The position numbers were made by a program, and so were the translations under genes. The notes below the pieces were generated by a model, which saw only the letters and a list, made by a program, of their open reading frames with translations, made no database searches and was not told where the DNA came from. Shown here in pieces: positions 1 to 64,000 of a stretch of DNA of 64,000 bases. Every line of letters starts with the position of its first letter. Within the stretch, counting starts at the first letter, position 1. The DNA is from Nitrincola sp. A-D6. GTDB lineage: Bacteria; Pseudomonadota; Gammaproteobacteria; Pseudomonadales; Balneatricaceae. The DNA is taken from positions 1-64,000 of the forward strand of contig NZ_JRLB01000097.1 of assembly GCF_000764495.1 (NCBI RefSeq). The letters are read 5' to 3'.

Positions 1-23
1 CTAAAATAAGCCCGTGGTGTCGA

Positions 24-2275
24 TCAGTTTTTAACGACATCGATAAAGTAAGCATCTCCGCCTTCGGCCTTCTCACGTACCAGCCCATGTACGTCGGTTT
101 CAAACCCGGGGAACAGGGCGTTGAAATCGCGGGCAAATTTCAGGTAGCGAATAATCGTAGCGTTGAAGCGTTCACCCGGCACCAGCAATGGAATGCCTGG
201 TGGGTAGGGCGTAACCAGCATCGCCGTGACACGGCCTTCGAGATTATCAATTGATACCCGTTCCACGTCGCGGTGGGCCATACGTGCCCAGGCATCCGCT
301 GGGGTCATCGCCGGTTCGATCTCGGATAGATACATCTCCGTAGTCACCTTGGCAACATCATATTCCTTGTAGACGTTGTGTATCTGATTACACAGATCAC
401 GCAAGCCTCTGCGCTCATAAGCTGGATACTTTTTGGCAAACTCCGGCATCACTCGCCAGAGTGGGCGGTTACGATCATAGTCATCCTTGAACTGTTGCAG
501 CTCAGTGACCATGGAGTTCCAGCGCCCCTTGGTAATACCAATGGTGAACATAATAAAGAAGGAATACAGGCCAGTTTTCTCAATGATGATGCCATGCTCG
601 GCAAGATAGCGGCTGACAATGGCTGCCGGAATACCCTGTTCATCAAATTCACCGGCCAGATTAAGTCCCGGAGTGATGATGGTAGCCTTGATCGGATCAA
701 GCATGTTAAATCCGGAATCAATTTCGCCAAAGCCATGCCAGGTATCGCCAGCATGGATAACCCAGTCCTCGCGATCACCAATACCTTCTTCAACAAGATA
801 GTCCGGTCCCCAAACCTTGAACCACCAGTCACTACCAAACTCTTCATCGACCTTACGCATGGCGCGACGAAAATCCAGCGCTTCCAGAATGGATTCTTCA
901 ACCAGTGCATGACCTCCCGGGGGCTCCATCATCGCGGCTGCCACGTCACAGGAAGCGATAATGGCATACTGCGGCTGGTGGATGAATGCATCAGGTAGGA
1001 TTCATTAAAGCGGTGGGTGTCCAGCTTGCGGGCACTGGCGTCCTGCACCAGAATCTGCGAAGCCTGCGACAGGCCTGCCAATAACTTGTGGGTCGATTGG
1101 GTTGCAAACACCAGTGAGTTTTCCGAACGTGGGCGATCCGGGCCGATCGCATGCATGTTTTTGTAAAACTCGTGGAAAGAGGCGTGCGGCAGCCAGGCTT
1201 CATCAAAATGCAGTGTATCGATGGTATCACCGAGCATTGATTTGATGGTTTCGACGTTGTAGAGCACGCCGTCATAGGTGCTCTGAGTGATGGTCAGAAT
1301 ACGCGGGTTTTTGTTCACTGCTTCTCGCGCAAACGGGTTTTGCTCTATCTTGCGCTGAATGGTTTCCAGTTCAAATTCAGATTTTGGAATCGGGCCGATG
1401 ATGCCGTAATGATTTCGGGTTGGCATCAAAAATACCGGCACGGCACCGGTCATGATGATGGAGTGCAGAATCGATTTGTGACAGTTGCGATCGACAAGCA
1501 CGATGTCGCCGGGTGCTACTGTTGAGTGCCACACCACCTTGTTAGAGGTAGAGGTGCCGTTGGTGACGAAAAACAGGTGATCGGCATTGAAAATACGCGC
1601 CGCATTGGCTTCACTGGCCGATACTGGGCCGGTGTGATCCAGCAGTTGACCCAGTTCTTCGACCGCATTGCAGACATCTGCACGTAACAGATTTTCACCA
1701 AAAAACTGATGGAACATCTGCCCAACCGGGCTTTTCAGAAACGCGACGCCACCAGAGTGACCGGGACAGTGCCAGGAGTAGGAGCTGTCACTGGCATACT
1801 CCATCAGTGCCTGGAAGAAGGGTGGTGCCAGATTTTCAAGGTACTTGCGCGCTTCGCGAATAATATGGCGTGCAACAAACTCCGGGGTATCTTCAAACAT
1901 ATGAATGAAGCCGTGCAGCTCACGCAGTATATCATTCGGAATATGCCGGGAAGTGCGAGTCTCTCCGTACAGAAACACCGGGATGTCGTCGTTGCGCTTA
2001 CGCACCTCAATAATAAAGTCGCGGATCGCGTTCAAGGCGCAACCGGATTGATCTTCGCCCGCTTCGGCAAAGTCTTCATCATCAATGGATAAAATAAAAC
2101 AGGAAGCGCGGCTGGCCTGTTGTGCAAATGAGGTTAAATCACCATAGCTGGTGAATCCCACTACTTCCATTCCCTCAGTACTGATGGCCTGAGCCAGGTC
2201 GCGAATACCTGAGCCGGAAATGTTTTCGGAGCGAAAATCTTCATCGATGATAATGACGGGAAAACGGAACTTCAT
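24..2275 (-). CDS. Orn/Lys/Arg decarboxylase, PLP-dependent (one frame lesion)
   Basis: This is a fold-type I PLP decarboxylase of the inducible basic amino acid decarboxylase family, which makes agmatine, cadaverine or putrescine in the cytoplasm. The start is MKFRFP at 2275. Residues 1-130 form the receiver-like wing domain, the PLP-binding core follows with CPGHSGG and the Schiff-base lysine in STHKLLAG (about K397), and the C-terminal domain ends at 24. The reading frame breaks near 971-974, where coding CCC has become CC; restoring one base gives SPQYAIIASCD running straight into AAAMMEPPGGHALV and a 750-residue protein, the usual family length. Substrate preference among lysine, arginine and ornithine cannot be read from sequence alone. 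It is divergent from the ATP-grasp gene at 2481, with about 200 bp shared between them. Confidence 0.88.
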
Positions 2276-2480
2276 GAGTGGCAGCCTGTGGTTCAGAGTT
2301 AGTGAGTAGCGTCGCACGTTAGGGTGACAATTCTGTGTTGCGGGAGGCGCTAGGCTGGCTGATTCCTGCAAGACGTCTATTGTAAGAGATCAGTTGCCTG
2401 ACAGCTAGTGCAAATAATAGTCGACGCCAAGTTAGTCCAGCAGTAAAATCTGCGGCAATTCAACTACCGACTAACACTGA

Positions 2481-3304
2481 ATGAACCTCGTATCCTTTGA
2501 TGCGTTTCGCACCCTGCGCCTTCCTGGCGTGACGGTTATTAAACCTGAAAATATGTTTCGCCAGAAAGCTGAAATACTGGCTGCCGACTGGGTATTATTT
2601 CCCGAGTACTGGCAAGTCAATGCACTGGTATTCGGGTTAAAGAAAAGAATCTTTCCCAGTTTGTCGTCCTACCTGCTTGGTCATAATAAAATTGAGATGA
2701 CCCGCGCCTTCCGGCTATTGGTGCCTGCCAATACCCCCGAAACAGAAATACAGGCTAATACCGAGTCACGTGCATCGGAAGTCTGGGACAAAATGGATCT
2801 GCCTTTGTTGCCAAAATCCCCAAAAGCAGTATGGGGGAGGGTGTATTTCTGATTGAAAACCGGGCTGACTGGATGGCGTATCTGGCACGCACTGATGTTA
2901 TTTATGCTCAGGAATACCTGCCCATCGATCGGGATATGCGCATCATCATCGTTGGCGGAAAGCTGGTTGCCGGCTATTGGCGCTTACAGGGTCAGGATGG
3001 CTTTCATAATAATGTCTCCCGCGGTGGCCAGGTGGATCTCAGTCCGTTGCATCTTGCGGCGGTCAAGCTGGCGCTGGATTTGGCTGAAGCGCTGAATCTG
3101 GATCATGCCGGGTTTGATATTGCCATGGTAGGAGATCACCCCTATGTGCTGGAGTTTAATCGTTTGTTTGGTAATACCGGTTTGCCCGATCTGCATGCCC
3201 GCGTGGCGGATGCGATACTGGCCTACATTCTCGAACAATCCGATCGGGACGATGATCCGCAGGGTCCACAAAGACCGCAACCACCGTTGCCGATTGCGGT
3301 CTGA
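2481..3304 (+). CDS. RimK-type ATP-grasp ligase-like protein (one frame lesion)
   Basis: This is an ATP-grasp domain protein of about 274 residues resembling RimK-family carboxylate-amine ligases. The first part includes a linker with NKIEMTRAF. The second carries MGEGVFLIEN (ATP-grasp glycine loop), YAQEYLPIDRDMRIIIVGGK, and the metal/ATP-binding end GFDIAMVGDHPYVLEFNRLFG. The frame breaks near 2804-2806 (TTTT to TTT expected); repair gives LPFVAKIPKSSMGEGV, a normal ATP-grasp segment. The last 20 residues are proline-rich. The substrate is unknown. It sits head to head with the basic amino acid decarboxylase, so a role with a decarboxylation product or a peptide is possible but is only inference. 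Confidence 0.75.
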
Positions 3305-3312
3305 TTGGCGCT

Positions 3313-4190
3313 TTAGCGGTACTGCTGCAGAGCGGCAATACGATCATCCAGTGGCGGATGCGTTGACAGTAACTGCATCAACCCTGTTTCAAGTGGCTGT
3401 TGATACCAAAGGCCATTAACTGGTCTGGCATCTGGTCAGGAATACCCTGTTCGGCTTTGAGGCGCTGTAATGCACCGATCATCGCCGCCGGGCTGGCCAG
3501 AGTTGCGCCCGCTTCATCAGCGCGGAACTCGCGTTTGCGTGAGAACCAGGAGACGATGACCGATGCCAGAATGCCGAAAATAATTTCAAATACGAACACG
3601 GTGATAAAGTAGCCAATACCTCGTCCGCCTTCTCCCCGGTTGACGAAACTATTTACGGCATGCGCAGCTATGCGGGCAAAGAACATCACAAAGGTATTTA
3701 CTACCCCCTGAATCAACGACAGGGTAACCATATCACCATTGGCAACATGGCCTATTTCATGGGCCAGCACCGCGCGGGTTTCTTCAGGCCGAAAACGCTG
3801 GAGCAGGCCGGCACTTACGGCAACCAGTGCATCATTTTTGTTCCAGCCGGTAGCAAAAGCATTGGACTGCTGCGCCGGAAAAATGCCCACCTCAGGCATT
3901 TTGATGCCCGCTTTTTCAGACAGCTCAGCAACAGTTTCCATCAACCAGCGTTCTTCAGCTGTGCGAGGCTGCTCGATGATTTGCGTGTTGGTCGCCCGTT
4001 TTGCCATGAACTTGGATAGAAACAGGGAGATAAATGAGCCAGCAAAACCAAACACGGCACAGAAAATCAGCAGCGAAGTCATATTCAGCCCGGAACCTTC
4101 CAGGTAGTGTCCGACGCCCAGCAGGTTAAGGGTAATGCTGGCAACCACCAGCACGGCCAGGTTAGTGGCCAGAAAGAGTAGAATTCTCAT
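3313..4190 (-). CDS. htpX: Membrane protease HtpX (one frame lesion near the C-terminus)
   Basis: HtpX is a heat-shock zinc metalloprotease of the inner membrane that degrades misfolded membrane proteins. It has two N-terminal transmembrane segments (about 1-25 and 38-58), the zinc motif HEIGH at 144-148, two further hydrophobic segments, and the third zinc ligand in REFRADE. The open frame stops early at 3378, but one missing base near 3379-3382 (coding TTT to TT) restores [20 protein letters not shown], the conserved HtpX C-terminus, ending at a TAA at 3313. Repaired length is 292 residues against 293 in E. coli. A sigma-32-like promoter lies just upstream at 4229-4257. Confidence 0.93.
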
Positions 4191-4228
4191 TGCAGTCAGT
4201 TTCCATCAAGTTAAATAATCTGTCGTTT

Positions 4229-4257
4229 AGATAGGGGCGGGAGAGGAAAGTTTCAAT
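4229..4257 (-). promoter_or_regulatory. Sigma-32-like (heat shock) promoter of htpX
   Basis: On the minus strand ATTGAAA (4257-4251) is followed after 13 bases by CCCCTATCT (4237-4229). This resembles the RpoH consensus CTTGAAA-N11-16-CCCCATnT and lies about 40 bases upstream of the htpX start. The htpG promoter in this window has the same CCCCTATnT form. Confidence 0.62.
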
Positions 4258-4270
4258 AGCAGGGCAGTGT

Positions 4271-4320
4271 CGATACCCAAAACAGGTATCGGGGAATCAA
4301 GCCCACATAAGGGGCTTGAT
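4271..4320. other. Two adjacent hairpins between htpX and the small hypothetical gene
   Basis: CGATACC/GGTATCG pairs at 4271-4291, and ATCAAGCCC/GGGCTTGAT pairs at 4296-4304 with 4312-4320. They follow the stop of the minus-strand gene at 4335. No T tract follows either stem, so a factor-independent terminator is not proven; mRNA 3'-end protection is the other possibility. Confidence 0.4.
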
Positions 4321-4334
4321 AAATGCAGTGACAG

Positions 4335-4703
4335 TTACAGGTTGATGACCTGCGTTTCTATGGCCTGGCGCAGCTCTTGATAGGCATCCAGATTCTCTGG
4401 GCGGAAAAAGAGCTTGTAATACTGACGCTCGGCCATACGCCCTTTGCGCTTGTTGTGGTCTTCTGTGTAGAGCGCATAAAGGTAGCTCATCTGCAAATGT
4501 ACAACAGCGGTATGCATCGGAAATTCTACCGGATGACCTTCCAGATCATAACTGATCTTGGTTTCTTTCAGCGTGTAAAATGACGCTTCAGCAACCTGAT
4601 CAAGATTGAGCAGAAAATTCGAGGTTACCGGGACAATATGGCGTTTTTCGACACCGTTGTGCTGCATTGAAATACCAGAGTTCTTTTTGATCTTGATAAA
4701 CAT
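4335..4703 (-). CDS. Hypothetical protein, about 122 residues
   Basis: I do not recognise this protein. It has no signal peptide or transmembrane segment and mixes basic stretches (KIKKN, HNKRKGRM) with a C-terminal helix rich in E and Q. The longest frame opens at a TTG at 4763, six bases after the alaA stop, but the only Shine-Dalgarno-like AGGA lies at about 4716-4719. The ATG at 4715 abuts it, so the ATG at 4703 is taken as the more likely start, with low certainty. It follows alaA on the same strand closely enough to be cotranscribed. Its uniform composition and the intact frame support a real gene; no function is proposed. Confidence 0.55.
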   Translation of the reverse strand: MFIKIKKNSGISMQHNGVEKRHIVPVTSNFLLNLDQVAEASFYTLKETKISYDLEGHPVEFPMHTAVVHLQMSYLYALYTEDHNKRKGRMAERQYYKLFFRPENLDAYQELRQAIETQVINL

Positions 4704-4768
4704 GTTAGCTGCCATTCCTGATTTGATCTTAGACGTATTTAGTATAGACCGGCTTTGTTGCAAATACT

Positions 4769-5979
4769 TTATTGTTCATAGGTTTTCAGGAAAATTGCAA
4801 TGCGTTCTATGGCTTCAGTCAGCAGGTCAACCGAGGGTAAAAACACCAAACGAAAGTGTTGTGTATCCTGCAGGTTGAAGCCGCTACCCTGAACCACCAG
4901 AACCTTCTGTTGCTGCAACAGGTCCAGTGCAAATTTCTCATCGTTGTGGATCGGATAAACCCCCGGGTCGAGTTTAGGGAAAAGGTACAAGGCTCCCTTG
5001 GGTTTGACGCAGGATACACCCGGTATCGCGTTAAGCAACTGGTGGGCCAGTTCCATCTGCTCATGTAGACGACCGCCGGGAATAATCAATTCATTGATAC
5101 TTTGATAGCCACCCAGAGCCGTTTGGATTGCATACTGTGCCGGAACATTGGCGCAGAGACGCATGCTGGCGAGCATGTCGAGCCCTTCAATATAATCGCG
5201 AGCGCGGTGTTTCGGGCCACTGACAATCATCCAGCCGGAACGGAACCCGGCAGCCCGGTAGGTTTTTGACAGACCATTGAAGGTCAGGCAGAGCACATCA
5301 TCTGCCAAAGCGGCAATTGACGTATGTTCAGCGCCATTGAACAGAATCTTGTCATAAATTTCATCAGCAAACACGATCAGTGAATGCTCACGTGCCAGCT
5401 CCAGAATCTGTAATAACAGGCTTCCGGGTAGAGGCGCCGGTGGGTTATTGGGATTAATTACCACGATGCCACGGGTGTGCTCGGTGATTTTCTCGCGGAT
5501 ATCGTCTATATCCGGAAACCACTCATTGTCTTCATCACAACGGTAGTGAACCGGCGTGCCACCTGACAAGCTGACAGCCGCGGTCCAGAGTGGATAGTCT
5601 GGAGCCGGGATCAGCATCTCATCGTTATCATTGAGCAGGCCTTGCATGGCCATAACAATTAGCTCTGATACCCCGTTGCCGATATAAATATCCTCCAGAG
5701 TGATATTACGGATCGACTTGCGCTGGCACTCATGCATGACCGCTTTGCGCGCTGAAAACACCCCTTTTGAGTCACAATAGCCCTGGGCTTCGGACAGGTT
5801 ATGGATCACATCCTGTACGATCTCTTCCGGTGCATTAAAACCCCAGGGGCCGGGTTGCCGATATTCAGCTTGAGGATGCGATGCCCTTCATCTTCCAGGC
5901 GTTTGGCTTCCTGCATTACCGGGCCGCGGATGTCGTAGCAGACATTGATCAGTTTGTTGGACTTGCGAATTACTGACAT
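4769..5979 (-). CDS. alaA: Alanine transaminase AlaA (frame lesions)
   Basis: This PLP aminotransferase makes alanine from pyruvate and glutamate. It closely follows E. coli AlaA (YfbQ): KLINVCYDIRGPV at the start, AQGYCDSKG, EDIYIGNGVSELI, PAPDYPLWTAAVSL, FADEIYDKIL, the PLP lysine in NGLSKTYRAAGFR, and LCANVPAQYAIQTALGGYQS. The start is MSVIRKSNK at 5979. A lost base near 5846-5849 breaks the frame after NIGNPAP. A second site at about 5419-5445 has three separate single-base losses in C runs; they cancel in frame but turn the expected NPTGA-type loop into PPAPLPGSL. Repaired length is 404 residues against 405 in E. coli. Confidence 0.93.
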
Positions 5980-6105
5980 ATAGATGATCCTGCGCTCCAT
6001 CAATGGCGCTATGGCTTATACGCTGTGGCTTAAAGCTTGTCGGCCAGGTTATTCAAAGCCGCCTATAATACGCTCTGGCAATCTAAATTCAATGCTGCGT
6101 TTATT

Positions 6106-6684
6106 TCACCTTGCACCCGCTATCAGGTAGCGGGTGAATTCCGGGTCATTGAAGGCCTGGAACAGGGCTTCACTAGCCAGATCATTGATGAATTCCCGAG
6201 TTTTTTGCTCAGTTGGGGTGCGCAGTACCTCTTCGCGGGATTCCGATTCGAACTTGCCCTGGTAGCGACGCTGGCCATCGACCGCTTGCATGCTAATGCG
6301 CATAACACCGATCAGCTCGCGTCTGACGCCGTCACTGCGATGATGATAGCTAAGGTGTTCCAATGTCAGGGTTAAGTTGGCATTGGCCTGACTGCTGGTG
6401 GCGACACCCATGCGTTCCAGTGTTTTCAAGGCAGCCTGGGTTATTTCAGTTTGGATATTGTCTGTGACGGAAACCGGTACTTCATTACCCAGACGATCAG
6501 CAATGCTGCCGATTTGCAGCTGTCTGGATGGATAGACCACATCCACGCGCAAGGGTATGGACTGTGGCAGGCGAGGGACTGAAACCACCTCCGGTTGCAG
6601 GTTGACCCGCTGCGGCAAGGGCCCGGAACAGCCAGCAAGCAGGCTCAGTAGTATCAGAGTCAGAATCAGGTAGGTTAGACGCAC
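6106..6684 (-). CDS. YajG-like lipoprotein
   Basis: This is a 192-residue predicted outer-membrane lipoprotein. A signal peptide of about 18 residues ends at the lipobox LLAGC, so Cys19 would be lipidated. The mature part resembles the YajG family: a short VVYPSRQ strand, a repeat of beta strands around LTLTLEHLSYHH, and a helix QKTREFINDLASEALFQAF near the end. The role of this family is poorly known. It lies 12 bases downstream of syd on the same strand and is probably in the same transcript. The frame is intact. Confidence 0.7.
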   Translation of the reverse strand: MRLTYLILTLILLSLLAGCSGPLPQRVNLQPEVVSVPRLPQSIPLRVDVVYPSRQLQIGSIADRLGNEVPVSVTDNIQTEITQAALKTLERMGVATSSQANANLTLTLEHLSYHHRSDGVRRELIGVMRISMQAVDGQRRYQGKFESESREEVLRTPTEQKTREFINDLASEALFQAFNDPEFTRYLIAGAR

Positions 6685-6696
6685 AGCGGGTACCTC

Positions 6697-7239
6697 TCAA
6701 TCGAAGGGTAAGGGTTCTAAGGTGGTTAAAAAATCGGCCAATGAATCGGCCAGGCGCTGGTGAGGCGGCTTTCCCGGTGCTTCGAGCCAGATGCTGCCGT
6801 CAGCATTATTCACGCTCAGCATTAGATTAGCATCTGGCAGGGTAACTGCAAAGAACAGTGTCAACGGCAGCTTGCGGCGCTGCTTTTCTAATGCATGTCC
6901 AATCAGGTTGGCACGCAGGCGCTCCAGATCGTCGTTATTCCAGACTTGCAGTAACGAAAGCTCTCCTTGTTCAGCTTGGGCTGGCAGTGGATCGGACCAA
7001 TAGCGACTATAGAAGTCAGCAATATCCGGATGCAGTTCAGTATCGAGTGCTTCACCTAAACGCTGAAACATATCAGTGGTTTGGCGCTGCAGCACCGGCT
7101 TCCACAGTGTCAGTACACCTTCCTGGGCTTCATTTTGCCAGCAATCGCTGGGCCATTCGGGGTCATAGGCTTGTTGTGGCCAGCCGTGGATCTGGCAGTT
7201 TTGGTGCAATTTTTCGATAAACTGGTCCAGCGCATTCAT
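6697..7239 (-). CDS. syd: SecY-interacting protein Syd
   Basis: Syd is a peripheral cytoplasmic protein that binds SecY and helps monitor translocon assembly. Recognition rests on the family pattern HPDIADFYSRYWSD, LSLLQVWNNDDLERLRANLIGHALEKQRRKLP, and a C-terminal DSLADFLTTLEPL, which align with E. coli Syd along its length. The start is placed at MNALDQFIEKL (7239); an ATG at 7263 in the same frame would add eight residues, and neither start has a strong ribosome binding site. The protein is acidic, as expected for the family. It is followed closely by the YajG-like lipoprotein gene. Confidence 0.85.
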   Translation of the reverse strand: MNALDQFIEKLHQNCQIHGWPQQAYDPEWPSDCWQNEAQEGVLTLWKPVLQRQTTDMFQRLGEALDTELHPDIADFYSRYWSDPLPAQAEQGELSLLQVWNNDDLERLRANLIGHALEKQRRKLPLTLFFAVTLPDANLMLSVNNADGSIWLEAPGKPPHQRLADSLADFLTTLEPLPFD

Positions 7240-7430
7240 CACCGGGGTTGAAGCAGATCTCATGGGCTAACTCTGATTGTGATTTAAGTGATTAGAGTTA
7301 CTCTAGCGGTTGGCGTTTGTTATGATCAAGAAGAAATGTGTAAAATAGCCGTATGCCACGTGTGACAAGGCATAGATCGATTTGTTTGTGGCCTGGATAG
7401 AAAAATACTAATTTTTTTTCGCTGAACTGT

Positions 7431-7459
7431 TTGACAAAGATCAGAATTCCATTAGAATT
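7431..7459 (+). promoter_or_regulatory. Sigma-70 promoter of tRNA-Asp
   Basis: A perfect -35 TTGACA (7431-7436), a 17-base spacer and an AGAATT -10 (7454-7459) are followed by a GC-rich CGCACC discriminator typical of stringently controlled stable-RNA promoters. The tRNA begins about 60 bases downstream. Confidence 0.75.
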
Positions 7460-7522
7460 CGCACCTCGTTACGGGATGCCAACCTGGCAGAGCGTAGCGA
7501 ATGCAAAAGCAGTGATGTAATT

Positions 7523-7598
7523 GGAGTGGTAGTTCAGTTGGTTAGAATACCTGCCTGTCACGCAGGGGTCGCGGGTTCGAGTCCCGTCCGTTCCGCCA
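7523..7598 (+). tRNA. tRNA-Asp(GTC), CCA encoded
   Basis: GGAGTGG pairs with CCGTTCC in the acceptor stem, the anticodon loop is CTGTCAC (GTC), the T arm is GCGGG-TTCGAGT-CCCGT with the usual pairing, and CCA is encoded at 7596-7598. It is 76 bases long where the E. coli gene is 77. The missing base is a G in the run after the anticodon stem (four G here, five in E. coli), leaving a 4-base variable loop. This fits the same G-run deletion seen in the coding genes of this window. Confidence 0.96.
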
Positions 7599-7637
7599 TT
7601 ATGTGGTCTGTTCTTCAGTAGAAGAATGTAACGTTTC

Positions 7638-8585
7638 ATGTCTATAGTCATTCCGCAAGTTCCATTGCAAACACTAGACTTGCCTTTGTGCAATACTTTT
7701 GGTGTTCAGTTTTCTATTCTTCATCTGGATCATACTCATCCGCAGATCAGTGGCAATAAATGGTTCAAGTTACAGCCAGCTCTGGCTGAGGCTCGCTGCC
7801 ATCCCGGACGTCCGATACTGAGTTTTGGTGGTGCATTCTCCAATCATATCCACGCACTTGCCTATGCCGGGCAGCAGTTTGGCATTGCAACTATTGGTGT
7901 AATTCGTGGCGAAGCGACTTCAGCGTCTAATCCTACCTTGCAAGATGCACAGCGCTGGGGAATGCGCTTGGTGTTTGTCTCGCGTCAGGAGTACGCGCGG
8001 CGCTATGATCCGGCGTATATCAGTCAGTTGCAGCAGAGGTTGGGTGACTTTCAATGGGTCCCTGAAGGCGGGAGTTCAGCCGCCGCTGTCAGCGCTTGTG
8101 GCGATATATGGGCTGCACTGCCTGTGCGCACTCAGCCATTTGACTATCTGGCTTGTGCGGCTGGCACAGGCGCCACAGCCGCAGGCTTGATTGCGGCACG
8201 ACCTGCATCGGTGAAGGTGCTCGTTATGCCGGCTTTAAAAATCAGTGCCGTTGAAGCTGAGGCGATGTTGCAGGCTCACTGGGCTGCGGCGGGTTTAGCA
8301 AAACCAGAAGGTTATCAGGTGTTACCTGGTGATCTGCCCTATGCCAGACTTTCACCCCAGCTTGCTGCGCTTTGGTGGCAGCTTTCAGCATGTTATGGTG
8401 TTGATCTGGATCCGGTTTATACCCTGCGTGTTTTCCATCAGTTAATGCGTATGATCCTGCAGCGCCAATTCGCGCCTGGTTCTCATGTGGCGCTGTTGCA
8501 CACCGGTGGTATGCAGGGGCTCAGGGGGTGTGACACCAGGTTACGACGTTTGGCACCTGCTTTTTATGGACCACTACCTCTATAA
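7638..8585 (+). CDS. D-cysteine desulfhydrase / ACC deaminase-family PLP enzyme
   Basis: This 315-residue fold-type II PLP enzyme resembles the D-cysteine desulfhydrase and 1-aminocyclopropane-1-carboxylate deaminase family. The PLP lysine lies in ISGNKWFKL (about K41 or K44), followed by LSFGGAFSNHIHALAYAG, WVPEGGSS, the phosphate-binding CAAGTGATAAGLIA and a C-terminal LLHTGGMQGLRG. Which substrate it uses cannot be told from sequence. It starts only 39 bases after tRNA-Asp with just a weak TTCTTC/GAAGAA hairpin between them, so read-through from the tRNA promoter is plausible. nadK follows 32 bases later. Confidence 0.82.
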   Translation: MSIVIPQVPLQTLDLPLCNTFGVQFSILHLDHTHPQISGNKWFKLQPALAEARCHPGRPILSFGGAFSNHIHALAYAGQQFGIATIGVIRGEATSASNPTLQDAQRWGMRLVFVSRQEYARRYDPAYISQLQQRLGDFQWVPEGGSSAAAVSACGDIWAALPVRTQPFDYLACAAGTGATAAGLIAARPASVKVLVMPALKISAVEAEAMLQAHWAAAGLAKPEGYQVLPGDLPYARLSPQLAALWWQLSACYGVDLDPVYTLRVFHQLMRMILQRQFAPGSHVALLHTGGMQGLRGCDTRLRRLAPAFYGPLPL

Positions 8586-8617
8586 TAATGAACAGCATAC
8601 AACTGAGAGAGAGATCT

Positions 8618-9490
8618 ATGGATAACTTTCGCAACATCGGCTTGATCGGGCGCCTGGGTAGTAAGGCGGTTATCGATACCTTGAAACAGCTCATGCGGTT
8701 TCTGGAAGAGCGCGGCCTGAATGTAATACTGGATGAAAAAATTGCTGAAGTGATGCCAGGCCATGGTCGCCAGACCTGTAAACGCAAGATGATGGGTGAA
8801 ATCTGTGATCTGGCCATCGTTGTGGGTGGTGATGGCAGTTTACTGGGAGCTGCGCGTTCACTGGCACGCAGTGATATTCCTGTGCTGGGAGTTAACCGTG
8901 GTAACCTGGGGTTTCTGACAGATATTTCACCCCAGGATCTTGAAGAACGAGTAGCTGAAGTACTTGAGGGGGGCTACAGTGTTGACAGCCGCTTTTTGCT
9001 GGATGTATCCGTACGCCGAAAGGGCGAGTCGGTTGGGGAGTTGGTGGCCTTGAATGATTGTGTGCTCCATCCCGGTAAAGCAACCCGTATGATTCAGTTT
9101 GAGCTCTATATTGAAGGGCAGTTTGTGTATACCCAGCGCTCCGATGGTCTGATTGTATCGACTCCAACCGGATCGACAGCCTATGCGCTATCAGCAGGTG
9201 GGCCGATTATGCACCCTAAGCTGGATGCGCTGGTATTGGTGCCGATGTTTCCGCATACCCTGTCCAGCCGTCCGATCGTGGTCAGTGGGAACAGCGAATT
9301 GAAGCTGGTGATCAGTGAAGAAAACTCAACTTATCCGACTATTTCCTGTGATGGGCAGGCAGACTTCAGTCTGGTACCGGGTGACGTGATTTCGATCCGG
9401 AAGAAATCGCACAAGCTTCGGCTTCTGCACCCCAGAGATTACAATTTTTATCAAACCTGCCGGGAAAAACTGGGCTGGAGCTCATTGTAG
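8618..9490 (+). CDS. nadK: NAD kinase
   Basis: NAD kinase phosphorylates NAD to NADP in the cytoplasm. The 290-residue protein has the ATP/NAD motif GGDGS at 70-74, VLGVNRGNLGFLTD, the conserved ND pair in LVALNDCVLH, and the glycine-rich STPTGSTAYALSAGGPI followed by PHTLSSRPIV. The start MDNFRNIGLIGR is preferred over the ATG at 8588 because GAGAGAGA precedes it at the right distance and the length matches the family. The final WSSL and the TAG stop lie within a fragment of the intergenic repeat (TGTAGGAGC), so the repeat edge supplies the stop codon. Confidence 0.95.
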   Translation: MDNFRNIGLIGRLGSKAVIDTLKQLMRFLEERGLNVILDEKIAEVMPGHGRQTCKRKMMGEICDLAIVVGGDGSLLGAARSLARSDIPVLGVNRGNLGFLTDISPQDLEERVAEVLEGGYSVDSRFLLDVSVRRKGESVGELVALNDCVLHPGKATRMIQFELYIEGQFVYTQRSDGLIVSTPTGSTAYALSAGGPIMHPKLDALVLVPMFPHTLSSRPIVVSGNSELKLVISEENSTYPTISCDGQADFSLVPGDVISIRKKSHKLRLLHPRDYNFYQTCREKLGWSSL

Positions 9491-9623
9491 GAGCTCATTG
9501 TAGGAGCTCGCTCCGCGAGCGAAGCATCGTCCGGAGACCGGGCTCCTACAATGGATAGAGACGGCACCTTGTGTAGGAGCTCGCTTCGCGAGCGAAGCAT
9601 CGCCCGGAGACCGGGCTCCTACA
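9486..9623. repeat. REP/BIME-like palindromic repeats, two full copies plus a fragment
   Basis: Full copies lie at 9499-9550 and 9572-9623, with a TGTAGGAGC fragment at 9486-9494. Each unit has outer inverted ends TGTAGGAGC/GCTCCTACA and two inner hairpins: CTCGC-tccGCGAG in the left arm and CCCGG-aga-CCGGG in the right. The same family occurs at 28.2, 47.5, 49.0 and 54.7 kb. Confidence 0.93.
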
Positions 9624-9641
9624 ATGATAAAGGAGACACCT

Positions 9642-10619
9642 TTGAACGACAGAACATTTTCTGGATACGATATTATTGGTGATGTGCATGGATGTGCCCT
9701 GAGCCTGCGTATCCTGCTCAGTCGGATGGGGTATACCCAGCAACAAGGGGTGTATCAGCATCCTAGCCGTCAGGCCATTTTTGTGGGTGATATTATTGAC
9801 CGTGGGCCGCATATTCGTGAAGCCTTGCACCTGGTGCACGATATGGTTTCTGCAGGCCATGCCCAAATCGTTATGGGTAATCACGAATACAACTATCTTT
9901 GTTATGCAACACCGGCTCCCAGCGGTTTTGCGCAGCCTTACCTGCGTAAACATACGCCGCGCAATAAACGTATCCTGCAGGAAACCCTGGAGCAGCTTGC
10001 CAACCACCCGGATGATCAGCGAGATTTCTTGAGCTGGTTTGAGCAGATGCCGGTGTTTCTGGATTGTGAGCATTTCCGCGTGGTGCATGCCTGTTGGCAT
10101 CAGACCCTGGTTGATCGTTTTATCGCCATGAATGGCAGTAATCGTATGCGCCGTGGCTTTTTGTTTCGCTCGGCCGTCGATGGTTCGCAAGAGCATGAGA
10201 TTATGGATATTCTGCTCAGAGGCACGCACCTGGAATTGCCCAATAACGAAGTGATGGTGAGTCGGGATGGTTTTGAACGCAGTTTTTTTCGAACTAAATT
10301 CTGGGTTCGTGATCCCTATTATTTGAATGATGTAGTATTTCAGCCGGACCCTTTACCGGTACATCTTGCCAGGTTGCCGCTGACCCGTGAGCAACGCAGC
10401 GAGTTAACCTGTTATCGTGAGGATAATAAGCCGTTGTTTATTGGTCATTATTGGTGCCAGGGCGAGCCCGAGGCACTTTCTCCCAGTGTGGCGTGTCTGG
10501 ATTATAGTGCCGTGAAGTATGGCAAGTTAGTTGCCTACCGCCTGGATGATGAAGCCCGTATTCAGAATAGTAAGTTTGTCTGGGTGGATGTCGCCAGGGA
10601 AGTGGCCTTTATCGATTAG
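9642..10619 (+). CDS. Calcineurin-type metallophosphoesterase
   Basis: This 325-residue protein has the three classic metal motifs of the PPP-like phosphoesterase fold: GDVHG at 13-17, GDIIDRGP, and GNHE, followed by later histidines in VVHACWHQ and the GHYWCQG segment. It resembles cytoplasmic PrpE/ApaH-like phosphatases but the substrate is unknown. The start is taken as TTG at 9642 because AAGGAGA lies six bases upstream. The in-frame ATG at 9624 falls at the edge of the palindromic repeat and has no binding site before it. The rhomboid gene follows after 12 bases, suggesting one transcript. Confidence 0.8.
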   Translation: MNDRTFSGYDIIGDVHGCALSLRILLSRMGYTQQQGVYQHPSRQAIFVGDIIDRGPHIREALHLVHDMVSAGHAQIVMGNHEYNYLCYATPAPSGFAQPYLRKHTPRNKRILQETLEQLANHPDDQRDFLSWFEQMPVFLDCEHFRVVHACWHQTLVDRFIAMNGSNRMRRGFLFRSAVDGSQEHEIMDILLRGTHLELPNNEVMVSRDGFERSFFRTKFWVRDPYYLNDVVFQPDPLPVHLARLPLTREQRSELTCYREDNKPLFIGHYWCQGEPEALSPSVACLDYSAVKYGKLVAYRLDDEARIQNSKFVWVDVAREVAFID

Positions 10620-10631
10620 GGAAAACTGTTT

Positions 10632-11249
10632 ATGGCATGGCAAAAAAGCTGGCTGTCACTGAGTCTGATTGTCATCAGTGTCGTGGTTTCGCTGGCAATT
10701 GGTTTTGGTGAAAACCGTGACATGATGCGTCTGCTGACCTTTGCTGATTTCACTGTGCAAGGTGGGCAGCTGTTGCATCATACGCTGGGTGGTATGCTAT
10801 CAACCGGTCAATGGTGGCGCTTGATAACACCTGCATTTATGCACTTCAGTGAACTGCATCTGATTTTTAACCTGATGTGGGTTTGGGTTGTAGGGCAGCG
10901 TATTGAGCTGCTGCAGGGGCGTTGGGTGCTGTTAGCCCTGGTGCTGGTTTCTGCTCTGGTATCCAACCTGGCCCAGTTTTTGATCAGTGGACCGATGTTC
11001 GGTGGCATGTCAGGGGTTGTTTATGCCGTCTTAGGCTACACCTGGTTGTGGGATAAACGTGGTTTGCGGCCTGTTTTCGGATTGCCCCCTGCGCTGATGG
11101 GATTTATGTTGTTCTGGTTGGTGTTAGGCTACACCGGTATGTTGCAGATGTTTGGTATGGCGGCCGTGGCCAATACAGCACACCTGGTTGGCTTGTTGAT
11201 CGGACTTATGTTTGTATTACCAGTCAGTTTATTGCAGCGCCGCTCCTGA
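10632..11249 (+). CDS. Rhomboid-family intramembrane serine protease
   Basis: This is a polytopic inner-membrane protease of 205 residues that would cleave within transmembrane helices. About six hydrophobic segments are visible. The family residues are HLIFN (H76 and N80), the nucleophile in GGMSG (Ser127) and the base in NTAHLVGLLIG (His184). It corresponds to the GlpG membrane core without the cytoplasmic N-terminal domain. A rhombosortase relation is possible, but no GlyGly-CTERM substrate is seen nearby. It is tightly spaced after the metallophosphatase. Confidence 0.85.
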   Translation: MAWQKSWLSLSLIVISVVVSLAIGFGENRDMMRLLTFADFTVQGGQLLHHTLGGMLSTGQWWRLITPAFMHFSELHLIFNLMWVWVVGQRIELLQGRWVLLALVLVSALVSNLAQFLISGPMFGGMSGVVYAVLGYTWLWDKRGLRPVFGLPPALMGFMLFWLVLGYTGMLQMFGMAAVANTAHLVGLLIGLMFVLPVSLLQRRS

Positions 11250-11293
11250 AGCCTGGGTCCGGATAGAATACATCACTTTACAGGAGAGCTTTG

Positions 11294-11560
11294 ATGACGT
11301 TTGATGAAATGATAGAGGCCATGACAGTCGACATCTATGAGTCGATGAAGCGCTCTGTCGAATTAGGTAAATGGCCGAATGGAGAAAAGCTCACACAAGC
11401 ACAGCGTGAGCAAAGTTTGCGTGCGGTCATTGCCTATGAGCATAAGCGTAACCTGCCAGAATCAGAACGTGTTGGTTTTATCGACCGTACGCGCACTGAT
11501 GGCAAGCAGCATGGATCCGACCCACTTGAGCCGGATGTGCTGAAAATACTTAATTCGTAA
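11294..11560 (+). CDS. yeaC: YeaC family protein (DUF1315)
   Basis: This is an 88-residue soluble protein of unknown function that matches the DUF1315/YeaC pattern: an N-terminal helix FDEMIEAMTVDIYESMKRSVELGKWPNG, then REQSLRAVIAYEHKRNLPESERVGFIDR, and a short acidic tail. The ATG at 11294 is preceded by GGAG at seven bases; the TTG directly before it is not needed. It lies 15 bases upstream of pepN, and the two are probably cotranscribed. Confidence 0.82.
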   Translation: MTFDEMIEAMTVDIYESMKRSVELGKWPNGEKLTQAQREQSLRAVIAYEHKRNLPESERVGFIDRTRTDGKQHGSDPLEPDVLKILNS

Positions 11561-11574
11561 GGAAAGCAGATTTC

Positions 11575-14199
11575 ATGTCAGTTAAACCGGTTATCTACCT
11601 GAAAGACTACACCGCGCCCAGTTTTCAGATTGACAGCATCGCATTGCGTTTTGATCTTGAAACTGATTCCACCCGCGTTACCAGCCTGCTGAAAGTCAGG
11701 CGCCATCCAGACTTTCCCAGCGCTACGCAGCTGCACCTGGATGGGCATGAGTCGCTGGAGTTGATCACTCTGCGTCTGAATGGTAAGGAGCCTGATGCCA
11801 GTCTGATTAGCCGGGATGGCGAGCAACTGATTCTGGATCAGGTTCCAGATATATTTGAGCTGGAAATCGAGACGCGACTCTATCCGGCTGAAAATACGGC
11901 CTTAGAGGGGCTGTATCTATCTGATGGCATGTATTGTACTCAGTGTGAAGCGGAAGGCTTTCGGCGTATCACCTTTTACCCGGATCGTCCGGATGTTATG
12001 TCTGTATTCAGTACCACGCTGGTGGCTGACAAAGCCCAATTTCCGATATTGCTGAGCAATGGTAATCCCGTTGAGCAGGGTGAGTTGGATGATGGACGCC
12101 ACTGGGTAACCTGGCAGGATCCTTTTCCGAAACCTGCCTACCTGTTTGCTTTGGTGGCCGGTGATCTGAGTTGTCTGGAAGATCATTTTATCACCTCGTC
12201 AGGGCGCCGGGTGACCTTGCAGATCTATGCTGAGCGTAAGGATTTGGAAAAGCTCGAACATGCCATGACTGCCCTGAAAAATGCGATGCGTTGGGATGAA
12301 CAGGTTTATGGCCGCGAATATGATCTGGATATTTACATGATCGTCGCTGTCGATTTTTTCAATATGGGCGCGATGGAGAACAAGGGGCTGAATATATTCA
12401 ACACCGCTTGTGTGCTGGCGCACCCCAGAACCACGACCGATGCCGGTTTTCAGCGAGTTGAGTCGGTGGTTGCACATGAATATTTTCACAACTGGTCGGG
12501 CAACCGGGTTACCTGCCGCGACTGGTTTCAGTTAAGTCTGAAAGAGGGCTTTACCGTATTTCGTGATCAGTGTTTTTCCGCCGATATGCACTCAGAAACT
12601 GTACAGCGCGTTGATGAAGTGGCCATTCTGCGCACAGCACAGTTCGCAGAAGATGCCGGCCCAATGGCCCACCCGGTCCGGCCTGCATCGTTTATAGAAA
12701 TCTCTAACTTTTATACCCTGACTGTATACGAAAAGGGTGCTGCTGTGGTGCGTATGCTATATACGCTGCTGGGAGCAGAGGCCTTCAGACAGGGAACCGA
12801 TCTCTATTTCGAACGCCATGATGGTCAAGCGGTTACCACGGACGACTTTGTCAAAGCGATGGAGGATGTATCCGGTCGTGATCTGACCCAGTTTAAACGT
12901 TGGTACAGTCAGGCAGGCACACCAAGACTGGACGTAACGGATCAGTATGATGCCACCCGGCAGCGCTATTTGCTGAGTGTACGCCAGTCCTGCCCGGCAA
13001 CACCCGAACAGTCGGAGAAGGCGCCTTTTCACCTGCCTCTGAGTATCGGTTTGCTGCGTGCCAATGGGCAGCCCTTTAGGCTGGCCGATGGCAAGACAAC
13101 GCAATTGCTGGAAGTCACGCAAGCTGAACAAACCTTTTGCTTCGAAGGGATAGACGAGCCGCCATTACCGTCACTGTTACGCGGATTTTCTGCACCGGTT
13201 AAACTCAGCTATGCCTATACAGAAGAGCAGTTGCGTTTTCTTTTACAGCATGATGAAGATGGCTTTAACCGTTGGGATGCGGGCCAGCAGTTGTCGATGA
13301 GGCTGGTTAATCAGTTAATTCAATCCTTCCAGCGTGGTGATGCACTGGCTTTGCCCGAAGACTTTGTAGAGACCTGGGAGTCGCTGCTAAATAGTGCCAG
13401 TGAAGATCCGGCTATGTCGGCCCTGTTACTGTCTCTGCCTACCGAGGCCTATATCAGTGAAAATGCCACCGTTATTGATCCGGTAGCTATTCACCATGTA
13501 CGCCAGTTTATGCGTAAAACCCTTGCTCAGGCGCTGGAATCCTTGTGGTTGCGAGTGTATCAGCAGCATGATGGTGAGCAGGCCTATTCGCCAGAAGCGG
13601 CTGAGATTGCGCGCCGTAGTTTACGCAACACCTGTCTTGGGTATCTGATGGCACTGGATAGTCCGGCGCATTTAGCGCTGGCACAGCAGCAGTTTGAAAC
13701 CTCAGATAATATGACCGATCAGTTTTCTGCACTGGTCAGTGTGGCTCATTCCGGATTCAGAGAGTCAGCGGATGAGATGCTCACAGAATTTCTGAACCAG
13801 TGGCAACATGAATCTCTGGTAATGAATCAATGGCTTATGGTGCAGTCAACAGATCCGCGCTCAGGCGCATTGGAGAGAATCGTACAATTGCTGGATCACC
13901 CGGTTTATGATTCGCGCAATCCCAACAAAATCCGGGCAGTCATCGGTGCTTTCTGCCAGCAAAATGCGGTTAATTTTCATGCGGAAGATGGCAGTGGATA
14001 CCGTTTCCTCACTGATCATATTCTGCTACTGGATAAGCAAAACCCACAAATCGCCGCCAGACTGCTGACGCCGCTGACGCGTTGGCGGCGCTATGCTCCT
14101 GCACGTCAGGCACAAATGCAGGCACAACTTCAGCGTATTATTGATACTGGCAACCTGTCCGGTGATGTTTATGAGGTGGTCAGTAAAAGCCTTAAATAA
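11575..14199 (+). CDS. pepN: Aminopeptidase N
   Basis: PepN is a zinc M1-family aminopeptidase that removes N-terminal residues from peptides in the cytoplasm. The 874-residue protein has the exopeptidase motif GAMEN at 265-269, the zinc site HEYFH at 301-305 with the third ligand E324 in LKEGF, and the catalytic tyrosine region NFYTLTVYEKGA. The C-terminal half is the helical M1 domain, ending VYEVVSKSLK. Length matches the E. coli enzyme (870). The frame is intact, unlike many other large genes in this window. Confidence 0.96.
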   Translation: MSVKPVIYLKDYTAPSFQIDSIALRFDLETDSTRVTSLLKVRRHPDFPSATQLHLDGHESLELITLRLNGKEPDASLISRDGEQLILDQVPDIFELEIETRLYPAENTALEGLYLSDGMYCTQCEAEGFRRITFYPDRPDVMSVFSTTLVADKAQFPILLSNGNPVEQGELDDGRHWVTWQDPFPKPAYLFALVAGDLSCLEDHFITSSGRRVTLQIYAERKDLEKLEHAMTALKNAMRWDEQVYGREYDLDIYMIVAVDFFNMGAMENKGLNIFNTACVLAHPRTTTDAGFQRVESVVAHEYFHNWSGNRVTCRDWFQLSLKEGFTVFRDQCFSADMHSETVQRVDEVAILRTAQFAEDAGPMAHPVRPASFIEISNFYTLTVYEKGAAVVRMLYTLLGAEAFRQGTDLYFERHDGQAVTTDDFVKAMEDVSGRDLTQFKRWYSQAGTPRLDVTDQYDATRQRYLLSVRQSCPATPEQSEKAPFHLPLSIGLLRANGQPFRLADGKTTQLLEVTQAEQTFCFEGIDEPPLPSLLRGFSAPVKLSYAYTEEQLRFLLQHDEDGFNRWDAGQQLSMRLVNQLIQSFQRGDALALPEDFVETWESLLNSASEDPAMSALLLSLPTEAYISENATVIDPVAIHHVRQFMRKTLAQALESLWLRVYQQHDGEQAYSPEAAEIARRSLRNTCLGYLMALDSPAHLALAQQQFETSDNMTDQFSALVSVAHSGFRESADEMLTEFLNQWQHESLVMNQWLMVQSTDPRSGALERIVQLLDHPVYDSRNPNKIRAVIGAFCQQNAVNFHAEDGSGYRFLTDHILLLDKQNPQIAARLLTPLTRWRRYAPARQAQMQAQLQRIIDTGNLSGDVYEVVSKSLK

Positions 14200-14299
14200 T
14201 CTTTTGTTATCCCAAGGTTGTAGCCTATAGGCTCGCTCCTTGCGGGTGGCTTAGATATACTCTGGTAAAGCTTAAAAATAAAACTGTCAGGAAAGAAGA

Positions 14300-14686
14300 A
14301 TGGATAAATATCTTGTTGCAGAGCAAAAGTTCGACCTACAGCAAAATTTTCGCCGTGCACTTAAGTGCCAGGAACAGCTGAATGTAGCTAAAGAAGCCGT
14401 TAAGGAAGCGCGCGGCAGCCGCGTGTGGATCGTGGCTCTGATCGTGATCCTTTTCGCTATGGGGTCAGATTTTTTCCTGGGGGCTTCCGCTGCGCTTTTT
14501 GCGCATTATTTTTACCGTATTATCCGTGCCTGGTATTCTGTTAGCCGTGCTGAAGAGTCACTTGAAGAGAACGAGCGCTGGTTCAGCTCCAAAGGCTTGA
14601 AGCTGGAAGGCCGGGTGCTGTATTTCCGTGAGGACAGCCTGCTGGAACGGCCCCTGGATCCATTTGATGATGAGCTGTATCGCTGA
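14300..14686 (+). CDS. Small hypothetical membrane protein
   Basis: I do not recognise this 128-residue protein. Residues 1-45 form a charged helix, about 47-83 hold one or two hydrophobic segments (VWIVALIVILFAMGSDFFLGASAALFAHYF), and the C-terminal 45 residues are acidic and soluble. This fits an inner-membrane protein with both ends in the cytoplasm or a hairpin. The ATG at 14300 follows AGGAAAGAAG. The gene stands alone between pepN and the hemerythrin gene. Confidence 0.65.
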   Translation: MDKYLVAEQKFDLQQNFRRALKCQEQLNVAKEAVKEARGSRVWIVALIVILFAMGSDFFLGASAALFAHYFYRIIRAWYSVSRAEESLEENERWFSSKGLKLEGRVLYFREDSLLERPLDPFDDELYR

Positions 14687-14810
14687 TTTACTGCCAGGTG
14701 TCAACACTACCAATGGCTGTTTATGAGTGTGCTTTTATTGATACTGATCAACAGTCATTTGTGCAGCTGCGGTATATAGTGGAAACAACCTACTTTCAGG
14801 AGACAGTGAG

Positions 14811-15365
14811 ATGACATTAATAGCGCAGTTGCATCAAGATCACATTAACCTGAGCCGGTTGCTGGAGGTAATGGAACTCAAGGTTCAAAAGCTCAAAGCG
14901 GGTGACTCTCCCAATTTTTTACTCCTATCTGAATTGGTGGACTATATTGGTAATTATGCCGATCAGTATCACCATCCTCGTGAAGATCATATGTATCACT
15001 ATTTTTGTGGACGCGACGCCACGCTAGATGCACATCTGCAAAAGTGTGAAGCTGAACATACGGATCTGAAACAGGCATCCAAAGTCGTCAATGAAACAGT
15101 GGATGCAGTCATGCACGATGCCGTTATTCCTATGTCTGATTTTATCGGGCAACTGGAGGCGTTTGTATTACGTGAGCGTGAGCATCTGGATTATGAAGAG
15201 ACGGTGATATTTCCAGGTATTGAGCAGGTTGCAAATGACGCTGACTGGGCCGCTCTGGAGCAGAAGCTACCTGAACCTGAAGATCCCTTGTTTGGCGAAA
15301 AGCAGGGCGAGAATTACCGCGAACTTTACAAGGCATTACTACAGGACGTTATTGCTGCACCCTGA
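14811..15365 (+). CDS. Hemerythrin HHE-domain protein
   Basis: This 184-residue protein has the hemerythrin-like HHE pattern for a non-haem di-iron site: an N-terminal LHQDHINLSRLL, YADQYHHPREDHMYHYF, a histidine in CEAEHTDL and REREHLDYEETVIFPGI. Such proteins bind oxygen or nitric oxide or protect iron-sulfur clusters; which applies here is not visible. GGAGA precedes the ATG. Its last 17 bases overlap the 3' end of the convergent diguanylate cyclase gene. Confidence 0.85.
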   Translation: MTLIAQLHQDHINLSRLLEVMELKVQKLKAGDSPNFLLLSELVDYIGNYADQYHHPREDHMYHYFCGRDATLDAHLQKCEAEHTDLKQASKVVNETVDAVMHDAVIPMSDFIGQLEAFVLREREHLDYEETVIFPGIEQVANDADWAALEQKLPEPEDPLFGEKQGENYRELYKALLQDVIAAP

Positions 15366-16470
15366 TTTCCAGCAGGCAAGGTTTAAAGCTCACACGATTT
15401 CGACCATTATGTTTGCTGAAATACAGAGCCTGATCGGCTGTTTGGATCAGGCTTTCGGTCAAATTTGATACATCAGTGGCCAGCGTGTGTTGCTGCTCAC
15501 AAATCGTCAGACCCAGCGATGCCGTGATTTGCAAAGCCTGGTTTTGATGCCCTGAAAAAGTTGTCTGGCTAATGGCTTCGCGTAAATTTTCAGCAACCTG
15601 GGTTGCTTCTGACTCAGAACAGCCGGGAAGTAATATCGCAAATTCTTCGCCGCCATAACGGGCAATACTGTCAGTTTCACGTAGTTTCTCTTTGAGTAAC
15701 TGAGACATATCCCGCAGTACCTTATCGCCACTTAAATGTCCGTGAGTGTCATTGACGGGCTTAAAGTGGTCAATATCAAGCAGTATGCAGCCTAAAGGCT
15801 CACCGGTGCGGTTGCTACGTTTTATTTCACGTAGCAGTTGCTGACTGAAAGCGCGCCGATTGAGTGCCCGTGTCAAGGGATCAATGCTACTAAGGCGCTG
15901 AAGCGTTTCATGGCTGATCGCATTTTCCATGCAGACGGCCACTACCGAGGCCAGATGGGAAACATAATCATAACGTAACAGGTGGTTATAGCGCCCAGGA
16001 TCCGAACTGCCGAGACACAGGCTGCCAATCAGGCAATCCTCTCGGATTAGGGGGAGGAGCGCACAGGACTGCACATCATCAGCACCCCGGAAGCAGGTTG
16101 CGAGTATATGTGCCGTCGCTTCACCGCAAAACAGGGTTTTATCGGGATAAAGGTCACGCAAGGGTTGCTGTTGCCGAATCAGTTGTAAACCTGGGAAGTG
16201 ATTGAAGCGTGCTGAACCGTCCAACAGTTCTTGAACCATATCTTCCGGATCAAGTAGCATCAGGGTAACGGCAGACAGACCGAAGCTCTGGCGAAAGTGA
16301 TTAAGCAGATAATCAAGCAGCTCGGCCAGCGTGACGCAGGATAAAAGGTCCAGTTCGGCAGCAAAAAAAGCTCTCAATAACTGCTCATTGCGCTCTGCTT
16401 TGTGGTGCAGAATACTCACACGTTGCCTGAGCTCCTTGTTTTCTTCAGCAATGGTTAACTCTGATTGCAT
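15349..16470 (-). CDS. Diguanylate cyclase with DUF484/GAF-like sensor
   Basis: This 373-residue soluble protein has an N-terminal coiled coil and DUF484/GAF-like domain (about 1-185, with LLPLIREDCLIGSLCLGS) joined to a GGDEF domain (about 195-360). The active-site motif is GGEEF at 273-277, preceded by an RxxD inhibitory site (R264-D267) at the normal five-residue distance. It should therefore make cyclic di-GMP and be product inhibited. The signal sensed by the GAF-like part is unknown. The end overlaps the hemerythrin gene by 17 bases on the opposite strand. Confidence 0.87.
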   Translation of the reverse strand: MQSELTIAEENKELRQRVSILHHKAERNEQLLRAFFAAELDLLSCVTLAELLDYLLNHFRQSFGLSAVTLMLLDPEDMVQELLDGSARFNHFPGLQLIRQQQPLRDLYPDKTLFCGEATAHILATCFRGADDVQSCALLPLIREDCLIGSLCLGSSDPGRYNHLLRYDYVSHLASVVAVCMENAISHETLQRLSSIDPLTRALNRRAFSQQLLREIKRSNRTGEPLGCILLDIDHFKPVNDTHGHLSGDKVLRDMSQLLKEKLRETDSIARYGGEEFAILLPGCSESEATQVAENLREAISQTTFSGHQNQALQITASLGLTICEQQHTLATDVSNLTESLIQTADQALYFSKHNGRNRVSFKPCLLEIRVQQ

Positions 16471-16584
16471 TGACTGAAATCCCTGATAGGTTCAGAAAAG
16501 TCGTAGTTTATTAGATCAAAATAAAAACTGCTAAACACCTGAATCCGTACTAGTGTATATAAAAAATGCTCAGGAGAGAATGCA

Positions 16585-17451
16585 ATGCGTGTATTGATCA
16601 CAGGCGGCACAGGTTTTATTGGTCAGGCGCTGGCGAAGGCCTTAAAAGAGCGTGGTGACGAAGTACTGATTTTATCCAGACGTGCTGCCGATAATCCGCA
16701 AATAGTGACGACATTGGCGCAGATCCAGCAGCCGGTAGATGCTGTAGTGAATCTGGCTGGCGCGGGTATTGTTGACAAGCGCTGGACCCCGGAGCGTAAG
16801 CAGTTGTTGCGTGACAGCCGAATAAAAACCACAGCAGAGCTGCTGCAGTGGATTGAACAGCAACCACAGCGTCCTTCCGTACTGGTCAGTGGCTCGGCAA
16901 TTGGTTACTACGGTAGTCAGTCGTCACAGGCACTGGACGAACAGGCGAAGCCAGTTAATGGGTTTACGCATCAGCTTTGCGCTGACTGGGAGGCTGAAGC
17001 GCTTAAAGCCACTGATTTGGGTTTGCGGGTGTGTTTGATCCGAACCGGTGTAGTGCTGGGTTCAGGTGGCGCGTTAAACAAAATGCTGCCACCGTTTCGT
17101 TTGGGTTTGGGTGGTCCTGTTGCATCCGGCCAACAGTGGATGTCCTGGATACACCTGGATGATGAAGTACGAGCTATTATCTGGTTGCTGGATAATCCGG
17201 CGCTGCAGGGGGCGTTTAACTTGACCGCACCCGAGCCTGTAACCAATGCTGAGTTTTCTGCGACTCTGGGCAAAGAGCTGCATCGCCCGGCATTTTTTAC
17301 CCTGCCGGGATTTGTGTTGAAGTTACTGCTGGGTGAAGCCAGTGAGTTGTTAGTACAAGGGCAGCGCGTTGTACCGGCGCAGTTACAGGCATCCGGTTTT
17401 GAGTTTCGCTATCCAGTGCTGCAACAGGCGTTGAAGCAGATATTGACGTGA
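16585..17451 (+). CDS. TIGR01777-family NAD(P)-dependent epimerase (YfcH-like)
   Basis: This is a 288-residue short-chain dehydrogenase/epimerase fold protein. The Rossmann motif GGTGFIGQALA is at 7-17, followed by VNLAGAGIVDKRW, the SGSAIGYYG catalytic region, LIRTGVVLGSGGALNKMLPPFRLGLGGPVASG and SWIHLDDEV. The C-terminal DUF1731-like part contains LPGFVLKLLLGEASELLVQGQRVVP. The physiological substrate of the family is not established. GAGAG lies upstream of the ATG. It is convergent with batD, with only a few bases between. Confidence 0.9.
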   Translation: MRVLITGGTGFIGQALAKALKERGDEVLILSRRAADNPQIVTTLAQIQQPVDAVVNLAGAGIVDKRWTPERKQLLRDSRIKTTAELLQWIEQQPQRPSVLVSGSAIGYYGSQSSQALDEQAKPVNGFTHQLCADWEAEALKATDLGLRVCLIRTGVVLGSGGALNKMLPPFRLGLGGPVASGQQWMSWIHLDDEVRAIIWLLDNPALQGAFNLTAPEPVTNAEFSATLGKELHRPAFFTLPGFVLKLLLGEASELLVQGQRVVPAQLQASGFEFRYPVLQQALKQILT

Positions 17452-17456
17452 CACAG

Positions 17457-19171
17457 TTACATCAGCTTACGTCGTCGTCTGAGTGTGCTGACAGCTTGCA
17501 ATAGCAGATCACCCTGCCACATGCCGTCCTGTGGGCGTTTCAGGTGATGCTCCAGATCCAGCAACAGATAGTTGAGTGTCTGACTGACATTGGCCTGGTA
17601 GATGGATTCGGTATTAATAATTTGTTTGTCAGCCAAAAACAGGCGGCCCAGAGAATCAGAGCTGAGCACGCAGGTTTTCCGGCATTATGCTGACAAGCCT
17701 CACTAAGTTGCATAAAAGCCTGATGCTCGCTGCGTACCGCCGCTCGGTGAAACTCGGAAACCTGTGGGATGGCAGGTGTTTGCTCAGCCTGTTGAACAGC
17801 TGGTGTAGTTTGACGGGGCTTGGGTTGATTCGTTGTGTGACGAAGTACCGGTACCTCTGTTGTTGCTTTTTTACGCTGACGATAGAAGGCGTAGACAGCC
17901 GTCAGTGTTACAAGCAATACAGTCAATCCTGCCAGAGTTGGCGTGGCATAAGCGCGTATATTGCGTGTGCTTGTCTCCGGTGAGTTGAGGGCTGGCTGAT
18001 TCGTCGCAAGAGACGAGGGCTGCACGGCAGGTTGTGTTTCAGATATGAGCTGTTCTATCCCTGGTTGTTGCGGTTGTGTATAGCGGTTTTGCTCAGACAG
18101 AGTGTCCCACCAGCCTATTCCGGATGCAGGATGCATCAACTCACCTGGCTCAGTGGGTCTGATGATCCAGGTTTCATGAATCTGGCTGGTAATTCCCTGG
18201 CTTGAATGATGCTCCTCGCTTTCACGGCTGAGTAACTGATAAAAAGCAGGGGGAGGGGTGTTGATAAGAGAAGCGGGCAATTTGTCCAGTGTAGTACCAA
18301 CAGCGACGAGTGACAGTTGGCGGATCAACTGATTAGCCAGGCCGTCTTCAAGTGCGTAGGTCGTATCGGTCATAAACAGGTTATTAGAGGGCAGCCAGTT
18401 CTGCTGTGGGTTTATTTCTGTCGGAGCCAAAACTTCGACGTCCGGCATGTCGGCATAGAGTTCAGTGATAGAAAAACTGTTCTCTTCTGGTAAGCGTAAT
18501 CCCGGGCCACTGATCTCAAGTAAGCCAACCTCATCGGGAAAAACAGCAAAGCGTAATCGCGTATGAAAATAGGCCTCACCACTGACTTCATCAACACGTG
18601 TCTGGGGTAGGTCTAGTGTGCGCACCCGTCCTGCCGCCAACTGTGGAGGAATAAAATCCACTGTCTCCGGCAGAGGCTGATTGTGATATATATCCAGCGT
18701 AACCAGCAATTGAGCGTTGCGGTAGACTTGTTCACGATCCGTGATCAGGTTAATGCTCAGGTCGGTTCCGAAATGTGGCTGGATGGGGGTGGCTGGCTGA
18801 CTAGGTGTTTCGCTGACCGCTATATATAAGGGCTCTGATGTGTGTTCCTGAAACGACAAAGCGGAAATTTCCAGGCGGCCTGAGTGTTTGGGTCGAAGTG
18901 CTATCAACCAGCGGGTTCTGACCTCTCGTAACCCGGTTTTATGTGTTGTCAGAACGGAGCGCTGTGCCGGGTTGAGGTGAAACTCTGCACCCAGGTTGCT
19001 CAGATCGGGTGGATTGCTGTGCTCGCCTTGTATTTCCAGTGTCAGGTAGAAGCGTTCCCCTATGTTGACCTGTTCGCGATCAATTTCCGCGTAAAGGGCT
19101 GCCTGCAGGTAGGAACTGCAAAAAAAAACGAGAATTATTGTAAAGAGCCCTTGCTTAACAACGTTGTTCAT
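17457..19171 (-). CDS. batD: BatD family protein (oxygen tolerance; one frame lesion)
   Basis: BatD proteins are periplasm-facing membrane proteins linked to aerotolerance and MoxR-associated complexes. The N-terminus is a signal peptide ending SSYLQA. It is followed by beta-rich BatD repeats (ALYAEIDREQVNIGERFYLTLEI, LLVTLDIYHNQPLPETVDF), a transmembrane segment near residue 435 (LAGLTVLLVTLTAVYAFY) and a cytoplasmic tail. The frame breaks in the tail between about 17600 and 17650; reading through it recovers TLNYLLLDLEHHLKRPQDGMWQGDLLL and a 571-residue protein ending at 17457. The exact lesion base is not fixed. The usual batA/batB partners are not adjacent. Confidence 0.8.
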
Positions 19172-19281
19172 ATAGTCTTAAGTAGTATTCGGTATTTACC
19201 CATATTATCCGGAAAGGTTGTTGTATGCGCAATTATCCATGCGAGACTGCTGCCATATAATCAAAAAAAAGAGAGAGAGAT

Positions 19282-22200
19282 ATGCCCTTGCACGTTGCGG
19301 AATTAAAGGAAACGCTACTGGAACGTCTGAAAACTGAAATACGTAAACGTCTACCCGATAAGAAATCAGCTCTGCTGTGTGAGTTTGTCGATAGTTATTA
19401 TAAAAATACCCCTGAAATGGATCTGCAAAAATGGCGCCCGGATGATCTACTCGGTGCCACACTGGATATGTGGGAATTTATCCAGGATATCCCCGGCGAG
19501 TCTCCCCGGGTTAAGATTTTCAATCCCGATTTTGAGCGGCACGGCTGGCAATCAACGCATACAGTCATTGCCGTGGTATCGGAAGACCGTCCGTTTATCA
19601 TTGACTCGCTGCGGATGGAGCTGAATCGTCAGAATGTTGTCATACATGCCATTAATAATGTGGTATTGCATACCTCTCGTAATCAGAAAGGCGTACTGAC
19701 CGGACTCCATGACCCTAAAGGCTTGCCTGAATCTGTGGTCGCGATCGAGATAGACCGCCATACTGATTTACAACGGTTGCAACTGATGCAAGCCGAGCTG
19801 CTTAGCGTTCTGGAAGAAGTACGTGCAGCCGTTGATGATTTTGAGCCTATGCTGGCCGCCGTTAAAGAGCAGGCCGGGCATCTGAAAAAACTTGGCTCCG
19901 TACTGGATAAGCAAGGCTTGAAAGAAGCCAGTGAATTTTTGGAGTGGATGCATACCAATTTTACCTTTCTCGGCTATGAAGTATTTGAACTGAGAACAAC
20001 AGATGGCAATGAGTCACTTGAGCCGATTAAAAGCTCTGGCTTAGGGTTACTGCGTGACTGCAATCAAGCCTGCCGGGAAAAGCTGTTGGATGAAGACAAC
20101 CTCAATGCCGATCAACACACCCTGCTACCAGACCTGATCAGCTTTTCCAAAGCAGCCGCTAAATCGCGTATCCATCGTCCAGCCTATCCGGATTATATCG
20201 GCTTTAAACGCTTTGATAACAAAGGTAACCTGGTAGGTGAGGTGCGTTTTTTAGGCCTCTATACCTCTGCCGTATACATGCATTCGCCGCGTAGTATCCC
20301 GGTTATTCGTAACAAAATATCCACCGTATTAGAACAGTCAGGTCTGCATGAGCATGGCCATGACTGGAAAGAGTTGAATCAGATCCTGGAAAGCTTTCCG
20401 CGTGATGAGCTGTTCCAGATGCAGGTAGATGAATTATCCAGCATGACGTTGGGTATTCTGGAGATCCGTGAACGGCGTCAGATTCGGGTATTTCTACGCC
20501 GTGATCAGCAGGGGCATTATTTCTCAGCACTGGTGTATGTGCCGCGTGAAATATATAGCACCGAGTTTCGTGTGCGCTCAGAAAAAATTCTTAAACAGGC
20601 ATTGGGTTGTGAACTGGCTGAGTTTACCACCTATTTTTCTGAGTCTATTCTGGCACGTACGCAATTTAATTTGCGCCGTGCCGACGGCGAAAGCGTTACT
20701 GATCAGTTTGATGTCAACGATATTGAACATAAAGTCCGTGTGGCTGCGCGCAGTTGGGATGAGGATCTTTATGATGCCTTGACCGAAGCGTCAGGCGAAG
20801 AGCAGGGGATACACTGCTATAACCATTTTGGTGGCGGTTTCCCCGCCAGTTACCGGGCGCACTTCTCAGCCCGCACGGCTGTTATTGATATTCAGCATAT
20901 GCGTGAGATGTCAGATAGCAACCCGATTGCATTGAGCTTTTATCGGGCGTTGAACCGTGAAGAAGATGAAATCAACTTCAAACTCTTCCATTATGGAAAT
21001 TCTCTACCCCTGTCAGATGTTCTGCCTATTCTGGAAAATCTCGGTCTGCGTGTGATTGATGAGCATCCCTATGAGATTCAAACCGCAGGGAAGTGTATTT
21101 GGATACATGACTTCAACCTCCGCTATGGTGGCAAGCAACACGCCTCCATGGAGATGTTGCAGACTACCTTTGAAGATGCGTTTTTGAATATCTGGCAAAA
21201 AGCCTGTAGTAGCGATGACTTTAACAAGTTGGTGTTGGGTGCCGGGCTAGGCTGGAGGCAAGTCAAGGTATTGCGGGCTTATGCCGCGTACATGAAACAG
21301 ATCCGTTTCCCTCTCAGCAATGAAGCGATTATCGCGGCGCTAAACAATCATGTTGCTATTGCGCGGGAACTGATTGAACTGTTCTATGCTCGACTGGAGC
21401 CAGGTAAGGCCAATGCAAAAGTTGCTGAGGCCGCTGAGTTGCGCATACAGGAAGCCCTGGAATCCGTTTCCAGCTTGAATGAAGATCAGGTGATACGTCA
21501 GTATTTGATACTGATCAAGGCTACGCTGCGTACTAACTTCTTCCAACAGAAGGGCGGTGTGCACAAACCTTATATATCCTTTAAATTGTCACCCGCTGGT
21601 ATCCCGGAAATACCGCAACCACGGCCCATGTTTGAGATTTTTGTGTTCTCGCCCCGCGTTGAAGGTGTGCATCTGCGTGGTGGTAAAGTGGCGCGTGGCG
21701 GCTTGCGCTGGTCAGATCGAAGTGAAGATTACCGTACCGAAGTGCTTGGATTGGTAAAAGCGCAGCAGGTAAAAAATGCGGTGATTGTTCCCGTGGGTGC
21801 CAAGGGCGGCTTTGTGGCTAAATACCTCCACCCAGGTATGAGTCGTGATGAATGGCTGGAAGAGGGCATCACCTGCTATCGTATGTTTATCAGTGCACTG
21901 CTGGACATCACCGATAACCTGATTGAGGGTGAAGTGGTGCCACCGAAGCAGGTGGTACGACACGATGAGGATGATACCTATCTGGTTGTTGCTGCTGATA
22001 AGGGCACAGCAACCTTCTCTGATATTGCCAATGGCATTGCGGCAGACTATAGCTTCTGGCTGGGCGATGCGTTTGCCTCGGGTGGTAGCCAAGGCTATGA
22101 CCACAAGAAAATGGGCATTACTGCGAAGGGCGCCTGGGTCTCTGTTGAGCGTCATTTCAGAGAAATGGGGCATAACACCCGTACCGAGCCGTTTACCGTA

Positions 22201-24110
22201 GTCGGTATAGGGGATATGTCAGGTGACGTGTTTGGTAATGGCATGTTGCTGTCTGAGCAGATTAAACTGGTGGCGGCATTCAACCATCTGCATATATTTA
22301 TCGACCCGGATCCAGATCCGGCGAGCAGTTTTGTTGAGCGCCAACGCCTCTTCGATCTGCCTCGTTCTGGCTGGAATGATTATGATAAGTCACTGATATC
22401 CAAAGGTGGTGGTATCTTTGACCGCTCAGCGAAGTCGATTCGACTGACAGCGGAAATGAAAAAACTAACCGGTCTGACTCAGGCGCAGATAACGCCGAAT
22501 GATCTGATTTCAGCGTTGCTGAAGTCTCGCTTTGATCTGCTGTGGAACGGTGGTATCGGCACCTACGTTAAAGCCAGCCATGAAAGCCAGGCGGATGTAG
22601 CGACAAAGCCAACGATGGGTTGCGTGTTGATGCCTGTGAGTTGCGCTGCCGGGTCATAGGTGAAGGCGGTAACCTGGGGATGACCCAGCTGAGTCGTGTC
22701 GAGTTTTCCCGCTTGGGTGGTCGCATGAACACTGACTTTATTGACAATGCGGGTGGGGTGGATTGCTCCGACCATGAGGTCAATATCAAAATTCTGATGA
22801 ATGGCATGGTCGCAGCAGGTGATCTGACCCTGAAGCAGCGTAACAAGCTGCTGGTGGAAATGACCGATGAAGTCTCCTCGTTGGTGCTGAAGAACAACTA
22901 TCGTCAGGTGCAGGCGATTACGTTGGCTGAACGGCGCTCGCTGGTATCCATGTCTGAGTATCAGCGCTTTATCAACAAGCTGGAAGGACAAGGTAAACTC
23001 AATCGTAAGCTGGAATACCTGCCGGCTGATGACGTGCTGGATGAGCAGCGCCTGGCTGGAAAAGGGTTAAGTCGGCCTGAATTGTCGGTGCTGGTGTCTT
23101 ATAGTAAGGCTGACCTGAAAGAGCGTCTGCTGGAAACTGATCTGCCCGATGACAGTTACGTAGCTAGAGAGCTGGTAACAGCTTTCCCGCGCCAGATGCT
23201 GGAAAAATTTGCTCCTGAGTTGAAAGAGCATAGACTCTGCCGTGAAATCGTAGCGACCCAGGTTGCCAATGAAATTGTCAACTTCATGGGAATCAATTTT
23301 GCCGACCGTCTGGGAGTATCTACAGGGGCGGATATTCAGCGTATTACCCGTGCTTATGTGTTGGTGCGTGATATCTTCATGCTCAAAGACTTGTGGAAGC
23401 AAATTGAGCTATTGGACTATCAGGTCGACTCAGATATTCAGCTGGAGATGATGGAGCGTTTGCAGTATCTGGTCAGACATGCCACACGCTGGATTCTGCG
23501 TAACCGTCGTGGTGATCTGGATTGTCAGCAGGAGATAGGTATTTTTGCTGAGCCGTTGAAACAATTGGCCGATCATTTAGGCGAGCTGTTATGTGGTGAG
23601 CCCAGATCACAGTGGGAAAGCGCGTATCAGCGTTACACGGATGCGGGTGTACCGGATGAGTTGGCTAAAATTGTGGCTGGCTCAGGCGTGCTCTTCTCTG
23701 CCATGAGTGTTATTGAAGTGGCTCGGGAGCAGAAAGTGAATATGCAAACAGCAGCACAGGCCTTCTTTGGTCTGGGTGAACGTTTGCAGCTGCATTGGTT
23801 TGCTAACCAGTTAAATGATCTCAGTGTTGAAAATTACTGGCAAGCCTTGGCAAGGGATGCATTCAGGGATGATCTGGATTGGCAGCAGCGGGCATTAATG
23901 GCTTCTCTGTTGAAGTTGGATATGTCCGACAAAGCCAGCACGGCAGCAAAACTGCAGCAGTGGGTTGAACTCAATCAGCCTTTGCTGGATCGCTGGGATA
24001 AAGTTCTGACTGATCTTAAAGCAGCAAAAACACAGGACTATGCAATGTATACAGTGGCCGTGCGAGAGTTGTATGATCTCGCACGAACTTGTAACTTTAC
24101 TGCTGACTGA
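19282..24110 (+). CDS. gdhB: NAD-specific glutamate dehydrogenase, large type (one frame lesion)
   Basis: This is the 180-kDa NAD-dependent glutamate dehydrogenase that oxidises glutamate to 2-oxoglutarate in catabolism. ACT-like regulatory segments occupy the first third (TVIAVVSEDRPFIIDSLRMEL). The catalytic region includes LRGGKVARGGLRWSDRSEDYRTEVLGL, VGAKGGFV and VGIGDMSGDVFGNGML, and an alpha-helical C-terminal domain follows. The frame breaks near 22596-22600, where GTAGGCGAC is expected but one G is missing; repair gives [30 protein letters not shown]. Repaired length is 1609 residues, normal for this family. A hairpin follows the stop at 24128-24159. Confidence 0.95.
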
Positions 24111-24127
24111 TCAGTAGCCCTACATCA

Positions 24128-24159
24128 CGGTGCTGTCAGTCATTGAGCTGGCAGCACCG
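24128..24159 (+). terminator. Hairpin downstream of gdhB
   Basis: CGGTGCTGTCAG (24128-24139) pairs with CTGGCAGCACCG (24148-24159) around an 8-base loop, with one G-T pair. No T tract follows, so it is either a weak terminator or a 3'-end stabiliser. It ends four bases before the DUF2835 start. Confidence 0.5.
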
Positions 24160-24162
24160 CTG

Positions 24163-24384
24163 ATGCATTATGTAATAATTGACCTGGCAATCAGCCGGGA
24201 TGAGTATATGAAGTACTACCGTGGCCAGGCTGTGCAGATTTCTTCACGTGCACGCGATGGTCGTATTGTACGTTTGCCCGCCTCCGTGATGCGCCAGTTC
24301 ATCACACTTTCCGGATTACGCGGTAGTTTTGCTGTTTACTATGATGAGCATGGACGGCTGCAGCAAATAGACCGGTTAAGTTGA
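24163..24384 (+). CDS. DUF2835 family protein
   Basis: This is a 73-residue soluble protein matching the DUF2835 pattern: YVIIDLAISRDEYMKYYRGQAVQISSRARDGRIVRLPASVMRQFITLSGLRGSFAVYYDEHGRLQQIDRL read in pieces as sheet-helix-sheet, with the conserved EYxxYYRG, DGRxxRxPA and GxxGxF motifs. Function is unknown. The start MHYVIID at 24163 is chosen because the upstream in-frame ATG-like codon at 24130 lies inside the hairpin and adds residues not seen in the family. The ribosome binding site is weak, so translation may depend on gdhB. This gene commonly sits between gdhB and pyrD relatives. Confidence 0.78.
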   Translation: MHYVIIDLAISRDEYMKYYRGQAVQISSRARDGRIVRLPASVMRQFITLSGLRGSFAVYYDEHGRLQQIDRLS

Positions 24385-24453
24385 AAGCTGTCTTTTATCC
24401 ATCTGCCAAGGGTATAATAACTCCCGTTTTTTTAAACACTGTCCGAGATTGCT

Positions 24454-25482
24454 ATGCTATACACACTTGCCCGATCATTGATGTTTAGACTGGATGCTGA
24501 AACAGCGCATAATCTGTCGTTGACCAGTATGAATCTATTATCAGAAACCGGCTTGCAGCACTTGGTTGGAGCAAGAATGCGTCAGGCACCTGTCGAAGTC
24601 ATGGGGTTGCGTTTTCCCAATCCAGTAGGACTGGCTGCAGGTCTGGATAAAAATGGCACAGCCGTAGACGGGCTGGCAGCGATGGGCTTTGGCTTCATTG
24701 AAGTGGGTACGGTGACACCGCGCCCGCAGGATGGCAATCCAAGACCGAGGATATTTCGCCTGCCTGAACATAACGCCATTATTAATCGTATGGGGTTTAA
24801 TAACGCGGGTGTGGATCAGCTGCTGAAAAATCTTGAAAAATCACGCTATAGCGGCATTCTGGGTATCAATATCGGCAAGAATAAAGACACCCCGAATAAG
24901 CAGGCACATGATGATTATCTCTACTGCCTGCGTCGTGTTTACGACCGTGCCAGTTATGTGACTGTGAATATTTCCTCGCCTAATACACCCGGGCTGAGAT
25001 CGCTGCAGTTTGGTGACTCACTCAATAGCTTGCTTGATGCGCTGAAAAATGAACAGGCTCGCCTGGCACGTTTGCATAGCAAATACGTACCTATCGCTCT
25101 GAAGATTGCGCCGGATATGCAAGATGAAGAGTTTGAGTTGGTGGCTGGTTCGTTAAAAAGTTATGAAATAGATGCTGTTATTGCTACTAACACCACTCTG
25201 AGCCGGGAAGGTGTGGAAGACTCAGCACTTGCGGCTGAATCCGGAGGCTTGAGTGGTGCACCGGTCAGAAACTGTTCAACGGCTGCGATAGCGGCATTGT
25301 CACGTCATTTGAATGGGGCGTTACCCATCATTGGTGTGGGCGGTATTACTGAACCATTTGATGCAGCCGAAAAAATTGAAGCGGGAGCCAGTCTGGTGCA
25401 AATCTATACTGGATTGATTTATCGTGGTCCAAGATTGATACACGAATCGGTTAAAGCGGTGGAATCTCTGGTTCGTCGTTAA
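24454..25482 (+). CDS. pyrD: Dihydroorotate dehydrogenase (quinone)
   Basis: PyrD oxidises dihydroorotate to orotate in pyrimidine synthesis, passing electrons to membrane quinone. The 342-residue class 2 enzyme has the N-terminal membrane-association helix ([23 protein letters not shown]), [15 protein letters not shown], the catalytic serine segment [19 protein letters not shown] and the FMN phosphate site IIGVGGI...[16 protein letters not shown]. The frame is intact. A perfect 12-bp stem begins immediately after the stop codon. Confidence 0.96.
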
Positions 25483-25515
25483 GGATTGCGACAGTGCAGA
25501 GCTCTGTCGCAATCC
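25483..25515 (+). terminator. Hairpin terminator after pyrD
   Basis: GGATTGCGACAG (25483-25494) pairs perfectly with CTGTCGCAATCC (25504-25515) across a 9-base loop, directly after the pyrD stop. There is no strong T tract, but the stem is also correctly placed for the convergent rmf gene, so it may serve both strands. Confidence 0.6.
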
Positions 25516-25546
25516 CGCTCCGTAATCAGAATTGATGAATCAAGAC

Positions 25547-25753
25547 TTATGCCAAGGTGGGATTTGCCTGAATTGCAGAAACGCCGGACATACCATTCCA
25601 GTGTGCTTCGCGTCCTTCACGCCAACCGTTCATCCAGTGTGATCGCAAATCTGCAATTTGCACTGGGCACTCTTCACGTGATCGACCGGTCAGTCCGGCA
25701 ACAAAACCACGGTTGTGTAGGGTAGAGCTACGGTCTCGTTTCTGTGTTCTCAT
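25547..25753 (-). CDS. rmf: Ribosome modulation factor
   Basis: RMF binds 70S ribosomes and drives formation of inactive 100S dimers in stationary phase. The 68-residue basic protein has the family signature KRDRSSTLHNRGFVAGLTGRS, then ECPVQ and RSHWMNGWREGRE, aligned with E. coli RMF (55 residues) apart from a longer tail. GAGAGG lies eight bases before the ATG. The leader contains a strong hairpin at 25787-25817, which could affect transcript stability. It is convergent with pyrD and divergent from rlmKL. Confidence 0.93.
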   Translation of the reverse strand: MRTQKRDRSSTLHNRGFVAGLTGRSREECPVQIADLRSHWMNGWREGREAHWNGMSGVSAIQANPTLA

Positions 25754-25786
25754 AAAATACGCCTCTCAATTTCTATTTTTCATCGC

Positions 25787-25817
25787 GGGGCCGGTGTCGA
25801 AAATGACAACCGGTCCC
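25787..25817 (-). promoter_or_regulatory. Hairpin in the rmf leader
   Basis: On the minus strand GGGACCGGTTGTC pairs with GACACCGGCCCC around a short AT-rich loop, about 33 bases before the rmf start. A second weaker stem, GTGTAGG/CCTACAC, lies further upstream at 25824-25852. These are seen in the sequence; any effect on rmf expression is inference. Confidence 0.4.
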
Positions 25818-26037
25818 TTTCGCGTGTAGGCTATAAGGCAATCAACCTACACCTCTATTCATATCTGAAATGAGCGGATTTGGCTATTAATATTAACTAT
25901 AATGTAACAGAACCTTCATAGTGTTATGGATAGCGCAGTTGCAAAATATCTAGGCAAATCAGTTTATTACACCTCTAAATTTTAACCGGCTTTTGTCGTG
26001 AAATATTTTCATCCCAGTAAGACACCCCGAGGACAAC

Positions 26038-28205
26038 ATGGCAACAGAAATTCAGGAAAGTTCCCCGCATACGTATTTTGTTACTTGCCCCAAAGGGATG
26101 GAGCAGTTGCTTGCTGATGAAGTTGCGAGTCTGGGGGAGAGCAGGTCAAAATGACCGTGGCAGGTATCAGTTGTCAGGGTGATAAAGCGCTGGGCTATCG
26201 CCTGTGTCTTTGGTCCAGGTTGGGCAGCCGTGTGTTGTTGCGTCTTGTGGATACGCCGATAACTACGGCTGACTCCATGTATGATGCCGTGCAGTCCATC
26301 GACTGGCTGGTACACCTGCGCCCATCTGGCACGCTCAGTGTTGATTTTAACGGTCGCAGTGAAGAGATACGTAATACGCACTTTGGTGCTTTAAAAGTCA
26401 AAGACGCCATCGTAGATCAGATCCGCGCCGCCACGGGTCAGCGCCCTGAAATTGATAAACAACAGCCGGAGTTGCGCGTCAATGTGCACCTGTCTCGTGG
26501 CAGTGTTTCTGTGTCACTGGATCTGTCCGGAGAGAGCCTGCATCGCCGTGGTTATAGGTCTAAAACCGGTGAAGCGCCGATGAAGGAAAATCTTGCTGCA
26601 GCCGTACTGGTGCGTGCAGGCTGGCCGGATAGCAGTATGCCAGCCTTGTATGATCCGATGTGTGGCTCAGCTACCTTGTTGACAGAAGCAGCCCTGATGA
26701 GCATGGATATTGCGCCGGGGCTATATCGTCAGCGCTTTGGCTTTATGCGCTGGCCGGACTTTGACCGTCAATTGTGGCAAACACTGCAAGATGAAGCACA
26801 GCAGCGAGCCGTGCAGGGGCGTGCTGCATGTCAGGTCAGGTTGCATGGCTCGGATCAGGATGCGCAGGTGATAGCAGCTGCCAGAGAAAATGTCAGACGG
26901 GCCAAACTGGATGATGTCATTGAGTTGCAGGTGTGTGAGCTCAGTCAGGTTCAGCGTCCGCAGGGTGTGGAAAAGGGCTTGCTGGTGAGCAATCCACCTT
27001 ATGGTGAGCGCCTGGGTGAAACGGATCAGTTGATGTTTTTGTATCAGCAGTTGGGGAAGTTGCTTCGCACGCAGTTTGCCGGTTGGCGTGCCGCTGTGCT
27101 GACGGCAGATTCCATGCTCTGTAAGGTGATGGGGCTGAAGGCACACAAAGACTATCAGTTATTTAATGGCGCGCTGGAAAGTCGTTTATTCCTGTTTGAG
27201 GTTTACGCTGCACGGCCGGAAACGCAAGTTACCGGTCTGGATCCGGCTGAAAAACCAGCCTTGTCCGAAACGGCGCAGATGCTGGCAAACCGCTTACAGA
27301 AAAATCTGAAAAATATGCGTCGCTGGCTGAAGCAGGAGAGTATCGAATGCTATCGCCTTTATGATGCTGATATTCCCGAGTATGCCGTTGCCGTGGATCT
27401 CTACGCTGATCAGGTGCTTATTCAGGAGTATCAGGCGCCCGCCAGTATTGACCAGGTAAAGGCGTTTAATCGACTGTCTGAAGCCATAGCGGTGGTGGCA
27501 GTGGTGCTGGAGAAAAAACCGGAGCAGATTATTCTTAAGCAGCGCAAGCGTCAGCAGGGAACCGAGCAGTATCAGCGCCATAATGAAACCGGCCACTTTT
27601 TTGAGGTGATGGAGCACGGCTGTCGCCTGCGGGTTAACCTGCATGACTATCTGGATACGGGATTATTTCTGGATCATCGTCCGGTACGCCGACGTATTCA
27701 GTCTCTGGCAGCCGGTAAAGATTTTCTTAACCTGTTTTGTTATACCGCGACCGCGACTGTGCATGCCGCTGTGGGTGGCGCTACAACAACGACCAGCGTG
27801 GATATGTCGGCAACCTATCTGGAGTGGGCGCAAGTAAACCTTGATCTGAATGCGCAGGCAAGGTCACAGCATCAGTTAGTGCGTGAAGACTGTATAAAAT
27901 GGCTGAAACGCCAACCTGGCCCCGCTTTTGACCTGATCTTCATGGATCCACCAACCTTTTCCAACTCTAAACGCATGGATGGCGTGCTGGATGTTCAGCG
28001 TGATCATGTGGAGTTGATTGAGGGCGCGATGCGCTTGTTGCGACCAGAGGGGTTGTTGATTTTCTCCAACAACTACCGCCGCTTCAAGATGGACTATGAT
28101 GCCTTAAGTGAGTATCAGATACAGGATATTACTTCATTGACGCTAGACCCGGATTTCAAGCGCAGCCCGCGCATACATAGCTGCTTCGAAATCCGCAAAG
28201 CCTAA
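26038..28205 (+). CDS. rlmL: 23S rRNA methyltransferase RlmKL (one frame lesion)
   Basis: This fused enzyme makes m2G2445 (RlmL half) and m7G2069 (RlmK half) in 23S rRNA. The order is an N-terminal ferredoxin-like/THUMP region, the RlmL methyltransferase with DPMCGSATLLTEAAL and the catalytic LVSNPPYGERLG, then the RlmK half with LNLFCYTATATVHAAVGGA and DLIFMDPPTFSNSKRM. The start is ATG 26038 with GAGGAC upstream. The frame breaks in a G run at 26133-26137; one added G gives SLGGEQVKMTVAG. Repaired length is 722 residues against 702 in E. coli. Palindromic repeats follow the gene. Confidence 0.94.
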
Positions 28206-28212
28206 AAATGAA

Positions 28213-28341
28213 ATCGCCCGGGGACCGGGCTCCTACAAAAAAACCGAACCCTGTAGGAGCTCGCTCTGCGAGCGATTCAAATCGCCTGGAGACCAGGCTC
28301 CAACAAGGTTGGGCGATTCGCCCACAGAGTGGGCTCCTACA
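28213..28341. repeat. REP/BIME-like palindromic repeats
   Basis: A right half-unit (28213-28237), a full unit (28252-28305, with CCTGG-aga-CCAGG as compensatory change in the inner stem) and a variant right arm with a CCCAC-agaGTGGG stem (28314-28341) fill the space between the convergent rlmKL and gltA genes. Paired changes on both sides of the stems suggest selection for structure. Confidence 0.92.
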
Positions 28342-28353
28342 CAAGGCTGGGTT

Positions 28354-29626
28354 TTAACCCGGATAATCGCGTCTTTTGGCGCCAGTATAGAGCTGGCGTG
28401 GACGGCCAATCCGGTTCGGGCTGGAATGGAATTCGTTCCAGTGAGAGATCCAGCCAATCGTGCGTGACATGGCGAAAATCACCGTAAACATGCTGGTTGG
28501 AATTCCCATGGCCTTCAGAATAATACCTGAATAGAAGTCCACGTTGGGGTACAGCTTGCGCTCTACAAAGTAGGGGTCTTCCAGGGCAATTTCTTCCAGA
28601 CGGCTGGCAATTTTCAGCAGCGGATCATTGATGCCGAGTTCGTTAAGCACTTCATCACAGGTTTTTTTCATTACCCGTGAGCGTGGATCGAAGTTACGAT
28701 AAACACGGTGACCAAAGCCCATCAGTCGGAACGGATCATCAGGATCTTTGGCCCGCTGGATGAACTCAGGGATATTGGCTTCATCACCTATCTCTTCGAG
28801 CATGGTCAGAACGGCTTCGTTTGCACCGCCATGAGCGGGGCCCATAGTGCGGCAATGCCAGCAGCGATACAAGCGAAGGGGTTGGCACCTGATGAGCCTG
28901 CCAGACGTACAGTTGACGTAGACGCATTCTGCTCATGATCGGCATGCAGGGTAAAAATGCGATCCATGGCGCGAACCAGAATGGGATTGGCTTCATAATC
29001 TGAGCAAGGTGTAGCGAACATCATGCGCAGAAAGTTTTCAGCATATCCTTTGTCATTTCTTGGGAAAATGAATGGCTGGCCGATAGAGTACTTGTGACAC
29101 ATGGCCGCCAGCGTAGGCATTTTGGCTATCAAACGGTAGGCACATACTTCACGGTGATGCGCGTTGTTGATATCCAAAGAGTCATGGTAAAACGCTGAAA
29201 GCGCACCCACAACACCACACATAATCGCCATAGGGTGTGCATCACGACGGAAGCCCTTAAAGAAGGAGATCAGTTGTTCATGCACCATCGTATGATTACT
29301 GATGGTGGTAACAAAAGTTTTCTTCTGCTCGGCATCCGGCAGTTCGCCGTTAAGTAGCAGATAGCACACTTCCAGATAGTCTGATTTTTCAGCCAACTGG
29401 TCAATCGGGTAGCCGCGATGCAGCAGGATTCCCTGGTCGCCGTCTATATAGGTTATCTGTGATTCACAGGCCGCCGTAGACACGAAGCCGGGTCATAGGT
29501 AAAAAGCCCTTTGCCAGTCAGCGGACGAACATCAATGACATCCGGGCCTTCAGTTCCGGAATATACAGGGAGTTCAATCGTTCCGTCCAGGCCATCGACC
29601 GTCAAACGAGCTATCTTGTCAGCCAT
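28354..29626 (-). CDS. gltA: Citrate synthase, type II (two frame lesions)
   Basis: GltA condenses oxaloacetate and acetyl-CoA to citrate, the entry step of the TCA cycle. The start is [15 protein letters not shown] at 29626. Active-site histidines lie in [10 protein letters not shown] and [15 protein letters not shown], and the aspartate in YPNVDFYSG. The frame breaks near 29488 (coding GGGC to GGC, between TYDP and FVSTAACES) and near 28841-28843 (GGGG to GGG, at ALWGPAHGG). Repaired length is 424 residues against 427 in E. coli, and the N-terminal beta domain marks it as the hexameric, NADH-sensitive type. It is divergent from the sdh operon. Confidence 0.95.
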
Positions 29627-29691
29627 AGTTGGCTCCTATCATTCGGTTATAATTACAATGACTTAGTTGTTTAGTCACTTGATTACACTGT

Positions 29692-29704
29692 CAGGTACTA
29701 CCTG
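29692..29704. promoter_or_regulatory. Palindrome upstream of gltA, candidate operator
   Basis: CAGGTA-C-TACCTG is a perfect 6-1-6 inverted repeat about 66 bases upstream of the gltA start, where a dimeric regulator could bind. No regulator is identified. Confidence 0.35.
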
Positions 29705-29896
29705 AATGAGAACCCGACAACTATAGAGCTTGGGAAGGGTTTGTCAATTCAACCTAAAGGCGAATACCGCATTGCAGCATAGCATAATATAGCAATGTGA
29801 GTGATCTGAATCCGCCGCTTGTGCATATCTAGTATGGACCAATCAGAAAGTAGTGCGGTGAGTGTTAGACCATTGTTGTACAGGCGTCAAGTCGCG

Positions 29897-29925
29897 TTGT
29901 ATTCAAACCGGTAAATGTCTATACT
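29897..29925 (+). promoter_or_regulatory. Putative sigma-70 promoter of sdhCDAB
   Basis: TTGTAT (29897-29902) and TATACT (29920-29925) are separated by 17 bases, about 135 bases upstream of the sdhC start. Confidence 0.5.
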
Positions 29926-29951
29926 CCGGGCCTGAGTTGCCATTGTACACT

Positions 29952-29976
29952 TGTGCAATGACACAAATGTGCAATG
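29952..29976 (+). repeat. Direct repeat TGTGCAATG in the sdhC leader
   Basis: TGTGCAATG occurs at 29952-29960 and 29968-29976, 16 bases apart, and the first overlaps an inverted repeat TTGTG-caatga-CACAA (29951-29966). The spacing could suit a regulator or an RNA-binding site; neither is proven. Confidence 0.35.
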
Positions 29977-30059
29977 CCAGTTCGTCGAGCGAACTACTGC
30001 TTCTGAGCACTTCCCAGCAACCCGTCCTGCAAAGGGACTCAAAAGTGTGAACTAGAGCC

Positions 30060-30438
30060 GTGAACAAAAAAACGACCTGTAAATTTAGATCTACAAACTA
30101 TTAAACTGCCACTTCCGGCGGTCACCTCAATACTGCATCGCGCAACCGGTGTTGCACTGTTTTTTGGTGCCATCTTTGCTATGTATCTATTGGGACTGTC
30201 GCTGGATTCTCAGTCAGGCTTTGATGCTGCGGCTGAACTTCTCCGGGATAGTTTCCTGGCAAAACTCATTGCTTGGGGATTTGTCTCCGCACTGCTTTAC
30301 CATCTCGTCGCAGGTATCAAGCATCTGATTATGGATCTTGGTTATTGTGAAGAGCTGGAATCAGGAACCCTGGCTGCTAAAGTCACTCTGATCGCTGGCG
30401 GTGTATTAGTCCTTTTGGCTGGAGTATGGATATGGTAA
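30060..30438 (+). CDS. sdhC: Succinate dehydrogenase cytochrome b556 subunit (frame lesion at the N-terminus)
   Basis: SdhC is one of two membrane anchors of complex II and helps bind haem b and quinone. Reading from GTG at 30060 gives VNKK followed, after removal of one A from a run of seven (30066-30072), by RPVNLDLQTIKLPLPAVTSILHRATGVALFF, the typical SdhC N-terminus. Three transmembrane segments follow, with the haem ligand region LLYHLVAGIKHLIMD. This is the only lesion in the window that looks like an inserted base. Repaired length is 125 residues. It overlaps sdhD by seven bases. Confidence 0.92.
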
Positions 30439-30778
30439 CAAGTATTACGAATTTTGGCCGCAGTGTCTTTACGACTGGATGATGCAGCGCGTCACAGCTG
30501 TCGTGCTGATGGCCTATACAATTTTTATGTTGGGTTATCTGCTGTTTAGTTCAGATTTGAGCTACGCGCAGTGGTCTGCATTGTTTGAAAATACAGCTAT
30601 GCGCATCTTCACTTTGTTGGCAATTCTATCCATGGTGGCGCACGCATGGATCGGTCTTTGGTCAGTTACAACTGACTATATTAAGCAGACTGGTATTCGT
30701 TTTGTCGTTCAAGCCGTTTGTGGCCTGCTGGCGTTTATATACGTTGTGTGGGGCATTCAGATTCTGTGGAGTGTCTAA
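30432..30778 (+). CDS. sdhD: Succinate dehydrogenase membrane anchor subunit (one frame lesion)
   Basis: SdhD is the second membrane anchor of complex II. ATG at 30432 overlaps the end of sdhC. The opening residues MVTSITNFGRS are followed by a lost G near 30465 (AGTGGTC expected); repair gives GLYDWMMQRVTAVVLMAYTIF, the normal family start. Three hydrophobic segments follow, with MVAHAWIGLWSVTTDY holding the haem and quinone-site residues. Repaired length is 115 residues. sdhA begins three bases after the stop. Confidence 0.93.
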
Positions 30779-30781
30779 GAG

Positions 30782-32553
30782 ATGACTAAGCTGCGTACTT
30801 TAACCTTTGATGCCATCGTTGTCGGTGGTGGTGGTGCTGGCATGCGTGCTGCGCTGCAGTTGGCTCAGTCAGGCCTGAAAACCGCTTGTGTCACTAAAGT
30901 TTTCCCGACACGGTCGCACACCGTATCGGCTCAGGGTGGTATTACCTGTGCGATTGCCAGTGCGGATCCCAACGATGATTGGCGCTGGCACATGTACGAC
31001 ACCGTTAAAGGGTCGGACTATATAGGCGATCAGGACGCAATTGAGTACATGTGCTCTGTGGGTCCACAGGCTGTTTTTGAGCTGGATCACATGGGTTTGC
31101 CTTTCTCACGTACTGAAATTGGCCGTATTTATCAGCGTCCATTTGGTGGTCAGTCAAAAGGCCCGGATAATCCTACTCAGGCCGCACGTACCTGCGCCGC
31201 GGCTGACCGTACGGGTCATGCATTGCTGCACACTCTGTACCAGGCCAATATGAAAGCAGGTACCACCTTTCTGAACGAATGGTATGCTGTTGATCTGGTG
31301 AAAAATGCTGACGGTGCTGTTGTTGGTAGTATTGCAATCTGCATAGAAACCGGCGAAACCGTTTATATCAAAGCCAAGGCCACTGTGCTTGCTACGGGTG
31401 GTGCCGGGCGTATCTACTCGTCTACAACCAATGCACTTATCAATACCGGTGATGGTATGGGTATGGCGTTGCGTGCAGGCTTTGCAGCGCAGGATATGGA
31501 AATGTGGCAGTTCCATCCGACCGGCATTGCCGGTGCGGGTACGCTGGTAACAGAGGCTGTCGCGGTGAAGGTGGTTATCTGATCAACAAAGACGGCGAGC
31601 GTTTCATGGAGCGCTATGCGCCCAACGCCAAAGACCTTGCGGGTCGTGATGTGGTCGCACGCTCAATGATCCTGGAAATCCTGGAAGGCCGCGGTTGTGG
31701 TCCTGATGGGGATCACGTACTGCTGAAACTGGATCACCTGGGTGAAGAAGTGCTGCATTCGCGCTTGCCTGGTATTTGCGAACTGTCAAAAACCTTTGCG
31801 GCTGTAGATCCGGTTAAAGAGCCGATTCCAGTGGTGCCAACCTGTCATTACATGATGGGTGGCTTGCCGACTAACATTGGCGGTCAGGTTATTTCCCCGG
31901 ATGCAGACGGTAACGATCAGATTATTGATGGTTTGTTTGCTTGTGGTGAAGTGGCGTGTGTATCTGTCCACGGTGCCAACCGTCTGGGGGGGAACTCACT
32001 CCTGGATCTGGTGGTATTTGGTCGTGCAGCGGGTATTCAGATCGAGCAGCAGATGCGCGAAGGCTATGAAGCTAAAGATGCAACTGAAGCAGATATTGAA
32101 GCCGCTATGGTGCGTCTGAATCGTCTGAATAACTCTGCCGGTGGCGAGAAAATCGCTGATGTACGCAAAGAATTGCAGAGCACGATGCAGCTTTACTTCG
32201 GCGTGTTCCGTGACGGTACAAGCATGGATAAGGGCTTGCAGTTGCTGGGTGAGATCCGTAAAAAGGTCGAAAACCTGCACCTGGAAGACAAGAGTCAGGC
32301 TTTCAATACCTCGCGTATCGAAGCGCTGGAGCTTGAAAACCTGTTGGAAGTTGCTGAAGCCACGGCTGTTGCCGCCGTTGAGCGCAAAGAGTCTCGTGGT
32401 GCGCATGCCCGTAATGACTTCACCGAGCGTGATGATGAAAACTGGCTGTGTCATTCGGTCTATTACCCGGCAGATAAGCGTATAGGTAAGCGTGCAGTTA
32501 ACTTTGCACCTAAAACCATGGACGCCTTCCCGCCCAAGATCAGAACTTACTAA
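30782..32553 (+). CDS. sdhA: Succinate dehydrogenase flavoprotein subunit (one frame lesion)
   Basis: SdhA carries the covalent FAD and oxidises succinate to fumarate. Visible features are the Rossmann motif [13 protein letters not shown], the FAD-linking histidine in [11 protein letters not shown], and [11 protein letters not shown] and the [21 protein letters not shown] region later on. The frame breaks at 31555-31556, where GAGGGCTGT is expected and GAGGCTGT is present; repair gives [15 protein letters not shown], a core catalytic segment. Repaired length is 590 residues. sdhB follows after 12 bases. Confidence 0.96.
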
Positions 32554-32565
32554 GAGGCTGATGAT

Positions 32566-33270
32566 ATGCTGGTAAGTGTATACAGATACAATCCTGAAAC
32601 AGACGATGCCCCCTACATGCAGGATATTCATATCGATATTCCTGGCGGTAAGGACATCATGGTGCTGGACCTGCTCCAGTTGCTGAAAGAGAAAGACCCA
32701 ACCATGGCGTTCAGACGCTCATGCCGTGAAGGTGTGTGTGGTTCTGACGGCATGAACATGAACGGTAAAAACGGTTTGGCGTGTATTACAGCCTTGTCTC
32801 AGGTTGTCGTGAAAGACAAGCTGGTACTGCGTCCGTTGCCTGGTCTGCCAGTCATTCGTGACCTGGTCGTGGATATGAGCCAGTTCTACAGGCAGTATGA
32901 AAAGGTCAAGCCGTTCCTGATCAACGATACCCCGGCACCGGCGATTGAGCGTCTGCAATCACCGGAAGACCGTGAGGAGCTGGATGGACTCTATGAGTGT
33001 ATCCTGTGTGCCTGTTGCTCTACAGCTTGCCCGTCTTTCTGGTGGAACCCGGATAAGTTCATTGGTCCTTCGGGTTTGCTTCAGGCGTATCGCTTCCTTG
33101 CGGATACCCGTGATACCGCACGTGAAGAGCGTCTGGCTGAGTTGGATGACCCGTTCAGTGTATTCCGTTGCCACGGCATCATGAACTGCGTTAATGTCTG
33201 TCCTAAGGGACTGAACCCAACCAAAGCCATTGGTAAAATCCGTAACATGTTGCTGCAAAGAGCAACCTGA
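32566..33270 (+). CDS. sdhB: Succinate dehydrogenase iron-sulfur subunit
   Basis: SdhB passes electrons from FAD to quinone through three clusters. All ligand motifs are present: the [2Fe-2S] site in CREGVCGSDGMNMNG...LAC, the [4Fe-4S] site in CILCACCSTACPSFWW, and the [3Fe-4S] site in CHGIMNCVNVCPKGLNP. The 234-residue frame is intact. A strong intrinsic terminator follows 15 bases after the stop, so sdhCDAB and the suc genes are probably separately transcribed, at least in part. Confidence 0.97.
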   Translation: MLVSVYRYNPETDDAPYMQDIHIDIPGGKDIMVLDLLQLLKEKDPTMAFRRSCREGVCGSDGMNMNGKNGLACITALSQVVVKDKLVLRPLPGLPVIRDLVVDMSQFYRQYEKVKPFLINDTPAPAIERLQSPEDREELDGLYECILCACCSTACPSFWWNPDKFIGPSGLLQAYRFLADTRDTAREERLAELDDPFSVFRCHGIMNCVNVCPKGLNPTKAIGKIRNMLLQRAT

Positions 33271-33284
33271 TCAGGATAGATAAC

Positions 33285-33311
33285 AAAACGGCGCCAAAAG
33301 GCGCCGTTTTT
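33285..33311 (+). terminator. Intrinsic terminator after sdhB
   Basis: AAAACGGCGCC pairs with GGCGCCGTTTT around an AAAA loop and is followed by a T run: a canonical Rho-independent terminator. Confidence 0.9.
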
Positions 33312-33541
33312 GCATCTACCCAAAAGGTCTATGTTACGTCAGTGATTATTTTCTGTAGAATTTCCGGTGGATGAACTGTGTTAAGCGCAGCAGAAAAGTC
33401 GTAAAATAACGAGTATGCGTCTGTGGAATGAATCAGACAGCATCAAAAACGCTAAATTAGCAAAGAGGAAGCCAGCCAAGTGTGGTGAGGAGTGGTGCAG
33501 CCTTGCCGGACAGCTTACCTCAGACTCAGGGTGATATAATA

Positions 33542-36373
33542 ATGCAAGACAGCATGATGGAGCTGATGTGGAAGAATGCTCACCTATACGGTGGCAACCT
33601 TTCATATGTTGAACAACTCTACGAAACCTACCTGCTAGATCCCAATGCCGTTCCACAAGAGTGGCGTGAAGAATTCGACAGACTCCCGGGAACAGGTAGT
33701 AACCTCACTCAGGATATCCCACACTCTCCCGTTCGTGACCACTTCCAGTTGCTGGCTAAAACACAGCGCAGAGCCGGACCGGCCGCCACAGGTGGTGTCA
33801 GTTCCGAGCACGAAAAGAAACAGGTTCGTGTGTTGCGCATGATCAATGCTTACCGAGTGCGTGGGCATCAGATCGCCCGGATAGACCCTTTGAATCTGTT
33901 GGATCGTCCAGCTGTTCCCGATCTGGATTTACGCTTTCACGAATTATCTGAAGCTGATTACGATACTACTTTTCAGATGGGTTCATTGTTTTTCGGCCAG
34001 GAAGAAGCACCGTTAAAAGATATCGTTGCTGATCTGAAGAAAACCTACTGTTCATCCGTAGGTGCTGAGTACATGCACATTGTCGATACTCAGGAAAAGC
34101 GCTGGATTCAGTCACGTATGGAACCGGTTCGCTGTGATCCTGTACTGGAACCAGCGACGCGCAAACATATTCTGGAGCGTTTGATCGCGGCAGAAGGCCT
34201 GGAAAAATACCTGGGTTCACGTTATGCCGGTGCCAAGCGCTTCGGTGTAGAAGGTGGTGAATCACTGATTCCCTGTCTGGATGAACTGGTTCAGCGTGCA
34301 GGTAAAGATGGCGCCAAAGAGATCGTCATTGGCATGGCGCACCGTGGCCGCCTGAATGTACTGGTCAATCTGTTTGGTAAAAACCCGTCAGATCTGTTTG
34401 GTGAATTTGAAGGTAAGAAAACCCTCGAAACCTCTGGCGATGTTAAGTACCACCAGGGTTTCTCATCCAACGTGATGACGCCCGGTGGTGAAGTGCATCT
34501 GGCGATGGCATTTAACCCATCACATCTGGAGATAGTCTCTCCTGTGGTTGAAGGTTCTGTGCGCGCGCGCCAGGATCGCCGTAAAGACAGCGTTGGCAAC
34601 ACCGTTATTCCGGTTTCGATCCATGGCGATGCGGCCTTTGCAGGTCAGGGCGTGGTCATGGAAACCTTCCAGATGTCACAGACCCGTGCCTACAAAACCG
34701 GTGGTACCATCCATCTGGTGATCAACAACCAGGTGGGCTTTACTACCTCGAAAAAAGAAGATGCGCGTTCAACCGAATACTGTACCGATGTGGCTAAAAT
34801 GGTGCAGGCGCCTATCTTCCATGTGAATGGTGATGATCCCGAAGCCGTGCGTTTTGTAACGCAGCTGGCGCTGGATTACCGCAATGAGTTTAATAAAGAC
34901 GTTGTCATCGATCTGGTATGTTATCGCCGTCGTGGTCACAACGAAGCGGATGAACCTTCCGGTACTCAGCCGCTGATGTACAAACAGATCAAAGTGCAGA
35001 AAACCACGCGTGAACTCTATGCACTTCGTCTTGAGCAGGAAGGCGTAATCTCGGCTGATGAAGCCAAAGAGATGGAGCAGTCCTATCGTAAAGCACTCGA
35101 AAATGGTGAGCATGTTGCCAAATCACTGGTGCTTGAACCCAACAGTGAACTCTTCGTTGACTGGAAACCTTACCTGGGACATCAATGGAGTTTTGATGCC
35201 GACACCCGTGTCGACATAAAGCTACTGCAAGAGCTGGGACATAAAATGTGCCGCTTCCCGGAAGGCTTTTCAATTCAGCGACAGGTGCAGAAAATCTATG
35301 ATGACCGCGTGCGTATGGCAGCGGGAGCAATGGAAATTAACTGGGGTTTCGCCGAAACACTGGCTTACGCCACCTTGCTGGCTGAAGGCAACCCGGTGCG
35401 TCTTACCGGGCAGGATGTGGGTCGAGGTACTTTCTCGCACCGCCATGCGGTTGTACATAGTCAGAAAGATGCTACGGCTTATACACCCTTGAGGCATCTG
35501 GCAGAAGATCAGCCAAAATTTGATATTTACGACTCCTACCTGTCGGAAGAAGCTGTACTGGCTTTTGAGTATGGTTACTCCACCACCATGCCAAATACCA
35601 TGGTGATCTGGGAGGCACAGTTTGGTGACTTTGCTAACGGTGCTCAGGTAGTAATCGACCAGTTCATCACTAGTGGTGAGCATAAGTGGGGACGCCTCTG
35701 CGGCCTGACTATGCTGTTGCCGCATGGCTTTGAAGGACAAGGGCCGGAGCACTCATCGGCCAGATTGGAGCGTTTCCTGCAGATGTGTGCTGAGCACAAT
35801 ATCCAGGTTGCCGTACCGACAACGCCAGCACAGATATTCCATCTGCTACGGCGTCAGATGACACGTCCGCTGCGTAAGCCGTTGGTGATTATGTCACCTA
35901 AATCTCTGTTGCGTCACAAGCAGGCGACTTGTTCACTGGAAGATCTGGCAGAAGGGTCCTTCCAGCCGGTTATTCCTGAAGTGAACAAACTGGATGCCAA
36001 GAAAGTCAAGCGTCTGGTCATGTGTAGTGGTAAGGTTTATTACGATCTGTACAACCGTCGTGCCGAGCTGGAAAAACAAGACGTTGCCATCGTGCGTATC
36101 GAGCAGCTCTATCCTTTCCCGGAAATGCCTCTCGCCAACGCTATTGCTGACTATACTAATCTAGAGTCAGTGGTGTGGTGTCAGGAAGAGCCGATGAACC
36201 AGGGTGCCTGGTATTGTAGTCAGCACCATATGCGTCATGTGTTACAGCAGCATAATCCGAAACTCTTCCTGGAAGGTGTCGGTCGACCACACGCCGCTGC
36301 TCCGGCAGTAGGCTATATTTCTGTACACGTTGAGCAGCAAGAAAAACTGGTTAATGAAGCGATTAATGGTTAA
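33542..36373 (+). CDS. sucA: 2-Oxoglutarate dehydrogenase E1 component
   Basis: SucA is the thiamine diphosphate enzyme that decarboxylates 2-oxoglutarate in the TCA cycle. The 943-residue protein starts MQDSMMELMWKNAHLYGGNLSYVEQLYE, the E2-binding N-terminus; the GTG-like start at 33482 would add 20 unconserved residues. Further motifs are MAHRGRLNVLVN, the ThDP site HGDAAFAGQGVVMET...INNQVGFTT, and TFSHRHAVVHSQ. The frame is intact over 2.8 kb. sucB follows after 47 bases. Confidence 0.97.
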   Translation: MQDSMMELMWKNAHLYGGNLSYVEQLYETYLLDPNAVPQEWREEFDRLPGTGSNLTQDIPHSPVRDHFQLLAKTQRRAGPAATGGVSSEHEKKQVRVLRMINAYRVRGHQIARIDPLNLLDRPAVPDLDLRFHELSEADYDTTFQMGSLFFGQEEAPLKDIVADLKKTYCSSVGAEYMHIVDTQEKRWIQSRMEPVRCDPVLEPATRKHILERLIAAEGLEKYLGSRYAGAKRFGVEGGESLIPCLDELVQRAGKDGAKEIVIGMAHRGRLNVLVNLFGKNPSDLFGEFEGKKTLETSGDVKYHQGFSSNVMTPGGEVHLAMAFNPSHLEIVSPVVEGSVRARQDRRKDSVGNTVIPVSIHGDAAFAGQGVVMETFQMSQTRAYKTGGTIHLVINNQVGFTTSKKEDARSTEYCTDVAKMVQAPIFHVNGDDPEAVRFVTQLALDYRNEFNKDVVIDLVCYRRRGHNEADEPSGTQPLMYKQIKVQKTTRELYALRLEQEGVISADEAKEMEQSYRKALENGEHVAKSLVLEPNSELFVDWKPYLGHQWSFDADTRVDIKLLQELGHKMCRFPEGFSIQRQVQKIYDDRVRMAAGAMEINWGFAETLAYATLLAEGNPVRLTGQDVGRGTFSHRHAVVHSQKDATAYTPLRHLAEDQPKFDIYDSYLSEEAVLAFEYGYSTTMPNTMVIWEAQFGDFANGAQVVIDQFITSGEHKWGRLCGLTMLLPHGFEGQGPEHSSARLERFLQMCAEHNIQVAVPTTPAQIFHLLRRQMTRPLRKPLVIMSPKSLLRHKQATCSLEDLAEGSFQPVIPEVNKLDAKKVKRLVMCSGKVYYDLYNRRAELEKQDVAIVRIEQLYPFPEMPLANAIADYTNLESVVWCQEEPMNQGAWYCSQHHMRHVLQQHNPKLFLEGVGRPHAAAPAVGYISVHVEQQEKLVNEAING

Positions 36374-36420
36374 TAACACGTTCGAATGAACCACTGAGCA
36401 GCATACAAAAAGGAAAGAAC

Positions 36421-37627
36421 ATGAGTATCGAAATTAAAGCACCTACATTTCCTGAATCGGTCGCCGACGGTACAGTGGCTACCTGGCATAAACAGCCAGG
36501 CGAAGCTGTGTAACTGATGAGCTGATTGTAGATATTGAAACCGACAAGGTTGTACTGGAAGTTGTTGCACCTGCAGACGGCGTGATCAAAGAGATCGTCA
36601 AGGGTGAAGGCGACACAGTATTAAGCGAAGAAGTACTGGCGATTTTTGAAGCGGGTGCTGTAGCATCAGAAGCCCCTGCAGCAAGTGCAGATTCTCAGGC
36701 AAGTGCCGATACATCAACTACTGATGCAGAAAAAGTCGGCCCGGCGGCACGCAAACTGATTGATGAAAATAATCTGGATGCCACACAAATCAAGGTACAG
36801 GTAAAAACGGTGGCATCACCAAAGAAGATGTCCAGTCTTATCTGAGCAATCGCACTGCTGCACCAGCTGCCGCACCTAAAGCCGCTGCTGCACCAGCTCC
36901 TGCTTTAAATATTCCAGCGGGTGAGCGTGTTGAAAAACGTGTTCCCATGACACGTCTGCGTGCCACCATTGCCAAGCGCCTGGTTGAAGCACAGCAAAAT
37001 GCAGCCATGTTGACTACCTACAATGAAGTCAACATGAAGCCGGTCATGGAATTGCGTAAACAGTACAAAGACCTGTTTGAAAAAACCCATAATGGCACGC
37101 GTCTGGGCTTCATGTCCTTCTTTGTCAAGGCCACTACCGAAGCCTTGAAACGCTTCCCGGGTGTCAATGCGTCACTCGATGGCAGTGATATGGTTTATCA
37201 TGGTTACCAGGATATCGGTGTGGCCGTGTCTACTGAACGTGGCTTGATGGTACCGGTACTGCGTGATACTGACAGCATGAGCCTGGCTGATGTGGAAGCT
37301 ACCATTGCTGATTTTGGCCGGCGTGGACGTGATGGCAAGCTGGGTATGGATGACATGCAGGGCGGAACCTTCACTATCACCAACGGTGGTGTGTTCGGTT
37401 CACTCATGTCTACCCCGATTCTGAACCCACCGCAGACTGCAATTTTGGGTATGCACAAAATTCAGGAACGCCCTATGGCTGTCAATGGTCAGGTGGTTAT
37501 CCTGCCCATGATGTACCTGGCCCTGTCCTACGACCACCGTATGATTGATGGTAAGGAAGCGGTACAATTCCTGGTTACGATAAAAGATTTACTGGAAGAT
37601 CCTGCGCGTTTGCTGCTTGAAGTCTAA
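36421..37627 (+). CDS. sucB: 2-Oxoglutarate dehydrogenase E2, dihydrolipoyl succinyltransferase (two frame lesions)
   Basis: SucB carries the lipoyl group and transfers succinyl to CoA. Order: lipoyl domain with the lipoyl lysine in [14 protein letters not shown], an Ala/Pro-rich linker, the E1/E3-binding domain ([18 protein letters not shown]), a second Ala/Pro linker, and the catalytic domain with [14 protein letters not shown]. The frame breaks near 36509-36513 (after PGEAV) and in the A run at 36803-36807 ([15 protein letters not shown] restored by one A). Repaired length is 402 residues against 405 in E. coli. Confidence 0.95.
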
Positions 37628-37651
37628 GTACGCGGATAGTCACTCAACTGA

Positions 37652-39101
<1,450 letters not shown>

Positions 39102-39230
39102 CCTGAAGGATTGCTGTGCAGTGACAGGCCACAAGCCTGCTTCACTGCGCGTGTAGTTCACACAAGGTGCAGTCAGCGGTTAACAGCCCTGTGCTGTACA
39201 TGTTTAATCGATAATTCAACGGATCAGAAC

Positions 39231-40395
39231 ATGAACCTTCATGAATACCAAGGCAAACAACTGTTTGCTCAATATGGTCTGCCGGTTTCCCAAGCTTCGC
39301 GGTAGATACGCCGGAAGACGCAGCCGCAGCAGCAGAAAAAATCGGTGGTGACAAATGGGTTGTAAAAGCCCAGGTTCACGCAGGCGGACGTGGTAAAGCT
39401 GGCGGTGTTAAGCTGGTAGAGTCTCCTGCGGATGCCGCAGCTTTCGCTGAAAAATGGCTGGGCCAGCGTCTGGTAACTTACCAGACAGATGCCAGTGGTC
39501 AGCCTGTTACTAAAATTTTGGTAGAAACTTGCACCGATATCGCCAACGAACTCTATCTGGGTGCAGTTGTTGACCGTTCTACCCGTCGCATCGTTTTCAT
39601 GGCCTCTACCGAAGGTGGTGTTGAGATCGAAAAAGTTGCGCACGAAACACCTGAAAAAATCCTCAAAGCGACTATCGATCCTATGACTGGTGCACAGCCA
39701 TACCAGGGCCGTGAACTGGCATTCAAACTGGGTTTGCAGGGCGATCAGATCAAACAGTTTGTACAGATCTTTATGGGTCTGGCGAAAATGTTTGAAGAAA
39801 AAGATCTGGCATTGCTGGAAATCAACCCGCTGGTTATTACTGATGCCGGTAATCTGCACTGTCTGGACGCCAAAATCGTTATCGACAGCAATGCGATTTA
39901 TCGTCATAAAGATATTCAGGCGATGCATGATCCGTCACAGGATGATGAGCGCGAAGCGCATGCAGCTCAGTGGGAACTGAACTACGTTGCCTGGAAGGGA
40001 ATATCGGTTGCATGGTCAATGGTGCTGGTCTGGCTATGGGTACCATGGATATCGTTAAACTGCACGGTGGTCAACCTGCAAACTTCCTCGACGTTGGCGG
40101 TGGTGCAACTAAAGAGCGTGTGACCGAAGCCTTCAAAATTATCCTGTCTGATAGCAGTGTAAAAGCGGTTCTGGTTAACATCTTCGGCGGTATTGTACGT
40201 TGTGACCTGATTGCTGACGGTATCATCGGTGCTGTGAAAGAAGTTGGTGTTGAAGTTCCAGTCGTTGTACGTCTGGAAGGTAACAATGCCGAGCTGGGTG
40301 CCCAGCGTTTGGCTGAATCCGGTCTGGATATCATTGCAGCCACCAGTTTGACTGATGCAGCAGTGCAGGTCGTTAAAGCAGCGGAGGGTAAATAA
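39231..40395 (+). CDS. sucC: Succinyl-CoA synthetase beta subunit (two frame lesions)
   Basis: SucC binds nucleotide through its ATP-grasp fold and forms succinate plus ATP or GTP with SucD. It starts [19 protein letters not shown]. Lesions: near 39294 (CAAGGCTTC to CAAGCTTC, restoring [12 protein letters not shown]) and at 39990-39991 (GCCCTGG to GCCTGG, restoring [23 protein letters not shown]). Other motifs are [19 protein letters not shown] and [10 protein letters not shown]. Repaired length is exactly 388 residues, as in E. coli. sucD starts two bases after the stop. Confidence 0.96.
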
Positions 40396-40397
40396 TC

Positions 40398-41279
40398 ATG
40401 GCAATTCTTATCAATAAAGACACCAAAGTAATCTGTCAGGGATTCACTGGTGGCCAGGGTACCTTCCATTCTGAGCAAGCGATTGCTTACGGTACTAATA
40501 TGGTCGGTGGTGTTACGCCGGGCAAAGGCGGTACTGAACATCTGGGTCTGCCAGTATTCAATACGGTTGCTGAAGCTGTAGAAGCTACCGGTGCTGAAGC
40601 CTCTGTAATCTACGTACCTGCGGCTTTCTGTAAGGATTCTATCCTTGAAGCGGCTAACAGCGGCATCAAGCTGATCATTTGTATCACTGAAGGCATTCCG
40701 ACACTGGATATGCTGCAGTGTAAAGTCAAATGTGATGAACTGGGTGTGCGTCTGATCGGTCCTAACTGTCCAGGTGTTATCACCCCGGGCGAGTGCAAGA
40801 TCGGTATTATGCCAGGTCACATTCACCTGCCAGGTAAAGTCGGTATCGTATCACGTTCCGGTACACTGACTTATGAAGCGGTTAAGCAGACTACAGATGC
40901 TGGTTTTGGCCAGTCTACTTGTGTCGGTATCGGTGGTGACCCAATTCCGGGTTCTAACTTCATCGATATTCTGGAACTCTTCCAGAATGATCCACAGACT
41001 GAGGCGATCGTTATGATCGGTGAAATCGGTGGTTCAGCTGAAGAAGAAGCCGCGGCTTACATCAAAGCCAATGTGACCAAACCAGTGGTATCTTACATTG
41101 CCGGTGTAACTGCACCTGCAGGTAAGCGTATGGGCCATGCCGGTGCGATCATCTCTGGTGGTAAAGGTACAGCAGCCGAGAAGTTTGCCGCATTGGAAGA
41201 TGCCGGTGTTAAAACGGTTCGCTCGCTGGCTGAGATAGGCAAAGCACTGTCTGAACTGACAGGCTGGCCAACCAAGTAA
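40398..41279 (+). CDS. sucD: Succinyl-CoA synthetase alpha subunit
   Basis: SucD binds CoA and carries the phosphohistidine intermediate. The 293-residue frame is intact: the CoA motif [34 protein letters not shown], and the active-site histidine in [14 protein letters not shown]. Two bases separate it from sucC, implying translational coupling. An intrinsic terminator follows. Confidence 0.97.
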
Positions 41280-41297
41280 CCCTTACTCTGGGGTTTT

Positions 41298-41329
41298 AAA
41301 AAAGGTAGCCAATTGGCTACCTTTTTTTT
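41298..41329 (+). terminator. Intrinsic terminator after sucD
   Basis: AAGGTAGCC pairs with GGCTACCTT around AATT, with a following run of eight T: a canonical Rho-independent terminator ending the suc operon. Confidence 0.93.
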
Positions 41330-41433
41330 GTCTTGGTTGAGCGTTTTTTTGTACAGATATTGATTTATATCATTTATAGTCTTCACAGTAGCTTTATAAT
41401 CACCCGTTTTTCGCATTTTGGGATTAAATAGCA

Positions 41434-42654
41434 GTGGATGTACCCTACCGTAAAAGCCTTATCGTAGCAGTCGAGTATTCGCAGTATAAATCTATTCGGG
41501 CGTTGTCACGCCAAATAGAAGAACTGCTAGGCCAGGATTTTCAAAGTCCGGATATTGAACAGCTGGCGTTCGCTATATCGGAGCAGAAGATTCCGTTTAC
41601 GCTGGTGACTCATGAACTTGCAACGCTTAGATCCAAGGCGATCAATGAGGCCGTAGCCAAGGGAGACATGGCTGCAGTGGAGTATACACAGGATGGATTT
41701 AATCAGCTCGAAGATACCCTTGCCAATCTGCATATACAGCACTACCTTAAAGATCTTGAAAGGCGCAATCACCTGCGTATTCAGCATATTAATGCTTTGA
41801 GTGAGAAAAACCTGCTGGTGCATTTCGAGGCCCACTTACTCTGGATGCAAGACGTGGTCAAAGCCGTGTTGAGCAATAATCCCGAGTTGTTGCCTGAAGG
41901 AAATCCGCTAATTTGCGCATTCGGTCAATGGTTGTATGGGGATGCCCAGGAGATCATTCGAGATACTAGTCATCGTAAACATATCGAACAGCTGCATTGT
42001 AAACTACATAACACGACGGCAGCTATAGCCAGAGAATTCAAGCCAGTGCGCAATAATCTGCGCATGCATGGATTGATCAAACGTACTGAATTTTTGTCCC
42101 TGGATCTGGGGAGTGAAATATCACTGATCAACAATATGATACTGGTCAGTACCTTTAATAAAGATCCCCTGACAGGTCTGTTATCACGCCGCTCAATGGA
42201 TAAGGTATTGATCAATCAGATGGAAATATCTAAAGCCACTGAAACACCTTTCTGCGTAATAATGTGTGATCTGGATCACTTTAAATTACTCAATGACGAT
42301 AATGGACATCTTGCCGGAGATGCGGCACTGAAGTTCTTTGCACAGCGTATGGTCGAACAGTTCAGACGCTCGGATCTGATCTTTCGCTTTGGGGGAGAAG
42401 AGTTTCTGATTGTATTGCCATCAACCAGTTATCAGCAAGCTTATAACCGGGCTGAAAGTCTTCGGGCATCCTTGCAGCAGGTGCCATTTAGTTTTGAAGA
42501 CGAGGAACTGGCATTAGCAGCCAGTTTTGGCGTAGTGGAAATAACACCTGATCAGTATCGCTATATTGATAAGCACGCCATACAGGATGTGATTCAGGAA
42601 GCGGATTGTCGTTTGTATCAGGCGAAAGCCACCGGGCGAAACTGCGTCATGTAG
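41434..42654 (+). CDS. Diguanylate cyclase with CZB zinc-sensor domain (DgcZ-like)
   Basis: This 406-residue protein starts at GTG. Residues 1-115 are a helical region I do not recognise. About 125-205 is a chemoreceptor zinc-binding (CZB) domain with His134 (FEAHLLW), Cys161 (CAFGQWLYG), His188 and His192. The last three have the C-x26-H-x3-H spacing of E. coli DgcZ, where zinc inhibits the enzyme. The GGDEF domain (240-400) has GGEEF at about 320-324 and an RxxD I-site at 311-314, so it should be active and product inhibited. Zinc control is inferred from the family. It stands alone after the suc terminator. Confidence 0.87.
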   Translation: MDVPYRKSLIVAVEYSQYKSIRALSRQIEELLGQDFQSPDIEQLAFAISEQKIPFTLVTHELATLRSKAINEAVAKGDMAAVEYTQDGFNQLEDTLANLHIQHYLKDLERRNHLRIQHINALSEKNLLVHFEAHLLWMQDVVKAVLSNNPELLPEGNPLICAFGQWLYGDAQEIIRDTSHRKHIEQLHCKLHNTTAAIAREFKPVRNNLRMHGLIKRTEFLSLDLGSEISLINNMILVSTFNKDPLTGLLSRRSMDKVLINQMEISKATETPFCVIMCDLDHFKLLNDDNGHLAGDAALKFFAQRMVEQFRRSDLIFRFGGEEFLIVLPSTSYQQAYNRAESLRASLQQVPFSFEDEELALAASFGVVEITPDQYRYIDKHAIQDVIQEADCRLYQAKATGRNCVM

Positions 42655-42666
42655 ACTGTTGCCGGT

Positions 42667-42990
42667 TTAGGGTATCCTGTGGGCATCAACTTCAATACGC
42701 AACAACCTTGCACCAAGCAGCTCTATATAACCCTGATAGCGTTCATCTCCGGTACTGGTGAACTCGAAGGCATAGCGTCGTTTCAGGCTTAACTGGCCAC
42801 TCTGGGGGCTACGGGTTATTGATAATCCGCGTAGAGCGACACTCTGATCCAGCAACTGCAAAGCCTCTCGGTTGCAATAGTGTTTAACCTGCTTCAGTGC
42901 CAACTCACGCACTTTGAGATTCTGCCACCACAACAGTGCAACTACGGCCAGTAGGGTCATCCATATTAATGCTGTTAAATCAAACCACAT
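42667..42990 (-). CDS. DUF3301 family membrane protein
   Basis: This is a 107-residue protein with one N-terminal transmembrane helix (about 5-23, LTALIWMTLLAVVALLWW) and a soluble domain. It matches the DUF3301 pattern: VRELALKQVKHYCNREALQLLDQSVALRGL and KRRYAFEFTSTGDERYQGYIELLG...IEVDAHRIP. Function is unknown. It is convergent with the CZB cyclase gene, 12 bases apart. Confidence 0.8.
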   Translation of the reverse strand: MWFDLTALIWMTLLAVVALLWWQNLKVRELALKQVKHYCNREALQLLDQSVALRGLSITRSPQSGQLSLKRRYAFEFTSTGDERYQGYIELLGARLLRIEVDAHRIP

Positions 42991-43134
42991 AAACCTGTCC
43001 TAAAAAAGTATGCAGGAAATATACACCCTGGTCAGGCTGAATTGTAGCTATACCTTAATTTAATCAAACGGATGAAAAAAGTTGACTAAAATGGTATGGT
43101 ATAGCCAAAGCGACAGGTAAAAAGGGAGATCGAC

Positions 43135-44608
43135 ATGGTTGGAATGCGCACACTTCTCACACTTAATTTTGATAACACTTATGCGGGTCTTCCCTCGCAC
43201 TGGTTTCAGCGCACAGAGCCCAAGGCATTAAAAAACGCTCACTTAATCAGCTTTAATCCACGTGTAGCGGCCTACCTCGATCTGGACCCTTGTCAGACGC
43301 ATCCGCAAGACCTGGCCAGTTTCTTTGGCGGAGAAAAAGTCCTGCCTGGCGCCGAACCCCTGGCGATGAAATACACCGGGCATCAGTTTGGTCATTACAA
43401 TCCGGATCTGGGTGATGGTCGCGGGTTGCTACTGGGTGAAGTGGTAAACAATAAGGGCCAGCGTTGGGACTTGCATCTGAAAGGCTCAGGACAAACGGCC
43501 TACTCACGTTTTGGTGATGGTCGTGCGGTGTTACGCTCCAGTATTCGTGAATACCTGGTCAGTGAAGCCATGTATGGACTGGGTATTCCCTCAACCGAAG
43601 CACTGTGTCTGGTCGGTAGCGAAGAGTATACCCCCCGGCTGGGTATGGAGCCTTGTGCCACACTGTTACGTGTGACCCCCTGTCATATTCGTTTTGGGCA
43701 TTTTGAATGGCTGTATTACAGCCGTCGTCACGATGAGCTCAAACAGCTTGCCGACTACTGTCTGAGACGTTTTTACCCCGAGTGCGTGGAAGCCGATCAA
43801 CCTATCTGGCCATGTTTGCAGAAATCATGGAGCGTACAGCCGGATGGTGGCACTCTGGCAAGCCTACGGTTTTGTACATGGTGTGTTGAATACCGACAAT
43901 ATGTCGATTCTCGGTGAAACCTTTGATTATGGACCTTATACTTTCCTGGATAGCTACGATCCGGATCATGTGGCCAACAATAATGATGATGGCGGACGTT
44001 ATGCCTTCTTTCGGCAGCCAGCGATTGTGCATTGGAATCTGGCCTGCCTGGCTCAGGCCCTTCTGCCACTGATCCCCAGAGAGGCTCTGGAAGCAGCCCT
44101 GGAAGGCTTTATGGAACGGGTGACCTTTCACCAGATGCGTCGTCAAAAAGCCCGCCTTGGCCTGCAAACCGAGCAGGCTGGTGATTCAGAGCTGGTTAGC
44201 CAACTCTGGCAGTTGTTTGAGCAGCAGAAGATCGACATTACGCGTTTTTTGAGCGCCCTGACAGAGTTATCAGTAGATCAACTTAATGCCGAAAAGTTAC
44301 AGGCGTTTACCCATACGGATACGCCGGCCTGGTCTCAGTGGTTTCAGGCCTATCAGCAACGCGTACAGCTGGAACCTGCCAGTGGGCCCATCCGACACCA
44401 GCAGATGCGATCGGTTAATCCCTATTATCTGCTGCGTAACTACATGGCGGAGGAGGCTATACGTGAAGCTACCCAGGGTGATTACCGGCTGGTGAATCAG
44501 TTGCTGCCAATCTTGCGTCATCCTTGCGAGTTACATACTCAAGCCGAGCGTTTTCTGGATTCACCACCGGATTGGGCAGGGTCTATCTGCCTGAGCTGCT
44601 CTTCCTGA
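43135..44608 (+). CDS. selO: Protein adenylyltransferase SelO (two frame lesions)
   Basis: SelO is a pseudokinase that transfers AMP to protein hydroxyls, linked to redox stress. Motifs: KYTGHQFGHYNPDLGDGRGLLLGEV, LHLKGSGQTAYSRFGDGRAVLRSSIREYL, VHGVLNTDNMSILGETFDYGPY, and the C-terminal SICLSCSS redox cysteine pair. The frame shifts at 43801-43802 (CCC to CC) and again near 43841-43843. Repair gives QPYLAMFAEIMERTA and MVALWQAYGFVHG and a protein of 491 residues. GGGAGA before the ATG at 43135 supports that start. Confidence 0.93.
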
Positions 44609-44692
44609 TTAAGAAAGTCGATAAATACAGCCACTTGCGCTAGAGTTGCCCTGAACGATCCATTAGACTTAAGGTTAACCACGGCGCGGGAC

Positions 44693-45391
44693 ATGGGCAT
44701 GTACTATCAGCAGACTTTTTTTCTGGAAAACTGGCTTAACATTTTGGCGCTGGTCTGGTTTTTGGTCTGTTTTAATGGCTATATGGCCTATGCCCGAGTG
44801 AAAAGCTACTCTACACCCTGTCTGGCGAGTGTCATGCATATCTACCGTACCGAGTGGATGCGGCGCATGCTGACACGCGACAATCGCATCGCCGATACCA
44901 CCGCCATCTCCAACCTTGAACGCAGTGTTTCATTTTTTGCCAGCACCACCATTCTGGTGATGGCCGGTATTCTGACGGTTATGAGTTCGACAGAGCAGGT
45001 GATCAACCTTATTGAAGATCTCCCTTTTGCCATGGCTGCGACCCGCAAGGAGTGGGAGTTGAAACTGTTGGTGATGTTGCTGTTGTTTGTCTATGCCTTC
45101 TTCAAGTTTACCTGGAGTTTACGTCAGTATGGCTTTGCCTCGGTCATGGTCGGCGGGGCACCTGCACCCGAAGAAGGGTTGGGTGAGCTTGAGATGGAGG
45201 CACACGCCGCACGTGTAGCCAAAATGACATCCATGGCCGCAAATAGTTTTAACCTGGGTTTACGTTCCTACTATTTCAGCATTGCCATACTCAGTTGGAT
45301 TATTAATCCCTGGTTATTCATGGTGTTGAGTGCCGTGATTGTGTTTGTGCTTTACCGTCGCGAATTCCGTTCTTCCACCCTGACAACCTGA
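44693..45391 (+). CDS. DUF599 family inner-membrane protein
   Basis: This is a 232-residue polytopic membrane protein matching the DUF599 family, of unknown function. It has four hydrophobic segments (about 13-32, 78-100, 118-135 and 200-222), the conserved WMRRMLTRDNRIADTTAISNLERSVSFFAST and FKFTWSLRQYGFASVMVGGAP. The region between the third and fourth segments is acidic. The frame is intact. The htpG promoter follows 60 bases downstream. Confidence 0.82.
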   Translation: MGMYYQQTFFLENWLNILALVWFLVCFNGYMAYARVKSYSTPCLASVMHIYRTEWMRRMLTRDNRIADTTAISNLERSVSFFASTTILVMAGILTVMSSTEQVINLIEDLPFAMAATRKEWELKLLVMLLLFVYAFFKFTWSLRQYGFASVMVGGAPAPEEGLGELEMEAHAARVAKMTSMAANSFNLGLRSYYFSIAILSWIINPWLFMVLSAVIVFVLYRREFRSSTLTT

Positions 45392-45450
45392 TGATGAGCT
45401 CTGAGTTGAACCGTCCGGTGATCTCTAACATCGATAATGGCACAAAATAA

Positions 45451-45478
45451 CTTGAAACTCTGAAAATTGCCCCTATAT
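45451..45478 (+). promoter_or_regulatory. Sigma-32-like (heat shock) promoter of htpG
   Basis: CTTGAAA (45451-45457), a 12-base spacer and CCCCTATAT (45470-45478) match the RpoH consensus except for an extra T in the -10 element. It lies about 60 bases before the htpG ATG. Confidence 0.75.
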
Positions 45479-45540
45479 CTCAGCCAGTGTGAAGGCATTC
45501 AGCTTGATGATTTTTCGTCAAACGTGAGTCTGAGGTACAA

Positions 45541-47456
45541 ATGAGTACAGAAACCCAGAAAGAAACACTTGGTTTTCAGACCGAGGTTAAGCAACTCCTG
45601 CACTTGATGGTGCATTCGCTTTACTCCAATAAAGAAATTTTCTTGCGTGAGTTGATCTCCAACGCCTCTGATGCAGCCGAAAAACTGCGTTTTGAAGCCC
45701 TGGAGAATGCTGATCTTTACGAAGGCGACTCCGACTTGAAAGTTCGGGTCAGCTTCGACAAAGATGCAAAAACCGTTACCATTGAAGACAATGGTATTGG
45801 TATGAACCGCGAAGAAGTGATTGAGCATCTGGCACAATTGCTAAATCCGGTACCGCCAGTTTCCTCTCACACCTGACCGGTGATCAATCCAAAGACAGTC
45901 AGCTGATTGGCCAGTTTGGTGTCGGTTTTTATTCCTCGTTTATCGTTGCGGATCAGGTGGATGTGTTTTCCCGTCGTGCGGGCGCCGCTGTGACTGACGC
46001 TGTGCATTGGTCATCACGAGGTGAGGGTGATTTTACTATTGAGCCGACTGAAAAAGCCGGACGTGGTACACGCATTGTGTTGCACCTGAAAGACGCTGAA
46101 TCTGAATTCGCGGATGGCTATCGCTTGCGTAGCCTGGTGCGCAAGTATTCTGACCATATCGCTTTCCCGGTGTTGATGGAAAAAGAAGCGGTGGAGCCTG
46201 AAGAAGGCGAAGAATCTGCTGAGGTTAAAGCACCTGAGTTTGAGTCTGTGAACAGTGCAACCGCCCTCTGGACACGCAGTAAAAGTGATCTGAACGACGC
46301 AGAGTATCAAGAGTTCTACAAGCATATTTCCCATGACTTTGCTGAGCCCTTGACCTGGTCACACAATAAGGTCGAAGGTAACCTGGAATACACCAGCTTG
46401 TTGTATCTGCCTGGCCATGCACCATTTGACCTGTGGAACCGTGAAGCGCCGCGTGGCCTGAAGTTATACGTGCAGCGTGTGTTCATTATGGATCAGGCTG
46501 ACCAGTTCCTGCCACTCTACTTGCGTTTCATCAAGGGTGTAGTTGACAGCAATAATCTGTCGCTGAACGTATCCCGCGAAATACTGCAGAAAGATCCGAA
46601 TGTCGACAAACTGCGCAGTGCATTGACCAAACGTGTGCTGGATATGCTCAGCAAACTGGCCAAAAATGATGCTGAAAAGTATGCCAGCTTCTGGAAAGAG
46701 TTCGGTCAGGTGATCAAAGAGGGGCCTGCAGAAGATTACGCCAACCGTGACAAAATTCTTAAGCTGTTGCGTTTTGCGTCTACCCATACCGGTAATGCCG
46801 AGCAAAGCGTAGGGTTTGAAGATTACGTGTCGCGCATGAAAGAAGGTCAGGAGAAGATTTTCTACGTGGTGGCCGACAACTACAACACCGCCAAAAACAG
46901 CCCGCACCTGGAAATCTTCCGCAAGAAAGGGATCGAAGTGCTGTTGCTGACAGACCGTATAGATGAATGGATGATGAGCCAGTTGTTCGACTTTGATGGT
47001 AAATCCTTCCAGGATGTCACCAAGGGCGAGTTGAATCTGGGCGAAGTGGAAACCGAAGAAGAGAAGCAGCAGCAGGAAGAAAGCGCTAAAGTATTGGAAG
47101 GGCTGTTGGAACGGCTCAAACCGGTACTGGACGCCAGAGTATCCGATATCCGTGTTACCCACCGTCTGACAGACTCACCGGCCTGTCTGGTACTGGGTGA
47201 CTACGATATGGGTGCACAGATGCGCCGCATCATGGAAGCTGCCGGTCAACCCGTACCGGAAAACAAGCCGATCTTCGAGCTCAATCCAGAGCATCCGCTC
47301 ATCACCAAGCTGGATCAGGAACCCGACGAAGCACGTTTTGCTGACCTGGCACTGGTGTTGTTTGATCAGGCCGACCTGGCAGCCGGTGGACAGCTGGATG
47401 ATCCAACCGCTTACATTGCACGCTTAAACAAGCTCCTGCTTGAACTAAGCGCCTAA
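45541..47456 (+). CDS. htpG: Chaperone HtpG (Hsp90; one frame lesion)
   Basis: HtpG is the bacterial Hsp90 ATP-dependent chaperone. The N-terminal ATPase domain shows [32 protein letters not shown] and [15 protein letters not shown]; the middle domain has YVQRVFIMD and LNVSREILQ; and a dimerisation domain is at the end. The frame breaks at 45831-45832 (CTGGGCACA to CTGGCACA); repair gives [22 protein letters not shown]. Repaired length is 638 residues. A sigma-32-like promoter precedes it and palindromic repeats follow directly after the stop. Confidence 0.96.
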
Positions 47457-47459
47457 TAA

Positions 47460-47603
47460 TGTAGGAGCCCGCTCTGTGGGAGCCCGGTCCCCGGGCGAAA
47501 AAAACCTTCGCTCGCAGAGCGAGCTCCTACAGGGGAGGTATTCTCTTGTAGGAGCCCGGTCTCCGGGCGAACAACCTCTTCGCTCGCAGAGCGAGCTCCT
47601 ACA
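47460..47603. repeat. REP/BIME-like palindromic repeats, inverted orientation
   Basis: A broken left arm (from 47460) runs into a nearly full unit ending at 47531, and a full unit lies at 47547-47603. Here the CCCGG-stem arm comes first and the CTCGC-stem arm second, the reverse orientation of the 9.5-kb copies. Confidence 0.92.
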
Positions 47604-47754
47604 GGGCGAAGACCTCTGCTTCAGCTTTTGTTCATTTCTATCTGCTATTCTGACCCAAGTGAAATATTCCGACTGAGTGGCCCGTCGCTATCGATTTGTT
47701 GCCCTGTCTGGTTTATCCTTTTGCTAAAACATTTCAACCTGTCAGGATATTCCT

Positions 47755-48060
47755 ATGAAAACAATAATTGCCCCCCTTTCTCTTGCTTTGCTTCTCGGCA
47801 GCAGCGCTGTAATGGCTGACGCTGAAATTGAAGGTATTGTTGACCGTCACTGTCAAGCTTGCCATGATGCAGGCTTAGCGGGGGCTCCAAAACTTGGAGA
47901 TGCCGCAAATTGGGCGCCACGAATTGCCACTGGTATTGAAGCCATGACCCAGACGGTTATATCCGGTAAAGGCGCTATGCCGCCAAAAGGGACTTGCTTT
48001 AACTGCACAGACGAGCAGCTACGAAGTGCTGTAGAAGTGTTGGTGGGTCGGGTGCAGTAA
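47755..48060 (+). CDS. Cytochrome c5 family protein
   Basis: This is a 101-residue periplasmic mono-haem cytochrome. A Sec signal peptide ends near VMADA (residue 22). The haem site is CQACH at 33-37, the likely methionine ligand M75 is in GAMPPKG, and a second cysteine pair C81/C84 in GTCFNC is the structural disulfide typical of cytochrome c5. It would carry electrons toward a terminal oxidase or reductase. The gene is 36 bases upstream of the PAS-GGDEF gene, so the two may be cotranscribed. Confidence 0.88.
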   Translation: MKTIIAPLSLALLLGSSAVMADAEIEGIVDRHCQACHDAGLAGAPKLGDAANWAPRIATGIEAMTQTVISGKGAMPPKGTCFNCTDEQLRSAVEVLVGRVQ

Positions 48061-48096
48061 TTTTCTGTCGAATATCACTACCTGAGAGAGTGTGTT

Positions 48097-48996
48097 ATGT
48101 CTGAGGAACAGAAACAAGTGACAGACTCATTTAATGCCTTATTGGCACTGACGTCTGATCTGGTATTTGTAATTGAAGATGAAACAGTCACTGTTGTGAG
48201 TCCAGGCGATGAAGACTGGTTGTTAGTCAGTGAATTGCCTGGAGAAACACTGGAAGATCTTTTCCCACAAGACTTTCTGACGCTGTTGCGTGGTTACATC
48301 AGAACAGCTCACGAGCAGAATCAGGTAGTGAAAACTGAGCTGGTTTTCCGTCCGGATCATCAGCATGCCTTTAAGGCACTGGGGCTAAAAGAGGTGATCT
48401 GGTTTCATAGCCGGATGATTGTTACAGACGATGATAGACTCATCTGGTCCTTGCGTAATATTAATGATCGTAAAAAACTTGAACGTCGTATCACCAGTCA
48501 AGCTCAGCGTGATCCACTGACTGGCGCCTACAACCGTCGCGCATTGATGCCGGTGCTGGAGCAGAACATAGCTCAGGCACAGCGATATGACGGTATTTGC
48601 AGTATGTTACTGATTGATATAGATGACTTCAGTGGTATTAACGATGAGCATAGTTGGGATGGCGGCGATCAACTGCTTCGGCATATAGTTACTGAGTTGC
48701 ACAGAATGAAGCGTACGGCCGATTTTCTGGCCCGTTTCAGTGATGACCAACTGGTGCTTTTTCTACCTGAAACCAATCATGATCAGGCTGTGCTGGCAGG
48801 AGAGCGTGTGCGCAGGCTGGCACATGACCTGGAGCTTCCCTTCGCATCTGGCAATATCAGTTGTACAGTGAGTGTGGGTGTTGCAACACTGGCAGGTATC
48901 GAAGACTCGTCTGAAGATATGCTTCGCCGGGTGATGGAAAACCTCGCCGTAGCGCGCCAGAGCGGCGGTAACCGCGTAGAAGGCGAATCCTTCTAA
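48097..48996 (+). CDS. PAS-like protein with degenerate GGDEF domain
   Basis: This 299-residue soluble protein has a PAS-like N-terminal half (about 10-125) and a GGDEF fold (about 135-295). The catalytic signature is replaced by SDDQL at 215-219, and the usual HGH near the metal site is HSW, so cyclase activity is unlikely. The RxxD motif R206-D209 stands at the normal I-site distance, suggesting it may still bind cyclic di-GMP as a receptor. This is inference from motif retention. It follows the cytochrome c5 gene closely; repeats lie just after the stop. Confidence 0.82.
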   Translation: MSEEQKQVTDSFNALLALTSDLVFVIEDETVTVVSPGDEDWLLVSELPGETLEDLFPQDFLTLLRGYIRTAHEQNQVVKTELVFRPDHQHAFKALGLKEVIWFHSRMIVTDDDRLIWSLRNINDRKKLERRITSQAQRDPLTGAYNRRALMPVLEQNIAQAQRYDGICSMLLIDIDDFSGINDEHSWDGGDQLLRHIVTELHRMKRTADFLARFSDDQLVLFLPETNHDQAVLAGERVRRLAHDLELPFASGNISCTVSVGVATLAGIEDSSEDMLRRVMENLAVARQSGGNRVEGESF

Positions 48997-49003
48997 TATT
49001 CCC

Positions 49004-49143
49004 TGTGGGAGCCCGCTCAGCGGGCGAAAGGTTTATCGCTCACAGAGTGAGCTCCCACAGGGTAGATCCTGTAGGAGCCCGGTCCCCGGGCGAATAAAGC
49101 AATCGCTCACAGAGTGAGCTCCTACAGAATAGAGCTCCTACAG
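49004..49143. repeat. REP/BIME-like palindromic repeats
   Basis: Full units lie at 49004-49059 (ends TGTGGGAGC/GCTCCCACA) and 49070-49126 (ends TGTAGGAGC/GCTCCTACA), with a GAGCTCCTACA fragment at 49131-49143 that overlaps the hisC stop codon. The outer ends co-vary within each unit. Confidence 0.92.
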
Positions 49144-50180
49144 CTTATCGATAAGCTGCGCCATCTCTGCATCAGTACCTATACTGATACGTAAAAACTG
49201 ATTAATCCCTGGCCGGGTGAAGTGCCGCACCAGGATTTTCTCAGCTCTCAAGGCTTGCATCATCTCCAAAGCATCCCGTTCCGGATGGGTGACAAAAATA
49301 AAGTTGGTTGCTGATGGTAGCACTTTGAATCCTTTGCCAGTCAATGCCGCCGTGGTGTGTTCACGGGTGTGCATGATGCGTTTGCAAACTTTTTTGAAAT
49401 AGACATCATCGGCAATAGATGCCGTGGCTGTTTCAATGGCGAGCATATCCAGTGGGTAAGAATTAAAGCTGTTTTTAACCCGCTCCAGTCCGGCGATCAG
49501 GTCGGGATGTCCAAATGCAGCGCCGACACGCATGCCAGCCAGTGAACGTGCCTTGGAAAAAGTATGTGTTACCAACAGGTTAGGGTAGCGTGCAATCAGG
49601 CCGATAGCAGTTTCTGCGCCAAAATCCACATAGGCCTCATCAACCAGTACCAGGCTATCCGGATGACGTTGTAATAACTGCTCAATGCGGTTGAGTGGCA
49701 GGGCGATACCTGTAGGTGCATTGGGATTGGCAAAAATGATCCCGCCATTTTCACGATCATAATCTTCGAGATTGATGCGGAACTCGCTATCCAGCGGAAT
49801 TTTTTCCGGCTCAATCTGTAATAGATCGCAATAGACTTCATAAAAACTGTAGGTGGTTTCTGGCATCAGCAGGGGTTTGTTGTGACGAAAAAACGCCATA
49901 AAGGCTAAGGCAGAACTTCATCGGAGCCATTGCCCAGAAAAATCTGCTCACTTTCCAGGCCGTGGTACTCAGCCAGTGCTGTTTTCAGCTTGCTGGCATC
50001 GGGATCGGGGTACAGGCGCAGCCTGTCGGTTGGAAAATCGTGCAGCACTTGCGTCACGCCAGGTGCTGGAGGGTAGGGGTTTTCATTGGTATTGAGCTTG
50101 ATCAGATCAAGCACTTTAGGCTGCTCACCCGGCGTATAAGGTACCAGGGAGCGGATGGCCGGGCTCCAGAATTTACTCAT
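49138..50180 (-). CDS. hisC: Histidinol-phosphate aminotransferase (one frame lesion)
   Basis: HisC is a PLP aminotransferase of histidine synthesis. Motifs: [65 protein letters not shown], and the PLP lysine in [17 protein letters not shown]. The frame breaks near 49911 (coding CTGGCC to CTGCC); repair gives [18 protein letters not shown] and 347 residues. The C-terminal DKL is followed by TAG supplied by the palindromic repeat. No other his genes are nearby, so an aromatic or second HisC role is possible. Confidence 0.9.
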
Positions 50181-50274
50181 GACAAATATTGCCCCAGATA
50201 AACTAAGCTTGGAAGGTGATTAATCGCTCAGTTTAACAGATCAAATATGTTCAGGGTAATAGCTAAGCCGTCGA

Positions 50275-50838
50275 CTACCGATCCAACGCACCCACATCCA
50301 GCATAGGTGCCGCATCAATGGTGTGCGCGCCGAGCATGGTGGCAATGCGCTCTAATGACGAGATCACCATCGATTGTTCCCACTCCCGCATCAGCTCAAA
50401 CTCCTGCACCAGTCTGTCCTGCAGTGTCGCGGGTGCTGATTCCAGTAGTACTAGTGCTTCGTCGGTCGGGTAGACCAGTACTTTGCGTTTGTCTTCCTGG
50501 CTGCGAACCCGGGTGACCTGGTGCTTCTTTTCCAGTCGGTCAAGAATGCTGGTAACCGTTGCCTGGGTCAGGTTCATCTCTTTTGCCAGAGCGCCCACTG
50601 TCATTGGACCCTGCATGCGCAGTGTCTGCATAGACATAAGTTGCGGCATGGTCAGGCCTGTGTCGCGGCTTAATTGCTTATCGTGAAGCTCAGCAGCACG
50701 GATAATCTGGCGCAGCAGCACCAATACATCCTGACTTTTCTGCATAAGTGTTTCCAGCTCTTTAGGGTTGCTGTCATAAAAGCCGCTCTTTGTATCGCTT
50801 TCATAAAGGTAATGCAAGTTGATAGTAATCACCCTCAT
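50275..50838 (-). CDS. ectR: MarR-family regulator EctR
   Basis: EctR-type MarR regulators repress ectoine synthesis genes. The 187-residue protein has a winged helix in its middle: MTVGALAKEMNLTQATVTSILDRLEKKHQVTRVRSQEDKRKVLVYPTDEA. A dimerisation helix follows in the C-terminal part. It is divergent from ectA with 166 bases between, the arrangement known for ectR. The start at 50838 is the first ATG; a poor ribosome binding site leaves a later start possible. The palindrome at 50845-50859 overlaps its leader and may serve autoregulation. Confidence 0.88.
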   Translation of the reverse strand: MRVITINLHYLYESDTKSGFYDSNPKELETLMQKSQDVLVLLRQIIRAAELHDKQLSRDTGLTMPQLMSMQTLRMQGPMTVGALAKEMNLTQATVTSILDRLEKKHQVTRVRSQEDKRKVLVYPTDEALVLLESAPATLQDRLVQEFELMREWEQSMVISSLERIATMLGAHTIDAAPMLDVGALDR

Positions 50839-50844
50839 TAATTA

Positions 50845-50859
50845 TATTGTAATGCAATA
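50845..50859. promoter_or_regulatory. Palindrome between ectR and ectA, candidate EctR operator
   Basis: TATTG-taatg-CAATA is a perfect inverted repeat inside a longer imperfect ATAT...ATAT palindrome, seven bases upstream of the ectR start. Size and AT content suit a MarR-family dimer. Confidence 0.45.
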
Positions 50860-50941
50860 CGATATATTATTTAGGGTTTAGATGCAAAAATGCGCTCATT
50901 TCGCCAGATATTAGCTTAGATAGGCTGTTTTTATGCTGGGG

Positions 50942-50971
50942 TTGAAACAATCTGTCGATGTGTTTTATAAT
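50942..50971 (+). promoter_or_regulatory. Sigma-70 promoter of ectABC-ask
   Basis: TTGAAA (50942-50947) and a perfect TATAAT (50966-50971) are 18 bases apart, 33 bases before the ectA start. Confidence 0.68.
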
Positions 50972-51004
50972 AGATCCATAGTAAAGCTAAATATAAAGGA
51001 CACT

Positions 51005-51513
51005 ATGGAAAGCGACACGAAACACTTTAGAAAACCCGTAGCAACAGATGGTCAGCCGCTCAATGCCTGATTAGTCGTTGCCCACCTTTGGACACTAACT
51101 CCACTTACTGCAACTTGCTGCAATGTACACATTTTGCAGATACCTCTATTGCCGTTGAGGATGCAGATGGCGCATTGGTTGGATTTATTTCCGGCTATAT
51201 TCCGCCTTCACGGCCAGATGCACTGTTTGTCTGGCAAGTGGCTGTCGACCCGACCTGTCGTGGCCAGAAACTGGCACAGCGGATGTTAACGGCGTTGATT
51301 GAGCGCTGCAGGGCAGAGCAGTCTATTGCTTACATTGAAACCACAATTACACCGGGTAATGCGGCATCTGAAGCCTTATTCAGCCGGGTGTACAGCGACC
51401 TGAAAGCACCACTGCAGAAGACAGTGCTGTTCAGTCGTAAAGAACATTTTGCCGGCCAACACGATGATGAAGTGTTGTGGCGTGGCGGTCCGATAGGTCA
51501 ACCACAGGCTTAA
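51005..51513 (+). CDS. ectA: Diaminobutyrate acetyltransferase EctA (one frame lesion)
   Basis: EctA acetylates diaminobutyrate in ectoine synthesis. ATG 51005 follows AAAGGA and opens MESDTKHFRKPVATDGQPLNA; one missing C at 51066-51067 (GCCCTG to GCCTG) leads into LISRCPPLDTNSTYCNLLQCTHF, the family N-terminus. GNAT motifs follow: FISGYIPPSRPDALFVWQVAV, the acetyl-CoA loop CRGQKLAQRML, and ETTITPGNAASEALF. Repaired length is 169 residues. It is the first gene of the ectABC-ask operon. Confidence 0.95.
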
Positions 51514-51546
51514 GCCTGGTTGCCAAACGAAGAAACTAATTAATAG

Positions 51547-52833
<1,287 letters not shown>

Positions 52834-52857
52834 TCATCAGAAAGTAAGGAATACATC

Positions 52858-53244
52858 GTGATAGTACGTACATTAAAAGAGTGTGAAGCATCAGAACGTT
52901 GCGTGAAAGCAGAAACCTGGAAAAGCGTCAGAATGCTGCTTAAAGATGACAAGATGGGATTCTCCTTCCATATCACCACCATCTTTAAAGGCACAGAAAC
53001 GCATATCTGGTATCAGAACCACCTGGAATCCGTGTACTGCATGAGTGGTTACGGTGAAGTGGAAACCCTGGCCGATGGCAAGGTGTATCCGATTGAGCCA
53101 GGTACGCTCTACATCCTGGATAAGCACGATGAACACCTGTTGCGTGCAACATCAGAAGACATGGTCATGGCCTGCGTGTTTAACCCGCCCCTCAGCGGTA
53201 AAGAGGTTCATGACGAAAACGGCGTTTACCCGCTGAGCGAGTAA
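52858..53244 (+). CDS. ectC: Ectoine synthase EctC
   Basis: EctC closes acetyl-diaminobutyrate into ectoine, a compatible solute. The 128-residue cupin starts at GTG ([20 protein letters not shown]) with AAGGA upstream. Core residues are visible in [41 protein letters not shown] and [24 protein letters not shown], including the metal-binding E, Y and H positions. No ectD hydroxylase follows, so hydroxyectoine is not expected from this cluster. Confidence 0.97.
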
Positions 53245-53267
53245 AAACGATCCGGACAGGAGTCACA

Positions 53268-54694
53268 ATGCACACAGTTGAAAAAATCGGCGGCACGTCA
53301 ATGAGCCGCTTCAACGAACTGATGGATACCATTTTAATTGGTAAGCGTCAGGGCGCTGCACTTTATAATAGAATCTTCGTGGTTTCAGCCTACGGTGGTA
53401 TTACCAACCTGTTGCTGGAACACAAGAAGACAGGCGAGCCGGGCGTGTATGCGCGGTTTGCCGAGGCTGAAAACGAAACCGCCTGGCAGGCCACACTGGA
53501 TCAGGTTCGCACGGCCATGCTGAGCAAAAATGCCGAGCTGTTTTCAGGAGATGACCTGATCAAGGCTGACAGTTTTATTCTTGAGCGCATTGAGGATGCC
53601 GCCAGCTGCATGGAAAATCTGCAGCAGCTTTGTACTCTGGGCCACTTTCAGTTAGAGGATCATCTGTTAAGGGTTCGCGAGATGCTGGCATCACTGGGCG
53701 AAACTCACAGTGCATTTAACTCGGTACTGGCACTGAACAATGCCGGTGTCAATGCATGTTTTATCGACTTGTCTGGCTGGCACCAGGATCATCCGCTGAG
53801 CTTTGATGAGATGATACTGCATCATTTCAAAGACATAGATCTAAGCTCGCAGCTGCCGATTGCCACAGGTTATGCCCATTGCAGTGAAGGGTTATGCGTA
53901 CCTTTGATCGCGGTTACAGTGAAATGACCTTCAGCAAGATTGCCACCCTGACCGGAGCGCATGAAGCCGTTATCCATAAGGAATATCACCTGAGCAGTGC
54001 CGATCCGGCCGTGGTCGGGTTGGATAAAATCGTCACCATAGGGCGTACCAACTATGATGTGGCCGACCAGCTTTCCAATCTGGGGATGGAAGCGATTCAT
54101 CCGAAAGCGGCTAAAGGGTTGCGTCAGAAAGGTATTCAATTGCGTATTAAAAATGCCTTTGAACCTGACCATTCCGGTACGGTTATCAGTAATGACTACT
54201 GTAGTGCCAAGCCCTGCGTCGAGATCATCGCCGGACGTCGCAATGTTTTTGCGATAGAAATTTTCGATCAGGATATGTTGGGTGACAGTAACTACGATAT
54301 CGAGCTGGCCAGATTGCTGCACCAGTTGAAGCTGTACATTGTCAATCGCGACTCTGATGCCAACAGTATCACCTATTATGTTTCAGGCACACGCAAGATG
54401 GTCAATCGTGCCGTGCGTCTGATCGGTGAAGCCTACAAGGGCGCTGAAGTTGATTTGACCAAAGTGGCGATTGTTTCAGCTATCGGCACAGATCTGAAAG
54501 TATCCGGCATACTCGCGAGAACAGTATCGGCCCTGGCAACTGCCAAAATCAGCATTCAGGCGTTGCATCAGTCGATGCGTCAGGTAGAAATGCAGTGCGT
54601 AGTGAATGAAAGCGACTACGAGAATGCCGTGAAAGCCCTTCACCATGCGCTTATAGAACAGGAAGACCACGGCGACGTGATTTGCGCCGCGTAG
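53268..54694 (+). CDS. ask: Aspartokinase of the ectoine cluster (one frame lesion)
   Basis: This specialised aspartokinase supplies aspartyl phosphate for ectoine synthesis. It starts MHTVEKIGGTSMSRFNEL with the kinase KxGGTS motif. The frame breaks at about 53892-53894, after ATGYAHCSEGL; one added base joins MRTFDRGYSEMTFSKIA, followed by HKEYHLSSADP and two ACT domains (VAIVSAIGTDLKVSGILARTVSAL). Repaired length is 475 residues, matching Ask_Ect proteins. It is the fourth gene of the operon, 23 bases after ectC. Palindromic repeats begin just after its stop. Confidence 0.95.
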
Positions 54695-54696
54695 CC

Positions 54697-54866
54697 TGTA
54701 GGAGCTCGCCTGTAGGAGCTCGCTCCGCGAGCGATTCGCCCGGAGACCGGGCTCCCACAAAAAAGCAGATCGCCCGGAGACCGGGCTCCCACAGACCGGG
54801 CTCCCACAGACCAGGCTCCCACAACATGGTGGGCACCACCTGTGGGAGCTCGCTCTGCGAGCGATT
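54697..54866. repeat. REP/BIME-like repeats with tandem truncated right arms
   Basis: A left fragment (from 54697), one full unit (54711-54759), then a right arm and two shorter right-arm copies in tandem (GACCGGGCTCCCACA and GACCAGGCTCCCACA, ending about 54823), and a lone left arm at 54841-54866. The stepwise shortened copies suggest replication slippage within the array. Confidence 0.9.
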
Positions 54867-55081
54867 TAAACGTGTTCGTCAAACACGTCGCTGATTTGCT
54901 TCATTAAACGGCGTTCTTCCATCAGATCTTCGATCTGACGGCGCCGTTTACCATTGTATTTGAGGCGGCTGCTGCGGCCGATCTCCTCATCTTCAGAAAA
55001 CTGTTCGCTCCAGTCATCTATCTCATCGATAGAGACTGATCGACACGTACTTTTGTGCCCATCTGTTCTGCTCTCACGCAA
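54866..55081 (-). CDS. Small charged protein resembling the PA3496 family
   Basis: This is a 71-residue hydrophilic protein. The C-terminal half RRRQIEDLMEERRLMKQISDVFDE resembles the PA3496-type family of small putative envelope-integrity proteins; the middle is acidic (DDWSEQFSEDEEIG). The first 15 residues look unconserved. An alternative start in another frame (MGTKVRVDQSL, about 55063) would join the conserved part if one base is missing near 55020-55030, as in other genes here. The stop codon lies at the inner edge of the repeat array. Confidence 0.6.
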   Translation of the reverse strand: MRESRTDGHKSTCRSVSIDEIDDWSEQFSEDEEIGRSSRLKYNGKRRRQIEDLMEERRLMKQISDVFDEHV

Positions 55082-55248
55082 AGGTTAATACATTGGCCCA
55101 AGGGCCCATCTATGCTGTAGCAGCGCCAGTTTGTGAGGACTAGATGCATCCACAGCGACTTGTCTACATTAACGCGAATATAGTGCCGAACCTCCACGGC
55201 TCAAAATTAAAAAAATCTATAGCAAATCAAAAAAATGCCTATGCTTAG

Positions 55249-56994
55249 CTATTTCTCCATCACATAGTTACCGGGTGCATCACATAAAGGGTAAATCCCC
55301 GTGTCGGGATTGCCGATAGTGGGTGGCAGGACATGTCCGGGAGATGACTTGGATTCAAGCCAGCCCACCCAGGGTTCCCACCAGGAGCCTGGTGTTTTTC
55401 ATGCTGTTGCAGCCATTGGTCGGGTGAAATGTGTTTGTCTTCGGCCTGCTGCAAACCAATCTGGAAGCTACGGCGTGGGTGGCCAGGTTCACTGACAATG
55501 CCGGCATTGTGACCGCCACTGGTCAATACGAAGGTGATTTCGGTATTGAACAGGTCATTGATCTTATAAACTGAGCGCCAGGGGGCAACGTGGTCTGTTA
55601 CGGTAGCAACGGCAAAAACCGGTGCGCGTATGTCGCGTAAAGAGATCGGACGGTCATTGACTATGTAGCGGCCACTGGCCAGATCATTATTGAGGAACAG
55701 CAGGCGCAAGTATTGTGAATGCATCTTGTAAGGCATACGCGTAGCATCGCTGTTCCAGGCCATGAGTTCATTGGTGCTGGGTTGTTTATCACCTAACAGG
55801 TATTCATTGACCATTTTTGACCAGAGCAAGTCATAGGAGCGCAGTAGCATAAAGGCCCCAGCCATCTGTTTGGTATCCAGGTAGCCTTATCCCACATCAT
55901 GTCTTCCATGTAGCTCAACTGACTCTCATCAATAAACAGCATCAACTCGCCGGCTTCAGTAAAGTCGGTCTGGGCCGTGAACAGGGAGATCGATTTCAGT
56001 CGGTTATCCTCATCGCGGGCCATGGCCGCCGCGACTATCGACAGCAAGGTCCCCCCGAGGCAGTAGCCTGCAGCATGAACTTGCTGATCAGGAACAATTT
56101 TGTTGATCACATCCAGCGCAGCCATGATGCCTTTTTGGGTATAGTCCTTCATCGACAGATCGCGATCTTCGACTGTGGGGTTGTGCCAGGAGATCATGAA
56201 TACGGTATGGCCTTGATCTACCAGGTATTTAACCATGGATTTGCTCGGAGAAAGATCGAGTATGTAATACTTCATGATCCAGGCGGGCACGATCAGTACC
56301 GGCTCAGCTTTCACTTTATCGGTGCTGGGCGTGTACTGGATCAGTTCGATCAGGCGATTACGGTATACCACCTTACCCGGTGTGACTGCCAGATCCCGGC
56401 CTACTTTCAGATCGGATTCAGCGGGTTGCTCTTCCAGCAGGGTGTGCTGCATATCCTCAATGAGTTTCTGCATCCCCTGCATCAGGTTCATGCCACCTGT
56501 AGCCAGGGTTTTGTTGCCAACAACCGGGTTGGTCGCTGCAAAGTTGGTGGGCGAGAGCATATCCAGCACTGGCGTGCCGAAAAGGTCACCATATTTTCAT
56601 GATGTTTGGCAACGCCGGGAATATTCGTAGTGGCATAATGCCACCACTGCTCGTGCAGCATGAAATTCTGGGAAATGACGTTGTAAGGAAACTTGCTCCA
56701 GGCTGGATCATTAAAGCGTCGATCATCCGGCAGGGGCTTGATAAACGGCTTGATCTCCGGATCAAAGGCCGCCCGCGATGCCCAGAGCATAAAGGCTGAC
56801 TTTTTACGCAGCATGTTTTCAGTCATTTCAGCCATTTTGCCTGGTGAATGACCCATATGAATTAACCAATCCATATACGCAAGCAGCAGTGATGCTGGCG
56901 ACATGCCTTTGGTGTAGCGCCCTTCCATCGCATGAATCAGACGGTCCAGGGTGGTTTTGATCTCGGGCGTATTCGCCCCTTGAATACCTGTCAT
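55249..56994 (-). CDS. phaC: Polyhydroxyalkanoate synthase PhaC (three frame lesions)
   Basis: PhaC polymerises hydroxyacyl-CoA into storage polyester granules. The start is ATG 56994, eight bases after AAAGGA. Features: the N-terminal domain, the lipase-like box GYCLGG holding the catalytic cysteine, the aspartate in VTDHVAPW and the histidine in SGGHNAG. Lesions: 56580-56583 (NMVTFFGTPVLDML restored), 55885-55886 (DKGYLDTKQMAGAFMLL restored) and 55391-55392 (GSWWEPWVGWLESKSSPGH restored). The true end is TAG at 55249. Repaired length is 582 residues, as for class I enzymes. No phaA, phaB or phasin gene is nearby. Confidence 0.92.
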
Positions 56995-57169
56995 AAACAC
57001 GATCCTTTTAGTTGGCTAACCTTGTATAAAGTTTAGTTGATAATAATCAAACTTCATCCAATCGTATCAGTAAATATACTTATTAAACCTTTTGCTGCAT
57101 GTGCGAAATAGATAGAATGGTTTACACTAAAGTTGAAATCGCTCTATCTCAAGGCGAAGGAAGCAAGCT

Positions 57170-59906
57170 ATGTCTACAAAATACCTCAAGCGTTTTTTCA
57201 AGCCACGTTCCATTGCTGTGTTTGGTGCATCCGAACGGCATGACAGTCTTGGGGGAATTGTACTGCGTAACCTGCTGGACAGCGGCTTCAAAGGGCCAAT
57301 CATGGCGGTTAACAAGGAAGGCTATGCGCAAGTAAATGGCGTAACCTGTTATGAAGGCGTGAGCAGTTTGCCGGAAATGCCCGACCTTGCCATTATCTGC
57401 ACGCCACCTGACAGTGTGGCCGATCTGGTACGTAAACTGGGCGCCAATATGGTGCGTGCTGCGTTGATTCTGACCGGTGGTCTGACGCTTGAAAGCGTGA
57501 CAGGGCAGGGCAGCATCAAAGATGAGATACGTGAAGCCGCCCGCTCCTATGGAATACGTATCCTTGGGCCAGACTGCATGGGCATGTTGATTCCCGGCTC
57601 GGCAATGAATGCCAGCTTTTCCCACGTTAATATCCGCAAGGGGCGGGTGGCATATGTGGGCCAGTCAGGGTTGATCGGCACCGCCATGATTGACTGGGCG
57701 AATGGCCAGGAAATCGGTTTTTCACACTTTCTGACTCTGGCGATGGCGTCGACGTTGATCTGCCTCTATTATTGACTACCTGGCCGGTGAGCCACTACCC
57801 ATGCGATTTTGTTACAGATGGATCGGGTCATCGGTCCATCACGTAATTTCATATCAGCGCTCCGGGCCGCATCGCGCAACAAGCTGGTGCTGGTATTGAA
57901 ATCCGGCATCATTCCCGATGGACGCATGCAGGAAGTGGTGTGTGAAGGGATCACTGATCAGGATGATGTCTATGATGCGGCGCTGCGCCGGGCCGGTGTC
58001 GTACGCGTTGATACCTCAGATATGCTCTTTAACGCGCTGGAAACACTCACGCGGATGAAGCCCATGCGGGGTGAACGTCTGGCGATCGTGTGTAACGGTA
58101 TGGGGCCGAACGCCTGGCGCACGACCGCCTGAAAGCACGCAAAGGCCAACTGGCCGAGCTGACTGAAGAAACGGTTGCTGGTTTAGCCGAGTTTTTGCCT
58201 GCGCACTGGAATGGGCGTAACCCGGTAGACATTAACGCCGATGCCACACCAGAGCGCTATGCTGAAGTTATCACCCGTTTAACCAAAGATCCGAATGTGG
58301 ATGCGGTATTGTCGATTCACGCCCCCACACGTATGGCGCCGAGCGTCGAGACCGCCGATGCGGTGATCAAAATTGCCAAGAAAACCCCGCGTAATGTGCT
58401 CACCTGCTGGATGGGTCGGGAATCCGCCATTGCTGCACGCAATCGCTGCAATGCGTCTGGCATAACTACCTTTTTAAATCCGGAAGAGGCGATTGATGCG
58501 TTTATGTTCATGGTGGAGTATCACCGTAACCAGAAAGTGATGCGTCAGACACCGGCGCCTTACCGTATCGATAATGAGCCTAACCGCAATAAAGCCAAGC
58601 AACTGATTCAGAGCGTTATCGATGAAGGACGCGATTATCTGACACATCCGGAAGCCTGTGACTTGCTGGATCTGTACGAAATTCCCACCTCCAACACCCA
58701 CTATGCCGAAGATATAGATCAAATTGTTGATATCGCTAGTCAGTTGGGTGGATCGGTTGCTGTCAGAGCTTTGCATCAGGGTAATGTCTATCCCTTCAGC
58801 TATGAGCGTGATGGCAGTCGCAACCTGCGCTGGCGCGACCTGGCGCTGGACCTGTATTCCATGCAGGAAGTACGTCACTCAACCACCAAGTTAGCTTATC
58901 GTGTCAGTGAGCGTTATGCGCCTGAGCAGCAGATGGGATTTGCCGTACAGCAGATGAAGCGCGGTTTTCAATCCCTGCAGATCAATCTGGGTATTACCCG
59001 TGATCCGGTATTTGGTCCCCTGGTTATTTTCGGCATAGGGGGCTACACCGCCGATACCCTGGCTGATCGCTCGTTAATGCTGCCACCCATGAACTCAGCG
59101 TTGGCTGAACAGCTGATTAAACAGTCACGTGTTTACGGTATAGTGGCTGAAAACAGTGATTGGCCTGAGCGTGATTTAAAGAATCTCTGTGATCTGCTGA
59201 TCAAACTGGGGCAGATGGCGGTTGAGCTTAAGCAGCTCAAAGCACTGGAAATTAATCCGTTATTGCTGAATAAACGCGGTCTGCTTGCTGTGGATGTGAG
59301 TGTTTCACTCGGTGAACCGGCCAACCTGTCTGTGTCTCCCTATCCGGAGCATCTGACTGAACAGATCCGCCTGAAAAAATCTGGCCGTGCAGCGATACTT
59401 AGAGCGATCCGTGGTGAAGATGAACCGCGCACCTGGAGTTTTATAACAAACTTTCTCCCGAATCCATTCGTCTGCGCTATTTTTATAGCCGTGGCGTGCC
59501 CACCCATCAAGAGTTGGCAAACTGGACGCAAATTGACTACGACCGGGAAATGGCCTTGATCGTGACGGCACCCAAACAAGATGCCAGTGGTTTTGAAACC
59601 CTGGGTGTTGCCAGAGCAGTAACGGATGCCGATAACATCCGCGCTGAGTTTTCCGTGGTAGTACGTGATGACCTTCAGGGAGAGGGGCTGGGAGTGGTTC
59701 TGATGCAGAAAATTATCCAGTACTGCCGTGATCGCGGCACTCTGATGATTATGGGCTCAACCCTGCCGTCTAACAAAGGCATGCAGGCGCTGGCACGGAA
59801 GCTGGGCTTCCGCAACAGTTACAATGTTGAAGAAGATGTCATCGATATGAAAATGATGCTGCATGAGCCCACAGAAGACTGGCAAATATTGCGTTTACAG
59901 CACTGA
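57170..59906 (+). CDS. PatZ-type protein lysine acetyltransferase (five frame lesions)
   Basis: This is a fused NDP-forming acyl-CoA synthetase-like and GNAT protein of the PatZ/Pat (YfiQ) type, which acetylates and inactivates acetyl-CoA synthetase. Order: CoA-binding domain (SIAVFGASERHDSLGG), ligase-CoA domain (VAYVGQSGLIGTAMIDWA), ATP-grasp domain (FGPLVIFGIGGYTADTL, LKALEINPLLL) and a C-terminal GNAT domain (VVRDDLQGEGLGVVLMQKI). Single-base losses lie at about 57739, 57763, 57792, 58113 and 59430; the first three cancel in frame. Repaired length is 913 residues. GAAGGAAGC precedes the ATG. Confidence 0.92.
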
Positions 59907-59935
59907 CTGCCCGAACATTTCAGAGTGTCGGGCAG
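59907..59935. terminator. Bidirectional hairpin between the PatZ gene and the ArsR gene
   Basis: CTGCCCGA pairs with TCGGGCAG, starting one base after the upstream stop and overlapping the last codons of the convergent arsR-type gene. It is followed by AAAA on the plus strand and has no long T tract. Confidence 0.5.
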
Positions 59936-60279
59936 AAAATGTCATGCAGGGTGCCTATCAAACGCTTGGCTTTATCACCCTGCAGCGAGTAATAAATTGT
60001 CTGTGACTCACGGCGGGTTTTAACCAGGCCATCACGACGTAACAGCGCAAGGTGTTGAGACAGCGCTGACTGGCTCAGGTCCAGAAAGCTGTTCAACTCG
60101 GTTACCGAGAGTTCACGGTTTCCCAGATAGCACAGGATAAGTAATCGGCTATCATTACCCAGCGCCTTCATCAGGCGTGCGGCTTCAGCCGCATTTTGTT
60201 TCATCAACGCCAGACTGTCTGGCGGCATGAGGGATTCCTGAGAATCCTCAGATATCGTTGCAGCATTCAATTCAATCAC
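59920..60279 (-). CDS. ArsR-family regulator, BigR/SqrR/YgaV-like
   Basis: This 119-residue winged-helix regulator starts at GTG. The DNA-binding part is LSVTELNSFLDLSQSALSQHLALLRRDGLVKTRRESQTIYYSL. The metal motif of classic ArsR proteins (CVC in helix 3) is absent. Instead, Cys50 (LLILCYL) and Cys116 (HDIFC) occupy the positions, 66 residues apart, of the two cysteines that sense persulfide in BigR and SqrR. A sulfide- or redox-responsive repressor is therefore inferred. No sulfide-oxidation gene is adjacent, so its target is unclear; lapG is divergent. Confidence 0.85.
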   Translation of the reverse strand: MIELNAATISEDSQESLMPPDSLALMKQNAAEAARLMKALGNDSRLLILCYLGNRELSVTELNSFLDLSQSALSQHLALLRRDGLVKTRRESQTIYYSLQGDKAKRLIGTLHDIFCPTL

Positions 60280-60428
60280 CCCAAGTGTAATGATTTTTGT
60301 TATCGTACGACTATTCTACAGAAATTCAGCGCTTAGACAAAAGCCTGTATTATACTGTGATGTTATTACGATAGTACTCTAGCAGAAGATGTCCATACAA
60401 TATTCTGCCTGATAATGGATAGAGCCTC

Positions 60429-61130
60429 ATGCTAAAGAGACTGGCCCGGCCGGTACACCAACTGCTGATTATTCCGGTGCTGCTTGTCAGTCTGGCTCTT
60501 AGCAGTGGCCTTTTTAGCCGGGCAAGCATAGATTTTGATCGCTTTCACCGTTTGATAGACAGTCGTTTTGGTTCACCGCGCTCGCAGGTGTCACGCAACT
60601 GGGAAGCCATGCTCAGGCAGGCTGCACAGGCTGAAACCGAGCGGCACAAGCTGGATATTGTAAACCAATTTGTGCATCAGTATGTGCGTTATCGAACAGA
60701 TCAAAGATTGTATGGCGTAGAAGACTATTGGGCCTCACCACTGGAAACGCTGGGGAAGGGCCTGGGAGATTGTGAAGATTACGCTATCCTTCAGTATGTC
60801 AGCCTGAGGCAAGCGGGTATCAGTGATGATCGCTTAAGGCTGATCTATGTTAATGCCCGAATGGGAGGGCCGCGTAGTAGTATCACCCAGGCACACATGG
60901 TTCTGGGCTATTACGCTACACCGACATCAGAACCTATTATCCTGGACAGCCTGATAACGAATATTCGTCCAGCATCAGAGCGCAGTGACCTCTCACCTGT
61001 GTTCAGTTTCAATAGTGAAGGTTTGTGGGCCGGCGGGGCAACCTCTCCGGCAGCCAGTTCAACAGCACGTCTGTCACGCTGGCGTAACCTATTAGATAAA
61101 ATTCAGCAGGAAGGGGTGAGTTTTCAATGA
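60429..61130 (+). CDS. lapG: Periplasmic cysteine protease LapG
   Basis: LapG is a transglutaminase-like cysteine protease that cleaves the N-terminus of LapA-type adhesins and releases biofilms. The 233-residue protein has a signal segment (about 8-28), then the catalytic triad residues C115 (GLGDCEDYA), H156 (TQAHMVLGYY) and D173 (PIILDSL). Family LapG proteins bind calcium near the active site. It lies directly upstream of lapD, whose periplasmic domain holds it inactive when cyclic di-GMP is bound. Confidence 0.93.
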   Translation: MLKRLARPVHQLLIIPVLLVSLALSSGLFSRASIDFDRFHRLIDSRFGSPRSQVSRNWEAMLRQAAQAETERHKLDIVNQFVHQYVRYRTDQRLYGVEDYWASPLETLGKGLGDCEDYAILQYVSLRQAGISDDRLRLIYVNARMGGPRSSITQAHMVLGYYATPTSEPIILDSLITNIRPASERSDLSPVFSFNSEGLWAGGATSPAASSTARLSRWRNLLDKIQQEGVSFQ

Positions 61131-61175
61131 ATGCTGCAAAACACCGCCATAGGTTTGTGAAAGGGGAGTATGGTC

Positions 61176-63101
61176 ATGTCTCTGATACGTCAATTGTGGA
61201 TAGCGGTGGTGCTAATGATGGCAATTGCTTTCATTAGCAGCTTCAGTATCAGCACTTACAAAGCAAAAGCCTATTTTGAAGAACAGTTGTTGCTGAAAAA
61301 TATTGATAATGCCGGTTCCCTGGCACTGACACTGTCGCAGATTGAAAAAGATCCGGTCACCCTGGAGCTGCTGATTGCTGCGCAGTTTGATACGGGTCAT
61401 TACCAGCGTATTGAATTGCTTGATCCACAGGGAGAGGCCCTGCAGCGTAAAGTATACGAAGGCGAGGATGCTACCGGCGTACCTGAATGGTTCAAAAACC
61501 TTGCCGCGCTGGATATAGAACCGGGTGTTGCACAGGTACAGGATGGCTGGTTCCAGTATGGAACTCTCTACGTGGAAAGTCACAAGCGCTTTGCCTATCA
61601 GGCCCTTTGGGCGACTACCCGGGATCTGCTGGTGTGGTTTTTGCTGGTTGCCTTGGTGGCGGGTGGTTTGGGCACGCTGATCCTGAAGCTGATTACACGT
61701 CCGCTGGATGATGTGGTTAATCAGGCCGAAGCTATAGGTGGGCGGCGCTTCATCCAGTCGAAAGAGCCTCGCACCCTGGAGTTCGGTCGTGTGGTCAAGG
61801 CGATGAATATTCTGTCTGAACGCATCCGTCACATGCTCGACAGCGAGCGTAAGCGCCTTGAAGAGATGCGTCACAAAAACCAGCATGATGAACTCACCGG
61901 GCTGGCAAACCGTGCATATTTTCTGAGTCAGCTGGATACCAAACTTAGCAGTGTCGATACTGACAGCCAGCATGCCGTGTTGTTGATTCGCGTGTGTCAT
62001 CTGGCCAGTCTTAATCAGAAACTGGGCCACAAACAAACGGATGCCTTGCTCAAAGATGTCGCACAAGCCATCCAGCAGTTTACCGATGATATAGCCGATA
62101 ATTTTACCCAGGCCGATGTTGGACGCCTGAATGGCAGTGACTTTGCGCTGTTACTCACCGATGCGCTTGACCTGAGTAGTATCAGCGAGGTGTTGCTGCA
62201 TAAGTTGCTAACGCTGTCGGCTAATTATGACCCGGTTCCACAACTCCCCCTGGCCGCTGCCTATTTCTCACCTGGTGATGGCCGCGCCGACCTGATGATG
62301 AAGCTGGATACACTGCTTGCTCATGCTGAACAAAGAGAAATCACCTGTACCGAAATATCGCTGGCGCATCAGAATACGACGCGTTTTCATACAGCAGATG
62401 AGTGGCGTATGGTGCTGACAGAAGCGCTGTTTCGGGATCGTGTCAGAGCTGAGTCTTATCCGGTGTTGGCGAGTGATGGCAGCTTGCTGCATCAGGAGGC
62501 CATGATGCGCCTGGAGCTGCAGGGAGAGATTCACTCAGCTGGTTACTTTATTCCCTGGGCGCGGCGTCTGGGCATGTTGCCGGAGCTGGATGTGGCAATG
62601 GTCACGCATGTGCTGAACCAGTTGCGTCAGATGCAAGATGCACCTGACACGGCGATTAATTTATCCTCCGAAACGTTGAGTGATCTGGTTGCTGTTAACC
62701 GTCTCTGTGATCAACTGAGTGGTAACCCGAAACAGGCTCAGCTGCTCTGCTTCGAAGTCAGTGAACGTTGTGTTGTACAGCATCCACAGGTGTTCAGAGA
62801 GTTCTGCCGCCAGATCAAGCCGCTGGGCTGTCGTGTGGGTCTGGAAAGAGCCGGGGCTGATTTTGCCCGTATCAATAACCTGCAGGAACTGGGGCTGGAT
62901 TATATTAAGGTGGATAACGCCTTTATCAGTGAACTGGAAGGTAATAACAGCAACCAGAATTTCCTGCGTGGATTGGCTACGCTGGGTCACTCTATTGGCC
63001 TGTTAGTCATAGCTGAGGGCGTCAAAGAGGCGTCACAGACACCGTTATTGCAGGAGATGGGTATGGATGGTTATACAGGGCCCGGGATTAAAGAAACCTG
63101 A
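61176..63101 (+). CDS. lapD: Cyclic-di-GMP receptor LapD
   Basis: LapD is an inner-membrane receptor that sequesters LapG. Order: transmembrane helix (about 5-25), periplasmic LapD/MoxY output domain, second transmembrane helix (about 150-172), HAMP, degenerate GGDEF (NGSDF) and degenerate EAL (HQEAMMRL in place of EALLR). It ends at the family motif GMDGYTGPGIK. The degenerate sites mean binding without turnover. ATG 61176 is chosen because GGGGAG is seven bases upstream; the ATG at 61170 is too close. The 3' end overlaps the opposite-strand small gene by 14 bases. Confidence 0.94.
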   Translation: MSLIRQLWIAVVLMMAIAFISSFSISTYKAKAYFEEQLLLKNIDNAGSLALTLSQIEKDPVTLELLIAAQFDTGHYQRIELLDPQGEALQRKVYEGEDATGVPEWFKNLAALDIEPGVAQVQDGWFQYGTLYVESHKRFAYQALWATTRDLLVWFLLVALVAGGLGTLILKLITRPLDDVVNQAEAIGGRRFIQSKEPRTLEFGRVVKAMNILSERIRHMLDSERKRLEEMRHKNQHDELTGLANRAYFLSQLDTKLSSVDTDSQHAVLLIRVCHLASLNQKLGHKQTDALLKDVAQAIQQFTDDIADNFTQADVGRLNGSDFALLLTDALDLSSISEVLLHKLLTLSANYDPVPQLPLAAAYFSPGDGRADLMMKLDTLLAHAEQREITCTEISLAHQNTTRFHTADEWRMVLTEALFRDRVRAESYPVLASDGSLLHQEAMMRLELQGEIHSAGYFIPWARRLGMLPELDVAMVTHVLNQLRQMQDAPDTAINLSSETLSDLVAVNRLCDQLSGNPKQAQLLCFEVSERCVVQHPQVFREFCRQIKPLGCRVGLERAGADFARINNLQELGLDYIKVDNAFISELEGNNSNQNFLRGLATLGHSIGLLVIAEGVKEASQTPLLQEMGMDGYTGPGIKET

Positions 63102-63441
63102 GCGTATCGTCGTCTTCATCTTCATCGCTGATCAGGTTAAGGCTGCGATGATTTTCACGTAAGGTCTGACGTGTCAGCAGTTTTTGCTGTGCGGCTTTGG
63201 GCAGGTCAGTGAACTGAATCAGGCCTTTGTGAGTGAGCAGGTCAATGACATCTTCCAGTACCCTGACCAGCTCCGTGTCGGTGCTTTCCAGTGCTGAAGC
63301 CGTTACAGTGGCTTTGCAGGCTTCGCACTTTACGTAACTCAGGAACTCTTCTGAATGCTCATCGGCGACTTCAGGAAAGGCGTCGGAGTGAGTTTCACTG
63401 ACCCCCATAATTTTACCCTTGTTGTTACGCTTGATATACAT
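63088..63441 (-). CDS. Small CxxC protein (misnamed 'tryptophan synthase beta-like' family)
   Basis: This 117-residue soluble protein resembles a short family found beside lapD in Pseudomonas-type genomes: MYIKRNNKGKI at the start, LVRVLEDVIDLLTHKGLIQFTDLPKAAQQKLLTRQTLR in the middle and a very acidic tail. It is unlike tryptophan synthase despite the common annotation. A CEAC pair (about residues 39-42) sits in a segment between these conserved parts and could bind metal or be redox active. Function is unknown. It overlaps the end of lapD. Confidence 0.65.
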   Translation of the reverse strand: MYIKRNNKGKIMGVSETHSDAFPEVADEHSEEFLSYVKCEACKATVTASALESTDTELVRVLEDVIDLLTHKGLIQFTDLPKAAQQKLLTRQTLRENHRSLNLISDEDEDDDTLRFL

Positions 63442-63487
63442 GCAACTGAGACTCCCTGACGTTTATCATCTGAATATAGCACAGTAG

Positions 63488-64000
63488 CTATGAGTGGCCA
63501 CGTACAACCAGCATCAGATGCATGCGATCACGCACTTCCAGCTTTTGAAAAATGGCGCTGAGATGTGCTTTAACGGTACGCTCAGTGATATCCAGCTGAC
63601 GTGCTATTTCCTTGTTGCTGGCGCCGGTTACCACCGCCTGTGCCACTTCTTTCTCTCGCTCGGTGAGAATGCTCAGATCAACCTCAGTGCTTTGCTGTTG
63701 CTTTAACACATCGGAAAGAATGCCAATCATGCGCGTAACCAATGCTGAAGGCAGCCACATGGCGCCCTGATTTACACTCAGGGCTACCTGCTGCAGCGTG
63801 GCTATATTGGCGAGAGCATCAGTATAGCCACGTGCGCCGGCTTCCAGTGCGCTGCGCAATTCCTCGGTGTTTTCCAGCCGGGTCAGGACGATAACCTTGC
63901 AACCACTTTGAGCATAGAAGGACACCAGATCCAGCCAGTTGCGACTGGCCGCCACAATCCATACCAGTGTGTCAGCATCTGCTGCAGGAGGCAGCGAGAT
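63488..64000 (-). CDS. LuxR-type response regulator, partial
   Basis: The 5' end lies beyond the window. The visible part has the end of a receiver-like domain (VWIVAASRNWLDLV, KVIVLTRLENTEELRSALEAGARGYTDA) and a LuxR/GerE helix-turn-helix (LTEREKEVAQAVVTGASNKEIARQLDITERTVKAHLSAIFQKLEVRDR). The strand that normally ends in the phosphoacceptor aspartate reads VWIVAAS here, so this may be a receiver that is not phosphorylated. It is probably transcribed in the same direction as the small CxxC gene. Confidence 0.88.
   Translation of the reverse strand: MSLPPAADADTLVWIVAASRNWLDLVSFYAQSGCKVIVLTRLENTEELRSALEAGARGYTDALANIATLQQVALSVNQGAMWLPSALVTRMIGILSDVLKQQQSTEVDLSILTEREKEVAQAVVTGASNKEIARQLDITERTVKAHLSAIFQKLEVRDRMHLMLVVRGHS

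Follow-up and report, generated by a model that had tools for sequence, protein, structure and literature searches.

Two genes in this DNA, nadK and hisC, each end with a TAG codon that lies within a copy of one short repeat. This raises the question of whether a repeat can supply a gene with its stop codon and, if so, whether the encoded protein is altered. We addressed it in the window, a stretch of 64,000 nucleotides from Nitrincola sp. A-D6, and by comparison with relatives with and without the repeat. The features at the two gene ends are as follows.

8588..9490, forward strand: nadK (NAD kinase; Pfam NAD_kinase and NAD_kinase_C, the latter at residues 155-280 of 300)
9477..9502, forward strand: two tandem 13-base units GGAGCTCATTGTA, read directly
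9486..9494, forward strand: REP head TGTAGGAGC of a partial unit, holding the nadK stop
9499..9550, forward strand: REPIN 1 (two inverted REPs in one hairpin; fold -31.6 kcal/mol, z -5.5)
9572..9623, forward strand: REPIN 2 (fold -30.8 kcal/mol, z -4.5)
49070..49126, reverse strand: REPIN directly 3' of hisC (folded)
49134..49142, reverse strand: REP head TGTAGGAGC of a partial unit, holding the hisC stop
49138..49899, reverse strand: 3' part of hisC (aminotransferase class I/II)

The initial annotation placed both stops inside a repeat end, and this proved correct. The nadK gene ends TCA TTG TAG followed by GAGC (C-terminus GWSSL), with the TAG at 9488-9490 inside the TGTAGGAGC at 9486-9494. 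On the reverse strand hisC ends AAG CTG TAG followed by GAGC, with the TAG at 49138-49140 inside the TGTAGGAGC at 49134-49142. The partial units that hold these stops lie 13 nt (nadK) and 16 nt (hisC) before the next head. At nadK the first GGAGCTCATTGTA unit starts within coding sequence of the gene that several repeat-free relatives share (TGGAGCTC).

The repeats in Nitrincola sp. A-D6 are REP/REPIN elements of the GTAG class. Each has a conserved GTAG or GTGG head, TGTAGGAGC or TGTGGGAGC, adjoined by a short hairpin, and they occur largely as inverted pairs. A simple pattern found the closing hairpin after 144 of 184 TGTRGGAGC heads in the selected regions of this genome and after 147 of 195 in those of a second carrier species of the genus, G010. 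The two REPINs behind nadK each folded as one hairpin, and many more such pairs were recognized by eye. Copy number is high: the window contains 17 copies of TGTAGGAGC where shuffled sequence gives 0.36, and the whole genome contains 149, compared with 16 for the same pattern read backwards. The elements are mainly extragenic and close to gene 3' ends. Counting far neighbours and contig copies, 3' ends make up 60 of the 87 gene ends that flank arrays in this genome and 52 of 73 in G010, and among arrays of at least two heads only 1 of 47 here and 2 of 37 in G010 are wholly contained in a called gene. The GTAG-tagged REPs of Di Nocera et al. 2013 (PMC3733652) likewise combine a GTAG head with a palindrome, form dimers and clusters and lie beside gene 3' ends. 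The REPINs of Pseudomonas fluorescens SBW25 (Bertels and Rainey 2011, PMC3116915) are also inverted REP pairs that form one hairpin and cluster beside a RAYT gene; the nadK REPINs measure 52 nt, compared with spacings of 71 and 110 bp between neighbours in SBW25.

An intact RAYT (REP-associated transposase) of 148 residues is encoded between REP arrays of this genome. It is a Y1 transposase of the REP-associated family, flanked by inverted REPs; it scored 137.6 bits against NCBIfam REP_Tyr_transpos (146.9 bits for the G010 protein; cut-off 80) and matched the solved TnpA-REP structure 4er8 with an E value of 5e-7. In family profile and inverted REP flanks it resembles the RAYT/TnpA-REP proteins described by Nunvar et al. 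2010 (PMC2817692; PDB 4er8), with no difference seen in the portions compared. Within the genus this RAYT was found whole only in this genome and G010 (86% identical); distant partial matches (26-27%) were found in G003 and G006, and seven of the 11 genus genomes gave no match. The repeats follow the same distribution, with TGTRGGAGCYCG present 147 times in this genome, 165 times in G010 and 0-1 times in the other nine, so that repeats and RAYT occur together in these two genomes only. Other IS200-like genes (PF01797) are present in several relatives, and the nearest RAYT relatives found outside the genus are from Marinobacterium (61-64% identity). Most likely the RAYT encoded between two arrays spread these repeats. 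Array content at shared sites differs between the two carrier species, which is no more than suggestive of a REPIN that may move as a unit; the empty state is known from the repeat-free genome G001 and other relatives, and insertions are deduced by comparison with these rather than seen directly. Outside the genus, G040, of another genus in the same family, holds 131 copies of TGTRGGAGCYCG, against 3 to 22 in four sampled genus-mates (22 in G076; sample of 60 family genomes), apparently a separate expansion.

The RAYT gene itself ends in the same way, TGTAG/GAGC in this genome and TGTAG/GAAC in G010 (the slash marks the end of the stop codon). In 53 of the 75 RAYT loci located in other, named genomes, the rayt stop coincides with a GTAG 15 times, and some of these are not clear REP heads. 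This agrees with statements in PMC3733652 and in PMC2817692, the latter placing REPs very near or immediately downstream of rayt stop codons.

We next consider how often a repeat carries a stop. Stops were compared in about 340 kb of this genome picked for repeats (the window included, with 135 of the 149 genomic TGTAGGAGC copies), 337 kb of G010 also picked for repeats and 340 kb of G001; genes were called with a home-made hexamer score, and the counts refer to these regions rather than to whole genomes. The present assembly has 117 contigs and 7% contamination. Out of 317 genes, 10 ended TGTAG/GAGC, compared with 2 of 245 in G010 and 0 of 281 in G001; the excess of such stops expected by the initial annotation was thus found in the selected regions. 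With up to one mismatch the numbers rose to 13, 7 and 0. The 13 include both copies of a single gene, present on the overlapping contigs C15 and C25, and the gene at C15 13641-14480 precedes a hairpin unlike this REP. Inspected by eye, 12 of the 13 stops and all 7 in G010 have a REP hairpin or another head behind them.

TAGGAG could also be read as a stop codon overlapping a Shine-Dalgarno-like site of the next gene, with the repeats incidental. Such ends do exist without repeats, since nadK ends TAG/GAGC in G003 and TAG/GAGA in G004, and TAG/GAG occurs at 3 of 281 genes in G001. However, the longer TGTAG/GAGC is absent from G001 stops even with one mismatch allowed, a REP hairpin or head follows nearly all of the stops in the carriers, and hisC is followed by a convergent gene, where no ribosome-binding site is needed. 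We therefore rejected the coincidence on the stop contexts, and consider it very improbable.

TAG usage points the same way. Where a head lay on the stop or within 60 nt after it, TAG was used by 19 of 46 genes, against 46 of 262 other genes (Fisher P 0.0007), and in G010 by 12 of 42 against 22 of 199 (P 0.006), with genes taken as independent and duplicated contigs only partly removed. When genes with a head on the stop (up to one mismatch) were left out, TAG remained in 8 of 35 (P 0.48) and 5 of 35 (P 0.57), respectively, indicating that the excess consists of the head-borne stops themselves. Heads also lay at the exact stop position more often than expected: 9 against about 1.8 per position in the two genomes together (P 0.0001), an excess that is partly definitional because any in-frame head near a gene end scores as a stop supplier. 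Separately, the values were 7 against 1.0 in this genome and 2 against 0.8 in G010, the latter not significant (P 0.20). The distances for this test were entered by hand; C15 genes that recur on C25 were counted once, and a single-head site was included in addition.

Taken with the RAYT, these results favour a reading to which we give a probability of about 85%: REPs and REPINs of the GTAG class were spread by the RAYT, and a head that falls in frame at a gene end provides its TAG as the stop. For this class of enzyme GTAG is a motif used in recognition and in guiding cleavage, so that every GTAG head brings a TAG. For REP transposases the tetranucleotide has a role in recognition and cleavage-site choice to a degree that varies among enzymes (PMC8266576), and since GTAG matters to the transposase a head that keeps it carries the TAG along. 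With arrays mostly at gene 3' ends, heads in frame would become stops and the others would remain downstream. A head could be brought into frame there by an additional copy, by duplication of a tail or by a short deletion. Tail duplication may bring heads onto stops; it is one possible route because stutters of 13-15 nt are common in the arrays and the stops of nadK and hisC lie in partial units.

That GTAG REPs give TAG stops is already known for this repeat class: according to Di Nocera et al. 2013 (PMC3733652), their GTAG termini often give flanking ORFs their TAG stop codons. A literature search on insertion and palindromic repeats for the wording 'provides the stop codon' returned no match in the text searched; PMC3733652 describes the phenomenon in different terms. 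What differs here from that study, as far as its available text goes, is that orthologues tell whether the C-terminus changed. They show how a stop codon can be taken over by a putatively mobile hairpin: in most cases the protein stays the same, and in two its C-terminus is altered.

The proposal that insertions could set C-termini while sparing the genes was borne out in part. Seven genes could be compared with repeat-free relatives; five, hisC included, were unchanged, and two, nadK and a gene on contig C25, were changed in this genome. The comparison covers the head-ended genes with a usable orthologue; for the others the retrieved G001 regions held none, or only a poor match.

Of the nine relatives in the genus that lack the repeat family, five have a nadK protein ending SSKPG, one SSKPGQ, two SSRPS and one (G003) SS, and the present protein ends SSL, a change from GWSSKPG to GWSSL with respect to the SSKPG-type ends. 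The survey covered 30 loci, the search pattern missing L048, L053 and L060, all outside the genus. In G010 the protein ends SSKPGA with TAG/GAGCC, the first exact head lying 14 nt later. The C-terminus thus changed relative to eight of the nine, but G003 has SS followed by TAG/GAGCG with no repeat, the same TAG/GAGC, so this string alone does not prove a repeat. This case counts in part against the interpretation in the initial annotation, which had named such a relative as a refutation. The order at the 3' end of nadK is GGCT-GGAGCTCATTGTA-GGAGCTCATTGTA-GGAGCTCGC, and GGCTGGAGCTC is native nadK coding sequence in several relatives. Because of this, the simplest route at nadK would be a deletion running from the native GGAGCTCA to an identical stretch in a REP tail, which would have taken the last codons and the old stop. 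In the C25 gene (about 36993-39041, reverse strand) a REP arm, TCGCCCGGAGACCGGGCTCCCACA, encodes the last residues, and the TAG of the head that follows ends the protein. Past the end of the alignment it has twelve residues, compared with two in G001 and G010, neither of which has the REP-derived tail. C-terminal residues annotated beside GTAG repeats may accordingly be recent, a point of caution for annotation.

The hisC protein ends at the same residue in G010, G001, G005, G006, G008 and G009, with longer tails in four more distant relatives. A reset of its C-terminus by the repeat was rejected on the agreement with these six. Four further genes with a head TAG (ends LNK, IDQ, PLL/PLR and QFL) are in register with G001, where the first three stop with TAA and the QFL gene with TAG; the IDQ gene has a near-exact head in G010 and a degenerate one here. 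In all, G001 has TAA where a carrier has the head's TAG in 4 of the 7 compared genes, and in these the join appears to fall within the old stop codon, leaving the protein unchanged.

This pattern could also arise if the RAYT aimed its insertions at stop codons, with GTA or TA targets preferred and genes ending in TAA receiving a head at the stop. CTGTAA (hisC), AAGTAA and CAGTAA in G001 correspond to CTGTAG, AAGTAG and CAGTAG, each followed by GAGC, in the carriers; GTA is common to these ends and the head, and the three protein ends are unchanged. Yet many arrays begin 2-20 nt past the stop in varied sequence, neither nadK nor the C25 gene fits this scheme, and selection for an unchanged protein yields the same pattern. 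Moreover, the cleavage sites reported for other REP enzymes in the available part of PMC8266576 are CT or CA, not TA. We regard stop targeting as unlikely, and prefer RAYT-spread heads of which those sparing the protein would be tolerated by selection.

The other arrays and neighbouring genes concerned in the window are the following.

28229..28341: REP array separating convergent genes (the corresponding place in G001 holds a hairpin flanked or marked by runs of A and T)
47460..47603: REP array, beginning 3 nt past the stop of the 45957-47456 gene
54697..54864: REP array, from the 53894-54694 gene to the small gene at 54866-55081
54866..55081, reverse strand: small gene, TAA stop against a REP arm

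The stop of this small gene does touch a repeat arm, as had been noted, but its TAA, followed immediately by the REP arm ATCGCTCGCAGAGCGAGCTCCCACA, is its own and is not supplied by the repeat. Its counterparts in G010 and G001 end in TGA. At convergent gene pairs, arrays sit where G001 has short gaps (window 28206-28353, 48997-49137 and 54695-54865; G001:C32). Six such convergent stretches of G001 folded with -16 to -28 kcal/mol, values taken without a shuffled control; one has clear A/T runs, and the core of one G001 hairpin equals the REP stem core (GCCCGCAGAGCGGGC).

The position of the hairpins could itself have a function, in that REPs up to about 15 nt past the stop would slow termination and tune the expression of nadK and hisC. 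Stable REPIN folds lie right behind both stops, and in E. coli, REPs located no more than 15 nt from a stop are reported to stall ribosomes (Liang et al. 2015, as cited in the available text of PMC12306157); the likeness is a hairpin close behind a stop, seen here in sequence only. The differing array content in the two carriers at shared sites does not suggest a tuned element, however, and we hold this reading as doubtful. A bolder proposal combines two ideas. The TAG within the GTAG guide would be a built-in safety stop, such that GTAG heads, rather than GTGG heads, survive at gene ends by ending translation in frame, guide and stop being one selected feature; and arrays would have displaced hairpins between convergent genes that a relative keeps. 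We consider this speculative and rather unlikely. Taken together with the relatives that lack repeats, the two carrier species form a handy set for dating the spread of the REPs, and could be used to ask whether REPs substitute for terminators.

Several further observations were made. The hisC gene looks frameshifted near 49900 (window 49138-50180), with a 3' ORF of 253 residues and an upstream ORF of 91, where the open frames of ten relatives have 348-391 residues; the break is either an assembly error or real. Contigs C15 and C25 carry near-identical genes and REP arrays, which means that the present assembly has redundant or strain-mixed sequence.

In G010 the REPs crowd one eighth of the chromosome (G010:C1:1080000-1580000, 0.5 of 4.13 Mb). 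This interval, picked after seeing the data, holds 21 of 29 clusters and 56 of 70 TGTRGGAGCTCG sites, as well as the RAYT gene (1555325-1555771); dnaA lies near position 1300. A strand bias of the REPs was rejected, as they occur on both strands. The contigs of the present genome tied to this concentration are C8, C15, C25, C74, C76 and C115. In this crowding, and in the many arrays with stuttered half units, the elements are unlike the SBW25 REPINs as described in the available part of PMC3116915.

These half-hairpin stutters are tandem repeats of the head and the first stem arm, for the most part 13-15 nt long, and occupy the outer edges of arrays (window 9486-9507, 47460-47483, 49118-49142 and 54697-54719; also L108, L109 and L110). 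To our knowledge they have not been described. Together with the clustering in one eighth of the chromosome they may be of more interest than the main finding. Among same-direction head spacings below 40 nt, those of 13-15 nt make up 24 of 32 in the regions of this genome and 29 of 51 in those of G010.
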